Shown here piece after piece: positions 1-64,000 of a stretch of DNA of 64,000 nt. Numbering within the stretch: the first letter of the stretch is position 1; the number at the start of each line of letters is the position of its first letter. The notes below the pieces were generated by a model. The model did no database searches. It saw nothing but the letters and a program-made list of their open reading frames with translations, and was not told where the DNA came from. Position numbers and translations under genes: made by a program. This DNA comes from Paracoccus saliphilus (lineage in GTDB: Bacteria; Pseudomonadota; Alphaproteobacteria; Rhodobacterales; Rhodobacteraceae), in the NCBI RefSeq assembly GCF_028553805.1, contig NZ_CP067140.1, positions 1,612,001-1,676,000 of the forward strand. The letters are read 5' to 3'.

Positions 1-889
1 ATTTCGACTGCACGGCAGCATCTACGGCGGTCATGCCGCCGCCGATCACCACAACGTCGCGGCCGACGGGCAGGGCGGTCAGGTCGCTGGCCTGTCGTAG
101 TTCGCGAATGAAGGAAATCGCGTCGGTGACATGCTCGCGATCCTCTCCCTCGGCGCGCAGCGCGTTCACTCCGCCAAGCCCCATGCCCAGGAACACCGCG
201 TCATATTCCTGCCGCAGGCCGTCCAGCGTGATTTGCTGACCGAGGCTTTGCCCGTGGCGCAGCTCGATCCCGCCGATCCCCATCAGCCATTCGATCTCGG
301 CCTGAGCGAAATCGTCCACGGCCTTGTAGCTGGCGATGCCATATTCGTTCAGCCCGCCCGGTTTCTCGCGCGCCTCGAAGATGATCACATCATGGCCCTT
401 GGCGGCCAGCCTGTGCGCCGCTGCCAGGCCCGCCGGGCCTGCACCGACCACGGCGATGCGCTTGCCCGTGGGCTCGGCACGCCGGAAGGGATGGCCCTGC
501 TGCGCCATCAGCCCGTCGGTCGCATAACGTTGCAGGGCGCCGATCTCGACCGGCTGACCCTCGGCATCCATGCGCACGCATTCGCCTTCGCACAGGTTCT
601 CGGTCGGGCAGACACGGGCGCACATGCCGCCCAGGATATTCGCATGCAGGATCGTCATCGCCGCCGCATCCGGCGTGCCGGTCGCGATCTGGCGGATGAA
701 CAGGGGAATATCGATAGAGGTTGGACAAGCCGTGACGCAGGGCGCGTCATGGCAGAAATAGCAGCGGTCGGCGGCGACGCGCGCTTCGTGACCGTCCAGC
801 GGAGGGGCGACATCGGCGAAATTCGCCGACAGTTCTTCCTTGCTGAGGCGTCCGGGCGCGACACCCGGCGACAGTCTGGCTTGGGACAT
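1..889 (-). CDS. preT: NAD(P)-dependent dihydropyrimidine dehydrogenase subunit PreT-like, partial (3' end outside window)
   Basis: Flavin/Fe-S oxidoreductase subunit that passes electrons from NAD(P)H to PreA, which reduces uracil and thymine in the reductive pyrimidine pathway. The N-terminal part has a cysteine cluster (CYFCHDAPCVTACPT, then MCARVCPTENLCEGEC) of the glutamate-synthase-small-subunit type that binds 4Fe-4S clusters. An FAD-binding dinucleotide fold (VVGAGPAGLAAA) follows at about residue 150, and a second GGGMTAVDAA fold begins at the window edge. The ATG at 889 has AGGAGA seven bases upstream. About 296 codons are present; homologues run to about 450 residues. The family also includes other GltD-like subunits, so PreT rests on the overall pattern and on the RutR-like operator upstream. 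The partner preA would be expected just left of the window. Confidence 0.75.
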   Translation of the reverse strand, partial: MSQARLSPGVAPGRLSKEELSANFADVAPPLDGHEARVAADRCYFCHDAPCVTACPTSIDIPLFIRQIATGTPDAAAMTILHANILGGMCARVCPTENLCEGECVRMDAEGQPVEIGALQRYATDGLMAQQGHPFRRAEPTGKRIAVVGAGPAGLAAAHRLAAKGHDVIIFEAREKPGGLNEYGIASYKAVDDFAQAEIEWLMGIGGIELRHGQSLGQQITLDGLRQEYDAVFLGMGLGGVNALRAEGEDREHVTDAISFIRELRQASDLTALPVGRDVVVIGGGMTAVDAAVQSK

Positions 890-939
890 TTTCGTCTCCT
901 GGCTCACCTGTTGGATATGATCAGGCTGGCACAGGTCAG

Positions 940-968
940 AAATTTTATCAAATGGTAAAATAAAATTT
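940..968. promoter_or_regulatory. Palindromic operator upstream of preT, RutR-like core
   Basis: Perfect 9-bp arms AAATTTTAT (940-948) and ATAAAATTT (960-968) flank an 11-bp spacer. The central 16 bp (944-959, TTTATCAAATGGTAAA) match 13 of 16 positions of the known E. coli RutR pattern TTGACCA-NN-TGGTCAA when the free centre is counted as matching. It lies 51-79 bp before the preT start in an AT-rich stretch. RutR controls pyrimidine degradation, which fits the gene. The assignment to RutR is inference. Confidence 0.5.
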
Positions 969-1096
969 GCGCAGTTCATGCGGGAACCATCCGCTGGAAT
1001 GCCTCGATCAGGGGCATCCTCCAAATGCTCCCAAAGGAATCCGGGAGAACAAAGCCCCAGTTGCGGTGATAGGTGGATGTTGTTGCGAGACGCGGA

Positions 1097-1777
1097 TCAG
1101 GCCAGCAGCGTCTCGACCCATTCGGGCACGGTCCGGCTGGCTGGTCCAGGGATGCGTCGCGAGAAATCCCGGCTATTGGCGCTTTCCTCCAGGTTCAACT
1201 CGATGCATTCCACCCCGGATCGTGCGGAATGCTGCGCGAATCCCGCCGCTGGATAGACATTCCCCGATGTGCCGATGGCGGCGAACAATTCGGCCTCGTC
1301 CAATGCCTGCCAGATCCGCTCCATGTGATAGGGCACCTCACCGAACCAGACGATGTCGGGGCGCGTGGCGCAAGCACCGCAAGCGGGGCACCGATCCTCG
1401 GGGCGCATGAGTTTCGGCGCCTGCCAGCGCGCGTCGCATGATCCGCATAGCGCGCTGTTCAGCGCTCCATGCATGTGGATGACATCGGGGCTTCCGCCTC
1501 GCTCGTGCAGATCGTCCACATTCTGGGTGATCAGGGTCAGGTCATGCGCGCCGGCCAGTTTCGCCAATGCGCGATGGGCGGCATTCGGCTGCACTTCGGC
1601 AGCTTTCTGGCGGCGCATGTTGTAGAAGTCATGGACCAGCGCCGGATCGCGCTCGAGCGCTTCGGGCGTGGCGATATCCTCGATGCGATGGTTTTCCCAT
1701 AACCCGTCCGAGGCACGAAAAGTCGCCAGTCCGCTTTCGGCCGAAATTCCGGCGCCGGTCAGGACCGTGATGCGCAT
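1097..1777 (-). CDS. cobB: NAD-dependent protein deacylase (sirtuin, CobB type)
   Basis: Removes acetyl or other acyl groups from protein lysines using NAD+, in the cytoplasm. The NAD-binding GAGISAESGLATFR opens the protein. TQNVDDLHERGG and the catalytic His of IHMHG follow, then two zinc Cys pairs (CGSC and CPAC). FYNMRR holds the Tyr and Arg that in class III sirtuins such as CobB and SIRT5 receive acidic acyl groups, so desuccinylase activity is plausible. Length is 226 aa, close to family size. I chose ATG 1777 because the family begins directly with this motif; the open frame extends further upstream but would overlap the neighbouring secreted-protein gene. Four bases separate it from that gene, so the two are probably cotranscribed. 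Confidence 0.85.
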   Translation of the reverse strand: MRITVLTGAGISAESGLATFRASDGLWENHRIEDIATPEALERDPALVHDFYNMRRQKAAEVQPNAAHRALAKLAGAHDLTLITQNVDDLHERGGSPDVIHMHGALNSALCGSCDARWQAPKLMRPEDRCPACGACATRPDIVWFGEVPYHMERIWQALDEAELFAAIGTSGNVYPAAGFAQHSARSGVECIELNLEESANSRDFSRRIPGPASRTVPEWVETLLA

Positions 1778-1781
1778 CGCC

Positions 1782-2084
1782 TTACCGGCAATAGGCAGAG
1801 GCGGTATTTGCGAATTTCTTGTAGCGCGACCAGAAGGCGCTGTCGCGGCTGCTGTCGGATGTCCGGGCTTCCTGCGCCTTGTGCGGATCGCGGAAGAAGC
1901 GCGCGGCGCGGCGCTGGTCCGAGCGGGACAATGTCTGGTCCGCCACCTGCTGGATGCATCCGCAAAGCGGTGCATTGCCGCGTGCGCGGTCGGATCGGAT
2001 GCAGGCGTTGTCGATGGGGCCGGCCATGGCAAGCGGTGTGGTCAACACAACGGCCGCGGCCGCAATGACGATGCGGTTGAACAT
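1782..2084 (-). CDS. Small secreted Cys-containing protein, function unknown
   Basis: A 100-residue protein with a clear Sec signal peptide (hydrophobic core IVIAAAAVVLTTPLAMA, cleavage probably after AMA). The mature part is short and basic with four cysteines (ACIRS, PLCGC, final YCR), so two disulfides are possible in the periplasm. Similar small proteins in Rhodobacterales are sometimes labelled arginine transporter in databases, but nothing here supports transport. ATG 2084 follows a good AGGAGA site. It reads into the sirtuin gene. Function is not recognised. Confidence 0.7.
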   Translation of the reverse strand: MFNRIVIAAAAVVLTTPLAMAGPIDNACIRSDRARGNAPLCGCIQQVADQTLSRSDQRRAARFFRDPHKAQEARTSDSSRDSAFWSRYKKFANTASAYCR

Positions 2085-2168
2085 GAACTGTCTCCTCGGT
2101 TCCTTACTGCCTCGGGCGGCCGGTTGGCCGGCTTGTTCTGCCCTTATAGACACAAGATATAGCAAAAA

Positions 2169-2193
2169 CGTTACTTCGACTCAATCTGTAACG
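2169..2193. repeat. Inverted repeat in divergent promoter region
   Basis: Arms CGTTAC (2169-2174) and GTAACG (2188-2193) with a 13-bp spacer lie between the divergent secreted-protein and HAD-hydrolase genes. It could be an operator or a weak hairpin. No regulator is assigned. Confidence 0.3.
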
Positions 2194-2347
2194 GCCCTTA
2201 GTAGATGGCACAGGGAAGATCAGTTTCGTCAACATCTTGTGGGCCGGGCGTCTGTAAAGGTTTCGCGAAGGGGCGATTCGGGTAAGCAGCGATTTGACAA
2301 GCGTGAGGCGGCGTGATCTCGATCATCCGAACGTGATCAAGGGGGAC

Positions 2348-3046
2348 ATGATGATAGAGGCGGTGGGGCTGGATGCCGACGATACCCTTTGGGAGAACGA
2401 GCGCTTCTTTCGGCTGACCGAGACCGGCTTTGCCGAATTGCTCGCCGATCACGGCGATCCGGAAGAGATCAGCCGCCGCCTCTACGATGTCGAAAAGCGG
2501 AACCTCTCGCGCTATGGCTTCGGGATCAAGGGCTTTACCCTGTCGATGGTTCAGACTGCCATCGAGCTGACCGATGGCCGGGTTCCGGGTTCGGTGATCC
2601 GGCAGATACTGGATCTGGGATACGAGATGCTGTCCCATCCGCTGCATCTTCTGGATGGCGTGCCCGAGGCGCTGGAGGCACTGGCCGGGCGGCGGTTGAT
2701 CCTGATCACCAAGGGCGACCTGATGGACCAGGAGCGCAAGGTCGCGGCCTCGGGGCTGGTCGAGCGTTTCGAGGCAATCGAGATCGTGGCGGACAAGACC
2801 CCCGATGCCTATGCGCGGGTCCTGGCACGGCATGATATTGAACCGGGGCGTTTCCTGATGGCCGGGAATTCGGTCAAAAGCGATGTCCTGCCGGTTCTGG
2901 AACTGGGGGCGCGGGGGGTGCTGATCCCGCATGACCTGACCTGGCAGGTGGAGCGGGACGACGATCCCGACCATCCGCAGTTTCACAGGCTCGGGGCGAT
3001 CTCGGAGCTGCCGGGGCTGATCGAGCGGATCGAGGCCAGGGAATGA
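2348..3046 (+). CDS. HAD-superfamily hydrolase
   Basis: Phosphatase-type enzyme of the haloacid dehalogenase superfamily, 232 aa. Motif I is DADDTLW near the N-terminus (nucleophile Asp), motif II is the Thr in LILITKGD, and the motif III Lys and motif IV acidic residue lie in DKTPDAY and GNSVKSDV. A helical cap sits between motifs I and II. Substrate cannot be read from sequence; relatives include nucleotidases. ATG 2348 (or the adjacent ATG 2351) follows AAGGGGGA. Its stop overlaps the start of the following transporter by 4 bp, suggesting translational coupling. Confidence 0.8.
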   Translation: MMIEAVGLDADDTLWENERFFRLTETGFAELLADHGDPEEISRRLYDVEKRNLSRYGFGIKGFTLSMVQTAIELTDGRVPGSVIRQILDLGYEMLSHPLHLLDGVPEALEALAGRRLILITKGDLMDQERKVAASGLVERFEAIEIVADKTPDAYARVLARHDIEPGRFLMAGNSVKSDVLPVLELGARGVLIPHDLTWQVERDDDPDHPQFHRLGAISELPGLIERIEARE

Positions 3047-3954
3047 GTGACAATCTTCGCGCGGCAGTGCTGATGACATTGTCGATGGCGCTGTTCTCGC
3101 TCGAGGATGCCTTCATCAAGCAGTTGACCGCGGGGATGCCGGTCTATCAATTGCTGGCGATGGTCGGGGCATTCGGCATGCTGATTTTCTGGCTGCGCAT
3201 GACATGGCGCGGGCAACGGATGTGGTCGCGGGCATTGCTGCATCCGATGGTCGTCGCCCGCAATCTCGGCGAGGTCGGCGGAGCGTTCGGCTTTGTGACC
3301 GCGCTGGCGGTGGGCGAATTGGCGGCGGCCTCGGCAATCCTGCAGGTGCTGCCCCTGACGCTTGTGCTCGGAGCGGCGCTGTTCCTGGGGGAAAAGGTCG
3401 GCTGGCGACGCTGGAGCTCGGTCCTGCTTGGGTTCGTCGGCGTGTTGCTGATCCTGCGCCCGGGAACAGAAGCGTTCCAGCCTGCGGGCCTCTGGGCGCT
3501 TTTGGGCGTCGCGGCCCTGACCATGCGCGACCTGGCGACGCGCCGGATCCCGGCGGACATACCCTCGGATCAGCTGTCGGGGGCGGCTTACGGGGCGATG
3601 GTTCCGGCCGGGTTGCTGATGGGGCTGGTCGCTGCCGGGGCGCCTGTCGTGCCGAGTGTTCAGGACTGGGCGCTATTGTCGGGAACAATGGTCTTCGGTG
3701 TCACGGCCTATTCCGCGCTGGTGACGGCGTCCCGCCTTGGCGAAGCCTCGGCAGTGGCGCCGTTCCGCTATACGCGACTTGGCTTTGCGCTGATCGTCGC
3801 GGTCGTGGTGTTCGCAGAGCGTCCGGACGCGCCGACGCTGGCGGGCGCGGCGCTGATCGCGGTCTCGGGCGGGTATGCCATGTGGCGAGAGGCGCGGCTG
3901 CGTGGACAAAAGCGCCGCCCGCCGGACGGCCTGATCCGGCGCGGCGAGAGGTAA
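3043..3954 (+). CDS. DMT-superfamily (EamA) inner-membrane transporter
   Basis: A 303-residue protein with about ten predicted hydrophobic segments arranged as two EamA repeats, typical of drug/metabolite exporters. Segments such as LLAMVGAFGMLIFWL and WSSVLLGFVGVLLILRPG are characteristic. The C-terminal tail is basic and cytosolic. Substrate is unknown. The gene overlaps the HAD hydrolase by ATGA, so the two form an operon. Confidence 0.85.
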   Translation: MSDNLRAAVLMTLSMALFSLEDAFIKQLTAGMPVYQLLAMVGAFGMLIFWLRMTWRGQRMWSRALLHPMVVARNLGEVGGAFGFVTALAVGELAAASAILQVLPLTLVLGAALFLGEKVGWRRWSSVLLGFVGVLLILRPGTEAFQPAGLWALLGVAALTMRDLATRRIPADIPSDQLSGAAYGAMVPAGLLMGLVAAGAPVVPSVQDWALLSGTMVFGVTAYSALVTASRLGEASAVAPFRYTRLGFALIVAVVVFAERPDAPTLAGAALIAVSGGYAMWREARLRGQKRRPPDGLIRRGER

Positions 3955-4037
3955 GAGTGGCCCTGCCTTGGAAGTAACCTTGGCGATGGACGCAAATCCC
4001 TCTTTTCGCGGCCTGCGCGGCCTTGTATAGCCTCGCC

Positions 4038-5837
4038 ATGACCGAGCTGTCCCATATACGCAATTTCTCGATCGTGGCCCATATCGACCACGGTAAATCC
4101 ACCTTGGCCGACCGGCTGATCCAGCTGACGGGCACTGTCGCCGAGCGCGACATGAAGGCCCAGATCCTGGATGCCATGGATATCGAGCGCGAGCGCGGTA
4201 TCACCATCAAGGCCAATACCGTGCGGATCAGCTATCCGGCGCAGGATGGGCATACCTATATCCTGAACCTGATCGATACCCCGGGCCATGTCGATTTCGC
4301 CTATGAGGTCAGCCGCTCCATGCGCGCGGTCGAGGGCTCGCTGCTGGTCGTGGACGCCACGCAGGGGGTCGAGGCGCAGACATTGGCCAATGTCTACCAG
4401 GCCATCGACGCCGATCACGAGATCGTCCCGGTGCTGAACAAGGTCGATCTTCCCGCGGCGGAACCTGACCGGGTGAAGGAGCAGATCGAGGATGTGATCG
4501 GCATCGACGCGTCCCAAGCCATTCCGATCAGCGCCAAGACCGGCCTTGGCATCCCCGATGTGCTGGAGGCCATCGTGCAACGCCTGCCCGCACCCAAGGG
4601 AGAGCGTGACGCGCCCCTCAAGGCGATGCTGGTCGATAGCTGGTACGATCCCTATCTGGGCGTGGTCGTGATGATCCGCGTCATGGATGGTGTGATCCGC
4701 AAGGGCGACCAGGTCAAGATGATGCAGACCGGCGCGACCTATCGTCTGGACAAGCTGGCCGTGCTGACCCCGGCCATGCGCGATATCGCGGAACTTGGAC
4801 CGGGCGAGATCGGCGTTTTCACCGCCTCGATCAAGCAGGTTCGCGACACCCGCGTGGGCGATACCATCACGCACGAGAAAAAGCCCACGACCAAGGCGCT
4901 TCCGGGCTTCAAACCCGCGCAGCCGGTGGTGTTCTGTGGCCTTTTCCCGGTCGATGCGAATGATTTCGACACCCTGCGCGACGCCATCGAGAAACTGGCC
5001 CTCAACGATGCCAGCTTCAGCTATGAAATGGAAACTTCTGCGGCGCTCGGGTTCGGCTTCCGCTGCGGTTTCCTTGGCCTTTTGCATCTGGAAGTGATCC
5101 GCGACCGGCTGGAGCGTGAATATGACCTTGATCTGATCACGACTGCGCCTTCAGTGGTCTTTAGGCTGCATATGCGCGATGGCGAGATGCGCGAGCTGCA
5201 CAATCCGGCTGACATGCCCGACCTGACGCTTGTGGATCACATCGAAGAGCCGCGCATCAAGGCGACGATCATGGTGCCCGACGAATATCTGGGCGATGTG
5301 CTGAAGCTGTGCCAGGATCGGCGCGGCATCCAGCTGGACCTGACCTATGCGGGCAGCCGTGGGATGGTTGTCTATGACCTGCCGCTGGCCGAAGTGGTCT
5401 TCGACTTCTATGATCGGCTGAAATCGGTGACCAAGGGTTACGCCTCCTTCGACTACCAGATCAGCGAATATCGCGAAGACAACCTGGTCAAGATGTCGAT
5501 CCTTGTGAATGATGAGCCGGTCGATGCGCTGGCGATGATGGTGCATCGCGACCGGGCCGAGGGCCGGGGGCGCATCATGGTCGAGAAGCTGAAAGAGCTG
5601 ATCCCGCGCCACATGTTCAAGATCCCGATCCAGGCGGCGATCGGTTCCCGGGTCGTCGCGCGCGAGACATTGTCGGCGATGCGCAAGGACGTGACTGCGA
5701 AATGCTATGGCGGCGATGCGACGCGAAAGAAGAAGCTGCTGGAAAAGCAGAAGGCCGGCAAGAAGAAGATGCGCCAGTTCGGCAAGGTCGAGATTCCGCA
5801 GACGGCGTTTATCCAGGCGCTGAAGATGGACAACTGA
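4038..5837 (+). CDS. lepA: Elongation factor 4 (back-translocating GTPase LepA)
   Basis: Ribosome-associated translational GTPase of 599 aa, the same length as E. coli LepA. G1 is [15 protein letters not shown]2 lies in [13 protein letters not shown]3 is DTPGHVDF, and G4 is NKVDLP. Domains II, III and V follow, and the unique C-terminal domain ends with a Lys-rich [11 protein letters not shown] segment that contacts RNA. ATG 4038 matches the family N-terminus; an in-frame ATG lies five codons upstream. An intrinsic terminator follows the gene. Confidence 0.97.
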
Positions 5838-5877
5838 AAAGAAAAACCGCTTGGTCCGGATGGACCGGCAGATGGAA

Positions 5878-5909
5878 AAAGGGCGAGGCAGTCATGCCTC
5901 GCCCTTTCT
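5878..5909. terminator. Bidirectional intrinsic terminator between lepA and the SPOR-type carboxypeptidase
   Basis: A 13-bp stem AAAGGGCGAGGCA / TGCCTCGCCCTTT closes a GTCA loop. A-rich and T-rich flanks on the two sides let it act on both convergent genes, lepA ending at 5837 and the carboxypeptidase ending at 5934. Confidence 0.85.
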
Positions 5910-5933
5910 GATTCATCCGGTTCTTCGTTGGTC

Positions 5934-7562
5934 TCAGGGACCGACCACTTGGCAGTCCTGTTGCTTTGCCTGCAGCCGTTCACAGGTGAGCTGCGCATTC
6001 GCCTTGGTCAGGTTCGCAAGGCTCGGCTGAAAGCCGCGCAAGGTATCGGCGACGTGCCGATTGGCGTTTTCCAGTATGTCCCCGCCTTGCAGTGCGGTTT
6101 GCATCAGCAGTTCGTCAGCCTCGGCCTTCGAACGATAGAGGCCGAGCACCACCCCCCAATGACGTCCGCTGTTTTCGGCACGTGACACGATTTCAAGGGC
6201 AGCGGGATTCGCGACGTCGCCTTCGCCCATTGCGGCGAGAATGACCGTGTCGGAACGCGGTTCGGGCGGTGTCGAGGCAACAAGTGCCAGCGATCCCGAG
6301 CCTGCCTGCGGGGAAGGCTTTGCCTCTGCCACGACCGCGGCCGTGCTTGCATTGCCCTGGTCGCTGCTGCTCCCGCGTGAGCGGGGTGCCGGAACCGGGC
6401 GAGACGAATTCGCCAGGACCGGAGTCGCAAGGCTGGCCGATGACGTGTCGCCGACCTCATCCGAGGCTACCGCCATCTGGACCGCCTTGGCCACGGCATC
6501 CGCGTTTGCACTTGGGCGCAGGCGGGGCCTCGCGCTGACATTCAAGGCGAGACGGCCGGAGGATTGTGGCTGAGCCGCCGGAGTGGGCGGGGTAGGGGTC
6601 GCGGCACTGGTCCGCTCGGGCGGGGCCGAGGCCTTGAGCGTCAACTGCTGCGGTTGCGGTTGCGTTGCGGCGGGCGTCGGCGCCACCCGGGCCCGGCGCA
6701 CGATGCGTTGTTTCAGTGTGGGAGGCGGGCCCGGCCGCACCTCACGTACGCGGCTTGGCACGCGGGTGAAGCTTGAATCGAGAAGCTGCGCCATGACTTG
6801 GTTGCGCTGTGCGGTCGATGTGCCGCCGAAGACGGTCGCGATCAGGCGCTTGTTTCCACGCTTGGCCGAAGCCGTCAGGTTGAAGCCCGCAGCCCTGGTA
6901 TAGCCGGTCTTGATACCGTCGGCGCCGGAATAGCTGTCGAGAAAACGCTTGTTCGTATGCGAGACCTTGGCAATTCCCGCATCCGCCGAGCGGCGCGAAA
7001 ACAGGTTATAGTATTGCGGGAAATCGTAAAACACCCGCCGCCCGAGGATCGACATGTCATGGGCGGTGGAATAATGCCCGTCCTGCGTCAGGCCGTTGGC
7101 ATTGCGGAACTGCGTATTCCTCATCCCCAGGGCATGGGCCATCTGTGTCATCTGCCGGGCGAAGGCCTCTTCCGATCCGGCGAGCCCCTCACCGATGGCG
7201 GTGGCGGCATCGTTGGCGGATTTGATCGCCGCGGCGCGGATCAGGTAGCGCAGCTCGATCTTTTGTCCGGCCTTCAGTCCCAGTTTCGAGGGCGGCTCGG
7301 CAGCGGCATTGGACGAGATCGGGAACTTGGTATCCAATCGGACCTGCCCCCGTTCAACGGCCATGAATGCCAGATAGAGGGTCATCATCTTGGTCAGGGA
7401 CGCAGGATGAAGCTTGGTGTCTGCATTCTGCGTGTAGATGGGCTTTCCTGTGCGCGCGTCCATGACATAGGCCGCGAAAGGCGCAGCCGACAAGGTCGCG
7501 GGCACCATTACGGCCAGCAGGGTCAGAGCCCACAGCCGGGCTGTCAGGGGTAATAGGGTCAC
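5934..7562 (-). CDS. D-alanyl-D-alanine carboxypeptidase with C-terminal SPOR domain
   Basis: Penicillin-binding protein 5-like enzyme that trims the terminal D-Ala from peptidoglycan pentapeptides in the periplasm. A signal peptide covers the first 26 or so residues. The serine peptidase triad motifs are SLTK (55-58), SAN (115-117) and KTG (218-220). A long Pro/Ala/Ser/Thr-rich linker (about 280-450) leads to a C-terminal SPOR domain that binds denuded glycan, suggesting recruitment to the division site. At 542 aa it is longer than ordinary PBP5. A second paralogue lacking SPOR is at 41720-42865. Confidence 0.88.
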   Translation of the reverse strand: MTLLPLTARLWALTLLAVMVPATLSAAPFAAYVMDARTGKPIYTQNADTKLHPASLTKMMTLYLAFMAVERGQVRLDTKFPISSNAAAEPPSKLGLKAGQKIELRYLIRAAAIKSANDAATAIGEGLAGSEEAFARQMTQMAHALGMRNTQFRNANGLTQDGHYSTAHDMSILGRRVFYDFPQYYNLFSRRSADAGIAKVSHTNKRFLDSYSGADGIKTGYTRAAGFNLTASAKRGNKRLIATVFGGTSTAQRNQVMAQLLDSSFTRVPSRVREVRPGPPPTLKQRIVRRARVAPTPAATQPQPQQLTLKASAPPERTSAATPTPPTPAAQPQSSGRLALNVSARPRLRPSANADAVAKAVQMAVASDEVGDTSSASLATPVLANSSRPVPAPRSRGSSSDQGNASTAAVVAEAKPSPQAGSGSLALVASTPPEPRSDTVILAAMGEGDVANPAALEIVSRAENSGRHWGVVLGLYRSKAEADELLMQTALQGGDILENANRHVADTLRGFQPSLANLTKANAQLTCERLQAKQQDCQVVGP

Positions 7563-7853
7563 TGTCGCGGTCTCTTCTGCCTCATGCGGCGCGTCGTTTA
7601 TCGCACGCCTATTGTTAATTTTTTGACTATAGCATGATTGGATAATTCAGAAAACAGTGCATTTTACATATTTTATTGCGCGTAACGGTTGATCGCGTAT
7701 CTCCCGCCGGGTGTCGTTTGTCGCGTTGCGTCGCTGCGCAAACGGGGGGCTTTCATCCCGGCATAATTTGACTATATTTTGGCCAAGGAACGCAGGGCGC
7801 CGCAATGATTGCAACACGCCCCTCAATCCGCGAAAGGCCAGAGCTCAACCGCG
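7563..7853. promoter_or_regulatory. AT-rich divergent promoter region between the SPOR-type carboxypeptidase and clpS
   Basis: This 291-bp stretch has no supportable gene. It holds two exact copies of TTTGACTATA (7622-7631 and 7767-7776), each beginning with a TTGAC -35-like element, and an inverted repeat CGTTTG (7715-7720) / CAAACG (7739-7744). Promoters for both flanking genes are expected here, but I cannot assign -10 elements confidently. Confidence 0.4.
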
Positions 7854-8183
7854 ATGACGCATTGGATGACCGACCCGAACGACCCGGACGAAAAATCCGA
7901 TCTGGTGGTGAAGCCGCGCGTGAAATCGCAGCGGCCACCGATGTACAAGGTGTTGATGCTGAATGACGACTTCACCCCGATGGAATTCGTCGTTCATGTT
8001 CTGGAGCGCCTGTTCAGCATGACCCATGCGCAAGCGATCGAGATCATGTTGACCGTTCATCGCAAAGGGGTCGCCGTGGTCGGTGTCTTTTCGCATGAGG
8101 TTGCCGAAACCAAAGTGGCGCAGGTGATGGAACTGGCACGACGTCAGCAGCATCCCCTGCAATGTACCATGGAAAAAGAGTAG
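7854..8183 (+). CDS. clpS: ATP-dependent Clp protease adaptor ClpS
   Basis: Adaptor that delivers N-degron substrates to ClpAP. The conserved core starts at [19 protein letters not shown] and continues through [15 protein letters not shown] and [15 protein letters not shown], which form the N-degron pocket and ClpA-binding surface. Length from ATG 7854 is 109 aa; ATG 7866 (MTDPNDPDE) resembles homologous N-termini and is an equally good start. Neither has a strong ribosome binding site. The cognate clpA is in the same window at 17674-19998 on the other strand. Confidence 0.93.
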
Positions 8184-8186
8184 ACC

Positions 8187-9194
8187 TTGACAGGATCAAG
8201 ATTGCAACTGGCCTTCCCGGATGGCCATCCCGGGGGCGATGTGTTGGTTTTTGGCGCAGGCGGTAGCGATGACTTGTCGCCGCTCGACCCGGCACGAACC
8301 AGGATCGTGCAGGGAAACTTCCCCGATCACCGGATGCTGGCTTCGCGCGGGTTCAGCGTGGAGCCGCAAGTAGACGGGCGGTTCGAGACCGCGATCGTGA
8401 TCTTGCCGCGCGCCAAATCCGAGGCCCGCGCCCGTATCGCTGCCGCCGTGGAACGGTTGTTGTCCGGCGGAGTCCTGTGGATCGATGGCCGAAAGACCGA
8501 TGGCGTCGATTCAATCCTGAAGGAATTGCGAAGCCTGTGTGGCGTGGACGAGGTTCACAGCAAGGCGCATGGCAAGATTTTTCGCGTCATGCTGACCGAA
8601 AATGACCGGCTGCCAGAGGATTGGGCCGCACGCCCGGTCGAGGTCGCTCCGGGCTTCGTGACCCGTCCGGGCGTATTCTCGGCGGACGGGATCGATCCGG
8701 GCTCGGCCCTGCTGGCCCGGCGTCTGCCCGAGCGCCTTCCGACCCGGCTGGTCGATCTGGGCGCGGGATGGGGCTGGCTGGCGGCGCAGGCGCTTGCACA
8801 TCCGGGCGTCGAGGTGGTTCACTTGGTCGAGGCCGATCATGCCGCGTTGCAATCGGCCCGCGACAATATCCCTGATCCGCGGGCGCAGTTCCATTGGGCC
8901 GATGCGCGGGATTTTCACCTGCCCGATCCGGTCAATGGCGTGATCATGAACCCGCCTTTTCACAATGGCCGGGATGCCGACCCCAAGCTGGGCGCGGCCT
9001 TCATCGCGACGGCGGCAGGGCTTTTGACTGGCGCGGGAAAACTGTGGCTGGTGGCCAATCGCCATCTGCCCTATGAAACCGTGCTGCGCGAGCATTTCGC
9101 GCAAGTGACGGAAATCGGCGGGGACAATCGTTTCAAGCTGTTCGAAGCCAGCGGCGCAGGCCGTGGCGGGAAACGTCAAAGGGGACGTAGATGA
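8187..9194 (+). CDS. Class I SAM-dependent methyltransferase, RsmC-like
   Basis: Resembles the 16S rRNA (guanine-1207-N2) methyltransferase family. There is a degenerate N-terminal domain and a catalytic C-terminal domain with SAM motif LVDLGAGWGWLAAQAL and the NPPF target-base motif (VIMNPPFHNGRD). Length is 335 aa, family size. The start is TTG at 8187, three bases after clpS, preceded by AAAGAG. The stop overlaps the SDR start by 4 bp. rRNA as substrate is family knowledge; the exact base is not proven. Confidence 0.75.
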   Translation: MTGSRLQLAFPDGHPGGDVLVFGAGGSDDLSPLDPARTRIVQGNFPDHRMLASRGFSVEPQVDGRFETAIVILPRAKSEARARIAAAVERLLSGGVLWIDGRKTDGVDSILKELRSLCGVDEVHSKAHGKIFRVMLTENDRLPEDWAARPVEVAPGFVTRPGVFSADGIDPGSALLARRLPERLPTRLVDLGAGWGWLAAQALAHPGVEVVHLVEADHAALQSARDNIPDPRAQFHWADARDFHLPDPVNGVIMNPPFHNGRDADPKLGAAFIATAAGLLTGAGKLWLVANRHLPYETVLREHFAQVTEIGGDNRFKLFEASGAGRGGKRQRGRR

Positions 9195-9997
9195 GCCTTT
9201 CCATTCAGGGCAAGACAGCCATCGTGACCGGCGCGGGGCGGGGCATCGGCCTGGCCATCGCCAAGCATTTCGTCGAGCGCGGGGCAAATGTCATGTTCGC
9301 CGATTGCGACGAGGCGCCGCTCGAAACGCAGATGTCGGATTACGATACCGAGAGTGGTCCGGTCCGCTATTTCGCAGGCGACCTGTCCGAACGTCTGGCG
9401 ATGGCGAACCTGTTATCGGCAACGCTCGATGCCTTCGACCGCGTCGATATTCTCGTGAATGCACATCGTTTCGTGAAGGGCTCGGACCCGCTGGATACCG
9501 ATCCCGGCGTGCTCGAAGAGATGCTGAGGCAGAACATGATCTCGGTGCTGCGCCTGTCACAGATGGTCGCCAAGCGGATGATCAAGCAAGCCGCAAGCGA
9601 GGAAGAGGTGTCGCAGGCCGGATCGATCGTCAATATCTCGACCTTGGCGGCAACCCGGCCGGTTCCGGCGATGCTCGGCTATTCCATCGCCTGCGCGGCA
9701 CAGGAACAGGCGACGCGGGGGCTGGCACTGACATTGGCGCCGCATCGTATCCGCGTGAACGGAGTCAGCTTCAGCAGCGTCATGTCGCATGAGCTGAAAT
9801 GTGCGCTGAAGGAAGACGGCGAGTTGCGCGGCCAGATCATCGCCGGCACGCCACTGGGCCGGATCGCCGGCGCCGAAGAGGTCGCGGACACGGCCTTGTA
9901 CCTGGTCAGCGAAGGATCGCGTTTCGTGACCGGCCAGATCATTACCGTCGATGGTGGACGTTGTCTGGCCGATCCGGTGACAGCGCAGGTGCTGTAG
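9191..9997 (+). CDS. SDR-family protein with degenerate active site
   Basis: Short-chain dehydrogenase/reductase fold of 268 aa with an intact cofactor motif TGAGRGIG (13-20) and a C-terminal [10 protein letters not shown]. The catalytic centre is altered. Tyr164 is present, but the lysine of YxxxK is Cys168 (YSIAC), the usual Ser is Thr151, and NNAG is NAHR (90-93). It may bind NAD(P) without classical reductase activity, or use another chemistry. It is translationally coupled to the upstream methyltransferase gene (ATGA overlap). Substrate is unknown. Confidence 0.8.
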
Positions 9998-10003
9998 GTC
10001 GAG

Positions 10004-10024
10004 AGCCGGGCGTTCAGCCCGGCT
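10004..10024. terminator. Hairpin between convergent genes
   Basis: Stem AGCCGGGC / GCCCGGCT with loop GTTCA lies between the SDR stop (9997) and the end of the lipoprotein gene, overlapping the latter's stop codon. It lacks a clear T-run, so termination efficiency is uncertain. Confidence 0.5.
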
Positions 10025-10637
10025 GTCTGGCGGGCAGGCCAAGGCCGCCAAAGCGTATGTCGCTGAGCGACGACGGAATCACCCGGGTGTATTTCGTGCC
10101 TTCGATCGCCGCGCCTGCCATCAGACCCGCTTGCCCGAAAATCAGTGCGACAACTGGATGCTGTGCGGTGACCGAGTCAGCACCCACTGACATGCCACCT
10201 TTTGGAATGGCGTAATAGGCATCGGCCCCGGCCACCCAACCGGGGGCGGCGCGGAATGCGGCCAGGGCGGCATCGGATTGGAAAATCAGCACATGCGCAA
10301 ATTGCTGTGCTCCCAGTTGAAAGCCGACACTGGCCTGTGTGGCGGAATAGTAGTCCACCGTCGCTCCGCCGATCCGAAGCGCGCCTTGGCCATAGGCTCC
10401 ACCAAAGCCAATCGCCGCCTCGGTCATCAGCGGCATGTAGAGCACACCCTTGGCGTTCTGCACCATGGATTGTGCACTGGGGTAGGTCTGGATCAGGTAT
10501 TGATGTGTCTGGTCCACGCGGGCGTCCAGCCGGGATGCCGCATTCGTTCCCACCGCGTTGCTACACCCGGTCAGTGCCAATGCTGCCCCACCCGCGGCCA
10601 GCATTTTGCGCCGGGTCATCTTTTCGAAACTGCTCAT
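10014..10637 (-). CDS. SYLF/YSC84-domain lipoprotein
   Basis: A 207-residue exported lipoprotein. The N-terminus has a twin-arginine-like TRRKMLAAGGAALALTGC, ending in a lipobox with Cys lipidation site. The rest matches the lipid-binding SYLF domain family: VLYMPLMTEAAIGFGGAYGQG, a DYYSATQASVGFQLGAQ core, and the closing AAIEGTKYTR. The role of bacterial members is poorly known. ATG 10637 follows GAGGCGAAG and coincides with the signal sequence. Confidence 0.75.
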   Translation of the reverse strand: MSSFEKMTRRKMLAAGGAALALTGCSNAVGTNAASRLDARVDQTHQYLIQTYPSAQSMVQNAKGVLYMPLMTEAAIGFGGAYGQGALRIGGATVDYYSATQASVGFQLGAQQFAHVLIFQSDAALAAFRAAPGWVAGADAYYAIPKGGMSVGADSVTAQHPVVALIFGQAGLMAGAAIEGTKYTRVIPSSLSDIRFGGLGLPARQPG

Positions 10638-10707
10638 GTCTTCGCCTCGCTTGTGCCGTCGGGCTCCTTGGTGGCCCGTTGGCGTCAGGATACGCGAGAC
10701 GAGGCTA

Positions 10708-11703
10708 TCATGCCAGCATTTCGGCAATGGCGGGCGCGAAATAGCTGAGAACTCCGTCGCATCCGGCCCGGCGGAAGGCGAGCAGGCTTTCCAGCATCGC
10801 GTCGCGCGACAACCATCCGTTGCGGATCGCGCCTTCCAGCATCGCGTATTCGCCGCTGACCTGATAGGCGAATGTCGGTGCGGCGAAGCGATCCTTCACC
10901 TCGCGGCATATATCCAGGTAGGGCATGCCGGGCTTGACCATCACCATGTCGGCCCCCTCGGTCAGATCGCGGGCCACGCAGCGCAGCGCCTCCTGGCGGT
11001 TGCCGGGATTGATCTGGTAGGTCTTCTTGTCGCCGACCAGCCGCCCCGAGGCGCCGACCGCGTCACGGAATGGCCCATAGAAGGCGCTGGCGAATTTCGC
11101 CGCATAGGACAGGATCGCGACGTCTTTGTGGCCTTCGAGTTCCAGCGCGGCCCGCAATGCGCCGATCCGCCCGTCCATCATGTCCGATGGCCCGAGGATA
11201 TCCGCACCGGCGTCAGCCTGCGCGAGCGCCATCTTGACCAGTGCCTCGACGGTCTCGTCATTGACGATTTCGCCATCGACCACGAAACCGTCATGACCGT
11301 TGATGTTATAGGGATCGAGCGCGATATCGGTCATCACCGCCAGTTCCGGCACTGTCTCCTTGATGGCGCGGATCGCCCGGTTGCCGATATTGTCCGGATC
11401 CCATGCACGTTGGCAGCTTTCCGTCTTAAGCTCCTGATCCGAATGCGGAAAGATGCATATTGCCGGAATGTTCAGCCTGGCGGCCTTTTCTGCCGCCCGC
11501 TTTGCCCCATCCAGGGTCAGCCGCTCGACACCCGGCATCGAGGGGATCTCGCCCTCGGCGCCCGCGACCTCGGTCACGAAGATCGGCCAGATCAGGTTGG
11601 CGGCGCTCAGATCGGTTTCCGAGATCATGGCGCGCAGATTGGCCGTGCGGCGCATCCGGCGCAGCCGCGTGGAGGGGAAGGGGGCAATGATCGGGTTGGC
11701 CAT
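10708..11703 (-). CDS. hemB: Delta-aminolevulinic acid dehydratase (porphobilinogen synthase)
   Basis: Condenses two 5-aminolevulinates to porphobilinogen in tetrapyrrole synthesis. The two Schiff-base lysines lie in SYAAKFASAFYGPFR and MVKPGMPYLD. The metal region reads TDIALDPYNINGHDG, without the triple-Cys zinc site of E. coli, so this is the magnesium-dependent type common in alphaproteobacteria. Length is 331 aa. ATG 11703 follows GAGGA. It is about 70 bp upstream of the lipoprotein gene on the same strand. hemF is in the same window at 28072. Confidence 0.96.
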   Translation of the reverse strand: MANPIIAPFPSTRLRRMRRTANLRAMISETDLSAANLIWPIFVTEVAGAEGEIPSMPGVERLTLDGAKRAAEKAARLNIPAICIFPHSDQELKTESCQRAWDPDNIGNRAIRAIKETVPELAVMTDIALDPYNINGHDGFVVDGEIVNDETVEALVKMALAQADAGADILGPSDMMDGRIGALRAALELEGHKDVAILSYAAKFASAFYGPFRDAVGASGRLVGDKKTYQINPGNRQEALRCVARDLTEGADMVMVKPGMPYLDICREVKDRFAAPTFAYQVSGEYAMLEGAIRNGWLSRDAMLESLLAFRRAGCDGVLSYFAPAIAEMLA

Positions 11704-11809
11704 GGCGGTATCCTCATCAGGGTCGAGGCAAAAGGGCCGCCGGACCGGCTTTCCCTTCGCCTGCAGCCGTTCTAAGGTCGCGCGCGACCAAGGACAAGGA
11801 ACCAGCCGC

Positions 11810-12379
11810 GTGCCGCAAATCGACGGGATCATCAGCTTTCTGGACAGCCGCTCTTTCGGGACGATCTGGTATTGGCTGGTCGTGATCGGCATGTGGTCGG
11901 TCAGCGGCCGCAATATCATCGGCGTGCCGGTCGAGATTCTCATTCGTGCCCATCGTGCGATGTCACGCGATGAAATGGACGGGCCCGCCGTGATCTCGCT
12001 GCTGGACTGGCTGTCGCTGACCCTGCCGCGCTGGCAATTGAGCCGCCGCGAAGGATCGATCTTTCTGGGGGTGACGGTTTTCCTGATGACGTCGCTGGCG
12101 GGGCTGGGCTTTGGCCATGATCTTGAAATGGCGCAGGCTCTGACATTGTTGTTGCTGCCTTTCCTGATTCTGTTCTGGATGCGGGTCCGGCTGGCCTATC
12201 GGCTTACCCCCCTGCTACAGAACCAAGAGGCAGATCGGCAGTTGGAGCCCATCGCCAAGGAAGCCATTCGGCGCATGATCTGGCATCGCAGGCTGGTGAC
12301 TGTCCTGTCGATCCTCGCCGTGGCAATAACAGCGATGTGGGGCGTTCTGTGGTCACTGATGCACCCGAACGGGATGTGA
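11810..12379 (+). CDS. Conserved inner-membrane protein, function unknown
   Basis: A 189-aa protein with four hydrophobic segments (around IWYWLVVIGMW, GSIFLGVTVFLMTSLAGLG, LTLLLLPFLILFW and LVTVLSILAVAITAMWGVLW). It sits directly ahead of mfd. Rhodobacterales homologues sometimes carry the label component of SufBCD complex, which this sequence does not support. The start is GTG 11810, preceded by AAGGA nine bases upstream; the frame is open further upstream but that part overlaps hemB antisense. Confidence 0.65.
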   Translation: MPQIDGIISFLDSRSFGTIWYWLVVIGMWSVSGRNIIGVPVEILIRAHRAMSRDEMDGPAVISLLDWLSLTLPRWQLSRREGSIFLGVTVFLMTSLAGLGFGHDLEMAQALTLLLLPFLILFWMRVRLAYRLTPLLQNQEADRQLEPIAKEAIRRMIWHRRLVTVLSILAVAITAMWGVLWSLMHPNGM

Positions 12380-12416
12380 CCTTGACACCGCTGCCCCGCA
12401 CTTTACCTGACGCCCC

Positions 12417-15400
12417 ATGTCCAACCAGTTGATCCTCTCTGGCGCGCCTGAAGGCTATGACGCCGCCCTGATCGCCCGCGAAGCGGCGCGATCCGAGAAT
12501 GGCGGTGCGCCGGTCATCCATATCGCCCGCGATGACCGCCGCATGGCGGCGATGCGGGAGGCCCTGGGATTCCTGGCGCCGGGGCTGGCGATCCTGGATT
12601 TCCCGGCATGGGATACCACGCCCTATGACCGGGTCTCGCCCGCACCCGCAATACAGGCGGCGCGCATGGCAACGCTGGCCGGTCTCGCGCAGGGGGCGGT
12701 CAGGGGGCCATTCGTCCTGCTGACCACTTTGAACGCGGTGCTGCAACGGGTCCCGGCGCGTGAGCTGGTCGGCGGGGCCAGTTTCGCCGCCCGTGTCGGT
12801 GATCGCATCGACGAGGCGGGGCTGCGCGATTTCCTGATCCGGATGGGCTTCGTGCAATCTCCGACCGTGACCGAGCCCGGCGATTACGCCATCCGTGGCG
12901 GGATCATCGATATCTACCCGCCGGGCGAATCCGGGCCGATCCGGCTGGACCTGTTCGGCGACGTTCTGGACGGTGCGCGCCGTTTCGATCCGGTCAGCCA
13001 GCGGACGACCGAAAAGCTGTCGCGCGTCGAGATCGCGCCGATGTCCGAAGTCATCCTCGATGAGCCCGCGATCACCCGGTTCCGCCAGAACTACCGCGCC
13101 GAATACGGGGGCGGCAGCAACGATCCGCTCTATGAAGGGGTCAGTGCCGGTCGCAAGATGTCGGGGGTGGAGCATTGGCTGCCATGGTTCCATGACCGGA
13201 TGGAGAGTCTTTTCGACTACCTTCCCGGCGCCTCGGTGGTGATGGACGATCATGTCGGGCAGGTCATCGATGCCCGGCGCGAGATGATCCGCGAACAGTT
13301 TCAGGCCCGCCGCGAAGCGATGGCGATGAAGGGGCGCAGCGATACCGTCTACAAGCCGGTGCCGCCCGACGAGATGTTCCCGACCGAAGAGGAATGGGGC
13401 AATTGGCTCGACCCGCATCGGGTGCTGCGCCTGTCTGTGCTGCCCCAGCCTCCGGGGCCGGGCGTGCTGGATGCGGGCGGACGGCCGGGGCGCAATTTCG
13501 CGCCCGAGCGGCAGTCGGAAAATCTGAATTTGTTCAATGCGCTATCTGATCATATTCAGGGATTGTGCAAGGATGGCCGCGTCATCATCGCCAGCTTTTC
13601 CGATGGTGCCCGCGACCGTTTGGCCGGGCTGATCTCGGATGAAGGCGTCACCGGTGCGCAACAGATCGGCGATATTCGCGACCTGCCCGACAGGCCCGGA
13701 GCCCTAGGCCTGGCCGTCTGGCCGCTGGAAGAGGGGTTCACGGCGGATGGACGGGCGCTTGGCCGACTGACGGTGATCTCGGAGCAGGACGTGTTGGGCG
13801 ACCGCCTGATCCGTGGCGCGAAGAAACGCCGCCGGGCCGAGAATTTCCTGCAGGACACACAAGCCCTTACCCCCGGCGATCTGGTCGTGCATGTCGAGCA
13901 TGGTATCGGGCGCTATACCGGGCTGGAAACGATCACGGCCGCCGGCGTGCCGCATGATTGCGTGGCGCTGGAATACGCGGGCGGCGACCGACTGTTTCTA
14001 CCGGTCGAGAATATCGAACTGCTCAGCCGCTACGGCCATGAAGAGGGAATGCTGGACCGGCTCGGCGGCGGTGCGTGGCAGGCCCGCAAGGCGCGGCTGA
14101 AGGAACGTATCAAGCTGATCGCCGACAAGCTGATGCGAGTCGCCGCCGAACGCCTGCTGCGTCCCGCCCCGGTTCTGGAACCAGAGGATCACGACTGGCA
14201 GGCTTTCTCCGCGCGGTTTCCCTATAGCGAAACCGACGATCAGGCGGCGGCGATCGAGGATGTTTTGTCCGATCTGTCGGCGGGCCGTCCGATGGACCGG
14301 CTGGTCGTCGGCGATGTCGGTTTCGGCAAGACCGAGGTAGCGATGCGCGCAGCCTTTGTCGCCGCCTCTCAGGGATTGCAGGTGGCCGTCATCGCGCCGA
14401 CCACCTTGCTTGCCCGCCAGCATTTCAACACCTTCGCCGAGCGTTTCCGCGGCACCGCGATCAGCGTCCGTCCCCTGTCGCGCTTCGTCGGCACCAAGGA
14501 TGCTGCCAAGACGCGTGAGGGGTTGGCCGACGGCTCGGTGGATATCGTCGTCGGAACCCATGCCGTGCTGGCCAAGCAGGTGCGCTTCAAGCGCCTTGGC
14601 CTGCTGGTCATCGACGAAGAGCAGCATTTCGGTGTCACCCACAAGGAACGGCTTAAGGAGTTGCGCAGCGATATCCATGTGCTGACGCTGACCGCGACGC
14701 CGATCCCGCGCACGCTGCAACTGTCTTTGACCGGGGTGCGCGACCTGTCGATCATCGGCACGCCACCCGTGGACCGCCTGTCCATCCGCACCTATGCCAG
14801 CGAATTCGACAGCGTGACCATCCGCGAGGCGCTACTGCGTGAAAAATACCGTGGCGGACAAAGCTTCTTCGTTGTCCCGCGCCTGTCGGACCTGCCCGAT
14901 GTCGAGCATTGGCTGACCGAGAACGTCCCCGAGATCACCTTTATCGTCGCGCATGGCCAATTGGCGGCGGGCGATCTGGATCAGCGGATGAACGCCTTTT
15001 ACGACGGCAGCCATGACGTGCTGCTGGCGACCTCGATCGTCGAAAGCGGTCTCGATATTCCGACGGCGAACACGATGGTTGTCTGGCGCTCGGACATGTT
15101 CGGGCTGGCGCAGCTTTACCAGATCCGGGGCCGGGTGGGGCGCTCGAAGACCCGCGCCTATTGTTACCTGACCACCAAACCGCGCAGCCCCCTGACCCCG
15201 CAGGCGATCCGGCGGCTGAAATTCCTTGGCGCCATCGACAGCCTCGGGGCTGGTTTCAACCTCGCCTCGCAGGATTTGGACCTGCGCGGGGCCGGCAACC
15301 TGCTGGGGGAAGAGCAATCCGGCCATATCAAGGAGGTCGGCTTCGAACTTTACCAGGCGATGCTCGAGGAAACCATCGCCAAGCTGAAATCGGGCGAGAT

Positions 15401-15875
15401 CGAGGGCACGCCAGAAGACGAATGGGCGCCACAGTTGAATCTCGGCGTGCCGGTGACGATCCCCGAACATTACATCCCCGATCTCGATGTGCGGCTTGGC
15501 CTGTATCGCCGCCTTGCCGAGCTGACTACCAAGGTCGAACTCGAAGGCTTTGCCGCCGAGCTGATCGACCGTTTCGGTACGCTGCCGCGAGAGGTGAATA
15601 CCCTGTTGCTGGTGATCCGCATCAAGGCGATGGCAAAGCGCGCCCAGATCGCCAAGCTGGATGCCGGGCCGAAAGGCGCGACAGTGCAATTCCATAACGA
15701 CAAGTTCCCCAACCCGGCGGGGCTGGTGGAATTCCTGACCGATCAGCGTGGGCAGGCCAAGGTCACGGATAACAAGATCATCATTCGCCGCGACTGGAAG
15801 ACGGATGCCGATCGCATCAAGGGCGCCTTTGCCGTTGCCCGTGACCTGGCCGCAAAGGCAAAGGTGGCGAAGTGA
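12417..15875 (+). CDS. mfd: Transcription-repair coupling factor
   Basis: Large DNA translocase (1152 aa) that removes RNA polymerase stalled at lesions and recruits UvrA. The N-terminal UvrB-like region is followed by the RNA-polymerase interaction domain around GDLVVHVEHGIGRYTGLE. The RecG-like motor has Walker A GDVGFGKTEVAMRAA near residue 631, DEEQ box IDEEQHFG near 733, and TLTATPIPRTL. The C-terminal TRCF domain covers VTIPEHYIPD. ATG 12417 is chosen by homology; no good ribosome binding site is visible. The stop overlaps the GTG of pabB. Confidence 0.97.
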   Translation: MSNQLILSGAPEGYDAALIAREAARSENGGAPVIHIARDDRRMAAMREALGFLAPGLAILDFPAWDTTPYDRVSPAPAIQAARMATLAGLAQGAVRGPFVLLTTLNAVLQRVPARELVGGASFAARVGDRIDEAGLRDFLIRMGFVQSPTVTEPGDYAIRGGIIDIYPPGESGPIRLDLFGDVLDGARRFDPVSQRTTEKLSRVEIAPMSEVILDEPAITRFRQNYRAEYGGGSNDPLYEGVSAGRKMSGVEHWLPWFHDRMESLFDYLPGASVVMDDHVGQVIDARREMIREQFQARREAMAMKGRSDTVYKPVPPDEMFPTEEEWGNWLDPHRVLRLSVLPQPPGPGVLDAGGRPGRNFAPERQSENLNLFNALSDHIQGLCKDGRVIIASFSDGARDRLAGLISDEGVTGAQQIGDIRDLPDRPGALGLAVWPLEEGFTADGRALGRLTVISEQDVLGDRLIRGAKKRRRAENFLQDTQALTPGDLVVHVEHGIGRYTGLETITAAGVPHDCVALEYAGGDRLFLPVENIELLSRYGHEEGMLDRLGGGAWQARKARLKERIKLIADKLMRVAAERLLRPAPVLEPEDHDWQAFSARFPYSETDDQAAAIEDVLSDLSAGRPMDRLVVGDVGFGKTEVAMRAAFVAASQGLQVAVIAPTTLLARQHFNTFAERFRGTAISVRPLSRFVGTKDAAKTREGLADGSVDIVVGTHAVLAKQVRFKRLGLLVIDEEQHFGVTHKERLKELRSDIHVLTLTATPIPRTLQLSLTGVRDLSIIGTPPVDRLSIRTYASEFDSVTIREALLREKYRGGQSFFVVPRLSDLPDVEHWLTENVPEITFIVAHGQLAAGDLDQRMNAFYDGSHDVLLATSIVESGLDIPTANTMVVWRSDMFGLAQLYQIRGRVGRSKTRAYCYLTTKPRSPLTPQAIRRLKFLGAIDSLGAGFNLASQDLDLRGAGNLLGEEQSGHIKEVGFELYQAMLEETIAKLKSGEIEGTPEDEWAPQLNLGVPVTIPEHYIPDLDVRLGLYRRLAELTTKVELEGFAAELIDRFGTLPREVNTLLLVIRIKAMAKRAQIAKLDAGPKGATVQFHNDKFPNPAGLVEFLTDQRGQAKVTDNKIIIRRDWKTDADRIKGAFAVARDLAAKAKVAK

Positions 15876-16999
15876 GCGGGCAGGTCCGTTTCGATCACGG
15901 CCCGCTGCCGGGGGGCACGCTGTTCACCGCCCCGCAAACGGTGATCCGCGCCGATACGCCGGCCGGGATCATTCCGGCACTGGCGGCGATGGAGGCAGCG
16001 CGGGCGCGGGGATGCTGGCTGGCGGGATACCTGTCCTACGAGCTGGGCTATGCGCTGACACCCCGGCTTGCACCGCTGATGCCGTCGGACCGCGATGTGC
16101 CGCTGATCCTGATGGGGGTGTTCGACAAACCCCGCCCCGCTCCCGCACTTCCCGATTCCGCCGGGATAGGTCTTGGCGCGCCGCGCCCGCTCTGGTCCCG
16201 CGACCGCTATGACCGGGCGATTGCCGAGGTGCATCGCTATATCGAGGCGGGCGACACTTACCAGATCAACCTGACCTTCCCGATGGAGGCCGAGGCAGAG
16301 GGCGATCCGCTGGCCATCTATGCCGCCTTGGCGGCACGCCAGCCGGTGGGAGAGGGGGCTTTCGTCGATCTGGGCGGTCCGGTCGTTCTGTCGCGCAGCC
16401 CCGAGCTGTTCTTCGCCACCGATCACGCGGGCCGGATCGAGACCCGGCCGATGAAAGGCACCGCCCCGCGCGGTGCGACCCCGGCCGAGGATCAGGCAGC
16501 GGCCGAGACGCTGGCGGCTTCGGAAAAGGACCGGGCCGAGAACCTGATGATCGTCGATCTGCTGCGAAACGATATCAGCCGGGTTTGCCTGCCCGGTTCC
16601 GTCCGCGTGCCGAAACTGTTCGAGATCGAGCCCTATACGACGGTTCACCAGATGACCTCGACCGTCACCGGGCAGTTGACCGATGATGCCGGGCTGAGCG
16701 ATGTCCTGCGGGCGTTGTTTCCCTGCGGCTCGATCACCGGCGCCCCGAAAATCCGCGCGATGGAGATCATCGCCGAACTGGAACAGGCGTCTCGCGGGGT
16801 CTATTGCGGGGCCATTGGCTGGGCCGATCCGGCGGGACCGATGCGCTTCAATGTCGCGATCCGGACGCCGGTCATGGATGGTGAAGGGCGTCTGCGGCTG
16901 AATGTCGGCGGCGGCATCACCCATGACAGCCGCGCCGGATCGGAATGGGAGGAGGCGATATGCAAATCCGCATTTCTGGGCCTGTCCCCGCAGGGCTGA
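15872..16999 (+). CDS. pabB: Aminodeoxychorismate synthase component I
   Basis: Converts chorismate and ammonia (from a glutaminase partner not seen here) to 4-amino-4-deoxychorismate for folate. Of its 375 aa, the chorismate-binding core includes AGDTYQINLTFPM, the PMKGTAPRG lysine motif that marks PabB rather than anthranilate synthase, DLLRNDISRV, and FPCGSITGAPK. The N-terminal domain is shorter than in E. coli PabB. The GTG start overlaps the mfd stop by 4 bp. The 3' end overlaps pabC by 40 bp. Confidence 0.9.
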   Translation: MSGQVRFDHGPLPGGTLFTAPQTVIRADTPAGIIPALAAMEAARARGCWLAGYLSYELGYALTPRLAPLMPSDRDVPLILMGVFDKPRPAPALPDSAGIGLGAPRPLWSRDRYDRAIAEVHRYIEAGDTYQINLTFPMEAEAEGDPLAIYAALAARQPVGEGAFVDLGGPVVLSRSPELFFATDHAGRIETRPMKGTAPRGATPAEDQAAAETLAASEKDRAENLMIVDLLRNDISRVCLPGSVRVPKLFEIEPYTTVHQMTSTVTGQLTDDAGLSDVLRALFPCGSITGAPKIRAMEIIAELEQASRGVYCGAIGWADPAGPMRFNVAIRTPVMDGEGRLRLNVGGGITHDSRAGSEWEEAICKSAFLGLSPQG

Positions 17000-17601
17000 A
17001 AGTGATCGAGACCATGCGGGCCGGGCCGGATGGCCGGATTCGCCATTGGCCGCTGCACCTGGAACGGCTGCGCAGGGATTGCGCCGCGGTGGGCTTTCCG
17101 TTGGATGAAAATGCGGTCATGGCATCCCTTGCCACCCTGCCGACGCAGCAGACTCTGCGGGTGCGCCTCACCGTCGATGCCGATGGGAAAGTCACGGCGG
17201 AACATCAGACGCTACCTCCGAATCCCGATTATTGGGATGTCGCGATCTCAAAGGTGCGGCTGGAGCGTGACGATCCGTGGCTGCGGGTCAAGACCTCGCG
17301 TCGTCCGGCTTATGATGCTGCCCGCGCGAATATGCCCGCAGATTGCCACGAGGCCATCCTGCTGAACGAACAGGGCGAAATCTGCGAGGGCACGATCACC
17401 AATATCTTCCTGCGCAGGGCAGGGCGGTTGCTGACCCCCGCCGCATCTTGCGGGCTGTTGCCCGGCGTGCTGCGGCAATCGCTCCTGAATACTGACGAGG
17501 CAGAAGAGGCGGTTCTGTATCCGGAGGATCTGACGCGGGGCGAATTGTTCTGCGGCAATTCCCTGCGCGGCTTGATCCGGGCACGGCTGCGAAACGGATA
17601 A
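16960..17601 (+). CDS. pabC: Aminodeoxychorismate lyase-type class IV aminotransferase
   Basis: PLP enzyme that releases pyruvate from aminodeoxychorismate to give p-aminobenzoate. Its 213 aa include the PLP lysine region VKTSRRPAYDAAR, the class IV signature EICEGTITNIF, and CGLLPGVLRQ. ATG 16960 is placed seven bases after GGGAGGAGG, which lies inside pabB; an earlier ATG at 16945 precedes this site. Adjacency to pabB decides between PabC and branched-chain or D-amino acid aminotransferases of the same fold. Confidence 0.8.
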   Translation: MQIRISGPVPAGLKVIETMRAGPDGRIRHWPLHLERLRRDCAAVGFPLDENAVMASLATLPTQQTLRVRLTVDADGKVTAEHQTLPPNPDYWDVAISKVRLERDDPWLRVKTSRRPAYDAARANMPADCHEAILLNEQGEICEGTITNIFLRRAGRLLTPAASCGLLPGVLRQSLLNTDEAEEAVLYPEDLTRGELFCGNSLRGLIRARLRNG

Positions 17602-17614
17602 ACCCATAAAAATA

Positions 17615-17641
17615 ACCCGCCTTGCGCGACGCAAGGCGGGT
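17615..17641. terminator. Intrinsic terminator between pabC and clpA
   Basis: An 11-bp perfect stem ACCCGCCTTGC / GCAAGGCGGGT has a 5-nt loop. Read on the minus strand it is followed by TTATTTTTAT, so it should end clpA transcripts well; on the plus strand the T-run is weak. Confidence 0.8.
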
Positions 17642-17673
17642 CATCGTTCAATCGCCCTTTCGGGAGTTGGTTG

Positions 17674-19998
<2,325 letters not shown>

Positions 19999-20163
19999 GG
20001 TCGTCTCCTGTCAGTCGGCTGGCGGTATGGGCGATGTGCCCACCGGCCCAGACTGTCATGGTAGTTTTAAGATTTGGTGGAATCGGCCCGGCTTCAAGCA
20101 GTTTTTTAAATTTGTCCGGGTTTTTTGCCACGGCTGAGGCAAATGTGATGTCACCATGGGCGG

Positions 20164-20213
20164 TTTTCAAGGTCCCCTGGCAGGCATGTGGATTCGGGTT
20201 GTTACCTTGAAAA
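20164..20213. repeat. Inverted repeat upstream of clpA
   Basis: Perfect 10-bp arms TTTTCAAGGT (20164-20173) and ACCTTGAAAA (20204-20213) lie just after the gloB stop and about 170 bp before the clpA start. CCTTGAAA on the minus strand resembles the -35 element of sigma-32 heat-shock promoters, but a matching -10 element is not evident. Confidence 0.4.
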
Positions 20214-20217
20214 GATA

Positions 20218-20964
20218 TCAGAAACTGTCCTTCATGCTGCGCAACCGTGCGAAAACCTCGACATCAGATGCATTTTCCATGTTCAGGAACTTACGGAGCT
20301 CCTTGACACGCAGAAAGGGATTCGTCGCCCGTTCCTCGGCCAATGTGGCGGGAGAGCAGGGCAGGCGATCCGCCTCGACCCCGGCCAATCGTTCCTTCAG
20401 CGCGTCATTGCCCGGATCGACAGACAGGGCGAAGGCACCATTGGCGGCGCAGTAATCATGGCCCGAGCAGATCAGCGTCTCGCCGGGCAGGGCATTCAGG
20501 CGGCCCAGACTGTTCCACATCATTGCCGGATCACCCTCGAACAGCCGTCCGCAGCCCATCGCCATCAGGCTGTCGGCGGTGAAGGCATAGCTCGATTGCG
20601 GGAAATGGAACGCGACATGCCCGACCGTGTGGCCCGATACGTCGATGACATGGACAGTCTCGCCCAGAACCTGCGGCGAATCGCCCGGCGTGACCCGGAT
20701 ATCCAGGGGCGGCAGTCGATGCGCGTCCGCCTCTGCGCCGATGACCGTTGCGCCGGTCCGTTTCACGATCTCGGAGACGCCGTCGATATGATCCCCGTGA
20801 TGATGGGTCAGCAGAATCCTGTCCAGCCCCCAGCCTCTCTGATCCAGTTCCGCCAGGATCGGCGCGGCTTCGGGGGCATCGATCAGCGCGGTGCCCGCCT
20901 CGCCGCGAAGAAGATAGGCATAATTGTCCTTCAGGCATCGAATGGTGATCAGTTCCAGCGGCAT
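20218..20964 (-). CDS. gloB: Hydroxyacylglutathione hydrolase (glyoxalase II)
   Basis: Metallo-beta-lactamase-fold enzyme that hydrolyses S-lactoylglutathione in methylglyoxal detoxification. The binuclear metal site is THHHGDHIDG, with further ligands at SGHTVGH, TADSLM and the C-terminal GHDY. Length is 248 aa. ATG 20964 follows AAGGA; an ATG six codons upstream is less well placed. It is divergent from the methyltransferase at 21023, sharing a 58-bp intergenic region. Confidence 0.92.
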   Translation of the reverse strand: MPLELITIRCLKDNYAYLLRGEAGTALIDAPEAAPILAELDQRGWGLDRILLTHHHGDHIDGVSEIVKRTGATVIGAEADAHRLPPLDIRVTPGDSPQVLGETVHVIDVSGHTVGHVAFHFPQSSYAFTADSLMAMGCGRLFEGDPAMMWNSLGRLNALPGETLICSGHDYCAANGAFALSVDPGNDALKERLAGVEADRLPCSPATLAEERATNPFLRVKELRKFLNMENASDVEVFARLRSMKDSF

Positions 20965-21022
20965 TGGCAAATCCTTCCCCATATGATGTGTTCGAAACTG
21001 ACAAAAGCATGGCCGGGGTGCA

Positions 21023-21841
21023 ATGCATCACGATATCGAGGATCTGCGGCGTTTCTATTATCAACGGGCCCTGGGCCGCGTTGTGCAGCGAATCCTGCGC
21101 GACAGGCTGACCGGGCGCTGGCGGTCAGGCAGTTGCACCGGCATGAATGTGGCGGGATTCGGTTTCGCGGCACCCATGCTCCGTCCCTATCTGGACGTGG
21201 CGCGCAGGGTCACGGCTCTGATGCCGGGGCCGCAGGGAGTGATGGGCTGGCCGGCGGGACTGCCTAATCACAGCGTGCTCTGTGACGAAACCGCATGGCC
21301 GATCGAGACCGGCAGTATCGATCGCCTCGTGATCCTGCACGGGTTGGAGACCAGCGATTACCCCGCCGCATTGCTGGCAGAGGCCTGGCGAGTGCTTGGG
21401 CCCGGTGGGCGGATGATCGTGATGGTGCCGAACCGGGCGGGGCTATGGGCGGCCTCGGACCGCACGCCATTCGGCCTGGGCCGAAGCTATACCGCGGGGC
21501 AGTTGGAAGGGCAGACGCTGAGAGCGGGCTTCGTGACCGAATGGCATGGCTCCGCGGTCTATATCCCGCCCTCGGACCGGCGTTTCTGGCTGCGCAGCGC
21601 GCAGATGTGGGAGCGGACCGGGGCCAGGATCAGCCGTGTCCTGATCGCCGGTGTCGTGCTGATCGAACTCAGCAAGCAGGTCCGCGGGCCGGTCGGGCCG
21701 GGCGTCAAGATGCAGGTGCCCAGCCCGCTGGACATTCTGGACGGGGTGACACGGCCGCGCCCGGTCAGGTCGCCCACAGTCAGGGGGCGGATCATCGTAT
21801 CGCCGGACAGCCGGTCGCAGCCGTTGCGCTCGAATGGCTGA
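21023..21841 (+). CDS. SAM-dependent methyltransferase-like protein
   Basis: A 272-aa protein with a class I methyltransferase core. AEAWRVLGPGGRMIVMVPN is the typical post-SAM strand, and ILHGLE precedes it. The canonical GxGxG of motif I is degenerate here (AGFGFAAP), as in several glyoxalase-linked relatives. The divergent position next to gloB is common in Rhodobacterales. Substrate is unknown. Confidence 0.7.
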   Translation: MHHDIEDLRRFYYQRALGRVVQRILRDRLTGRWRSGSCTGMNVAGFGFAAPMLRPYLDVARRVTALMPGPQGVMGWPAGLPNHSVLCDETAWPIETGSIDRLVILHGLETSDYPAALLAEAWRVLGPGGRMIVMVPNRAGLWAASDRTPFGLGRSYTAGQLEGQTLRAGFVTEWHGSAVYIPPSDRRFWLRSAQMWERTGARISRVLIAGVVLIELSKQVRGPVGPGVKMQVPSPLDILDGVTRPRPVRSPTVRGRIIVSPDSRSQPLRSNG

Positions 21842-22190
21842 GGAGATCGCATCGCGTCCTCCGGAGACGGGCGGGGAATCACGCCGGGCATATCGGTCTC
21901 GCGAAGCCGCGATTTGCCCGCCCTCTCGGCGCCCTGCGACAGCCTGTCGCACCCTTCGGGGCGGGTTGTCGCCGGTCGGACAGGTCATCCCGCCAAGCTG
22001 AGCGCATCCTTGGTCGCAAAGCCTCTCATTTCCGTGTGCTAAGTGGTTGCCGGTCGGTAAACGACCTGCTAGAGACTGCGCAGAATTCAGGACGGCCCTC
22101 CAAAAGCCGTGCGACCGCGACCCGCACCCCGCGACAGACCGGACAAAGCCCCGGCCCGCCAGCGGGGTTGCGCAAACGTAAAGGATGACC
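21842..22190 (+). promoter_or_regulatory. Leader of the F1 ATP synthase operon, no gene seen
   Basis: About 349 bp without a supportable gene. The best sigma-70-like promoter is TTGCCG (22047-22052) and TAGAGA (22070-22075) with 17-bp spacing, leaving a leader of about 110 nt. Short hairpins include GCGACAGCCTGTCGC near 21942 and a CCCCG / CGGGG stem just before the atpH ribosome binding site. No known leader motif is recognised. Confidence 0.35.
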
Positions 22191-22750
22191 GTGGCCAACT
22201 CTGTTTCCATGTCCCAGAGCATTGCCGGGCGCTATGCGCAGGCCGTCTTCGACATCGTGAAGGAAGAAAAAGGGCTGGATGATCTCGCCCGCCAGACCGA
22301 TGAATTGCAGAATGCGCTGGATGATAGCTCCGATCTGCGCGACCTGATCGCGTCGCCCCTTTATTCCCGCGACCAGCAGGGCAAAGCCATCGCTGAGCTC
22401 GCCGCGAAGATGGGGTTGTCGGCGACATTGGCGAACACCTTGCAGCTGATGGCGCGCAACCGCCGCCTGTTCGTGTTGCCGCAGCTGGTCGGACGCCTGC
22501 GCGAACTGATCGCGGTAGAACGTGGCGAGGTGACCGCGGATGTCACCAGCGCCATCGCCCTGTCCGATGAACAACAGCAGCGCCTGACCAAGGCACTGGC
22601 CGAGAAATCGGGCAAGAAGGTCAAACTCAACACCCGTGTCGATGAGGGTCTCATCGGCGGTATGATTGTCAAGCTGGGCTCGCAGATGATCGACAGTTCG
22701 ATCCGCTCGAAGCTCGCCTCCCTGCAGAATGCTATGAAAGAGGTCGGATA

Positions 22751-22751
<1 letters not shown>
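22191..22751 (+). CDS. atpH: F1F0 ATP synthase subunit delta
   Basis: Peripheral stalk subunit linking F1 to F0. Its 186 aa include the typical [21 protein letters not shown]-terminus and the C-terminal [25 protein letters not shown] signature. I chose GTG 22191, which has AAAGGA five bases upstream; ATG 22185 is in frame but directly abuts this site. The stop TAA overlaps the atpA ATG by one base, so it is the first gene of atpHAGDC. Confidence 0.95.
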
Positions 22752-24286
<1,535 letters not shown>

Positions 24287-24298
24287 GAGGGGGAATAG

Positions 24299-25177
24299 AT
24301 GCCCAGCCTCAAGGATCTCAAGAACCGGATCGGAAGCGTCAAGAACACGCGGAAGATCACCAAGGCGATGCAGATGGTCGCCGCGGCGAAGCTTCGCCGC
24401 GCGCAGGAAGCTGCCGAAGCCGCACGTCCCTATGCCGACCGGATGGCCGCCGTCATGGCCGGCCTGACGGCGAGTGCGGCGGGATCGGAATCGGCGCCGC
24501 GGCTTCTGTCCGGCACCGGCAGCGACCAGCGGCACCTGCTGGTCGTGATGACCGCCGAGCGTGGCCTTGCCGGCGGTTTCAACAGCTCCATCGTCAAACT
24601 GGCCCGCGCTCATGCCGAAAAGCTGCGCGGGCAGGGGAAGGATGTCACCATCCTGACCGTCGGCAAGAAGGGCCGCGAGCAGCTCAAGCGTGAATATGGC
24701 GATCGCTTCGTCCATCACGTCGACCTGTCCGAGGTCAAGCGCGTCGGCTATGAAAACGCCCGCGACATCACCGACGAGGTTCTGGACCGGTTCGAGAGTG
24801 GCGAATTCGACGTCGCCACGATCTTCTACAATCGTTTCGAATCGGTGATCAGCCAGGTTCCGACCGCCCGCCAGATCATTCCGGCCGAAGTGGACGAGGG
24901 TGAAGACGCGGCCTCCGCATCGTCGCTCTACGAATACGAGCCCGGGGAAGAGGCCATTCTGGCCGAACTCCTGCCACGCTCGGTCGCGACGCAGATCTTT
25001 GCGGCGCTTCTGGAAAATGCGGCGTCCGAGCAGGGCGCGCGGATGAGCGCCATGGATAACGCCACGCGCAACGCCGGCGACATGATCGACAAGCTGACGA
25101 CCGAGTACAACCGCTCGCGTCAGGCTGCGATCACCAAGGAACTCATTGAAATCATTTCGGGCGCCGAGGCGCTCTGA
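24299..25177 (+). CDS. atpG: F1F0 ATP synthase subunit gamma
   Basis: Central rotor shaft of F1, 292 aa. The conserved N-terminal [20 protein letters not shown] helix and the C-terminal [18 protein letters not shown] helix form the coiled coil inside the alpha-beta ring. [14 protein letters not shown] is also conserved. ATG 24299 follows GGGGGAA, twelve bases after atpA. Confidence 0.97.
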
Positions 25178-25183
25178 CCGTAA

Positions 25184-26623
<1,440 letters not shown>

Positions 26624-26632
26624 GGAGGCAAA

Positions 26633-27088
26633 ATGGCCGATAGCATGCAGTTCGACCTCGTCTCGCCGGAACGGAAACTGATTTCCGTCCCGGTGCGCGA
26701 GGTGCGCCTGCCGGGCACCGAGGGCGATCTGACCGCCATGCCCGGCCACGCGCCTGTCATCGTTTCCCTGCGTCCCGGCCTCGTGACCGTGGTCGCCGAT
26801 GATGGCGCCAGCAATGAATTCGCCGTGACCGGCGGATTTGCCGAGATCAATGCCGAATCCGTCAGCCTTCTGGCCGAGCGCGGACATCCAAGGGAAGAGA
26901 TCACGCAAGAGATCTTCAACGAGATGATGACCGAGGCGCATCGCAAGAAGAAGGCCGCCGAGAAGAAGGCCGAGACCCATTCGGCCGGCGAGGAATTCGT
27001 CGCCGCCGCCATCAAGCTGCTGGCGGATATGGAAGCTCTGGGCAGCCATATCGGGCTGGACCCGAACCAGGCCTCGAGGCCTGATTGA
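26633..27088 (+). CDS. atpC: F1F0 ATP synthase subunit epsilon
   Basis: Regulatory rotor subunit, 151 aa. It has an N-terminal beta sandwich (MQFDLVSPERKLIS, LPGTEGDLTAMPGHAPV) followed by a C-terminal helical part rich in Lys and Glu (EAHRKKKAAEKKAE). AAGGAGGC precedes the ATG. It is the last gene of the operon and is followed by an intrinsic terminator. Confidence 0.95.
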   Translation: MADSMQFDLVSPERKLISVPVREVRLPGTEGDLTAMPGHAPVIVSLRPGLVTVVADDGASNEFAVTGGFAEINAESVSLLAERGHPREEITQEIFNEMMTEAHRKKKAAEKKAETHSAGEEFVAAAIKLLADMEALGSHIGLDPNQASRPD

Positions 27089-27126
27089 TCATTTCTTTTT
27101 GGCCGGGTTGAGGCCATCAAGTTTTC

Positions 27127-27160
27127 AAGCCCCGGTTGTAACCGGGGCTTTCGCTTTTTT
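27127..27160 (+). terminator. Intrinsic terminator of the atpHAGDC operon
   Basis: Stem AAGCCCCGG / CCGGGGCTT closes a TTGTAA loop and is followed by TCGCTTTTTT, a clear T-run, about 40 bp after the atpC stop. Confidence 0.9.
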
Positions 27161-27200
27161 AACTTCACGTTATAAGATCGCGGGTTAGAAGTGAGGGGTG

Positions 27201-27548
27201 ATGCAGAAATTCGGACATACAGCGGTTGGTGTAACGCGTGGATCGGTGCAGCTTTTTTCAGCATTTGAAGATAACGGCATCATGTGGTCCGGACATGGCC
27301 CCCGAAGGGAAACGCGGAACGTAAAATTCTCCGAGCCGTTCCTCGCGCCGCCTCTCGTTCATGTCTCGATCAGCATGTGGGATATCGAAAGCCGGGCCAA
27401 TCAGCGTGCCGATATCACGGCAGAGAATATCACGCCCGAAGGTTTCGAGATCCTTTTCCGTACCTGGGGCGATACCCGCGTCGCCCGTATTCGCGCCGAT
27501 TGGATGGCCATCGGCTCGGTCCGGCACGAGGATGATTTCGACCTGTAG
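27201..27548 (+). CDS. H-type lectin domain protein
   Basis: A 115-residue protein made up largely of an H-type lectin domain. Its pattern is VKFSEPFLAPPLVHVSIS, then DITAENITPEGFEILFRTW and a closing IRADWMAIG, as in small GalNAc-binding lectins. No signal peptide is visible. ATG 27201 has GAGGGG just upstream. It follows the atp terminator and converges on a lipoprotein gene. The role in bacteria is not established. Confidence 0.75.
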   Translation: MQKFGHTAVGVTRGSVQLFSAFEDNGIMWSGHGPRRETRNVKFSEPFLAPPLVHVSISMWDIESRANQRADITAENITPEGFEILFRTWGDTRVARIRADWMAIGSVRHEDDFDL

Positions 27549-27575
27549 GATGCGACGCCCTCCAGTCGAGGGTCG

Positions 27576-27995
27576 TCAGGCTTCAGCCTCGGGAAAGGCT
27601 TTCCTGCAAGCTTCGACATAAGCTTCGGCCTGCGCCGCCAGCCCGGCCTTGCGCTCGGCAAGGCCGTCGCGCTTGCGGGCTTCGGCAGCCGGATCGATCG
27701 GCACGCGATAACGCTCGGTATCCACGTAATCCCGCCAGCAGGGGGTATAGGTGACATGGACATTGCCGTCCTTGTCGCGGCGGACATCGCGGCACTGTGT
27801 CAATCGGTCACGTACCACCTGCCGCTCCTCCCAGGCATAACCACGCTGCAGATTACCCTCGACCTCGGTCAGCAGGCGACTGACATTGCGATATTCACGG
27901 GTATGCTTGCTGATGCAGCGTTCCTGCGGTGTACCGCAAGCGGCGACAAGCAGTGGCAGGGTTGCGATCAGGAAAAGGGCAGAGTTGCGGGGCAT
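27576..27995 (-). CDS. Putative lipoprotein, function unknown
   Basis: A 139-aa protein with N-terminal signal ALFLIATLPLLVAAC, the Cys after VAA being the lipidation site. The mature part is rich in charged residues, contains three more cysteines, and ends in an Ala-rich helix with KAGLAAQAEAYVEAC. ATG 27995 follows AAAGAGA and fixes the lipoprotein N-terminus. It is divergent from hemF. No domain is recognised. Confidence 0.7.
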   Translation of the reverse strand: MPRNSALFLIATLPLLVAACGTPQERCISKHTREYRNVSRLLTEVEGNLQRGYAWEERQVVRDRLTQCRDVRRDKDGNVHVTYTPCWRDYVDTERYRVPIDPAAEARKRDGLAERKAGLAAQAEAYVEACRKAFPEAEA

Positions 27996-28071
27996 GGCCA
28001 GTCTCTTTACAGCGGATCGAGTAATGCTAACCGCCCGGACATGGGTTTGACAATTCACTATCGAGGGTCAC

Positions 28072-28926
28072 ATGGACGATCAACGCCGCCGCGCCGCCGA
28101 CTGGTTCCGTGAATTGCAGCAGCGCATCACGCAGGCCTTCGAGGCGCTGGAGGATCGCGGACCGGGCGATGCTGCCGCCGGACGCTTCGACGTCACCCCC
28201 ACCAAGCGCGAAGAGGGCGGTGGCGGCGGGATGATGGCCGTCATGCGCGGCGGGCGCGTGTTCGAGAAGGTCGGCGTGAACTGGTCCGAGGTTCACGGCA
28301 CGCTGTCGCCCAAGGCGCAATCCGCGATGGCTGCCCGCGGTGTGCCGGGGATCGAAGGTGATCCGCGTTTCTGGGCCAGCGGCATCAGCCTTGTCGCGCA
28401 TATGCAAAACCCGCACGCCCCCGCCGTCCACATGAACACTCGGATGTTTTGGACGCCGGGCGCATGGTGGTTCGGCGGTGGCACGGACCTGAACCCCTGC
28501 ATCGAGTATCCCGAGGATACCGCGCATTTCCATGACACGCTCCGCGCTGCCTGCGCCCCGCATGGCGCCGAGTATTACGCGCGTTTCAAGGCATGGGCGG
28601 ATGAATATTTCTACATTCCCCATCGCGGCCGCGCGCGCGGTGTCGGCGGGATCTTCTTCGACGATCTGAACAGCGGAGAATGGAAGGCCGATTTCGCCTT
28701 TACCAAATCCGTGGGCGAGGCATTCCTGCCCGCCTTCCTGCCCCTGGCCGAGAAACGCATGGCGCAGGCGTGGGACGAGGCCGACCGCGAAACCCAGTTG
28801 ATCCATCGCGGGCTCTATGCCGAATATAACCTGGTCTATGACCGCGGTACGAAATTCGGACTGGAGACCGGCCACAACCCCGATGCCGTGCTGATGAGCC
28901 TGCCGCCCTTGGCAAAATGGCGGTAA
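28072..28926 (+). CDS. hemF: Oxygen-dependent coproporphyrinogen III oxidase
   Basis: Aerobic decarboxylation of coproporphyrinogen III to protoporphyrinogen IX in heme synthesis. Its 284 aa include the family signatures FWASGISLVAHMQNPHAPAV, NTRMFW, WWFGGGTDLNP and the C-terminal YAEYNLVYDRGTKFGLETG. The ATG follows GAGGG. Convergent with the Lrp regulator gene one base away. hemB at 10708 is the other heme gene in the window. Confidence 0.97.
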   Translation: MDDQRRRAADWFRELQQRITQAFEALEDRGPGDAAAGRFDVTPTKREEGGGGGMMAVMRGGRVFEKVGVNWSEVHGTLSPKAQSAMAARGVPGIEGDPRFWASGISLVAHMQNPHAPAVHMNTRMFWTPGAWWFGGGTDLNPCIEYPEDTAHFHDTLRAACAPHGAEYYARFKAWADEYFYIPHRGRARGVGGIFFDDLNSGEWKADFAFTKSVGEAFLPAFLPLAEKRMAQAWDEADRETQLIHRGLYAEYNLVYDRGTKFGLETGHNPDAVLMSLPPLAKWR

Positions 28927-28927
28927 A

Positions 28928-29380
28928 CTATGCCCGCTCATCCTTGGGGCTGTCCATCACGACATGCGTGGTGATGGTCGCAATCCAGGGAAAATTGCCC
29001 AGCACATCGGCGTGAAACTCCCTGTATGCGGTCAGGTCCGCAACCTCGACCCGCAGCAGGTATTCCACCGTGCCGGTGATGTTATGGCATTCGCGCACGG
29101 CGGGGGCGGCAAGGCATAGCCTTTCCAGCTTCTTTTGCGTCTCGGTCGAGTGCTTCGACAATCCGATCGTGACATAGGCTGTAAAGCCCACTCCACGCGC
29201 CTGCGGGCTGATGACCGCCCGATAGCCCGAGATGACCCCGCGCCGCTCGAGATCCTGAACCCGGCGCAGGCAGGCCGAGGGCGATAACCCGACTCGTGCC
29301 GCAAGTTCGGTATTGGGCAGGCGGCCATCGCGGCTAAGTTCCCGCAATATCCGGTCGTTTATATGATCGTCTGCGCTCAT
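28928..29380 (-). CDS. Lrp/AsnC-family transcriptional regulator
   Basis: A 150-aa regulator with an N-terminal winged helix-turn-helix (INDRILRELSRDGRLPNTEL, VGLSPSACLRRVQDLERRG) and a C-terminal RAM ligand-binding domain. It is divergently arranged with a LysE-type exporter, the usual arrangement in which the regulator senses an amino acid and activates its export. ATG 29380 has no strong ribosome binding site. Confidence 0.9.
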   Translation of the reverse strand: MSADDHINDRILRELSRDGRLPNTELAARVGLSPSACLRRVQDLERRGVISGYRAVISPQARGVGFTAYVTIGLSKHSTETQKKLERLCLAAPAVRECHNITGTVEYLLRVEVADLTAYREFHADVLGNFPWIATITTHVVMDSPKDERA

Positions 29381-29414
29381 TAGTTGCTAGATTAAAGTGA
29401 ATACCGATTATTTG

Positions 29415-29427
29415 GCAATGAAATTGC
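29415..29427. promoter_or_regulatory. Candidate Lrp operator between the regulator and lysE-type gene
   Basis: Perfect palindrome GCAAT-GAA-ATTGC in the 90-bp divergent intergenic region. Lrp-family sites are short AT-rich palindromes, so this is a reasonable target for the adjacent regulator. The link is inference. Confidence 0.4.
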
Positions 29428-29470
29428 GGGCAATAAGCGCCATGATTGCGTGATTGGAAAGAGAGGCGCA

Positions 29471-30064
29471 ATGAATACCGAATTGTTGCTGGCCCTTGCG
29501 GGCTTCGCCTTCGTGACCTCGGCGACGCCGGGGCCGAACAACATGATGCTGATGGCCTCGGGTGCGAATTTCGGGATCCGGCGGACGGTGCCGCATATGC
29601 TGGGCGTCGCTTGGGGCTTTGCGCTGATGATCGTGCTTGTGGGGCTTGGCATCGACCGGTTGATCGCCTCGAACCCGGCGCTTGAGACCGCGCTGAAATG
29701 GATCAGCCTTGCCTATATGCTGTGGCTGGCATGGAAAATCGCCAATGCCGCCCCACCGCAACAGGCACCCTCGTCACCGCAGGCGCGCCCCTTCACTTTC
29801 CTGCAGGCCGCCGCCTTCCAATGGGTGAACCCCAAGGCCTGGGCGATGGCATTGGGGGCGCTGTCGGCCTATGCGGCGGGGGTCGGTGGGGCGCTGGTCG
29901 TCGGAGCGGTCTTTGCGGTCGTCAACCTGTCCAGCGTCTCGATCTGGGCCATGTCGGGGCAGGGGCTGCGCCGCCTTCTGACCACGCCGGCGCGGCTGCG
30001 CCTGTTCAACATCACGATGGCGATCCTGCTGGTGGCCTCGATGCTACCGGTCCTGTGGAAATGA
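29471..30064 (+). CDS. LysE/RhtB-family amino acid exporter
   Basis: A 197-aa inner-membrane protein with about six hydrophobic segments and the family N-terminal signature GFAFVTSATPGPNNMMLMASG. AFQWVNPKAWAMALG is the second conserved motif. ATG 29471 has AGAGAGG seven bases upstream; an upstream in-frame ATG at 29450 lacks one. Substrate is unknown. The divergent Lrp gene probably controls it. Confidence 0.88.
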   Translation: MNTELLLALAGFAFVTSATPGPNNMMLMASGANFGIRRTVPHMLGVAWGFALMIVLVGLGIDRLIASNPALETALKWISLAYMLWLAWKIANAAPPQQAPSSPQARPFTFLQAAAFQWVNPKAWAMALGALSAYAAGVGGALVVGAVFAVVNLSSVSIWAMSGQGLRRLLTTPARLRLFNITMAILLVASMLPVLWK

Positions 30065-30065
30065 A

Positions 30066-31208
30066 TCAGCGCTTCAGCGCATGACCGGCGCCGTGCCGCT
30101 CCCATTCCGCATCCGGCACGATCACCAGCTTGCCCAGGAAATCCACCCCGCGATCCACGAAAATCCGTTCGGCCTCGTGCAGCTCCGACAGTTTCATGGT
30201 CCCGGCCAGCACCGGGCGCAGCCGCCCCGCGCGGATCCAGTCGATCAACTGCCGCGCCTCGGCCCGCGTGCCATGAGAGACGCCGAAGATCTGCACCTGG
30301 TTCAAATAGATCTGCGTCCACAGGACCTGTGTCACATTGCCCGCCGACGCCCCGGCAATGGCCAGTCGCGGAGGCGTCTTGCGTGCCCCCAGGTCGCGGC
30401 ACATCGCCTCGATCAGCCCTGGCGTGATATCGCCGCCGACCAGATCCATCACCGCATCGATGATACCTCCGCCAGTCGCCCGCGCGATGTCGGCGGGCCA
30501 ATCCGTCACCCGCTTGCGGTCGATCACTGTCTCTGCCCCGAGGGCGTGCAGAGCCTCGGCCTTGCCGGGGCTTGAGACCGCATGCGGCACCGCCCCGATC
30601 ACCCGGCACAGCTGGATCAACGCGGTGCCGACCCCACCTGACGCGCCGGTGATCAGCACATGCTCGCCCGCGCGCACCCCGGCCGATGTCAGCATGTGAT
30701 AACCGGTCTGCCACGAACACATGCCAAGGCTGGCCAGCTCGGCATCCGACAGGCCGGGATTCGGGACATGGTGAACCTGGTCCGACGGGAAAACACCGTA
30801 TTCGGCAAAGCCGCCATCCGCGCCATGACCGTAATAATCCGGCGTCAGGTTCAGATGCGGATCATCGCCGCGATAGATGTTGAAATCCAGCAGGCCGCGC
30901 TCGCCGATCCGCCCGGGCGGAACGCCTTCGCCCACCGCCACCACATGCCCCACGACATCCGCTCCCTGGATGCGCGGGAATCGCAGCGTCTCGCCTGCCA
31001 TCCGGAAACTGATCGCCTCGCCGGTCTCTTGCGTGGCGTAAAGCCCCTCGCGCACCTTGCGGTCGGTATTGTTCTTGGCGGTGGCGGTGATGCGCAGCAG
31101 AACCTCGCCGGGTCCGGGCTGCGGCACCGGCATGTCGGTCCGCCATTCCAGCGCATCGATCCCGCCATGCCGGGTCAGGACCATCGCTTGCATGTGACGC
31201 GGTATCAT
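30066..31208 (-). CDS. Zinc-independent NADPH:quinone reductase / medium-chain dehydrogenase
   Basis: MDR-superfamily oxidoreductase of 380 aa. The GroES-like N-terminal half contains GPGEVLLRITATAKNNTD. The nucleotide-binding fold has the motif VLITGASGGVGTALIQLCR near residue 190. No structural zinc cysteine cluster is seen, which favours the quinone-oxidoreductase branch. Substrate is not predictable. ATG 31208 has an AGGGGGG stretch upstream. Convergent with the LysE-type gene, one base apart. Confidence 0.8.
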   Translation of the reverse strand: MIPRHMQAMVLTRHGGIDALEWRTDMPVPQPGPGEVLLRITATAKNNTDRKVREGLYATQETGEAISFRMAGETLRFPRIQGADVVGHVVAVGEGVPPGRIGERGLLDFNIYRGDDPHLNLTPDYYGHGADGGFAEYGVFPSDQVHHVPNPGLSDAELASLGMCSWQTGYHMLTSAGVRAGEHVLITGASGGVGTALIQLCRVIGAVPHAVSSPGKAEALHALGAETVIDRKRVTDWPADIARATGGGIIDAVMDLVGGDITPGLIEAMCRDLGARKTPPRLAIAGASAGNVTQVLWTQIYLNQVQIFGVSHGTRAEARQLIDWIRAGRLRPVLAGTMKLSELHEAERIFVDRGVDFLGKLVIVPDAEWERHGAGHALKR

Positions 31209-31264
31209 CGCGGCCCCCCTCTGCGATCTTCTGTGAGAAATTGTCGAAACGCGCGCTGCATCAG

Positions 31265-31369
31265 TCTTTCTTCTTCATGTAAATATCCACTGCGGCAGCA
31301 CCGCCGGGTGCATCGCCGATTCAAGGGACCTGCCGGTGACGGGGCTCGCCCCCGGTCATCGCGGGACAC
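31265..31369 (-). repeat. Dispersed intergenic repeat, long form (copy C)
   Basis: Begins on the plus strand with TTCTTCTTCATGTAAATATCC and ends with GCCCCCGGTCATCGCGGGAC. These ends correspond in reverse orientation to the two ends of the short copies at 32408 and 47517, but the centre is about 30 bp longer and contains GGGGC-TC-GCCCC. It fills most of the gap between the MDR gene start and the MOSC gene end. Confidence 0.6.
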
Positions 31370-31372
31370 GTC

Positions 31373-31978
31373 TCAGCCGGCCTTGGCGATATCCGAACCC
31401 GGCCCATCGCCCCGTCGTAACACCTTCAGCCGATCGGCCATCGTGACCACGCCATCCCGGATCACGGCGCACAGGATACCGCGCAGCCGCAGGCGGGGGT
31501 GATCCTCCATATTGATCCAGCGGAAGGCGTCCTCGCCATAGCGCACCCGCCATTTGACGCAGGCGGTGTTGAAGACCGGGGATACCTGCAGCACCGCGCT
31601 TCCGGCCCCGATCAGGCTGCCGGTGGGCAGGTTGTCGAGGCCGGTATCCAGATCCGCGACGATCGGATCGCCGGGATGCGGCGCGGCGTCTCCCGGCTGC
31701 CAGATCAGGTCGCAGACGCGCGCAGGCAGGATCGAGACCTGGATCGCCGGATCGGGACGCCCATCGGGCAGGCGCAGCCAGGGATGACGTAGCCAGCGCT
31801 CGCCGGGAATGCCCTGTTCGACGGTCAGGTTCAGCCGGTCCACGAAATCGCGCTGTCCGAAATCCGGCCGCTGGCACAGATAGCGGATCGGTGCATCATC
31901 CGGGGGCGCGGCGCATATATCCGGCAGCGCGGTCATCAGGTCGCGCAGGGGCGGGTGGCGTTTCATCGATTGCTGCAT
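31373..31978 (-). CDS. MOSC domain-containing protein
   Basis: A 201-aa MOSC-fold protein related to the C-terminal domain of molybdenum cofactor sulfurase. The core shows RDFVDRLNLTVEQGIPGERW, an FNTACVKWRV segment with the conserved Cys, and LRGILCAVIRDG. Members handle sulfur or molybdenum-cofactor chemistry, but the substrate here is unknown. ATG 31978 or 31966 may be the start. It lies 12 bp after arsC, so they are probably one transcript. XdhAB at 56-60 kb is a molybdoenzyme in the same window, though a link is speculative. Confidence 0.75.
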   Translation of the reverse strand: MQQSMKRHPPLRDLMTALPDICAAPPDDAPIRYLCQRPDFGQRDFVDRLNLTVEQGIPGERWLRHPWLRLPDGRPDPAIQVSILPARVCDLIWQPGDAAPHPGDPIVADLDTGLDNLPTGSLIGAGSAVLQVSPVFNTACVKWRVRYGEDAFRWINMEDHPRLRLRGILCAVIRDGVVTMADRLKVLRRGDGPGSDIAKAG

Positions 31979-31990
31979 GGGGCGGGCCGC

Positions 31991-32344
31991 TCAGATCATC
32001 TCGAACACGGTCTCCTTCGGACGGCACAAACCCGCGCCCTTGGGACCGAAGAGGACCGGGCGCTCAATCAGCTCGGGATACTCGGCCATCGCAGCGACCA
32101 GATCATCCTCTGTCAATTCTGGGTTATTCAGTTCAAGATCATGATAGTATTTGTTCTTACTCCTCAGGAGTTGCCGCGCACCTATCTTCATCGCGGCCAG
32201 TGCCTCGCGTAGCTCCTCCCGTGCCGGAGGCTCTTTCAGGTAGTTGCGCACCGCTGGCTCTATCCCGGCCTCGCGCAGGGCATCGAGGACGAAGCGCGAG
32301 GTCGAGCATTTCGGATTGTGCCAGATCACGTAACCGTCGGGCAT
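31991..32344 (-). CDS. arsC: ArsC-family reductase (arsenate reductase-like / Spx family)
   Basis: A 117-aa glutaredoxin-dependent arsenate reductase-type protein. The active site is HNPKCSTSRFVLDALREAG with the catalytic Cys, and the C-terminal ERPVLFGPKGAGLCRPKE carries the third arginine region. No arsenite exporter or ArsR neighbour is present, so a role outside arsenic resistance is possible. ATG 32344 has AGGAG upstream. Confidence 0.85.
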   Translation of the reverse strand: MPDGYVIWHNPKCSTSRFVLDALREAGIEPAVRNYLKEPPAREELREALAAMKIGARQLLRSKNKYYHDLELNNPELTEDDLVAAMAEYPELIERPVLFGPKGAGLCRPKETVFEMI

Positions 32345-32737
32345 GGAATGGCTCCTTTTGAATTCACCGCAGGCTAGGGCATTTCCGGCGAGAGGGGAAT
32401 CCGGTTTTGCGTCCCGCGACGGCCGGGGGGCTGCCTGCCCCCCGGTGCCCCCCGGGGATATTTGCGTGAAGAAGAAGGGGAGAGGCATTTTCATCGTAAC
32501 CCGGTCCAGTATGTTTTTCGTACTGGATTTGGCGCGCCGGTTTTGGGTTCCTGCATGGGCAGCCTCTTCTTCCGCGCGAAAACGGGAGAATCGCCGCGCA
32601 ACCTGCGCTGCCGGTGTACGTTCTGTGCACATTCAGTGTACGGGCTGTGCAGCAGGATTCCCAGCATTTGCTGGGTAAAGCCGGATCTGGTGCGCCGCTG
32701 TTGCGCTTTGCTGCGCACGCTGCTGTTGCGCAGCGGA
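32345..32737. other. 393-bp intergenic stretch without a supportable gene
   Basis: Lies between the arsC start and the 3' end of an Lrp-family gene, both on the minus strand. It contains a dispersed repeat (32408-32480) and must hold the arsC promoter. The segment 32600-32720 includes GTGCACATTCAGTGTACGGGCTGTGCA with scattered TGTACA-like half-sites. No frame shows protein-like features. Confidence 0.6.
32408..32480 (+). repeat. Dispersed intergenic repeat, short form (copy A)
   Basis: A 73-bp element matching the copy at 47517-47589 at 67 of 73 positions without gaps. The centre is a perfect hairpin CCGGGGGGC-TGCCT-GCCCCCCGG, followed by a second C/G-rich block, GATATTTGCGTG and GAAGAAGAAGGGG. 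The substitution in the loop leaves the stem intact between copies. Confidence 0.85.
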
Positions 32738-33253
32738 TCAGCGCCCGGTTTCGGGGATCGGCAGGGCGCTGGTCGATTTGATCTCCTCCATCGACAGCAG
32801 CGCGGTGACATTGTGGATTTTCACCTCGGCGATGAGCGATTGGTAGAAGCGGTCATAGGCCCGCGCGTTCCTGACCTGCACCTTCAGGATGTAATCGATA
32901 TCGCCTGCCAGCCGATGCGCCTCGATCACCTCGGGCCGATCCCGCAGCGCCTGCAGGAACCGCGCCGCCCAGTCCTTTTCATGCTCGCTGGTGCGGATCA
33001 GCACGAAGAAGCAGGCTTCCAGCCCCAAAGCCTCCGGGTCCAGGATCGCCACCTGCCGGCGGATCACCCCCGCCTCGCGCAGCTTGCGGATTCGGTTCCA
33101 GACCGGGGTCTTCGAGGCGCCCACCCGGTCGGCGATCTGGTCCAGCGACAGGCTGGCATCCTTTTGCAGCAGGGATAGGATTTTGCGATCCACCTCGTCG
33201 AGGCGGACGGTTGTTTGCGTTGAGCCCGCGTCTTGCGACGTTTTTTCCGCCAT
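32738..33253 (-). CDS. Lrp/AsnC-family regulator, divergent to the sulfite-reductase operon
   Basis: A 171-aa regulator. The helix-turn-helix lies at about 18-60 (LDEVDRKILSLLQKDASLS, VGASKTPVWNRIRKLREAG) and the RAM domain follows. A polar N-terminal tail of about 16 residues precedes the HTH. ATG 33253 follows GGAGGA. It is transcribed away from DUF2849-cysI-cysH and is the likely regulator of that operon, possibly sensing cysteine or a related amino acid. That role is inference from position. Confidence 0.88.
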   Translation of the reverse strand: MAEKTSQDAGSTQTTVRLDEVDRKILSLLQKDASLSLDQIADRVGASKTPVWNRIRKLREAGVIRRQVAILDPEALGLEACFFVLIRTSEHEKDWAARFLQALRDRPEVIEAHRLAGDIDYILKVQVRNARAYDRFYQSLIAEVKIHNVTALLSMEEIKSTSALPIPETGR

Positions 33254-33307
33254 GATCTGTCCTCCGAACCGTTCGTCCTTATTTTCCTGACCCTATCGCA
33301 AAGATCC

Positions 33308-33320
33308 AGAACAAAATTCT
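33308..33320. promoter_or_regulatory. Candidate operator in the Lrp / cys intergenic region
   Basis: Short palindrome AGAA-CAAAA-TTCT near a TATATT -10-like element, about 35 bp before the DUF2849 start. A plausible site for the divergent Lrp-family protein, not more. Confidence 0.25.
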
Positions 33321-33352
33321 ATATTGAGGGTGTCAATGGAAAGGTCCGAACG

Positions 33353-33685
33353 ATGAGCAAAGCCTTCACTCCGACGACTGCCAAGCCCGGCGTCATCACC
33401 GCGAACGATCTGCGCGAAGGCCATAACGTCTGGATGTGCGACGATGGCTGGACAGCCGATCCCGCGCAGGCAACCTTGTTCGAGGACGAGGCCATCGCCG
33501 AACTGGCGCTGTTGAAGGCCATCGGGCAATCCGATCTGGTGGTCGGTCCCTATATGGTCGAAGCGCGCCGCGGTCCGAACGGTCCCGAGCCCGCCCATTT
33601 CCGCGAGGCGTTCCGCCAGACCGGTCCCTCCAATTATTACCACGGCATTCAGGCCGCCAAGAAAACCGAGGCAAGCCATGTTTGA
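33353..33685 (+). CDS. DUF2849 protein of the sulfite-reductase operon
   Basis: A 110-aa protein with the DUF2849 pattern (GVITANDLREGHNVWMCDDGW, then DLVVGPYMVEARR and HFREAFRQTGPSNYY). Members occur almost always just upstream of cysI in alphaproteobacteria, and biochemical role is not known to me. ATG 33353 has AAAGG upstream. The 3' end overlaps cysI by 8 bp, indicating coupled translation. Confidence 0.88.
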   Translation: MSKAFTPTTAKPGVITANDLREGHNVWMCDDGWTADPAQATLFEDEAIAELALLKAIGQSDLVVGPYMVEARRGPNGPEPAHFREAFRQTGPSNYYHGIQAAKKTEASHV

Positions 33686-35336
33686 CGCCCGCCCCGTCGA
33701 TACCGACTATGTTCGCCACCGTGCGGCCCAGTTCCGCGCCCAGGTTGCTCGTCGCCTGGATGGTAGCCTGACGGAAGAGGAATTCCGCCCGCTGCGCCTG
33801 ATGAATGGCGTCTATCTGCAATTGCATGCCTATATGCTGCGGATCGCAGTCCCCTATGGCACGATCAGCCCCGACCAGATGCGGATGCTCGCCCATCTGG
33901 CCGAAAATTACGACAAGGGCTACGGCCACTGGACCACCCGCCAGAACATCCAGTTCAACTGGCCCAAGCTGGTGGATATTCCGGATATGCTGGATCACCT
34001 GGCCTCGGTCGGGCTGCATGCGATCCAGACCTCGGGCAACACGATCCGCAATACCACCACCGACGCATTCGCCGGGGCGGCGCAGGACGAGATCGCCGAT
34101 CCGCGCCCCTATGCCGAACTGATCCGCAGTTGGTCCACCGACCATGCCGAGTTCCAGTTCCTGCCGCGCAAGTTCAAGATCGCCATCTCTGGCGGTGCGC
34201 GCGACCGTGCGCTGGTGGCTGCTCATGATATCGGGCTGCGGCTGGTGCAGCGTGACGGTCAGACCGGTTTCGAGGTCTGGGTGGGCGGTGGTCTTGGCCG
34301 CACGCCGATGCTGGGCCAGGTGATCCGCGACTTCCTGCCGGAAGGCGATCTGCTGCCCTATCTGGAATCGATCATCGCGACCTATAACCTCAGTGGCCGC
34401 CGCGACAACAAGTACAAGGCACGGATCAAGATCACCGTGTCCGAGCGCGGGCTGGATGTCTTCAAGGCCGAGGTCGAGGATGAATTTTCCCGCCGCCGCC
34501 ATGATTTCCGCGGCGCCGATCAAGAGGCGCTGGCCGGGTTCCGTGACCGTTTCGCGCCGCCCGCGTTCCGCAATGCGCCGTTTGACGGGTTCGAGGCCGA
34601 GCGCAAGGCTAATCCCGCTTTCCGTAGCTGGGCCGATACCAACCTGCACAGCCACCGGATCGAGGGCTATACGAGCGTCATCGTGACCTTCAAGGCTCCC
34701 GGGGCGACGCCGGGCGATGCCTCGGCGGAACAGATGCGGCTGCTCGCCGATCTGGCCGAACGTTACGGCCATGCCGATCTACGGATCAGCCACGATCAGA
34801 ACGTGGTGCTGCCGCATGTCCATAAATCCGACCTGCCGGCGCTTTACCTGGCGCTGCGCGAGGCCGGGCTGGCCACGGCCAATGCCGGGCTGACCAGCGA
34901 TATCATCGCTTGCCCCGGCATGGATTACTGCACACTGGCCACCGCCCGCTCGATCCCCATCGCGCAGGAGATCGCCGAGCATTTCCGCGCCGAGGGGCTG
35001 GAAGAAGAGATCGGCAAGCTGAATATCCGCATCTCGGGCTGCATCAATGCCTGCGGGCATCACCATCTGGGCCATATCGGTATCCTCGGGCTGGACCGGG
35101 CAGGGGTCGAGAACTACCAGATCACCCTTGGCGGCGACGGCTACGACATTCCGGCCATCGGCCAGCGCGCCGGTGCGGGTTTTCCCGCCGAAGAGGTGGT
35201 TCCGGCCATCGACCGGCTGCTGCGCGCCTATCTGGAACTGCGCGAGGACGCCGGTGAACCCTTCATCGACGCCTATCGCCGCCTTGGTCCCGCGCCCTTC
35301 AAGGCCGCCCTGTATCCGGAGACGGCTGATGCTTGA
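33678..35336 (+). CDS. cysI: Assimilatory nitrite/sulfite reductase hemoprotein
   Basis: Siroheme/4Fe-4S enzyme (552 aa) that takes sulfite to sulfide with six electrons. The two ferredoxin-like halves are visible. The cluster and siroheme ligands come from CPGMDYC and GCINACGHHHLGHIG. The flanking cysH and DUF934 favour sulfite over nitrite as substrate. No flavoprotein CysJ is nearby, so electrons probably come from the ferredoxin reductase at 36539 through a ferredoxin. It overlaps DUF2849 and cysH by 8 bp at each end. Confidence 0.92.
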   Translation: MFDARPVDTDYVRHRAAQFRAQVARRLDGSLTEEEFRPLRLMNGVYLQLHAYMLRIAVPYGTISPDQMRMLAHLAENYDKGYGHWTTRQNIQFNWPKLVDIPDMLDHLASVGLHAIQTSGNTIRNTTTDAFAGAAQDEIADPRPYAELIRSWSTDHAEFQFLPRKFKIAISGGARDRALVAAHDIGLRLVQRDGQTGFEVWVGGGLGRTPMLGQVIRDFLPEGDLLPYLESIIATYNLSGRRDNKYKARIKITVSERGLDVFKAEVEDEFSRRRHDFRGADQEALAGFRDRFAPPAFRNAPFDGFEAERKANPAFRSWADTNLHSHRIEGYTSVIVTFKAPGATPGDASAEQMRLLADLAERYGHADLRISHDQNVVLPHVHKSDLPALYLALREAGLATANAGLTSDIIACPGMDYCTLATARSIPIAQEIAEHFRAEGLEEEIGKLNIRISGCINACGHHHLGHIGILGLDRAGVENYQITLGGDGYDIPAIGQRAGAGFPAEEVVPAIDRLLRAYLELREDAGEPFIDAYRRLGPAPFKAALYPETADA

Positions 35337-36060
35337 TCAATCGCTCGATATTCGGGCCGAGCGGCTCAACGAGCGATACCGGCACCATGCGGCGACCGAG
35401 GTGCTGCGCCGTGCCGTCACCGATCCCGATCTGGGCAAGGTGGCACTGGTATCGTCATTCGGAGCCGAGTCGGTCGTATTGCTGCACATGGTCTCGATCG
35501 TGGCGCCGGGATTGCCGGTGCTGTTCATCGATACCCAGATGCTGTTCCCCGAGACGCTGGAATATCAGCGCGAGGTCTCGGCCAAGCTGGGGCTGACCGA
35601 TGTGCGGGTGATCCGGGCGGACGAGGCGCAGGTTTCGCGCCTCGATCCCGACGGCACCCTGCATCAGTTCAACCAGGATGCCTGCTGCGACCTACGCAAG
35701 ACCGTGCCGCTGGAAACGGCGCTCTCGGGCTTTGACGCATGGATCACCGGGCGCAAGCGCTTTCAGGGCGGGCAGCGCACCGATCTGGATTTCTTCGAGC
35801 CCGAGCCGCCCCTGCGCCTGCGCGTCAACCCGCTGGCCCATTGGCGGATGGAGGATGTGCAGACCTACATGACCGAGAATAACCTGCCGCGTCATCCGCT
35901 GGTCGCGAAAGGGTATCCTTCGATCGGCTGCGCGCCTTGCACCTCGCCCGTGAAACCAGGTGAAGATCCCCGTGCAGGGCGTTGGCGTGGCAGCGATAAA
36001 TCCGAATGCGGCATTCACTTCATTGGCGGACGCATGGTCCGCGGAAAGGTTCCGGCATGA
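35329..36060 (+). CDS. cysH: Adenylylsulfate (APS)-type reductase
   Basis: Reduces activated sulfate to sulfite using thioredoxin. Its 243 aa belong to the PAPS/APS reductase fold, with the PP-loop-like SSFGAESVVLLH. The pairs CC (DACCDLRK) and CxxC (GCAPCTSP) are the 4Fe-4S ligands that mark APS rather than PAPS reductases, and ECGIHF carries the catalytic Cys. ATG 35329 overlaps cysI by 8 bp, and the stop overlaps the DUF934 start by 4 bp. Confidence 0.93.
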   Translation: MLDQSLDIRAERLNERYRHHAATEVLRRAVTDPDLGKVALVSSFGAESVVLLHMVSIVAPGLPVLFIDTQMLFPETLEYQREVSAKLGLTDVRVIRADEAQVSRLDPDGTLHQFNQDACCDLRKTVPLETALSGFDAWITGRKRFQGGQRTDLDFFEPEPPLRLRVNPLAHWRMEDVQTYMTENNLPRHPLVAKGYPSIGCAPCTSPVKPGEDPRAGRWRGSDKSECGIHFIGGRMVRGKVPA

Positions 36061-36428
36061 GCGAACAGATCATCGTCCGCGACGACGGCTTCCACCCGCT
36101 GAGCGATGCGGCAGAGATCACGCTGGCGCCCGATACCGCCCCGGAGGAACTGGTCGATCACTTGCATCTTGCGCTGATCGCCATAGATTTCCCGGCAACG
36201 GGTGACGGGCGCGGCTTTTCCCTGGCCCGCCGCTTGCGCTCGCTCGGCTACGAGGGTCGCCTGCGGGCCACCGGAAAACTGATCGCGGATCAATACGCCA
36301 TGGCCCGCCGCGTCGGCTTCGACGAGGTCGAAATCGCACCGGAACTCGCCGAACGCCAACCGCAGGAACAATGGCTGGCGCGGGCCGACTGGCGCGATTG
36401 GGATCATCGCGCACAGCTTGCCGGCTGA
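36057..36428 (+). CDS. DUF934 protein of the sulfite-reductase operon
   Basis: A 123-aa protein of the DUF934 family, recognised by IAIDFPATGDGRGFSLARRLR and the C-terminal acidic/aromatic segment. It is consistently linked to cysH and cysI. Some relatives are proposed to help electron flow to sulfite reductase, but this is not settled. The start overlaps the cysH stop (ATGA). Confidence 0.88.
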   Translation: MSEQIIVRDDGFHPLSDAAEITLAPDTAPEELVDHLHLALIAIDFPATGDGRGFSLARRLRSLGYEGRLRATGKLIADQYAMARRVGFDEVEIAPELAERQPQEQWLARADWRDWDHRAQLAG

Positions 36429-36538
36429 AGCTTTTTCAGGGGAACGGGACACCGGTTCCCATTCCGGAAATGCACACAGATACGGAACGGGCCTTTCGCC
36501 CGGCCGAAAGAAACACTAGAACGCTCAGGAATTCACAC

Positions 36539-37381
36539 ATGACTCTGGATATGCCCGTGACCGAGGCCGCTCAGACCACTGCCAAGAAGACCCTGCCCGA
36601 TGCGCAGACCGTGACCGCGGTCAAGCACTGGAACGATCACCTGTTCTCGTTCCGGGTGACGCGGCCTGCCTCGCTGCGTTTCCGGTCGGGCGAATTCGTG
36701 ATGATCGGGCTGCTTGGCGATAACGGCAAGCCGCTTCTGCGCGCCTATTCCATCGCCTCGCCCAACTGGGACGATGAGCTGGAATTCTATTCGATCAAGG
36801 TGCAGGACGGGCCGCTGACCTCGAAGCTGCAGCATATCAAGGAAGGCGACGAGATCATCCTGCGTCCCAAGCCGGTCGGTACGCTGGTGCTGGATGCGCT
36901 TCTGCCGGGCAAGCGGCTGTGGTTCCTGGCCACCGGCACCGGCATCGCGCCCTTCGCCAGCCTGATGCGCGACCCCGAGACCTATGAGCGTTACGAGCAG
37001 GTCATCATGATGCATACCTGCCGCACCGCCGACGAGTTGAACTACGGTCGCGAACTCGTCGAGAACCTGCGCCACGATCCCCTGTTGGGCGAGCTTTACG
37101 GCGAGGATTTCGCCAACCGGTTGCTCTATTATCCGACCACCACGCGTGAGGAAACGCCGCAGATGGGCCGGATCACCGATAACCTCAGCTCGGGCAAGGT
37201 GATGGCGGATCTGGGCCTGCCCCCGGTTTCGGCGGATGCCGACCGCGCGATGATCTGCGGCAGCCTGGCCTTCAACGTGGATGTGAAGGCGGTGCTGGAA
37301 GGTTTCGGTATGCGCGAGGGGGCGAATTCCGAGCCGAAGGAATTCGTCGTCGAGAAGGCGTTCGTCGGCGAGGGTATCTGA
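36539..37381 (+). CDS. fpr: Ferredoxin-NADP+ reductase
   Basis: A 280-aa FAD enzyme of the bacterial FNR subclass. The FAD motif RAYSIASPNWDDELEFYSIKV, the nucleotide-binding GTGIAPFASLMRDP and the C-terminal MICGSLAFN are all present. It probably supplies reduced ferredoxin to the sulfite reductase upstream. It is separated from DUF934 by 110 bp, so it may have its own promoter. ATG 36539 has AGGA upstream; the N-terminus before residue 20 is variable. Confidence 0.93.
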   Translation: MTLDMPVTEAAQTTAKKTLPDAQTVTAVKHWNDHLFSFRVTRPASLRFRSGEFVMIGLLGDNGKPLLRAYSIASPNWDDELEFYSIKVQDGPLTSKLQHIKEGDEIILRPKPVGTLVLDALLPGKRLWFLATGTGIAPFASLMRDPETYERYEQVIMMHTCRTADELNYGRELVENLRHDPLLGELYGEDFANRLLYYPTTTREETPQMGRITDNLSSGKVMADLGLPPVSADADRAMICGSLAFNVDVKAVLEGFGMREGANSEPKEFVVEKAFVGEGI

Positions 37382-37394
37382 GGGGTCTCCCCTC
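37380..37394 (+). terminator. Short hairpin after fpr
   Basis: Stem GAGGGG / CCCCTC with loop TCT overlaps the fpr stop codon and is followed by GGGTTCTGTTT. It is a modest intrinsic terminator between convergent fpr and the AEC transporter gene. Confidence 0.45.
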
Positions 37395-37429
37395 GGGTTC
37401 TGTTTCCATGACACCCACAAGGGCCGATC

Positions 37430-38374
37430 TCAGGGCAGAATGGTCAACCACATCCAGACGCTGAAAATCGACAGCGCGGTTCCCATCAGCACGGATGAGG
37501 CGGCCACGCGCCGGGCCGCGCCGTAGATATTGGCGAAGAGATAGGCGTTGACCCCCGGCGCCATTGCCGCTGTCATCACCGCCGAACGCATCCCCGCGGT
37601 ATCGAGCCCGACCGCCTTGCCGAGGCCGAAGGTGATCGCCGGATGCAGGATCAGCCCACAGGCGCAGCACATGGCGATTGTCGTCATGTCGCCCTCGGGC
37701 CGGTAGCGATAGAGGATGCCGCCAAGCCCGAACAGCGCCGCGGGAAGCGCCGCGCGCGAGATCATCTCGACCGCGGCCCAGAAACCCGCCGGCATGACCA
37801 GCCCGGCCTGCATGAGCAGGTTCATGGCCAGACCGCAGAGAATACCGATCACCAGTGCCGTGCGTAGCACCCCGGACAGGGCCCGTATCGCGACTCGGCC
37901 AAGCGAGAGGCCGCTGTCGCGGGCACGGGTGAATTCCATCACGCTGATGCCGAAGGTATAGAGCAATGGCGAATGCAGCGCGATGATCGCCCAGTTGCCA
38001 TGCAGCGCATCCGGGCCATAGGCGCGCTCGGTGATCGGAATGCCCAGCAACAGGCTGTTCGAGAACAGGCAGACGAATCCGATTGCCACGCAATCCTCGG
38101 GCCCGCGCTTGAACAGGTATTTCGCCGCCGCCCATCCGGCCGTGAAACTGGCGAAGGCGCCGACATAGAAGGGGATCAGCAGGGTGGCACGGAATTCCGA
38201 GCCAAGGTCGAGCCGGGCCATGGAGGCGAAAAGCAGGGTCGGCACCGCGAAATTCTGGGCGAAATTCATCAGACCGTTGACTGCGCTTTCACCGAACCAT
38301 CCCCGCCAGCTGACCAGGTAACCGAAACCCACGACCAGGAAGACAGGCAGGATGATGGTGAACAGGGCGCTCAA
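37430..38374 (-). CDS. AEC-family (auxin efflux carrier-like) transporter
   Basis: A 314-aa inner-membrane protein with about ten hydrophobic segments. The conserved N-terminal block is LPVFLVVGFGYLVSWRGWF, followed by NFAVPTLLFASMARLD and a C-terminal APGVNAYLFANIYG. Bacterial members move dicarboxylates or other organic acids; the substrate is unknown. The start is TTG 38374, overlapping the upstream stop as TTGA, the last gene of a long minus-strand operon. Confidence 0.85.
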   Translation of the reverse strand: MSALFTIILPVFLVVGFGYLVSWRGWFGESAVNGLMNFAQNFAVPTLLFASMARLDLGSEFRATLLIPFYVGAFASFTAGWAAAKYLFKRGPEDCVAIGFVCLFSNSLLLGIPITERAYGPDALHGNWAIIALHSPLLYTFGISVMEFTRARDSGLSLGRVAIRALSGVLRTALVIGILCGLAMNLLMQAGLVMPAGFWAAVEMISRAALPAALFGLGGILYRYRPEGDMTTIAMCCACGLILHPAITFGLGKAVGLDTAGMRSAVMTAAMAPGVNAYLFANIYGAARRVAASSVLMGTALSIFSVWMWLTILP

Positions 38375-39201
38375 AGCAGGTCTGCCATCATCGGGGGCAG
38401 GCTGGGAGTTTTTGCCGAAACCTCGATGACCATCCCGTCATGGGCGGGCAGGATATGGTCGGGGGTCTGGGCCATGACCTCGTTATAATCCATGTCGATA
38501 TGCATGTTGGTCAGCACGCCGCGCGGGCATCCCGAACGCTCGATCCAGTCCAGCGCCTGCGCCAGATGGGCATGGCTGGGATGGGGTTCTGGGCGCAGCG
38601 CGTCGCAGATGAATGTCTCCGCCCCCTCGATCAGCGGCCAGGCGCTTTCGGGGATTTCCGAGACATCGGGCAGATAGACCAGCCCGCCGATGCGGAAACC
38701 GAGCGCGGTAATCCCGCCATGCGGAACTCGGAATGGATGAAAGCTCAGCGCACCGCCGGGGCCGTCGATGGTCACGGGGCCGTCCAGCCGGTGCAGATCG
38801 GCGATCGGGGGGTAATGGCTGCCCTCGGGCGCCTCGAAAATATAGTCAAACCGCTCTGTCAGTGCTTGCGTCGTCGGCGCGTCGGCCCAGACCGGCATCC
38901 TGCGCCGCGCGTTGTAGACGAGCTGCCTCAGATCGTCGATGCCGTGGATATGATCGGCATGGGGATGGGAATAGATCACCGCGTCCAGCGTGGCGACACC
39001 CGCATCAAGAAGCTGTGGCACCAGGTCAGGGCCGGTATCGATCAGCACCTGGGTGACGCCTTCGCTTCCCTCCCGCTCGACCAGAAGCGAGCAGCGGCGG
39101 CGGCGGTTTTTCGGATTTTTCGGATCGCAAGCGCCCCACCGGCCGCCGATCCGTGGCACACCGCCGGAAGAGCCGCAGCCAAGGATGGTCGCACGGATCA
39201 C
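38371..39201 (-). CDS. MBL-fold metal-dependent hydrolase (PhnP-like)
   Basis: A 276-aa metallo-beta-lactamase-fold hydrolase. The metal motif is SHPHADHIHGIDDLRQL, with N-terminal LGCGSSGGVPRIGG and C-terminal LTNMHIDMDYN and LPAHDGM. Related to PhnP-type cyclic phosphodiesterases; the natural substrate is unknown. GTG 39201 overlaps the tatD stop by 3 bp. This tatD-MBL pair is widespread. Confidence 0.85.
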   Translation of the reverse strand: MIRATILGCGSSGGVPRIGGRWGACDPKNPKNRRRRCSLLVEREGSEGVTQVLIDTGPDLVPQLLDAGVATLDAVIYSHPHADHIHGIDDLRQLVYNARRRMPVWADAPTTQALTERFDYIFEAPEGSHYPPIADLHRLDGPVTIDGPGGALSFHPFRVPHGGITALGFRIGGLVYLPDVSEIPESAWPLIEGAETFICDALRPEPHPSHAHLAQALDWIERSGCPRGVLTNMHIDMDYNEVMAQTPDHILPAHDGMVIEVSAKTPSLPPMMADLL

Positions 39202-40010
39202 GCCGTTCCCCCGCTTGCCTTCCAGAACAGGCGGTCGAAATTCTCCGAGGTCCGGCGGGCAAATTCAGGGTAATCCATGTCGAAAACCTCGGCACCGACT
39301 GCGGCGGTTTTCGCCACATAGGCCGGTTCGTTGCGCTTGCCGCGATGGGGCGGCGGCGCAAGATAGGGGCTGTCGGTCTCGACCAGGATGCGATCCACCG
39401 GGGCGGCGGCGAAAATCTCGCGCAGCTCAGACGAGCGGGGGAATGCGGCGATGCCGGACATCGACAGGTAGAAATCCAGTTCAAGCGCGGCCCGCGCCAG
39501 TTCCGCGCCCGAGCTGAAGCAATGCATGACGCAGGAATAGGCCCCGGCGCGATATTCCTCGGTCAGGATGCGGGCCATGTCCTCATCGGCATCGCGGGCA
39601 TGGATGATCAGAGGCAGCCGGGTGCGACGGGCGGCCTCGATATGCAGGCGCAGGCTTTCCTGCTGCGCGCCCGCGCTTTCGGCGGTGTAGTGATAATCGA
39701 GCCCGGTTTCCCCGATGCCGACGAATTTCGGGTGATCGGCCAGTGCGACCAGTTCCTCCACCGTTGCCATGGGCTCATTCGCCACGCTCATCGGATGGGT
39801 TCCGGCGGCGTAGAACACGCCCTCATGCGCCTCTGCCAGCGCGCGGACCTGCGGTTCCAGCCGCAGCCGGGTGCAGATCGTGACCATACGCGTGACTCCG
39901 GCCTCGGTCGCGCGGGCAAGCAATGCGTCATGCTCTCCGTCGAAATCGGGAAAGTCCAGATGGCAGTGGCTGTCGACAATCGGCGGAGGGAAGGCCGCTT
40001 CTTGGGTCAT
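39198..40010 (-). CDS. tatD: TatD-family metal-dependent DNase
   Basis: A 270-aa TIM-barrel hydrolase. Metal ligands are in DSHCHLDFPDF and GETGLDYHY, with HARDADED and a C-terminal ETDSPYLAP. Members act as 3'-5' exonucleases or deoxyribonucleases. It follows holB with a four-base gap and is in the same operon as tmk. Confidence 0.93.
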   Translation of the reverse strand: MTQEAAFPPPIVDSHCHLDFPDFDGEHDALLARATEAGVTRMVTICTRLRLEPQVRALAEAHEGVFYAAGTHPMSVANEPMATVEELVALADHPKFVGIGETGLDYHYTAESAGAQQESLRLHIEAARRTRLPLIIHARDADEDMARILTEEYRAGAYSCVMHCFSSGAELARAALELDFYLSMSGIAAFPRSSELREIFAAAPVDRILVETDSPYLAPPPHRGKRNEPAYVAKTAAVGAEVFDMDYPEFARRTSENFDRLFWKASGGTA

Positions 40011-40014
40011 GGGA

Positions 40015-41127
40015 TCAACTCGTGGCAGGCGGGGCGGATTGAGCGGGCGGCAGATGCGCCAGTTCCGTCAGCATATCCATCACCAGAGCGGCAGGGTCAA
40101 GGTTGACCGCCCGGCCGGCGCGCGCGCGGGCCGAAAGCCGCGCCTGCGCGTCGGCCCATGCCCGCGCCGCCAGATCGTCGGGCGACAGCCGCGCCATGAG
40201 GGCACCTTCGCCCTGTGCAGCCTGCGGCAATGGCGCGCCCATCAGCCCGGCGCGGGCAGTGCGGGTCAGGAAACGGTCCAGCAGGGTGGTGGTCAGGTCG
40301 AACGGATCGCCATCGGCATTGGCCCGGCCCGCCGCGCCCTCGGCCAGTTTCGCCGCGGCCATCCGGTCCAGCCGGGGCAGCGTGGCGAACAGATCGACGA
40401 TCTGGCGATAGCGGGCAAGCCCGTCCTGTCCGGCGAGCCGCAGGGCCTCGCCCACCGAGCCTTCGGACAGGGCCGCCAATGCTTCGGTATCGTCTTCGAC
40501 GCCTAGTCCCGAGAGCGCCTGCGTCATCAGCTCGGGCGTCAGCGGGTTCAGCCGCAGCGTCCGGCAACGCGAACGGATGGTCGGCAGAAGTCGCGCGGGC
40601 TGATGGGCGATCATCAGGATCAGCCCGTTGCTGGGCGGTTCCTCCAGCACTTTCAGCAGGGCATTGGCGGTGGCGGTGTTCATCTCATCGGCGGCATCGA
40701 TGATGGCGACACGGCGCCCACCCTCTGATGAGGAGAGGTGAAAGAAGGACAAGAGCCGCCGGATCTCGTCCACCGTTATCTCGGCGCGCAACCGGCCTGC
40801 CTTGTCGTCCCAGGGGCGGCGGATCAGCTGCAGGCCGGGTTCCGAAAGGGCCCTGATGCGGCGCGCGGCGGGGTCGTCCTCGGGCACCGAGAGATCGTCG
40901 CTGCCCGCGCCCGAGATTAGCCAGCGGGCAATGGCCCACGCGAGCGTGGCCTTGCCGACACCGCGAGGCCCGGTCAGCAGCCAGGCATGATGCAGGCGCC
41001 CGCCCTGTGCAGCCTCGACAAAATCGCGGATGGCGGGGTCCTGACCGATCACATGCGGGGTCATGCGCGGATGCGGCGCGCCGGGAACCCGGTCGGGTTC
41101 GGGAATATCCTGCGGATCGCGGCTCAT
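40015..41127 (-). CDS. holB: DNA polymerase III subunit delta prime
   Basis: Clamp-loader subunit of 370 aa with AAA+ fold. The Walker A-like GPRGVGKATLAWAIARWL is near residue 53, and VAIIDAADEMNTATANALLKVLEEP contains the Walker B region and sensor. Alphaproteobacterial delta prime proteins keep this motif. It overlaps tmk by 4 bp, a common arrangement. Confidence 0.93.
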   Translation of the reverse strand: MSRDPQDIPEPDRVPGAPHPRMTPHVIGQDPAIRDFVEAAQGGRLHHAWLLTGPRGVGKATLAWAIARWLISGAGSDDLSVPEDDPAARRIRALSEPGLQLIRRPWDDKAGRLRAEITVDEIRRLLSFFHLSSSEGGRRVAIIDAADEMNTATANALLKVLEEPPSNGLILMIAHQPARLLPTIRSRCRTLRLNPLTPELMTQALSGLGVEDDTEALAALSEGSVGEALRLAGQDGLARYRQIVDLFATLPRLDRMAAAKLAEGAAGRANADGDPFDLTTTLLDRFLTRTARAGLMGAPLPQAAQGEGALMARLSPDDLAARAWADAQARLSARARAGRAVNLDPAALVMDMLTELAHLPPAQSAPPATS

Positions 41128-41720
41128 GCCGCGGCCCGGACACGGGCGGCGACATCTTCGACGCTGCCACTGCCATCGATCAGCCGGACGCGATCAGGAT
41201 ATTCCTGCGCCAGGGCACGGAACCCCGCCGCCAGGTTTTGCTGAAACCCCAGCCCGAGGCTTTCGAAGCGATCTTCCTTGCCGCCGCGGGCATTGCCGCG
41301 GGCCAGCGCCGTGGCCGGGTCGATATCGATCACGAATGTCCGGTCGGGTTCCACCGCGATCATCAAATCGTGCAGCCGGTCCACCATGGCGCGCAACTCG
41401 CCCCGCGCAGCACCTTGGTAGACGCGGGTGGAATCGGCGAAACGGTCGGTGATGACGGTCTTGCCCGCAGCCAGTGCCGGTCGGATCGTCCGTTCCAGGT
41501 GATCGCGGCGGGCAGCGGTGAACAGCAGGCATTCGGTCTCTGCCGACCAGCGTTCGCCTGCGCCTTCGACCAGCAGCCGGCGGATTTCCTCGGCCCCTTC
41601 GCTGCCACCGGGTTCACGGGTCAGCACGGTGTCACGCCCTTCGCTCCGCAGGGTCTCGGCGAGAAGCCGTGCCTGGGTGGACTTGCCGCAGCCGTCGATC
41701 CCCTCGAAACTGAGAAACAT
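41124..41720 (-). CDS. tmk: Thymidylate kinase
   Basis: Phosphorylates dTMP to dTDP. Its 198 aa include the P-loop FEGIDGCGKSTQ, the DRFADSTRVYQG segment that binds dTMP, and the lid with RGGKEDRFES. It overlaps the carboxypeptidase stop by one base (TGATG) and holB by 4 bp. Confidence 0.96.
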   Translation of the reverse strand: MFLSFEGIDGCGKSTQARLLAETLRSEGRDTVLTREPGGSEGAEEIRRLLVEGAGERWSAETECLLFTAARRDHLERTIRPALAAGKTVITDRFADSTRVYQGAARGELRAMVDRLHDLMIAVEPDRTFVIDIDPATALARGNARGGKEDRFESLGLGFQQNLAAGFRALAQEYPDRVRLIDGSGSVEDVAARVRAAA

Positions 41721-42865
41721 CAGCCGCCCACGGCGTCGATGGCCTTGCTGCCAAGCCGCATCACGGCGCCCTTCATCCGGCCCATGAATCCCGCTTCGGG
41801 AACGTCCTGCACGGCAAGAAGCGGCGTGACGGCATCCTTGGAGCCGGGCACCGTCACCACCAGTTGCCCCAATTGGTCGCCCTTGGCGATGGGGGCAGGG
41901 ATGGGCGAGTTGTAAACCGCCTCGACCTTGACCTGATCCTGCGCACCTGCGGGGATCAGCACATTGACACCGTCCTTCGTGGTCAGCTCGACATACGACG
42001 CGGTGCCCAGCCAGACCGGAACCCTGACCACGGTTTCACCACCCGGAACCAGCGTTTCCATGGTGAATTGGCGAAAGGCCCAGTTCACGATCCGCTCGGC
42101 CTCTTCGGCGCGGGCGGTGTCGGTTTGCAATCCGGTAATGACAAAGATCACCCGGCGGCCATCCTGCACGGCCGAACCGACCAGCCCGTAACCGGCCTCT
42201 TGCGTGTGGCCCGTCTTCAGCCCGTCCGCGCCGATCCCCAGTTTCAGCAGCGGGTTGCGGTTGAAGCGATTTGCGGGGGCGCGATTGTCAAAGGGAAATT
42301 CGGTCAGGGCAAAATTCTTGTAAAGCTCGGGAAAGTCGCGGATCAGGTGCATCGCGAGAATCCCCAGGTCATGGGCGGTCATCCGATGGCGTGGCTGGGG
42401 CCAGCCCGAGGCATTGGTAAAGACCGAATTGGTCAGTCCCAGCTCCTTGCCTTGCTCCGTCATCTGCCGGGCGAAAGCCTCTTCGGTGCCGGCCAGCCCC
42501 TCGGCCACGACGACACAGGCGTCATTGCCCGACAGCACGATGATGCCCTTGATCAGCTCTTCCACGGTGGGGCGGTCCTGCTCGTTCAGGAACATGGTCG
42601 AGCCGCCCATCTGCCGGGCCTTGGTCGAGACGGGCAGGCGTGTATCCATCTCCACCCGCCCTTCATGCAATGCCTCGAACAGCATGTAAGTCGTCATCAG
42701 CTTGGACATGGAGGCGGGCGGGATCGGCCGGTCGGCATTCTTTTCCATCAGCACGGTGCCGGTCGCCACGTCGTAGACCCATGCTGTTTCGGCATTCGTA
42801 TCGAATGCCTGCGCCGGTGCGGCCAGGGTCAGCAGGGCGATAAGCCTCAGCAGAAAAGCGCGCAT
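41720..42865 (-). CDS. dacA: D-alanyl-D-alanine carboxypeptidase (PBP5/DacA type)
   Basis: Periplasmic peptidoglycan carboxypeptidase of 381 aa. A signal peptide ends about AQA. The active site reads SMSK, the second element is SGN (VLSGNDAC), and the third is KTG (LKTGHTQEA). A C-terminal beta domain and an amphipathic tail (MGRMKGAVMRLGSKAIDAV) should attach it to the membrane. ATG 42865 follows AAAGGA. It is the first gene of dac-tmk-holB-tatD-MBL-AEC and is a shorter paralogue of the SPOR-containing enzyme at 5934. Confidence 0.93.
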   Translation of the reverse strand: MRAFLLRLIALLTLAAPAQAFDTNAETAWVYDVATGTVLMEKNADRPIPPASMSKLMTTYMLFEALHEGRVEMDTRLPVSTKARQMGGSTMFLNEQDRPTVEELIKGIIVLSGNDACVVVAEGLAGTEEAFARQMTEQGKELGLTNSVFTNASGWPQPRHRMTAHDLGILAMHLIRDFPELYKNFALTEFPFDNRAPANRFNRNPLLKLGIGADGLKTGHTQEAGYGLVGSAVQDGRRVIFVITGLQTDTARAEEAERIVNWAFRQFTMETLVPGGETVVRVPVWLGTASYVELTTKDGVNVLIPAGAQDQVKVEAVYNSPIPAPIAKGDQLGQLVVTVPGSKDAVTPLLAVQDVPEAGFMGRMKGAVMRLGSKAIDAVGG

Positions 42866-42977
42866 GAGATGTCCTTTGCCTGTTTGCCTCTGATGGTTAC
42901 TATAAGGGCGAGGTTCCCGCAACGCGCCGTGGCATGGTTCAGGATCAATTTGAACGCAATTTTACCGATCGCGCGGC

Positions 42978-43085
42978 CCTTCTTCTTCGTTGTAAATACC
43001 TTTCTGGGGTCGCGGGCAGGTCGCGCCACTGGTTCGAGAGACCAGCCGGCGACGGGCGTAAAGCCCCCGGCCATCGTGGGATGCA
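42978..43085 (-). repeat. Dispersed intergenic repeat, long form (copy D)
   Basis: Plus strand begins CCCTTCTTCTTCGTTGTAAATACC and ends GCCCCCGGCCATCGTGGGATGCA, matching the ends of the element at 31265-31369 and, in reverse orientation, those of 32408 and 47517. It also contains a CTGGTTCGAGAGACCAG hairpin. The pattern GACC-GCCGG-GACGGG is shared with copy C. Confidence 0.55.
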
Positions 43086-43126
43086 ATCCTGGCGGATTCA
43101 GATTCGGTGAGAACAACGTCATGAAT

Positions 43127-43157
43127 GCGCGGGCGGCAGGAGGAGCACCGCCCGCGC
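43127..43157. terminator. Strong hairpin downstream of mtlK
   Basis: Perfect 10-bp stem GCGCGGGCGG / CCGCCCGCGC with an 11-nt loop, 40 bp after the mtlK stop. It lacks a T-run on the minus strand but is likely the end of the polyol operon. Confidence 0.55.
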
Positions 43158-43196
43158 CTCGCCGGGTGATCTTTCTTGTTCTGCGCAGCCTGCGCG

Positions 43197-44666
43197 TTAC
43201 CCGGCGAGATAGCTGTCGATGGCGGCGCGGGTGCCGCCTTGATGAAGCAAAGTCAGTTTGCGCGAGAAGGCTTCCTGAAAGCGGCTGTCGTCAGTCAGCG
43301 GACCGAAGACCGTGCGGTTTTCCAGAAAAGCCAGGGGGTTTTCGCGCGCGGCAAGTGCACGTTCGCGCAAGGTTTCATGACTGTCGTCATTCGGCGCGAT
43401 TTCATTTCCCGCCTCGTCGCGGCGCTCGCAATAGCGGCACCAGAAGGCGACCTCCTGCGCGAGACCCTCGATGGCGCGGCCGTCGCTCAGGGCATCGCCG
43501 ATGGTGGGCAGGACGAATTTCGGCTGCCGGTTCGAGCCGTCCAAGCAGAGGCGGGCGACGGTGTCACCGATCTCGGGATTGGCGAAACGGTTCACGATCA
43601 ACTCCAGGTAATCGCCGTAATCCACGCCGTCGATGGGGGTAAGCGTCGGGATGATCTCGCGGGTTTCCAGCGCCCGCAGCCACGCCTCGATCTGTGGGTC
43701 GGCCATCGCCTCGTGGACGAAATGGTGTCCCAGAAGCGCGGCGGGATAGGCGATGGCCGCGTGGCCGCCATTGAGAATGCGCAGTTTCATCAGCTCGTGG
43801 CGGCTGACATCGACGACGAATTCCGCCCCGGCCTTTTCCAGCGGCGGGCGACCTTGCGGGAAATTGTCCTCCAGCACCCATTGCCGGAAGGGCTCGCAGA
43901 CCACCGGGGCGGCATCATTGACGCCGAAGCGGTCGCGAACCAGCGACCGCTCGCGATCCGAGGTGGCGGGAGTGATGCAATCGACCATGGAGTTCGGGAA
44001 GGCCACGTTCTCAGTCACCCAATTCCCGAATGCCGGGTCGATCAGTTGCGCAAGCCCGGTCACGGTGCGGGCGCAGACATGGCCGTTTTCGGGCAGGTTG
44101 TCGCAGGACATGACGGTGAAGGGCGGGATGCCCGCGGCCTCGCGGCGGCGAAGGGCGGCAAGGATCATGCCGAACACGCTTTGCGGGGCCTCGGGATTGG
44201 CGGCGTCATGGGCCATGTCGGGATGGCTGGCATCGAACCCGCCGGTCTGCGCATCGACGTAATAGCCGCCCTCGGTGATCGTCAGCGAGACGATGCGGAT
44301 CGCCGGATCTGACATGGCGGCGATCACGGGTTCCGGCGCGACCTCGACGAAATCCACCATCGAGCCGATAATTCGGGCGTTCAACCCCTTCGGGTCCAGC
44401 TCGACCAGCGTGGTCAGCCAATCCTGCGCCTGCAGCCTCTCGCGCATGGCGGCATCGCCGGGACGCACACCCGCGCCGATCAGCGCCCAGTCATGGCCCT
44501 CACCCTGTTCGAAAAGCCGGTCGAGATACCATGCCATATGCGCGCGATGGAAATTGCCGACGCCGACATGCAGGATACCGGGCCGCAGCGCGGCGCGATC
44601 ATAGCCGGGGCGGCTGACGCTGGCCGCCAGATCGTTCAGGGTGGATTGCGACAGGGCGGTAGCCAT
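43197..44666 (-). CDS. mtlK: Mannitol 2-dehydrogenase (polyol-specific long-chain dehydrogenase)
   Basis: Oxidises mannitol, arabitol or sorbitol at C2 using NAD+. Its 489 aa belong to the PSLDR family, with N-terminal GVGNFHRAHMAWYLD and the catalytic motif KLRILNGGHAAIAY, the Lys at about residue 293. No zinc is used by this family. It ends the smoEFGK operon, 90 bp after smoK; that gap contains a CATGGCG / CGCCATG hairpin. Substrate choice among the polyols cannot be read from sequence. Confidence 0.9.
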   Translation of the reverse strand: MATALSQSTLNDLAASVSRPGYDRAALRPGILHVGVGNFHRAHMAWYLDRLFEQGEGHDWALIGAGVRPGDAAMRERLQAQDWLTTLVELDPKGLNARIIGSMVDFVEVAPEPVIAAMSDPAIRIVSLTITEGGYYVDAQTGGFDASHPDMAHDAANPEAPQSVFGMILAALRRREAAGIPPFTVMSCDNLPENGHVCARTVTGLAQLIDPAFGNWVTENVAFPNSMVDCITPATSDRERSLVRDRFGVNDAAPVVCEPFRQWVLEDNFPQGRPPLEKAGAEFVVDVSRHELMKLRILNGGHAAIAYPAALLGHHFVHEAMADPQIEAWLRALETREIIPTLTPIDGVDYGDYLELIVNRFANPEIGDTVARLCLDGSNRQPKFVLPTIGDALSDGRAIEGLAQEVAFWCRYCERRDEAGNEIAPNDDSHETLRERALAARENPLAFLENRTVFGPLTDDSRFQEAFSRKLTLLHQGGTRAAIDSYLAG

Positions 44667-44756
44667 AGTGGAACCTTTCGTCAGGCTGCCTCGGGAATAA
44701 AGGCGTGGTCGGGGGTTTGGGACATGGCGGCGGGCGAGCCGTCGCCATGGTCGCGA

Positions 44757-45758
44757 CTACATACGGTCGCCGTTCTTGTCGAAACGATGGATCTTGTCCT
44801 CGGCGGGGGTCAGCCAGATCTCGTCGCCATGACGGAAAGCCACCTCGCCATCGGCGCGGATGGTGATTGCATCGGCCAGCCCGGTGTCCTCGACATAGAA
44901 GAAACTGTCCGAGCCCAGATGTTCGGACACGCCGATTCGGCCTTTCCATTTGCCGCTATCGGCAGAGACCGAGATATGTTCGGGGCGCACACCGATGGTC
45001 TCGGCGCCGTATTCCGCCGCCGCTGCGCCCGTGAACAGGTTCATCCTCGGGCTGCCGATGAAGCCCGCGACAAAGACATTTCGGGGATTGCGATACAGTT
45101 CCAACGGGCTGCCGACCTGCTCGATCCGGCCTGCCTGCAGGACGACGATCTTGTCGGCCATGGTCATCGCCTCGACCTGGTCATGGGTCACGTAGATCAT
45201 CGTGGTCTTCAGACGGTTATGCAGCTCGCTGATCTCCAGCCGCATGCCGACCCGCAGGGCGGCATCCAGGTTGGACAGCGGCTCGTCGAACAGGAAGGCC
45301 GACGGCTCGCGCACGATGGCCCGGCCGATGGCGACACGCTGGCGCTGACCGCCCGAAAGCTGGCCCGGGCGGCGGTCCAGGTAGTCGGTCAGGTTCAGTG
45401 CCTTTGCCGCCGAATCGATCCGGCGTTTCTGCTCGGCGTCGTCGATGCCCGCCATCTTCATCGGAAAGGCGATGTTCTTGCGCACCGACATATGCGGGTA
45501 AAGCGCATATGACTGAAACACCATGGCCAGCCCGCGTTTGGCCGGAGAGGCCTGGGTGGCATCCGATCCATCGATCACGATCTTGCCGCCCGTGACATCC
45601 TCCAGCCCCGCGATCAGGCGCAGGAGCGTGGATTTGCCGCAGCCCGAGGGACCGACGAAGACGACGAATTCGCCATCCTCGATGGTCAGGTCCAGCGGCG
45701 GGATGACCTCGACTTCGCCGAAGCTCTTGGCGACATTTTCAAGGGTGATTTGTCCCAT
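44757..45758 (-). CDS. smoK: Polyol ABC transporter ATPase
   Basis: A 333-aa MalK-type ATPase. Walker A is GPSGCGKST, the signature is [14 protein letters not shown], Walker B is [12 protein letters not shown], and the H-loop is VTHDQ. A C-terminal TOBE domain follows. GGAGAAG precedes ATG 45758. It energises SmoFG. Confidence 0.9.
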
Positions 45759-45770
45759 TGTTCTTCTCCG

Positions 45771-46601
45771 TTACTTCACGGCGCCGAAGGTCAGGCCGCG
45801 GACGAGTTGCTTCTGGCTGAACCAGCCGAGGATCAGGATCGGGGCGATGGCCATGGTCGAGGCCGCGCTGAGTTTCGCGTAGAACAGGCCTTGTGGCGAC
45901 GAGAAGCTGGCGATGAAGGCCGTCAAGGGCGCGGCATTCGTCGTGGTCAGGTTCAGCGTCCAGAAGGCTTCGTTCCATGCAAGGATCACGTTCAGAAGCA
46001 TCGTCGAAGCGATGCCCGGCACGGCCATGGGGGTCAGCACATAGATGATCTCGTTGCGCAGATTGGCGCCGTCCATCCGCGCGGCCTCCAGGATCTCTCC
46101 GGGGATCTCGCGGAAATAGGTGAACAGCATCCAGACGATGATCGGCAGGTTCATCAGCATCATGATGATGACCAGCGCGGTGCGCGTATCCAGAAGCCCC
46201 ATGCTGCGCAGCCCCAAATAGACCGGTACCAGCACGCCGACCGCAGGCATCATCTTGGTGGACAGCATCCACATCAGCACGTTCTTGGTGTTCTTCGTGG
46301 GCTGGAAGGCCATCGACCAGGCGGCGGGAATGGCGATGGCCAGCCCCAGAAGCGTCGAGCCGATCGAGATCACCACCGAGTTCATGAAATAGCGGGCGTA
46401 ATCCGAGCGGGTATTGACGTCGATATAGTTCTGCAGCGTCCAGTCGAAGTTGAACCAGACCGGGGGCGAGGCGATGGCCGTGGCCTCGGTCTTGAAGGAT
46501 GTCAGCACGGTCCAGATGATCGGGAAGGAGATCAGTATCCCGATACCCCATGCGACGAGTGTGACGAGGGCGCGCTGGCCCGTTGTGGTTTGTCTCGCCA
46601 T
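45771..46601 (-). CDS. smoG: Polyol ABC transporter permease
   Basis: A 276-aa inner-membrane permease of the MalG type with six hydrophobic segments. The EAA-like coupling motif is EAARMDGANLRNEI. One base separates it from smoF. Function is inferred from family and operon. Confidence 0.88.
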   Translation of the reverse strand: MARQTTTGQRALVTLVAWGIGILISFPIIWTVLTSFKTEATAIASPPVWFNFDWTLQNYIDVNTRSDYARYFMNSVVISIGSTLLGLAIAIPAAWSMAFQPTKNTKNVLMWMLSTKMMPAVGVLVPVYLGLRSMGLLDTRTALVIIMMLMNLPIIVWMLFTYFREIPGEILEAARMDGANLRNEIIYVLTPMAVPGIASTMLLNVILAWNEAFWTLNLTTTNAAPLTAFIASFSSPQGLFYAKLSAASTMAIAPILILGWFSQKQLVRGLTFGAVK

Positions 46602-46602
46602 G

Positions 46603-47472
46603 TCAGAGCTCCAGGTTCTTGCCGACCGCGCGCATCAGGAAGAAGGCGACGATATTGGCGATGATGACGGCGATCACCCCTCCGGCCGCGCCCATGCCCG
46701 CGTCGAACTGCTTGAGCGAGAGGTTGTAGATCAGGAAGGGGATATTGGTGGAGGCATAGCCCGGACCGCCTGCCGTGGTGACGTAGATCTCGGCGAAGAC
46801 CGCCAGAAGGAAGATCGTCTGGATCAGCACGACCACGGTGATCGAGCGGGTCAGATGTGGCAGGGTCAGGTAGAAGAAGCGGCTGAGCCAGCCCGCACCA
46901 TCCATCTCGGCGGCTTCCATCTGCTCGCTGTCGAGAGACTGCAGCGCCGTCAGCAGGATCAGAGTGGCAAAGGGCAGCCAAGCCCATGCCACCATGATGA
47001 CGATGGACAGAAGCGGCAGGGTCGAGAGGAAATCCACCGGCTGCAGCCCGAATGCGCGGAAGAGATGCGCGAACAGCCCGTTGACCGGGTTCATGAACAT
47101 GTTTTTCCACACCAGCGCCGAGACGGTCGGCATGACGAAGAAGGGCGAGATCACCAGGATGCGGACGATGCCCTGGCCCCAGAACTCCATGTTCAGAAGA
47201 AGCGCCAGAAGGATGCCGCCGATGGTGGTGATCGCCAGCACGCCCAGCACCAGCACCAGCGTGTTGACCAGCGCCGGGATGAAGGCCGGGTCGGTCAGGA
47301 AATAGTAGTAATTCTCGAACCCGGTCCAGGAGGCGGGCGGGGTCAGGATATTGTAGCGGAGGAACGAGAAGTAGATCGTCGTCCCGAGCGGAATGATCAT
47401 CCACGCCAGAAGCAGGATCACGGATGGAGAGATCATCAACCGCGCCGCCTTATGCGCACGTTGCGTGGCCAT
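46603..47472 (-). CDS. smoF: Polyol ABC transporter permease
   Basis: A 289-aa permease of the MalF type with six to seven hydrophobic segments. The coupling motif is EAAEMDGAGWLSRFF. AAGGA precedes ATG 47472. It is 206 bp downstream of smoE, a gap that holds a repeat and a terminator-like hairpin, so its level is probably lower than the binding protein. Confidence 0.88.
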   Translation of the reverse strand: MATQRAHKAARLMISPSVILLLAWMIIPLGTTIYFSFLRYNILTPPASWTGFENYYYFLTDPAFIPALVNTLVLVLGVLAITTIGGILLALLLNMEFWGQGIVRILVISPFFVMPTVSALVWKNMFMNPVNGLFAHLFRAFGLQPVDFLSTLPLLSIVIMVAWAWLPFATLILLTALQSLDSEQMEAAEMDGAGWLSRFFYLTLPHLTRSITVVVLIQTIFLLAVFAEIYVTTAGGPGYASTNIPFLIYNLSLKQFDAGMGAAGGVIAVIIANIVAFFLMRAVGKNLEL

Positions 47473-47516
47473 GGGGCAGTTCCTTCAGGTTGCGCCGGGC
47501 TGGGTCCGGGGCCTGT

Positions 47517-47589
47517 TGCGTCCCGCGATAGCCGGGGGGCTGTCTGCCCCCCGGCGCCCCCCGAGGATATTTGCCTGAAGAAGAAGGGG
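47517..47589 (+). repeat. Dispersed intergenic repeat, short form (copy B)
   Basis: Aligned without gaps to 32408-32480 with six substitutions over 73 bp. The hairpin CCGGGGGGC-TGTCT-GCCCCCCGG is intact. It lies inside the smoE-smoF intercistronic gap. Confidence 0.85.
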
Positions 47590-47635
47590 GCGGGACGGGG
47601 CACCGTTTGGCGGAGCCGGCGTGAAAGCGGAGAAA

Positions 47636-47671
47636 GGCCGACCGGGATCGAGCGAGCCGTTCCGGTCGGCC
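47636..47671 (-). terminator. Intercistronic hairpin after smoE
   Basis: Perfect 10-bp stem GGCCGACCGG / CCGGTCGGCC followed on the minus strand by TTTCT, eight bases after the smoE stop. Such structures after binding-protein genes protect or partly terminate transcripts, giving more binding protein than permease. Confidence 0.65.
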
Positions 47672-47678
47672 GGGCTAC

Positions 47679-48995
47679 TTACTTTGGATAGCCGGCGCGG
47701 CGCATCTCTCGCGTGGCGGTGGCCTGCGCCGCGGTCAATGCCTCTTCGACGCTGGTCTGGCCGGTGACGGCGGCCGAGAAGAGCTGACCGATGGTGGTGG
47801 CGATTCCCTGGAATTCCGGGATCGCGACATATTGCGCGCCGACATAGGGCACCTCATCCACGGTCGGGCTGCCCGGATTGGCCGAGTTGATCGCAGCCAG
47901 GGTCATCTCCGCGAAGGGCGCGACCTCGGTATATTCCGGATTCTCGTAGAGAGATGTGCGGGTGCCCGGAGGCACGGCCAGCCAGCCCTCGTTCTCGGCT
48001 ACCAGCTCGGTATAGCCCTTGGAGGTCGCCCATTCGATGAAGGTTTGCGCGGCCTCGGGGTTTTCCGAGCTGGCCGGGATCGCCAGCGACCAGGCCCAGA
48101 GCCAGTTGGCCTTCTGTCCGCCTTCGGCGCTTGGAGCCTGGGCGAAGCCGACCTTGTCGGCAACGGTCGAATCGTCGGGATTGGTCACGAAACCCGCCGC
48201 GACCGTGGCATCGTACCACATGCCGCATTTGCCGGTCTGGAACAGTGCCAGGTTCTCGTTGAAGCCGTTCGAGGAGGCGCCGGGAGGGCCGTAATTGCCC
48301 ATCACATCGACATAGAAGCTCATGGCCTCATTCCAGGCCGGCTGATCGAATTGCGGAACCCATTCCGCATCGAACCATTTTCCGCCGAAGGAATTCGCCA
48401 TCGAGGTCAGCAGCGCCATGTTCTCGCCCCAACCGGCCTTGCCGCGCAGGCAGATGCCGTAGACCCCGCTATCGGGGTCATGCATCGCCTCGGCGGCCTG
48501 GCGGATGAAATCCCATGTCGGCTCTTCGGGCATCTCCAGCCCGGCGGCCTCCATCAGGTCGGTGCGATACATCACCATGGCGCTTTCGCCATAGAAGGGG
48601 GCGGCGTAAAGCGTGCCGTCGACGCTCAGTGCCTCGCGGATCGCGGGCAGCAGGTCATCGACATCGTATTCGGCGCTCATCTCGAGCGGCTTGAGCCAGT
48701 CCTGCTTGCCCCAGATCGGAACCTCGTAAGTGCCGATGGTCATCACGTCATACTGGCCGCCATTGGTGGCGATGTCGGTGGTGACCTTCTCGCGCAGGAC
48801 GTTTTCCTCGAGCGTTACCCATTCGATCTTGATGTCGGGATGGGCCGCTTCGAATTCGCCGGTCAGGCCCTGCATGCGGATCATGTCGCCATTGTTCACG
48901 GTGGCGACGGTCAGCGTCACGTCCTGGGCTGCCGCGAGGCCGGCCGAGGCGCAAAGCGCGGTTGCACCCATCAGGATGCGGAAAGTCGTGGTCAT
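47679..48995 (-). CDS. smoE: Polyol ABC transporter periplasmic binding protein
   Basis: A 438-aa family 1 solute-binding protein with a signal peptide ending about LAAAQ. The mature part starts with DVTLTVATVNNGDMIRMQGL and contains ANGGQYDVMTIGTYE and YAAPFYGESAMVMYRTDLM. Similarity to SmoE of the Rhodobacter sorbitol/mannitol system rests on the operon (SmoFGK, MtlK). ATG 48995 has GGGAGGA upstream. Confidence 0.88.
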   Translation of the reverse strand: MTTTFRILMGATALCASAGLAAAQDVTLTVATVNNGDMIRMQGLTGEFEAAHPDIKIEWVTLEENVLREKVTTDIATNGGQYDVMTIGTYEVPIWGKQDWLKPLEMSAEYDVDDLLPAIREALSVDGTLYAAPFYGESAMVMYRTDLMEAAGLEMPEEPTWDFIRQAAEAMHDPDSGVYGICLRGKAGWGENMALLTSMANSFGGKWFDAEWVPQFDQPAWNEAMSFYVDVMGNYGPPGASSNGFNENLALFQTGKCGMWYDATVAAGFVTNPDDSTVADKVGFAQAPSAEGGQKANWLWAWSLAIPASSENPEAAQTFIEWATSKGYTELVAENEGWLAVPPGTRTSLYENPEYTEVAPFAEMTLAAINSANPGSPTVDEVPYVGAQYVAIPEFQGIATTIGQLFSAAVTGQTSVEEALTAAQATATREMRRAGYPK

Positions 48996-49017
48996 GATGT
49001 CCTCCCTTACGGTTTGA

Positions 49018-49069
49018 GCAAATGCCAATCCGATGGGCAAATATTCGCAAATTGTCAAGATTCTGTCAA
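49018..49069 (-). promoter_or_regulatory. smoE promoter with repeated GCAAAT elements
   Basis: On the minus strand TTGACA (49064-49069) is spaced 18 bp from AATATT (49040-49045), a sigma-70-like promoter. ATTTGC occurs at 49047-49052, 49037-49042 and 49018-49023, spaced 10 and 19 bp, so on one helix face and overlapping the spacer and -10 region. This looks like a regulator-binding array. Confidence 0.5.
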
Positions 49070-49084
49070 TCATCAAATGCGAAA

Positions 49085-49096
49085 CCTGCATGCAGG
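49085..49096. promoter_or_regulatory. 12-bp perfect palindrome upstream of smoE
   Basis: CCTGCATGCAGG lies between the regulator gene end (49151) and the smoE promoter. Candidate operator for the SorC-type regulator; unproven. Confidence 0.35.
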
Positions 49097-49150
49097 GCTC
49101 GAAACACTGCGTGCAAGGGATTGTAATCGTTCAGGAATGAAGCGCGATAT

Positions 49151-50107
49151 TCAGGCGAGTAGCCGTTCGGCCGTAGCCTCGGAGGTCACCAGCACGTTGA
49201 CCAATTGCCCGATCAATGCCGCCCGAATCGCCGGCAGCTTGGTTTCGCCCGAGGCGACGGCGATCACCGGGCGTTCGCTGTTGCGCGGCAGTGGTGCGGA
49301 GGCGACGCGGCGATTGAAGGCGCAATCGATGATATTGCCTTCGCGATCATAGACCCAGCTTGTGATCTCGCCCGTGGCTCCGGCGCGGGCCAGTTCTGCC
49401 ATCTCGGCGGCGGAGACGAAACCATCGACATGGAGGGGGGCGCTTTCATCCATCTGGCCCACGCCGACCACCGAGAGATCGGCGTGGCGGCACAGTTCCA
49501 GCGTATTCCGCGCCGCCTCCTGTTCCTGCATCTGCACTAGTTCGTCGGGATGGCTGACCAGCACCGGCAGGGGATTGGGGTAATGCGGCGCGCCTATCCG
49601 CTCGGCCAGGTGAATGGTGGCGTTGTAGGGCGAGGCGGCGCCGTCCGACATCATGTTGCCAAGCCGCGATGCGACCACGTGATGCGGGCAGGACATACGC
49701 GGCAACTGCTCGACCGTGGCTTTCACCGCCCGGCCGGTGCCAAGGCTGATGACCCGGCGCTCGGGCGATTTCAACGTCTTTTCCATCTCGGCTGCGGCGG
49801 CGATGGCGATGCCGGTCAGCAGATCGGGCGCGCCGGGGTCGGAGGGCACGACCTCGCAGCCGTTCAGGCCATAGCGGTCGGTCAATGCGCGAGCGAGATC
49901 CATGCACCGGGCGATTGGATGGTCGAGCCGGACCTTGATCAGCTTTTCGCTGACCGCCATCGCCACCAGTCGCTGCGCGCTCTGGCGGCTGACGCCAAGC
50001 TTGCGGGCGATCTCGTCCTGCGTGTTGCCCGCGACGTAATAGAGCCATCCGGCGCGCGCGGCATCGTCCAGCCGTGTCGTGTCGGGCGTGAAACGTCCTG
50101 TGCTCAC
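49151..50107 (-). CDS. smoC: SorC/DeoR-type sugar-binding transcriptional regulator
   Basis: A 318-aa regulator. The N-terminal HTH is NTQDEIARKLGVSRQSAQRLV, and the C-terminal effector-binding domain includes VISLGTGRAVKATVEQLP and VVGVGQM. It sits directly upstream of smoE on the same strand and is the likely regulator of polyol uptake. GTG 50107 overlaps the HAD stop (GTGA). The symbol is by analogy with the Rhodobacter locus. Confidence 0.8.
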   Translation of the reverse strand: MSTGRFTPDTTRLDDAARAGWLYYVAGNTQDEIARKLGVSRQSAQRLVAMAVSEKLIKVRLDHPIARCMDLARALTDRYGLNGCEVVPSDPGAPDLLTGIAIAAAAEMEKTLKSPERRVISLGTGRAVKATVEQLPRMSCPHHVVASRLGNMMSDGAASPYNATIHLAERIGAPHYPNPLPVLVSHPDELVQMQEQEAARNTLELCRHADLSVVGVGQMDESAPLHVDGFVSAAEMAELARAGATGEITSWVYDREGNIIDCAFNRRVASAPLPRNSERPVIAVASGETKLPAIRAALIGQLVNVLVTSEATAERLLA

Positions 50108-50775
50108 CGGATCTCTCCAAATGTTTCGATTTCTTCCAAGAGGTGCGGGAAATCCTCCCAGTTGTCAAAGCTGTGCACATCGGCGGGGGTGGCAAGAGGA
50201 TGGCCGCGCAGATGCGAGGCGCCGCGATAGGCCAGCACGCGCATGCCTGCGGCTCGGGCGGCCTCGATCCCCGGCAGGCTGTCCTCGATTACCAGTGTGG
50301 CGGCCGGATCGACGCCCATTCGGTTTGCCGCGAAGAGGAACAGGTCGGGGGCGGGCTTGCCATGCGCCACCTGGCTGGAGGTAAAAACATGGGGGCCGAA
50401 AAACTCCGACAGGCCAATGAGTTGCAATGTCCTTTCCACTCGGGGGCGGCTGGAGGAGGTGGCGACGCAGCAGGGTTTGCGCAACTGCGCCAGCATTGCC
50501 GGTAAGCCGGGGGTCGGGGCAAGCTCGTCCTCGAAACGCAAGAGCAGGCGGCGGCGGTACTCGGCCTCGAAATCCTCGGGCAGGGCGCGATTGAACCGCT
50601 CGCGGATGACCTTGGCCACGGTCGGGAAACTGCGGCCCAGGAAATCGCGGCGGACATCGTCGGGGCCGATCGACAGGCCCAGCTCCGCCAGTTGTGCGAT
50701 CATGACGCTGGCCGAGAGAACCTCGCTATCGGCGATGACACCGTCGCAATCAAAGATCACCAGTCCGATCCGCAT
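50104..50775 (-). CDS. HAD-superfamily phosphatase, polyol locus
   Basis: A 223-aa beta-phosphoglucomutase-like phosphatase. Motif I is FDCDGVIADSE, motif II is the Ser in VATSSSRP, and motifs III/IV are GKPAPDLFLFAA and VIEDSLPGIEAARAAG. ATG 50775 follows AAGGAAA. It is coupled to the regulator by a GTGA overlap and may dephosphorylate a sugar phosphate formed from the imported polyol. The substrate is unknown. Confidence 0.82.
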   Translation of the reverse strand: MRIGLVIFDCDGVIADSEVLSASVMIAQLAELGLSIGPDDVRRDFLGRSFPTVAKVIRERFNRALPEDFEAEYRRRLLLRFEDELAPTPGLPAMLAQLRKPCCVATSSSRPRVERTLQLIGLSEFFGPHVFTSSQVAHGKPAPDLFLFAANRMGVDPAATLVIEDSLPGIEAARAAGMRVLAYRGASHLRGHPLATPADVHSFDNWEDFPHLLEEIETFGEIR

Positions 50776-51009
50776 CCCGTTTCCTTGCATTGCCGATGGG
50801 AGAGCAGCGGGAGAAGGGCGCAAGAGTGCGATGCTGTCAATGGAAAAGGGTTCCTGCTGAAATGCCGCGCCCGAAGGCGCGACATCCCAGCAGGGAGGAG
50901 TGTTCGAGGATATGTTCCAAATTCCCGAACAAGACCATGCTGGCACATGCGGATTAAGATTGTATTGTCAGGTTGCGATAAAAACGGTTCGGGGAAGAAA
51001 GAGGGCGGG

Positions 51010-52578
51010 ATGGCGCAAATTCTGGATGGTGACGCGGGAACGATCTTCGTGGGCGGCGGCGGAGAGGAATACGGCACGCCGCAGACCATGCTGCTGAAAT
51101 ATGCCAATCGGCATGGCATGATCGCTGGCGCGACCGGGACCGGCAAGACGGTGACCTTGCAGATATTGGCCGAAAACCTGTCGTTGGCCGGGGTGCCGGT
51201 CTTCCTGGCCGATGTGAAGGGCGATCTGGCCGGGTTGTCGCGTTCTGGCAGCGACCAGGCCAAGCTGCACGAGGCGTTCAAGAAGCGCGCAGATACGATC
51301 GGGCTGGAACTGGATTACCAGGATTTCCCCGTCACCTTCTGGGATGTCTGGGGCGAACAGGGGCATCCCGTCCGCACCACGCCCGCCGAGATGGGGCCGT
51401 TGCTGCTGTCGCGCCTGCTGGATCTGACCGAGGCGCAGGAAGGGGTGATGAACATCGCCTTCCGCGTGGCCGACGAGCAGGGGCTGGCGCTGGCGGATCT
51501 GAAGGATTTGCAGGCGATGCTGGTCTGGGTCGGGCAGAACTCGAGCGAACTATCGCTGCAATACGGCAATGTCAGCTCGGCCAGCGTGGGGGCGATTCAG
51601 CGCGCGCTGCTGGTGCTGGAAAATCAGGGCGGCGACAAGCTGTTCGGGGAACCGGCGCTGGAACTGGCCGACCTCATGCGGCAGGATCAGGCGGGCAAGG
51701 GAATGATCAACATCCTCGCCGCCGATCAACTGATGAACTCGCCGCGCCTCTATGCGACCTTCCTGCTGTGGCTGCTGTCGGAGCTGTTCGAACAATTGCC
51801 CGAAGTGGGCGATCCCGAGCGCCCCAAGATCGCCTTCTTCTTCGACGAGGCGCATCTGCTGTTCGACGACGCGCCCAAGGCCTTGATCGAGAAGGTCGAG
51901 CAGGTCGCGCGGCTGATCCGCTCGAAAGGGGTCAGCGTCTGGTTCATCAGCCAGAACCCGACCGATATTCCCGAGGATATCCTGGGCCAGCTTGGCAACC
52001 GGGTGCAACACGCGCTGCGGGCCTTTACCGCCAAGGACCAGAAGGCGCTGCGCATGGCGGCGGAAAATTACCGGCCCAATCCCGATTTCGACACTGCCGA
52101 GGCAATCCAGAATGTCGGCACGGGCGAGGCGGTGACCTCGCTGCTGGAAAACAAGGGTGTGCCGGGAATCGTTCAGCGCACGCTGATCCGCCCGCCTTTC
52201 AGCCAGCTTGGTCCGGTTTCGGATTCCGAACGGGCCGAGGTCATGAAAGCGTCTCCGATGGCGGAGAAATACGGCAAGACGCTGGACCGGGAATCCGCGC
52301 AGGAGATCCTCGCCAAACGCGCCGAGGAAGCCGGAGCCGAGGCGGAGGAGAGGGCGCCCGCCAAAGCGGATGACGACCTGTTCGACATGGGTAACGAGGA
52401 ATACAAGCAGGCCCGCCGCTATGAGCCGCCAAAGCCGGCGAAGCCGAAATCCTCGCGCTCTTCGCGTTCGGACAGTATCGCCGAGACATTCGGCAAGAGC
52501 CTTGCCCGGCAATTGGGCAGCCGCGCCGGCAAGGAACTGGTCAGAGGCGTGCTCGGATCGCTGTTCCGGGGGCGGTGA
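51010..52578 (+). CDS. HerA-like NTPase (DUF853 family)
   Basis: A 522-aa RecA/HerA-FtsK-type ATPase. Walker A is GATGTGKTVTLQILAENL near residue 45, and Walker B is PKIAFFFDEAHLLFDD. IRSKGVSVWFISQNPTDIP is the sensor region. The C-terminus is a Ser/Arg-rich tail (KPKSSRSSRSDS). Related to E. coli YjgR; the function is unknown. ATG 51010 follows AGAGGGCGGG. Its 3' end overlaps the convergent DUF6477 gene by 38 bp. Confidence 0.88.
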   Translation: MAQILDGDAGTIFVGGGGEEYGTPQTMLLKYANRHGMIAGATGTGKTVTLQILAENLSLAGVPVFLADVKGDLAGLSRSGSDQAKLHEAFKKRADTIGLELDYQDFPVTFWDVWGEQGHPVRTTPAEMGPLLLSRLLDLTEAQEGVMNIAFRVADEQGLALADLKDLQAMLVWVGQNSSELSLQYGNVSSASVGAIQRALLVLENQGGDKLFGEPALELADLMRQDQAGKGMINILAADQLMNSPRLYATFLLWLLSELFEQLPEVGDPERPKIAFFFDEAHLLFDDAPKALIEKVEQVARLIRSKGVSVWFISQNPTDIPEDILGQLGNRVQHALRAFTAKDQKALRMAAENYRPNPDFDTAEAIQNVGTGEAVTSLLENKGVPGIVQRTLIRPPFSQLGPVSDSERAEVMKASPMAEKYGKTLDRESAQEILAKRAEEAGAEAEERAPAKADDDLFDMGNEEYKQARRYEPPKPAKPKSSRSSRSDSIAETFGKSLARQLGSRAGKELVRGVLGSLFRGR

Positions 52579-52882
52579 CCGGCGGGGGTGATGCGCGTAT
52601 CTCGGCCATCAGGGCGATCATGACCAGGACATGCCGCTGCATGTCATAATGCGGCACGCGCGCCAGCCGGGCTTCGTTGAGACGTTCTTCCTCTTCCTTC
52701 AGGCGCGGCAAGGCACTGCCCGCCGGGGGACAGGTCGGGCTGCGCAAGAGCCGGGGGAGGTCGCGTCTGCGATGCCATCCGGCCTGACCGGCCAGACCTG
52801 CCCGGACCAGGCTGCGTGGACGGCGCGACGGTTGGATCGCCCTGGCGGGATGGAAGGCCGTGATGTCGGTGAATGCGGTCAT
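52541..52882 (-). CDS. DUF6477 family protein
   Basis: A 113-aa basic protein. The family pattern is RRPRSLVRAGLAGQAGWHRR, followed by DLPRLLR, LPRLKEEEERLNEAR and YDMQRHVLVMIALMAEIR. I recognise it as a small Rhodobacterales family, with no known role. ATG 52882 has AGAGAG upstream. The C-terminal end overlaps the convergent HerA-like gene. Confidence 0.65.
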   Translation of the reverse strand: MTAFTDITAFHPARAIQPSRRPRSLVRAGLAGQAGWHRRRDLPRLLRSPTCPPAGSALPRLKEEEERLNEARLARVPHYDMQRHVLVMIALMAEIRASPPPVTAPGTAIRARL

Positions 52883-53096
52883 GGGGACTCTCTGTCGCTG
52901 TCGTGAGGCCGCCATGATCACATGATCGGGGCACTGTTGCGGAATTGAGCTGTGCAGCGCACGTAAGGGAAAGGAAAATTTAGCGTTTGTTAGGGAATGT
53001 TGCGTCTCTGCCCACGAGTTGCCGAGCAATTCATCGGGCGATTTCCAGCGCGGGAAAATGGTTCACTTTGCCCGCGAGAGCTAGAGAGGCAACAGA

Positions 53097-54137
53097 ATGA
53101 TCCAGAGACAGAATTTCCCGGCAACCCATGAGGTCGGCGAGCCGCGCCGGCAGGCGCCCGGGCCCGATACTGGCAAACCCGACGACGTGGAGCTTTACCT
53201 GCGTCATATCAGGGACGGAGTGCCGATCCGGGCATTGGCGCGCGAACTGGGCTGTCATGCCTCGACCGTGTTGCGCCGCGTCCGCCGCTTCGAGGAACGC
53301 CGCGACGATCCGCTGGTTGATGCCGCGCTTTCGGCCCGCGCCGAAGCGCCCGCGGCGGAACAGGATGAGCGGCAGTTCCGGCAAGTGCTGCGCAGGCTGG
53401 CCGAGCCGGGGGCGGTGATGGTCACGGCCAAGGGCATGGAGAAAGCCATCGTGACCCGTGACGAGATCCGCACCGCGGTTCTGGATCGGAGCATGGCCGA
53501 GGCGATGGCGCTGCGCGGATGGGTGGCGCAATCGGTTCAAGGCGGGCGTATCCAGCGTTATGTGCTGGTCCCTGCGGGGCGCGAAGCCTTGCGGCGAATG
53601 CTGAAAACCGGGGGGCAGGATGCAGAGGATCACGCCGGGAAACACCGGGTCCAGGGGGATCGTATCATCGAGGATCCCGAAGATGGCCGCCGCCGCCGAA
53701 CCCGTGTCAATCTTGCCGAAAGCCCCTTGCTGCTTCTGGCGCGCCATCGTGACATGGATGGGCAGCCCTTCCTGACTCCCGGGATGGTCGCCGCCGGGGA
53801 ACGTCTGCGCGAGGATTTCGAACTCGCCCAGATGGGCCCCCGCGTCACCCAGAACTGGGAGGGCTTCCTGACTGCCGGCATCGATGTTGGCCGCAACGCT
53901 TTCGGGGGCGGGTCGATCTCTGCACGCGATCGGGTGGCGGCGGCGCTGCGCGACCTGGGGCCGGGGCTTGGCGATGTCGCGTTGCGCATCTGCTGCTTTC
54001 TCGAAGGAATGGTGATGACCGAGCGGCGTTTGGGCTGGACGGCGCGCTCGGGCAAGATCGTGCTGCGCCTGGCGCTGATGCGGCTCGAACGGCACTACGA
54101 GGAACGTTATGGCAAATACGCACCTCCGATCGGTTGA
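53097..54137 (+). CDS. Helix-turn-helix protein with DUF6456 domain
   Basis: A 346-aa putative DNA-binding protein. The N-terminal HTH reads VPIRALARELGCHASTVLRRVRRFE. The DUF6456 domain near the C-terminus includes ISARDRVAAALRDLGPGLG and ICCFLEGMVMTERRLGW. The middle is charged and probably flexible. The target is unknown. It faces the DUF6477 gene across a 214-bp region. Confidence 0.75.
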   Translation: MIQRQNFPATHEVGEPRRQAPGPDTGKPDDVELYLRHIRDGVPIRALARELGCHASTVLRRVRRFEERRDDPLVDAALSARAEAPAAEQDERQFRQVLRRLAEPGAVMVTAKGMEKAIVTRDEIRTAVLDRSMAEAMALRGWVAQSVQGGRIQRYVLVPAGREALRRMLKTGGQDAEDHAGKHRVQGDRIIEDPEDGRRRRTRVNLAESPLLLLARHRDMDGQPFLTPGMVAAGERLREDFELAQMGPRVTQNWEGFLTAGIDVGRNAFGGGSISARDRVAAALRDLGPGLGDVALRICCFLEGMVMTERRLGWTARSGKIVLRLALMRLERHYEERYGKYAPPIG

Positions 54138-54231
54138 GTTCCGGGTCCTTGCCATGAGGCTAGGTTGATAACCCGCCGGGAGCGAGATAAGCTGAAAGCC
54201 AGTATTTCGGATTGTTCGATCAGCAGATCTT

Positions 54232-55152
54232 ATGAATATCACCTTCCGCCAATTGCGATATTTCCTGGCCCTGGCCGAGCAGGGGCATTTCACCCGCGCG
54301 GCCGAGACGATCCACGTGACCCAGCCAGCCCTGTCGATGCAGATCCGCGCGCTGGAGGACATGGCGGGCGGGCAACTGGTCGAACGGACGCCGACCGGGA
54401 TCGTGTTGACACCGCGCGGACGTGCGCTGGCCGATCATGCCCGGCGGGTCCTGGCGACGATGTCCGGGTTGGAGCAGGCCTTGCGCCAACCGGGGCAGGG
54501 CGGTCGGTTGCGGCTAGGGATGATCCCGACCGTTGCCCCCTATCTGCTGCCCGAGGCGCTGCCGGAGCTGCGTGCCAGCGACATCGGGCGCGATCTGCAT
54601 CTGCGCGAGGCGATGACCGAGCGGCTTCTGAACGAATTGGAATCCGGTCGTCTCGATGCCGCGGTCGTGGCCACCCCGCCCGAGAATGACAGCATGGTCG
54701 CGGTGGCGCTGTTCACCGATCGCTTCCTGTTGGCAGGCAGTTCCGGCCGTATCGCCGGTTTTTCCGACCGTGCGGACGATCTGCGTCCGCAATCGCTGGA
54801 TCCGGCGCAGCTTCTGTTGCTGGACGAGGGGCATTGCCTGGGCGATCAGGCGCTGGAAGTCTGCGGGCTGTCTCGCCGGGGAGGACGGTTGGACCTGGGG
54901 GCGGCATCGCTTTCGACCCTGTGCCGTCTGGCGGCGCAGGGGATGGGGCTGACCTTCCTGCCCGAGATCGCCCGGAGGCAGGAAATGGCGGCGGCGCCGG
55001 GGCTGGCCGCGATCCGCTTTCCCGATCCGCAGCCTGCGCGGCAGGTGCTCTTGATGCGTCGTGCCTCGACCCCGGCGGATGGGTGGTTCGACGAGCTGGC
55101 CGATACGTTGCGGCATGCCGGGCAGGGATTGCTTGCCGATGACGAGGCCTAG
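54232..55152 (+). CDS. oxyR: OxyR-like LysR-family hydrogen peroxide regulator
   Basis: A 306-aa LysR protein. The N-terminal HTH is HFTRAAETIHVTQPALSMQIR. In the effector domain DEGHCLGDQALEVC places Cys202 and Cys211 nine residues apart, as the redox pair C199/C208 of E. coli OxyR, so peroxide sensing by disulfide formation is likely. No catalase or peroxiredoxin gene is adjacent. The ATG has no clear ribosome binding site. Confidence 0.82.
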   Translation: MNITFRQLRYFLALAEQGHFTRAAETIHVTQPALSMQIRALEDMAGGQLVERTPTGIVLTPRGRALADHARRVLATMSGLEQALRQPGQGGRLRLGMIPTVAPYLLPEALPELRASDIGRDLHLREAMTERLLNELESGRLDAAVVATPPENDSMVAVALFTDRFLLAGSSGRIAGFSDRADDLRPQSLDPAQLLLLDEGHCLGDQALEVCGLSRRGGRLDLGAASLSTLCRLAAQGMGLTFLPEIARRQEMAAAPGLAAIRFPDPQPARQVLLMRRASTPADGWFDELADTLRHAGQGLLADDEA

Positions 55153-55171
55153 ATAAACTATTGAGATATCG

Positions 55172-56065
55172 TCAGAAGACTTTCTTCAGTTCCCGCACGG
55201 CATAATCCGCGAACATGCGGACCTTGGGATCCTGCAAGCGCCGATGCGGGGTCAGGCTGCCGAATTGGGCCGGCATGGGCGGGGTGTCGGGAAGAACATT
55301 CACCAAACGCCCTGCCTCGATATCACCGGCCACTTCATAGAACGGGCGATTCGCGATTCCCTCTCCGCCAAGCGCCCATGAGGTCAGCACATCCCCGTCA
55401 TCGGTATCGAAGCGCCCGGAAACCATCATCTTCTTCGGTCCATCCGGGGCCTGAAGCACCCAGAAATATTCCGGGCTGCGCGGATATCGCAGCAAAAGGC
55501 AGTTGTGATCGGCCAGATCCTCGGGTTGTTCCGGCGTGCCATGCGCGGCGAGATATTCGGGTGAGGCAACCAGCATCCTTGGGCAATCCGCGATCTTGCG
55601 CCACTTCAGCGTGGAATCGGCAGGCTCTCCCAAAAAGAAAGCCAGATCAATGGCGTCCTCGACGATATTCACGTTGCGGTCCGATAGGCGCAGGCGAAAT
55701 TCCACCCCGGGATTCTCGTGACAGAACGGCGGGATCAGGGGCGCGATCAATCGTCGCCCCAAACCCAGGGGCGCGGTCAGCCGGATCACCCCCTGCGGCT
55801 TGCCCGAAAAGCTGCTGACCATCGCCTCTGCCTCGTCCAGCGTGTCGATGACGCGGCGGGCGTGGTCATAGAAGGCGCGACCGATCTCGGTCGGGGTCAG
55901 CCGCCGCGTGGTCCTGTTCAGCAGCCGCACCCCGAAGCGATTTTCAAGATCCTTGATACGATTCGAGGCAACGGCGGGTGACAGACGCAAGTCCCTGCCA
56001 CCGGCGGTGATCGAGCCCAGTTCGATCACGCGGACAAAGACTCTCAGACTTTCAAGATAGGACAT
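55172..56065 (-). CDS. LysR-family regulator divergent to xdhA
   Basis: A 297-aa LysR protein with N-terminal HTH (SITAGGRDLRLSPAVASNRI) and a substrate-binding domain (GVIRLTAPLGLGRRL, VEFRLRLSDRNVNIVEDAID). It is divergent from xdhA across a 111-bp gap and is a likely regulator of the purine operon. The inducer is not known. Confidence 0.88.
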   Translation of the reverse strand: MSYLESLRVFVRVIELGSITAGGRDLRLSPAVASNRIKDLENRFGVRLLNRTTRRLTPTEIGRAFYDHARRVIDTLDEAEAMVSSFSGKPQGVIRLTAPLGLGRRLIAPLIPPFCHENPGVEFRLRLSDRNVNIVEDAIDLAFFLGEPADSTLKWRKIADCPRMLVASPEYLAAHGTPEQPEDLADHNCLLLRYPRSPEYFWVLQAPDGPKKMMVSGRFDTDDGDVLTSWALGGEGIANRPFYEVAGDIEAGRLVNVLPDTPPMPAQFGSLTPHRRLQDPKVRMFADYAVRELKKVF

Positions 56066-56176
56066 CGGGTTAGGCCGCTTTCAAGGAATCGTGTAAAGTC
56101 TTCCGCGTCGGGACCGATTTCGCAACGATTCTTTCCGGCTTACGCTTCGGACGGTTTCACAGCCAGGAGGATTGCC

Positions 56177-57628
56177 ATGAAGCCCGAGCTGCGCTTTCTG
56201 CTCAACGATCAGGAGATCAGGCTGACCGAGGTCGGGGCCTCGGATACATTGCTGGATCATCTGCGCATCGCCCGTCGCCTGACCGGCACCAAGGAGGGCT
56301 GCGCCGAGGGCGATTGCGGCGCCTGCACGGTGTTGTTGGGCCGCTTGACCGAGGATGGGCTGGTCTATGAGCCGATCAATGCCTGCATCCGGTTCCTGGC
56401 GTCCTGCCATGCCTGCCATGTCGTCACGGTCGAGCATCTGCGCGGCCCAGACGGCGGTTTGCACCCGATCCAGAAGGCGATGGTCGAGCATCACGGCAGC
56501 CAATGCGGCTTCTGCACGCCGGGGATCGTCATGTCGCTTTACGGCTTGTGGATGAGCGATCCGCAGGCGGGTGTGACGCAGATCGAAGAGGCGCTGCAGG
56601 GCAATCTCTGCCGCTGCACCGGCTATGAGCCGATCGTGAAGGCCGCCCTGGCTGCCGGGCGGCAGGGCGGGCAGGCGATGGATGCGTTGGCGGTCGAGCG
56701 CGACGCGGTGGCGGCACGGCTGCACGCGATGCGCGAGGGCCGGGTCGAGCTGTCCAAGGGCGACGAACGTGCGATCATTCCCGCCGATGTGGACGATTTC
56801 GCGGCGGTGCTGGAAGAGAACCCCGATGCGACAATCGTCGCGGGCGCGACCGATGTCGGGCTGTGGGTGACGAAATTCCTGCGCGATATCTCCCCCGCCG
56901 TTTTCATCGGCCACCTGATGAAGGGTATCGAGGTGAATGGCGATGAGATCCGCCTCGGCGCGGGCGTGACCTATAGCGAGGCTGCCCCGCTGATCGCCAA
57001 GCATATTCCCGCCGCGCATGATTACTGGCTGCGCATTGGCGGTTGGCAGGTCCGCAACATGGGAACCATTGGCGCGAATATCGCCAATGGCTCGCCCATC
57101 GGCGACACGCCGCCCCTGCTGATCGCGCTCGGTGCGCGGATCGTGCTGCGCAAGGGTGCTGTGCGGCGCGAGGTGGCGCTGGAGGATTTCTTCATCGACT
57201 ACGGCAAGCAGGACCGCGCTCCCGGCGAATTCGTCGAAGAGGTCATCATCCCGACACGTCCGCAGGCGAAACTGGCCGCCTACAAGATCTCGAAGCGCCG
57301 CGACAGCGACATCACCGCCGTCGCCGCCGGTTTTTGCCTGAGCGTTGAAAATGGTATCATCACGCAGGCGAAGGTCGCATTCGGCGGCATGGCCGCGATT
57401 CCCAAACGTGCCGCAAAGGCCGAGGCCGCGCTGACCGGGCAGCCCTTTGCCGCTGACAGCTTCGACGCCGCCGCCCGTGCCGTGGCTGAAGATTTCCAGC
57501 CGCTGAGCGATTGGCGGGCCAGCGCCGAATACCGTCAGGTCATCGCCGCCAACCTGTTCCGCCGCTTCTGGCTGGAGCAATCCGAACCCGATCTGCCCGT
57601 GCGGCTGCAATACGCGGTGGGAGAATGA
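56177..57628 (+). CDS. xdhA: Xanthine dehydrogenase small (FeS/FAD) subunit
   Basis: A 483-aa subunit. The first 2Fe-2S cluster is CAEGDCGACTVLLG plus NACIRF; the second uses CGFCTPGIV and LCRCTGYEPIVKA. The FAD domain follows with VAGATDVGLWVTKFLRD and IGGWQVRNMGTIGANIANG. Carries electrons from the molybdenum centre to NAD+. ATG 56177 follows AGGAGG. Overlaps xdhB by 4 bp. Confidence 0.95.
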   Translation: MKPELRFLLNDQEIRLTEVGASDTLLDHLRIARRLTGTKEGCAEGDCGACTVLLGRLTEDGLVYEPINACIRFLASCHACHVVTVEHLRGPDGGLHPIQKAMVEHHGSQCGFCTPGIVMSLYGLWMSDPQAGVTQIEEALQGNLCRCTGYEPIVKAALAAGRQGGQAMDALAVERDAVAARLHAMREGRVELSKGDERAIIPADVDDFAAVLEENPDATIVAGATDVGLWVTKFLRDISPAVFIGHLMKGIEVNGDEIRLGAGVTYSEAAPLIAKHIPAAHDYWLRIGGWQVRNMGTIGANIANGSPIGDTPPLLIALGARIVLRKGAVRREVALEDFFIDYGKQDRAPGEFVEEVIIPTRPQAKLAAYKISKRRDSDITAVAAGFCLSVENGIITQAKVAFGGMAAIPKRAAKAEAALTGQPFAADSFDAAARAVAEDFQPLSDWRASAEYRQVIAANLFRRFWLEQSEPDLPVRLQYAVGE

Positions 57629-59937
57629 GCATGAAAGACGATACCGCAATCAAGGGCGTTGCCCACGCCGAAACGATCCACGATTCGGCCATCAAGCATG
57701 TCACCGGCCGGGCGGAATATACCGACGATCTGGCCGAGCCTCATGGCCTGATCCATGCCTATCTGGGGCTGGCGCAATGCGCCCATGGCCGGATCACCGG
57801 GATGGATTTCACCGAGACGCTGGCCGCGCCCGGGGTGATCGGCGTGCTCACCGCCAAGGATATCCCGGGCGTCAATGATGTCTCGCCCAATGGCAAGGAT
57901 GACGATCCCGTCTTCGCCGAGGAGGAGGTGAAGTTCTGGGGCCAGCCCGTCTTTGCCGTCATCGCCGAGACTCGCGACCAGGCCCGCCGTGCCGCCCACA
58001 TGGCCAAGATCGGCTATGAAGAACTGCCCTTCGCACTCGACCCCGTTGCTGCGCGCGACGCCGGGATGGATTACGTGACCGAGCCGCTGACGCTGAAACG
58101 CGGCGATGCCGGGGCCGGGATGGCTGCGGCTCCGCGCCGCATCAAGGGACGGTTCGGGATCGGCGGGCAGGATCACTTCTATCTCGAAGGCCAGATCGCC
58201 ATGGCGGTGCCGGGCGAGGACGAGGATGTCGCAGTCAATGTCTCGACCCAGCATCCAAGCGAGGTGCAGCATATGGTCGCCCATGTGCTGGATGTGCCAT
58301 CGCATTCGGTGGTCGTGAATGTGCGCCGCATGGGCGGGGGATTCGGCGGCAAGGAGACGCAGATGAACCTATTTGCCTGCGTCGCCGCCATGGCTGCGAA
58401 GAAATGGAACCGCGCGGTGAAGATCCGCCCCGATCGCGACGACGACATGATCGCCACTGGCAAGCGCCATGATTTCGTGGTCGATTACGAGGTCGGATTC
58501 GACGACGAGGGCCATATCCTGGCCGTCGAGGGCGATTGGTATGCGCGCTGCGGTTTCTCGGCCGATCTATCCGGCCCCGTGACCGACCGGGCGCTGTTCC
58601 ATGCCGACAACGCCTATTACTACCCCGATGTGCTTCTGCGCAGCCATCCGATGCGCACCAATACCGTCAGCAACACCGCTTTTCGCGGCTTCGGAGGACC
58701 GCAAGGCGTCATCGTGGCCGAACGGATGATCGAAGAGATCGCCTATGCGCTTGGCCGCGACCCCTACGAGATCCGGCAGAAGAACCTCTACAAGAACGGG
58801 CAATTGACCCCCTATCACCAGGAGATCAGCGACCAGATCCTGCCGCGCATCTTCGAGGAACTCGAAGCGAGCAGCGATTACCAGGCCCGCCGTCAGGCGG
58901 TGCTGGACTGGAACTCGAAGGGAGGCGTGATCCGCAAGGGCATCGCGCTGACCCCGGTGAAATTCGGCATCAGCTTTACCGCGACATGGTTCAATCAGGC
59001 CGGTTCGCTGATCCATGTCTATTCCGACGGCTCCATCGCGCTGAACCATGGCGGGACCGAGATGGGGCAGGGTCTGAATACCAAGGTCGCGCAGGTCGTG
59101 GCCGAGGCCTTCCAATGCGATATCTCGCGCATCAAGATCACCCGGACGACGACCGAGAAGGTGCCGAATACCTCGGCCACCGCGGCCTCATCGGGGACCG
59201 ATCTGAACGGCATGGCGGCGCTGGACGCAGCCGAGCAGATCAAGACCCGGCTGGTCGATTTCGTTTCCGAGCGTTGGCAGGCCCCGCGAGAGGATGTGCG
59301 TTTCGTGCCCGGTCATGTCGTGGCGGGCGAGACGGCGATCCCCTGGAACGAGGTGATCAAGGCCGCCTATATGGCCCGCATCCACCTGTCGGCGGCGGGT
59401 TTCTACAAGACGCCCAAGATCCACTGGGACCGCGCTACGGGTCAGGGACGGCCGTTCTATTACTTCGCCTATGGCGCGGCGGTCTCCGAGGTTTCCGTCG
59501 ATACGCTGACCGGCGAATACGTGATCGACCGCGCCGATGTGATCCACGATGTCGGCCGCAGCCTGAACCCGGCCATCGACAAGGGTCAGGTCGAGGGCGC
59601 CTTCGTGCAGGGCACCGGCTGGCTGACCTGCGAGGAGCTCTGGTGGGACGACAAGGGCCAGCTGCGCACGCATGCGCCCTCGACCTACAAGATCCCGCTC
59701 GCTTCGGACCGCCCGCGCATCTTCAACGTGACGCTGGCCGACTGGTCGGAAAACAGCGAGCGCACGATCAAGCGGTCCAAGGCCGTGGGAGAGCCGCCCT
59801 TCATGCTGGGCATCTCGGTGTTCGAGGCGATCAACATGGCTGTTGCCTCGGTGGCGGAATACCGCGAACCCGCCCGCCTCGACGCCCCCGCCACGCCCGA
59901 GCGTGTGCTGATGGCCGTGAACCGGCTGAAGGGATGA
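57625..59937 (+). CDS. xdhB: Xanthine dehydrogenase large (molybdopterin) subunit
   Basis: A 770-aa molybdenum subunit that hydroxylates xanthine and hypoxanthine. Recognisable segments include RRMGGGFGGKETQMN, SNTAFRGFGGPQG, HGGTEMGQGLNTKVAQ and the C-terminal AVGEPPFMLGISVFEAI, whose Glu is the catalytic base. ATG 57625 overlaps the xdhA stop (ATGA); ATG 57631 is an alternative. The stop overlaps xdhC by 4 bp. Confidence 0.95.
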   Translation: MSMKDDTAIKGVAHAETIHDSAIKHVTGRAEYTDDLAEPHGLIHAYLGLAQCAHGRITGMDFTETLAAPGVIGVLTAKDIPGVNDVSPNGKDDDPVFAEEEVKFWGQPVFAVIAETRDQARRAAHMAKIGYEELPFALDPVAARDAGMDYVTEPLTLKRGDAGAGMAAAPRRIKGRFGIGGQDHFYLEGQIAMAVPGEDEDVAVNVSTQHPSEVQHMVAHVLDVPSHSVVVNVRRMGGGFGGKETQMNLFACVAAMAAKKWNRAVKIRPDRDDDMIATGKRHDFVVDYEVGFDDEGHILAVEGDWYARCGFSADLSGPVTDRALFHADNAYYYPDVLLRSHPMRTNTVSNTAFRGFGGPQGVIVAERMIEEIAYALGRDPYEIRQKNLYKNGQLTPYHQEISDQILPRIFEELEASSDYQARRQAVLDWNSKGGVIRKGIALTPVKFGISFTATWFNQAGSLIHVYSDGSIALNHGGTEMGQGLNTKVAQVVAEAFQCDISRIKITRTTTEKVPNTSATAASSGTDLNGMAALDAAEQIKTRLVDFVSERWQAPREDVRFVPGHVVAGETAIPWNEVIKAAYMARIHLSAAGFYKTPKIHWDRATGQGRPFYYFAYGAAVSEVSVDTLTGEYVIDRADVIHDVGRSLNPAIDKGQVEGAFVQGTGWLTCEELWWDDKGQLRTHAPSTYKIPLASDRPRIFNVTLADWSENSERTIKRSKAVGEPPFMLGISVFEAINMAVASVAEYREPARLDAPATPERVLMAVNRLKG

Positions 59938-60674
59938 TCCGGGTCCGCGTCATATCGGCCAGGGGCTCGACCCCGCGCGATGCGGGGGCCGAGATGTTCG
60001 TCGGTCCGGATCGGGTCGAGGGCACCATTGGTGGCGGTCAGTTGGAATATATGGCCATCGACCGCGCCCGGCGGATGCTGCAAACCGGCGAGGCGCAGGC
60101 CGAGATGGATATCCCCCTTGGCCCCGAGATTGGGCAATGTTGCGGAGGACGCGTTCGGCTGAGCCTAGACCGAAAACCCGCGACGCCGCAGGACCATCCC
60201 GACGTGCTGATCTTCGGCGCGGGCCATGTCGGTCGGGCACTGGCATTGGCGCTGCAACCGCTGCCGGTCAACGCCACGCTGATCGACCAGCGCCCCGAAG
60301 AATTGGCGCTTGCCGCCTCCGGCCTGCAAACCCGTCTGACCCCGCTGCCCGAGGCCGAGATCCGCGCCGCCCGCCCCGGTTCCGCCATCGTCATCCTGAC
60401 CCATGACCATGCGCTGGATTTCATGCTGGGTACCGAGGCGTTGTCGCGCAATGACCTCACCTATATCGGCATGATCGGCAGCGCCACGAAACGCTCGCAG
60501 TTCAACCGCTTCGCCCGCGACCGTGGCATCGATCCCGCGCAACTGACCTTGCCGATCGGCGCGGGGTTCTCAACCGATAAACGCCCGGCGGTGATTGCCG
60601 CCTATACCGCCGCCGAGTTGATGACCCGGCTGACCGCAACTTCTTCTTCAGAAAAATATCCATGCAACAGTTAA
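59934..60674 (+). CDS. xdhC: Xanthine dehydrogenase accessory protein XdhC
   Basis: A 246-aa maturation factor that binds molybdenum cofactor and helps its sulfuration before insertion into XdhB. The N-terminal XdhC_CoxI domain is GSTPRDAGAEMFVG and TIGGGQLE. The Rossmann domain has VLIFGAGHVGRALA and GMIGSATKRSQFNRF. Compared with homologues the N-terminus lacks some 20 residues, and the last dozen (ATSSSEKYPCNS) are encoded by a repeat-like core that runs into guaD. It overlaps both neighbours (4 and 13 bp). Confidence 0.88.
   Translation: MIRVRVISARGSTPRDAGAEMFVGPDRVEGTIGGGQLEYMAIDRARRMLQTGEAQAEMDIPLGPEIGQCCGGRVRLSLDRKPATPQDHPDVLIFGAGHVGRALALALQPLPVNATLIDQRPEELALAASGLQTRLTPLPEAEIRAARPGSAIVILTHDHALDFMLGTEALSRNDLTYIGMIGSATKRSQFNRFARDRGIDPAQLTLPIGAGFSTDKRPAVIAAYTAAELMTRLTATSSSEKYPCNS
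60640..60661 (-). repeat. Core fragment of the dispersed repeat at the xdhC 3' end
   Basis: The plus strand CTTCTTCTTCAGAAAAATATCC resembles the CTTCTTCTTCACGCAAATATCC end of the short repeat. It lies inside the xdhC reading frame and ends right at the guaD ATG. A partial copy is more likely than a full one. Confidence 0.4.
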
Positions 60675-62002
60675 TCCGGGGCCGAGTGCTCGGCTTTCAT
60701 GCCGATCCCTCTGAGACTGACGACAACCACCGCTATATCGAGGACGGTGCCATCCTGATCGAGGATGGCCGCATCCTTGCCGTGGACGAATACACCGTGC
60801 TCGCCCGCCCGGATCTGGCCGAGATCGACCACCGCCCGCATCTGATCATGCCGGGCTTCATCGATCCGCATATCCATTTTCCACAGGTGCAGGTGATCGC
60901 AAGCTGGGGCGCGCAGCTTCTGGACTGGCTGAACACCTATACCTTCCCCGAAGAGGCGCGTTTCGCCGATCCCGATCACGCCACCCGCATGGCAGGGCTA
61001 TTTCTCGACCAGCTGACCGCACATGGTACGACAACGGGTGTCGCCTTCTGCTCGGTCCATGCCACCAGTGCCGAGGCGCTGTTCTCCGCCGCCGAGGCGC
61101 GAGACATGGCGATGGTTGCGGGCAAGGTGATGATGGACCGTAATGCGCCCGATTCCGTGCTGGACACGCCGCAGCAGGGCTATGACGACAGCAAGCGCCT
61201 GTTGGAGAAATGGCACGGGCGGGGCAGGCAGCGATATGCGATCACGCCGCGCTTCGCCATCACCTCGACGCCCGGGCAGATGGAGGCCACCGGCGCGCTG
61301 GTGCGCGAGCACCCCGATTGCCATGTCCAGACCCATCTGAGCGAAAATCTCGAAGAAATCGAATTTACCTTGAGCCTGTATCCCGAGGCACGGGATTACC
61401 TTGATATCTATGAAAAATACGGGCTGCTATCGGATAAGCTCCTGTTGGGCCATTCGATCCATCTGCGCGAGCGCGAGATCGCCCGGATGGCGGAAACCGG
61501 AAGCCGTGCGGTGTTCTGCCCGACCTCGAACCTGTTCCTCGGCTCGGGCCTGTTCGACGAGGCGGGGCTGCGTGCGGCGGGTATCGTCAGCGGTATCGCT
61601 ACGGATGTCGGCGGCGGCACCAGCTATTCGATGCTGCAGACGCTGAACGAGGGCTACAAGATCCTGCAACTGCGCGGGCAGAAGCTGCACCCGTTGCAGG
61701 CCTTCCACTGGGCGACGCGGGGCAATGCGCTAGCCCTGGGGATGCAGGACCGGATCGGCACGCTGGAGCCGGGATCGGATGCCGATCTGGTGGTTCTCGA
61801 CGCCGGGGCGACCGATGCGATGGCCTTGCGGATGGAGCGGGCGGAGGCATTGGCCGAAGAGCTGTTCATCTTGCAGATCATGGGAGATGATCGCGCCATC
61901 GCGCAGGTTTACGTGGCAGGAAACCCAAGAAAGCCTGCCGCCCAACCCAGGAATGGGCGGCAAGGAAAATCGGTCCGGGATCTGGTGGAATCTGCAGACT
62001 GA
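60662..62002 (+). CDS. guaD: Guanine deaminase
   Basis: A 446-aa amidohydrolase turning guanine into xanthine, the substrate of XdhAB. Metal ligands are GFIDPHIHFPQ, then HTHLSEN-like VQTHLSENLEEIEF, LLGHSIHL and the catalytic Asp in IATDVGGGTSYSML. PQV after HIHF is characteristic of guanine deaminases. ATG 60662 overlaps xdhC by 13 bp. The C-terminal 22 or so residues (KPAAQPRNGRQGKSVRDLVE) look unlike the family and are encoded through a hairpin. Confidence 0.93.
   Translation: MQQLIRGRVLGFHADPSETDDNHRYIEDGAILIEDGRILAVDEYTVLARPDLAEIDHRPHLIMPGFIDPHIHFPQVQVIASWGAQLLDWLNTYTFPEEARFADPDHATRMAGLFLDQLTAHGTTTGVAFCSVHATSAEALFSAAEARDMAMVAGKVMMDRNAPDSVLDTPQQGYDDSKRLLEKWHGRGRQRYAITPRFAITSTPGQMEATGALVREHPDCHVQTHLSENLEEIEFTLSLYPEARDYLDIYEKYGLLSDKLLLGHSIHLREREIARMAETGSRAVFCPTSNLFLGSGLFDEAGLRAAGIVSGIATDVGGGTSYSMLQTLNEGYKILQLRGQKLHPLQAFHWATRGNALALGMQDRIGTLEPGSDADLVVLDAGATDAMALRMERAEALAEELFILQIMGDDRAIAQVYVAGNPRKPAAQPRNGRQGKSVRDLVESAD
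61936..61962 (+). terminator. Terminator-like hairpin inside the guaD 3' end
   Basis: Perfect 9-bp stem TGCCGCCCA / TGGGCGGCA with loop ACCCAGGAA, starting around codon 425 of guaD. It lacks a T-run (AGGAAAATC follows). Its position suggests an ancestral guaD end now read through. Confidence 0.5.
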
Positions 62003-62122
62003 TCCGGCACGGGCGGTCAATCTCGCCGGGATCAAGTCCGATTTCGGCCCGATCTGGTGCATGTTCACATAGTTTACGTATGCTGCATATATTCTGGATA
62101 CCGGGAACAGGAGCATCATATC

Positions 62123-62761
62123 ATGAGCATGGCAAGCGACGCCCGGTTCTGGGATCGGACGTCCCGGAAATACGCCAAATCCACGATTTCGGATATGCCG
62201 GGATATGAACGCACATTGGACCGGACCCGAAAGCTGTTGGGATCAGGCGGTCGGGTGCTGGAACTGGGCTGCGGGACCGGCACGACCGCGCTCCGGCTTG
62301 CGGAGGCGACGCAACGCTATCTGGCCACGGATGTTTCCACCGAGATGATCAGGATCGCCGAAGAGAAACACGCGGCCAGCCCTGTTTCGCCGCTGACCTT
62401 CCGCATAGCGACGGCGGATACGCTTGAGTCCGAAACCGGGCAGTTCGACGCTGTTCTGGGGTTCAACTACCTTCACCTGGTTCGCGACCTGCCGGGAACG
62501 CTCCATCGAATCCATGCAATGCTCGTGCCCGGAGGTTTGTTCATTTCCAAGACGCCCTGCCTTGGGGATATGAACCCGCTGATACGGCTTGTCTTGTTGC
62601 CTGTCTTGCGGGCGATCGGAAAGGCCCCTTATGTCGAGGCTTTCCGAAGCACGGAGCTGTGCGAGCTGCTTTCTAGCTCCGGTTTCGATATCGCCGCCAC
62701 GGAACATCACGCAACCAAGAGCGAAGTCGGACGTCCCTATATCGTCGCGCGGAAGCGATGA
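62123..62761 (+). CDS. Class I SAM-dependent methyltransferase
   Basis: A 212-aa methyltransferase. Motif I is VLELGCGTGTTALRLA, motif II lies in YLATDVSTEMIRIAEE, and post-I FDAVLGFNYLHLV follows. The pattern suits small-molecule methyltransferases of the UbiE/Methyltransf_11 type. ATG 62123 has AGGAG nine bases upstream. It stands alone after a 120-bp AT-rich gap. Substrate unknown. Confidence 0.8.
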   Translation: MSMASDARFWDRTSRKYAKSTISDMPGYERTLDRTRKLLGSGGRVLELGCGTGTTALRLAEATQRYLATDVSTEMIRIAEEKHAASPVSPLTFRIATADTLESETGQFDAVLGFNYLHLVRDLPGTLHRIHAMLVPGGLFISKTPCLGDMNPLIRLVLLPVLRAIGKAPYVEAFRSTELCELLSSSGFDIAATEHHATKSEVGRPYIVARKR

Positions 62762-62786
62762 GGCAGAGCAGGCTTCCTGCCGGATA

Positions 62787-62815
62787 TTGACGATGCCTGA
62801 GCCGCAACCTAGACA
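62787..62815 (+). promoter_or_regulatory. Sigma-70-like promoter of the tyrA-like gene leader
   Basis: TTGACG (62787-62792) and TAGACA (62810-62815) are separated by 17 bp. Transcription would begin close to 62822, the first base of the leader reading frame, so the peptide might be translated from a leaderless transcript. The -10 element matches only three of six consensus bases. Confidence 0.4.
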
Positions 62816-62821
62816 TGGGGC

Positions 62822-62872
62822 ATGATGATGTTCACGCAGGCCTTTCCTTCCTTCTATTATCCGCTCCCCTAG
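62822..62872 (+). CDS. Phe/Tyr-rich candidate leader peptide
   Basis: A 16-codon frame encoding MMMFTQAFPSFYYPLP. Five of sixteen residues are aromatic, with tandem Tyr codons at 62855-62860. The stop codon (62870-62872) falls within the first hairpin. The next gene is a prephenate dehydrogenase-like enzyme, so a Tyr/Phe sensing leader is the natural reading. GGGG precedes the triple ATG. Too short to be certain. Confidence 0.45.
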   Translation: MMMFTQAFPSFYYPLP

Positions 62873-62964
62873 GAGCGGCAGGCATTCGTGCGACCGCTGC
62901 AACTGCCAGTGGTCGAATATGAGCATCAGTAGCGATCCTGGCCCCCTTTCTGAAAGACCAGGAT
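62861..62964 (+). promoter_or_regulatory. Candidate attenuator and ribosome-binding-site hairpin
   Basis: Segment 1:2 is CCGCTCC (62861-62867) with GGAGCGG (62872-62878). Segment 2:3 is AGCGG (62874-62878) with CCGCT (62894-62898). Segment 3:4 is CGACCGCTG (62891-62899) with CAGTGGTCG (62907-62915), one G-U pair. These are mutually exclusive. A separate hairpin ATCCTGG (62935-62941) / CCAGGAT (62958-62964) includes the AGGA ribosome binding site of the downstream gene. No T-run follows 3:4, so control may be translational. Confidence 0.45.
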
Positions 62965-63693
62965 ATGACACGCCCCTTCATGATCATCGTTGGCTTCGGT
63001 GCATTTGGTGAATTGGTCGCAAGGATACTTGCCGATCATGCGGATATCGCGATCAATGACCCCTCGCCGAAAGCTCAGGATAAAGCCCGTGCTCTGGATA
63101 TTGCTGTCGTCGATGTCTCTGCTGTTGCTCGGGCCGATTTGATTGTCCTCGCTGTGCCGGCATCCGGTCTGGAGGATTGTCTGACCGGATTGTCCGCATT
63201 TCTGAGATCGGGACAGGTCATGATCGACACCTGTTCGATAAAGGAAGAGCCCGTTCGGCTTATGCGGGCGATATTGCCCGAAACAGTGGAGATTGTTGCG
63301 ACCCATCCCATGTTCGGCCCGCAAACTGCCAGGAACGGCATATCAGGGCTTCAGATGGTGATTTGTCCGGTGCGGGGACAGAAATGGCGTCCGTTGGCGC
63401 ATTTTCTTCGTTCTGTTCTGGGATTGCAGGTCCTGGTCACGACCCCTGAAGAGCATGATCGGCAGGCGGCCGTCACTCAGGGCCTGACGCATCTGCTTGC
63501 CCATGCGCTCGGCAATTTTGAGCATTCCCCGAAAATCAGAACCCGAAGCTTCGAGTTGCTGATGGAAGCTGTCGCGATGGTAAGCAGCGATGCTCCGGAA
63601 GTGTTCGAAGCAATCGTTCGAGGGAACAGGTACGTTCCCGAGGTCAGGAGAATCCTTTTGAACGCCCTTGAAGGGAGCAACAAGACAACCTGA
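62965..63693 (+). CDS. Prephenate/arogenate dehydrogenase-like protein
   Basis: A 242-aa NAD(P)-dependent dehydrogenase of the TyrA fold. The cofactor motif is VGFGAFGELVARIL. The conserved segments IDTCSIKEEPV and THPMFGPQTA, whose His is a known TyrA catalytic residue, follow. The C-terminal helical half is shorter than in full TyrA proteins (about 280-310 aa), so activity is uncertain. It would oxidise prephenate or arogenate toward tyrosine. The region is lower in GC than the rest of the window. Confidence 0.7.
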   Translation: MTRPFMIIVGFGAFGELVARILADHADIAINDPSPKAQDKARALDIAVVDVSAVARADLIVLAVPASGLEDCLTGLSAFLRSGQVMIDTCSIKEEPVRLMRAILPETVEIVATHPMFGPQTARNGISGLQMVICPVRGQKWRPLAHFLRSVLGLQVLVTTPEEHDRQAAVTQGLTHLLAHALGNFEHSPKIRTRSFELLMEAVAMVSSDAPEVFEAIVRGNRYVPEVRRILLNALEGSNKTT

Positions 63694-63840
63694 ATGAGCC
63701 GGGCAAAATACTGACAACTTTATCCATCTTCTTTCCTGAACATATCCTCGTCGCATATCGTTCCGAAGCGGGGGGCCGGTTAGGTCGCCATGCTCATGAC
63801 ATAAAAGCGACGGGTGTATTGGCGGATGGGCGATCACGCT

Positions 63841-64000
63841 ATGGGAAAGATTACGCCGGTTCTGATGGCTGGTGGCTCCGGGACGCGGCTTTGGCCGGTT
63901 TCGCGCAAGAGCTTTCCCAAGCAGTTCACGCCGCTTTTGGACAATGGGTCCTTGTTCCAGGCCTCAGTCCAGCGATTATCCGGGCCGGATTACAGCGGGC
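63841..64000 (+). CDS. Mannose-1-phosphate guanylyltransferase, partial (5' end only)
   Basis: Makes GDP-mannose for polysaccharide synthesis. The first 53 codons include the nucleotidyltransferase signature [22 protein letters not shown] and continue off the window. ATG 63841 is used; ATG 63826, five codons earlier, is in frame and equally possible. The 147 bp before it contain no gene. This begins a probable exopolysaccharide region to the right. Confidence 0.9.

Follow-up and report, generated by a model that had tools for sequence, protein, structure and literature searches.

A TyrA-like dehydrogenase gene of Paracoccus saliphilus (plus strand, 62965 to 63693 of the window, the whole 64,000-nucleotide stretch of DNA analysed) follows a short reading frame with tandem tyrosine codons and a series of conserved helices, the last of which spans its ribosome binding site. 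We read this arrangement, with a probability of about 0.7, as a ribosome-sensed tyrosine attenuator whose main effect would be on how translation of a second, free-standing TyrA gene is initiated. An attenuator had been proposed here in a sequence-only reading, and that interpretation is supported by comparison with related loci; the regulatory response itself is what we infer from it.

The encoded protein was characterized by profile, PDB, and genome searches. It matches PF02153 in Pfam above the cut-off (E 2.3e-18), falls just short of it for PF20463 (21.6 of the 22 bits needed; E 2.7e-4), and scores below the cut-offs of the NCBIfam prephenate dehydrogenase models (best, 127 bits against 310). 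In the PDB, it is closest to 5t9f, 5t95, and 5t9e (E ≤1.7e-22), three chains that bear the name 'Prephenate dehydrogenase 1', and the earlier description of the gene as prephenate dehydrogenase-like agrees with the PF02153 and PDB matches, through which the end product of the predicted enzyme would be the amino acid sensed. At one aligned position, two of the three PDB chains have D and one has N; because the window protein has D, and this is presumably the position that separates plant arogenate enzymes (D) from prephenate enzymes (N), our guess is that it is an arogenate dehydrogenase. The genome has one further TyrA-like place (L002, 29% identity), with a longer open frame of 337 amino acids that follows, as judged by eye, a hisC-like aminotransferase frame; the window gene thus reads as an extra, free-standing second TyrA. 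The gene is accessory in the genus, where 35 of 125 genomes have a match at E ≤1e-15. It lies between a methyltransferase gene (62123 to 62761) and a mannose-1-phosphate guanylyltransferase-like gene of which the window holds the beginning (63844 to 64000); neither has an evident link to tyrosine.

The leader frame (MMMFTQAFPSFYYPLP, stop codon TAG; plus strand, 62822 to 62872), predicted to be translated, carries the putative sensor, the tandem Tyr codons TAT TAT, at 62855 to 62860. A frame with tandem Tyr codons ahead of a hairpin whose stem takes in the stop codon had been described from the sequence, and it is confirmed here. In a first survey of 93 related loci (L001 and L003 to L094), a leader pattern that favoured Tyr finds the frame in 85; the other eight are L047, L088, L090, and L091 (matched in part or with little sequence upstream), L089 and L093 (matched in part), L057 (a decayed leader), and L082 (none seen). 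A Tyr-blind definition, with an ATG 33 to 40 nt past a TTGAC-like box learned from the same loci and a frame of 12 to 19 codons ending 60 to 200 nt before the match, was applied to 138 related loci and finds leaders in 122, which reduce to 111 distinct ones. Four of the 138 loci (L102, L153, L154, and L156) were bound to have a leader because an RNA model had brought them in. The 16 misses are the same eight loci, L092 (leader present, box TTGAA), L124 (upstream sequence identical to that of L082), and L141 to L146, whose TyrA proteins are only 34 to 39% identical.

Tandem Tyr codons stand near the stop in 104 of the 111 distinct leaders, where chance would give 0.95 at an assumed 2.5% Tyr and at most 5 in 1,000 trials. 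They are written TATTAT (59 leaders), TATTAC (43), or TACTAT (2), and the first of them lies five (19 leaders) or six (85) codons from the stop. Among the seven exceptions, a single Tyr is present in L029, L033, L046, L067, L076, and L111 and none in L080 (Microvirga), in which CAT TGC replaces the TAT TAC of relatives and the sequence still allows helices 1:2, 4:5, and 5:6. Seven additional loci all have the leader, five with the Tyr pair and two (L158 and L160) with a single Tyr, and it is present in all 35 same-genus genomes that carry the gene (30 plus 5). The peptide frame and its repeated end-product codons are thus conserved in orthologues. Sensing of Tyr or Phe had been suggested, and the conserved signal is Tyr; a Phe co-signal is unsupported, Phe making up 7.9% of leader residues with codons that have, by eye, no fixed place beside segment 1.

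Upstream of the leader, a -35 box (TTGACG, 62787 to 62792) and a -10-like box (TAGACA, 62810 to 62815) on the plus strand give the layout TTGACG-N17-TAGACA-N6-ATG, and in 83 of the 85 loci the first base of TTGAC stands 35 to 38 nt upstream of the leader start codon. The 85 loci form four groups by the sequence around the stop: A (18, including the window), B (16), C (42), and D (9). A joint test, asking for TA 16 to 18 nt past a TTGAC-like box and at positions -14 to -10, succeeds in 64 loci, and the 21 misses include 14 of group B and 4 from Methylobacterium. From the usual spacing of a start site from such boxes, transcription is predicted to start at or beside the leader AUG, and the leader frame is probably leaderless. 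A simple promoter scan leaves this promoter unlisted and gives instead one inside the leader, which is weighed below.

Six segments on the plus strand account for the helices between the Tyr codons and the gene. Segment 1 (CCGCTCC, 62861 to 62867) pairs with segment 2 (GGAGCGG, 62872 to 62878, containing the G of the TAG stop), which can pair instead with segment 3 (CGACCGCTG, 62891 to 62899) as AGCGG/CCGCT. Segment 3 also pairs with segment 4 (62905 to 62915) as CGACCGCTG/CAGTGGTCG, using 62907 to 62915, and GCCAG of segment 4 (62905 to 62909) pairs with CTGGC (62938 to 62942) of segment 5 (62935 to 62942). An overlapping part of segment 5, ATCCTGG (62935 to 62941; 4 nt in common), pairs with segment 6 (CCAGGAT, 62958 to 62964), so that helix 5:6 spans the AGGA right before the start codon at 62965; this AGGA is just 1 nt from the ATG, which we count against the reading. 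Helices 1:2, 2:3, and 3:4 would be mutually exclusive, with the sensing codons beside or in segment 1, and segments 2, 3, 4, and 5 each take part in two helices in 98%, 100%, 99%, and 69%, respectively, of the 85 loci. Helix 4:5 was missed in the sequence-only reading and would compete with helix 5:6, which hides the ribosome binding site.

Folded alone, 62800 to 62985 reaches a z of only -1.74 against shuffled sequences, 9 of 200 of which do equally well or better, and the evidence is therefore taken from conservation rather than from one fold. Pairing of segments with their own rather than foreign partners at 43 dereplicated loci gives z values of 6.9 for 1:2, 4.1 for 3:4, 5.3 for 5:6, and 2.6 for 4:5, and 3.3 (P = 0.0012) for 4:5 in the 21 loci of groups A and D, although kinship among sequences inflates such covariation tests. 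The control pairs 1:5, 2:5, 3:6, 4:6, and 2:4 give P values of at least 0.10 on all 43 loci, and 2:4 gives 0.044 in group A alone. Within groups, 1:2 has P values of 0.034 (A), 0.33 (C), and 1.0 (D) and is invariant in B; 3:4 has 0.057 (A), 0.022 (B), 1.0 (C), and 0.60 (D); 4:5 has 0.012 (A), 0.009 (D), 0.93 (B), and 0.55 (C); and 5:6 has 0.007 (A), 0.001 (C), 0.85 (B), and 0.18 (D). Because the within-group results are patchy, the 1:2 signal lies largely between groups. In an alignment of 44 loci, helices 1:2 and 3:4 are paired in 86.5% of cells, against 79.6% for shuffled alignments (0 of 500 as high) and no more than 57.9% for slid ones, with both-side changes in 7 of 17 pairs; one 1:2 pair is CG in 16 loci, UA in 15, AU in 10, and GU in 2. 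Helix 2:3 is conserved (87.9% of cells paired) but does not covary, with an own-versus-foreign z of -1.2 on the 43 loci and no double changes in the alignment. Thus, of the three competing stems and the site-masking stem first proposed, 1:2, 3:4, and the masking stem covary over the whole set, and 2:3 is conserved but does not.

The partners of helix 4:5 change together, from GCCAG/CTGGC in the window to GTCAG/CTGAC in L014, GCCGG/CCGGC inside the L086 helix, and GTCGGCGG/CCGCCGAC in three Methylobacterium loci. In the window's lineage, this helix probably provides the connection to the masked site; against the model, it is weak in groups B and C. The loop of helix 5:6 in group C holds a strongly conserved TGCCGGGCGGCA, which the model can do without and for which the CCC in the loop of 3:4 is a possible partner. 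Speculatively, loops may contact each other in groups B and C.

We propose that transcription begins at the leader AUG or beside it. Given ample Tyr-tRNA, the ribosome would reach the stop codon, helices 1:2, 3:4, and 5:6 would form, and the hidden ribosome binding site would keep the gene off. With scarce Tyr-tRNA, the ribosome would stall at the Tyr codons and cover segment 1, leaving segment 2 to pair with segment 3 and segment 4 free to capture segment 5 (GCCAG with CTGGC), so that segment 6 and the ribosome binding site would be released and the gene turned on. Both the direction of switching and the response to Tyr are thus predictions of the model. Helix energies in the window are -12.8 (1:2), -6.1 (2:3), -14.4 (3:4), -5.1 (4:5), and -9.0 (5:6) kcal/mol, and the last of these, the predicted off-state helix, covers positions -7 to -1 of the start. 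The best 5:6 helix is very weak in several group A loci (-0.6 in L006, -1.3 in L007, and -1.7 kcal/mol in L013).

Equilibrium folding with the footprint of a stalled ribosome removed fails to open the site, with a mean unpaired value of 0.28 to 0.29 over the 85 loci, two of whose start codons have since been corrected, and the window value, at an automatically chosen site, is 0.66 in all four states. Because equilibrium folding shows no opening upon stalling, a kinetic, co-transcriptional argument is needed. With segment 3 treated as occupied, the site in the window opens (0.45 before, 0.65 after), and the region of segment 5 takes up 0.76 of segment 4 by pairing. When segment 4 is freed, the site gains more than 0.1 in openness at 6 of the 85 loci (5 of 18 in group A, 0 of 16 in B, 0 of 42 in C, and 1 of 9 in D) and loses more than 0.1 at three (two in A and one in B). 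On this modelling, in which the window opens and no locus of B or C does, the relay is plausible for the window's lineage and unproven for groups B and C.

The same Tyr codons could instead control transcription termination, intrinsic or Rho-dependent, with the ribosome binding site not hidden. The classic 1:2, 2:3, 3:4 geometry would suit such an output, and the Rhodobacterales cysS attenuator is of the terminator kind (PMC8632094). However, a U-run follows hairpin 3:4 in none of the 85 loci, a terminator scan finds no terminator-like site in 62700 to 63000, and helix 5:6, just ahead of the gene's start, is preserved with covariation across the set. Since hairpin 3:4 lacks a U-run throughout the 85 loci, the output is probably translation, and we regard termination as the unlikely alternative for the set as a whole, although a Rho-dependent form may operate. 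Among the distinct leaders beyond the 85, in which T-runs were sought with one pattern, T-runs resembling intrinsic terminators stand right behind 3:4 in L138, L154, and L156, with four T in L150 and L151, so that some lineages may use termination; no T-run is seen behind 3:4 in L147 to L149 or L152, from the genus of L138.

Two further explanations keep the conserved sequence and change what it is for. An arrest-peptide switch, in which the nascent ...YYPxL itself would stall the ribosome upon a small molecule, would account for the Pro and Leu that are often kept behind the Tyr pair, for the group C peptides being mostly alike, and for peptide ends that are kept with one or no Tyr in L029, L033, L046, L067, L076, and L080. 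It is improbable given how the codons vary: in group B, the variable codon differs in its first two bases (81% and 93%) and keeps its third in 16 of 16 loci, and in group C there is variation in the last codon (73% and 50%), yet the A before TAG is kept in 42 of 42. The residues after the Tyr pair thus follow the stem, and the residues preceding it differ by eye among groups. Alternatively, TATTAT could serve as the -10 box of a promoter, with the frame merely incidental, and TTCACG-18-TATTAT at 62831 to 62860 is indeed the only promoter-like match listed in 62700 to 63000. We consider this highly improbable: the 43 TATTAC leaders among the 104 lose the last T of such a box, the distance of five to six codons to an in-frame stop is kept, and so is the TTGAC upstream of the leader ATG. 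A Tyr-codon attenuator acting mainly on translation thus remains our preferred reading.

Leaders are found in Rhodobacterales, Methylobacterium, Microvirga, Aquamicrobium, and one Acetobacteraceae bin. In a tree of 61 hand-picked proteins, rooted at the midpoint and with L002 as a very long branch, six leaderless relatives from the class form one supported group (99/99), L082 and L057 are nested among leader-bearing proteins as apparent losses, and the leader label changes four times, as few as in 0 of 500 shuffles. In at least two of the leaderless loci, L141 and L142, the gene begins by eye directly after an aminotransferase-like frame. L057, in Ruegeria halocynthiae, is a second TyrA copy with a decayed leader in which segments 2 to 4 are left, and L078 of the same strain has a leader. 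Pseudovibrio ascidiaceicola L063, L064, L090, L091, and L092 are multiple copies or contig-end pieces in one genome, L063 and L064 being identical in the leader region.

An RNA model of the element, R1, has this place as its sole strong match in its own genome (E 9.2e-16); the next match (6.9e-4) is distant from both TyrA-like places, and five others have E values of at least 0.04. Against 385 genomes of the class at an E of 0.01, R1 gives 10 matches, of which the window, L102, L103, and L105 precede TyrA-like genes. The matches L104 (E 6.3e-6) and L106 to L110 (E 5e-4 to 0.0023) were considered as elements before other genes; the stretches read around them contain no TyrA-like frame, and they look like chance. 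A protein search of the same 385 genomes finds 11 TyrA-like genes, five with a leader, and R1 recovers four of the five, missing the one in genome G146. Against 199 genomes of another order at an E of 1e-4, five of six matches (L103, L153, L154, L155, and L156) precede TyrA-like genes, and the sixth, L157 (E 5.4e-5), has no TyrA-like gene behind it. Rfam has no matches in the window and two in 62700 to 63100 that are far under the curated scores.

Amino acid attenuators mostly act on transcription, and to our knowledge tyrosine-sensing leader-peptide attenuators stand outside the classic set. In ermC-type translational attenuators, stalling in a leader frame exchanges helices and frees a hidden ribosome binding site, the signal being an antibiotic acting via an arrest peptide; the element described here would expose its site by a similar helix exchange, although its signal would be uncharged tRNA-Tyr and its route the proposed 4:5 relay. 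Attenuation through covering of the ribosome binding site is, as a general idea, already in print (PMC4833913). According to PMC7298713, Sinorhizobium meliloti trpL, the attenuator of trpE(G), has a leader frame of 14 codons and an RNA that begins at the leader ATG, and it thus shares with our element (for which that start is predicted) an alphaproteobacterial leader frame with ribosome-sensed amino acid codons, although it senses Trp and uses a transcription terminator, whereas the codons here are Tyr and the main set is without a terminator. The uORFC-8-2 frame before cysS in Rhodobacterales comes from the same order and likewise has tandem sensing codons, at positions 14 and 15 of a short frame, but it precedes a different gene, senses Cys, and has an intrinsic terminator with a U-run (PMC8632094). 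The main text of that article does not contain 'prephenate' and has tyrA only within one reference title. Also near is the attenuator predicted upstream of Agrobacterium tumefaciens hisHb-tyrA, taken from a transcription-attenuator database (PMC1173090, Table 7); it too would attenuate a tyrA-containing unit in an alphaproteobacterium, although the locus is another one, an operon, and the article's main text does not contain 'leader peptide'. The terms sought are also absent from the text of PMC2965389 and PMC12218461. No description of a Tyr attenuator of this gene was found in the open-access literature, and a prediction in older subscription papers is possible.

More tentatively, and at rather less than even odds, a leaderless Tyr-codon frame would drive a six-segment relay (1:2, 3:4, and 5:6 against 2:3 and 4:5) in which segment 4 mimics segment 6, the segment of the ribosome binding site; control by the amino acid would thus fall on translation, not transcription, in an element that has been remodelled in several families of alphaproteobacteria and carries a terminator in some of them. 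A conserved, probably leaderless, and apparently translational attenuator on an accessory TyrA paralogue would be a clean test case for how stalling reaches a ribosome binding site about 100 nt off, and it suggests how these bacteria may summon spare tyrosine synthesis.
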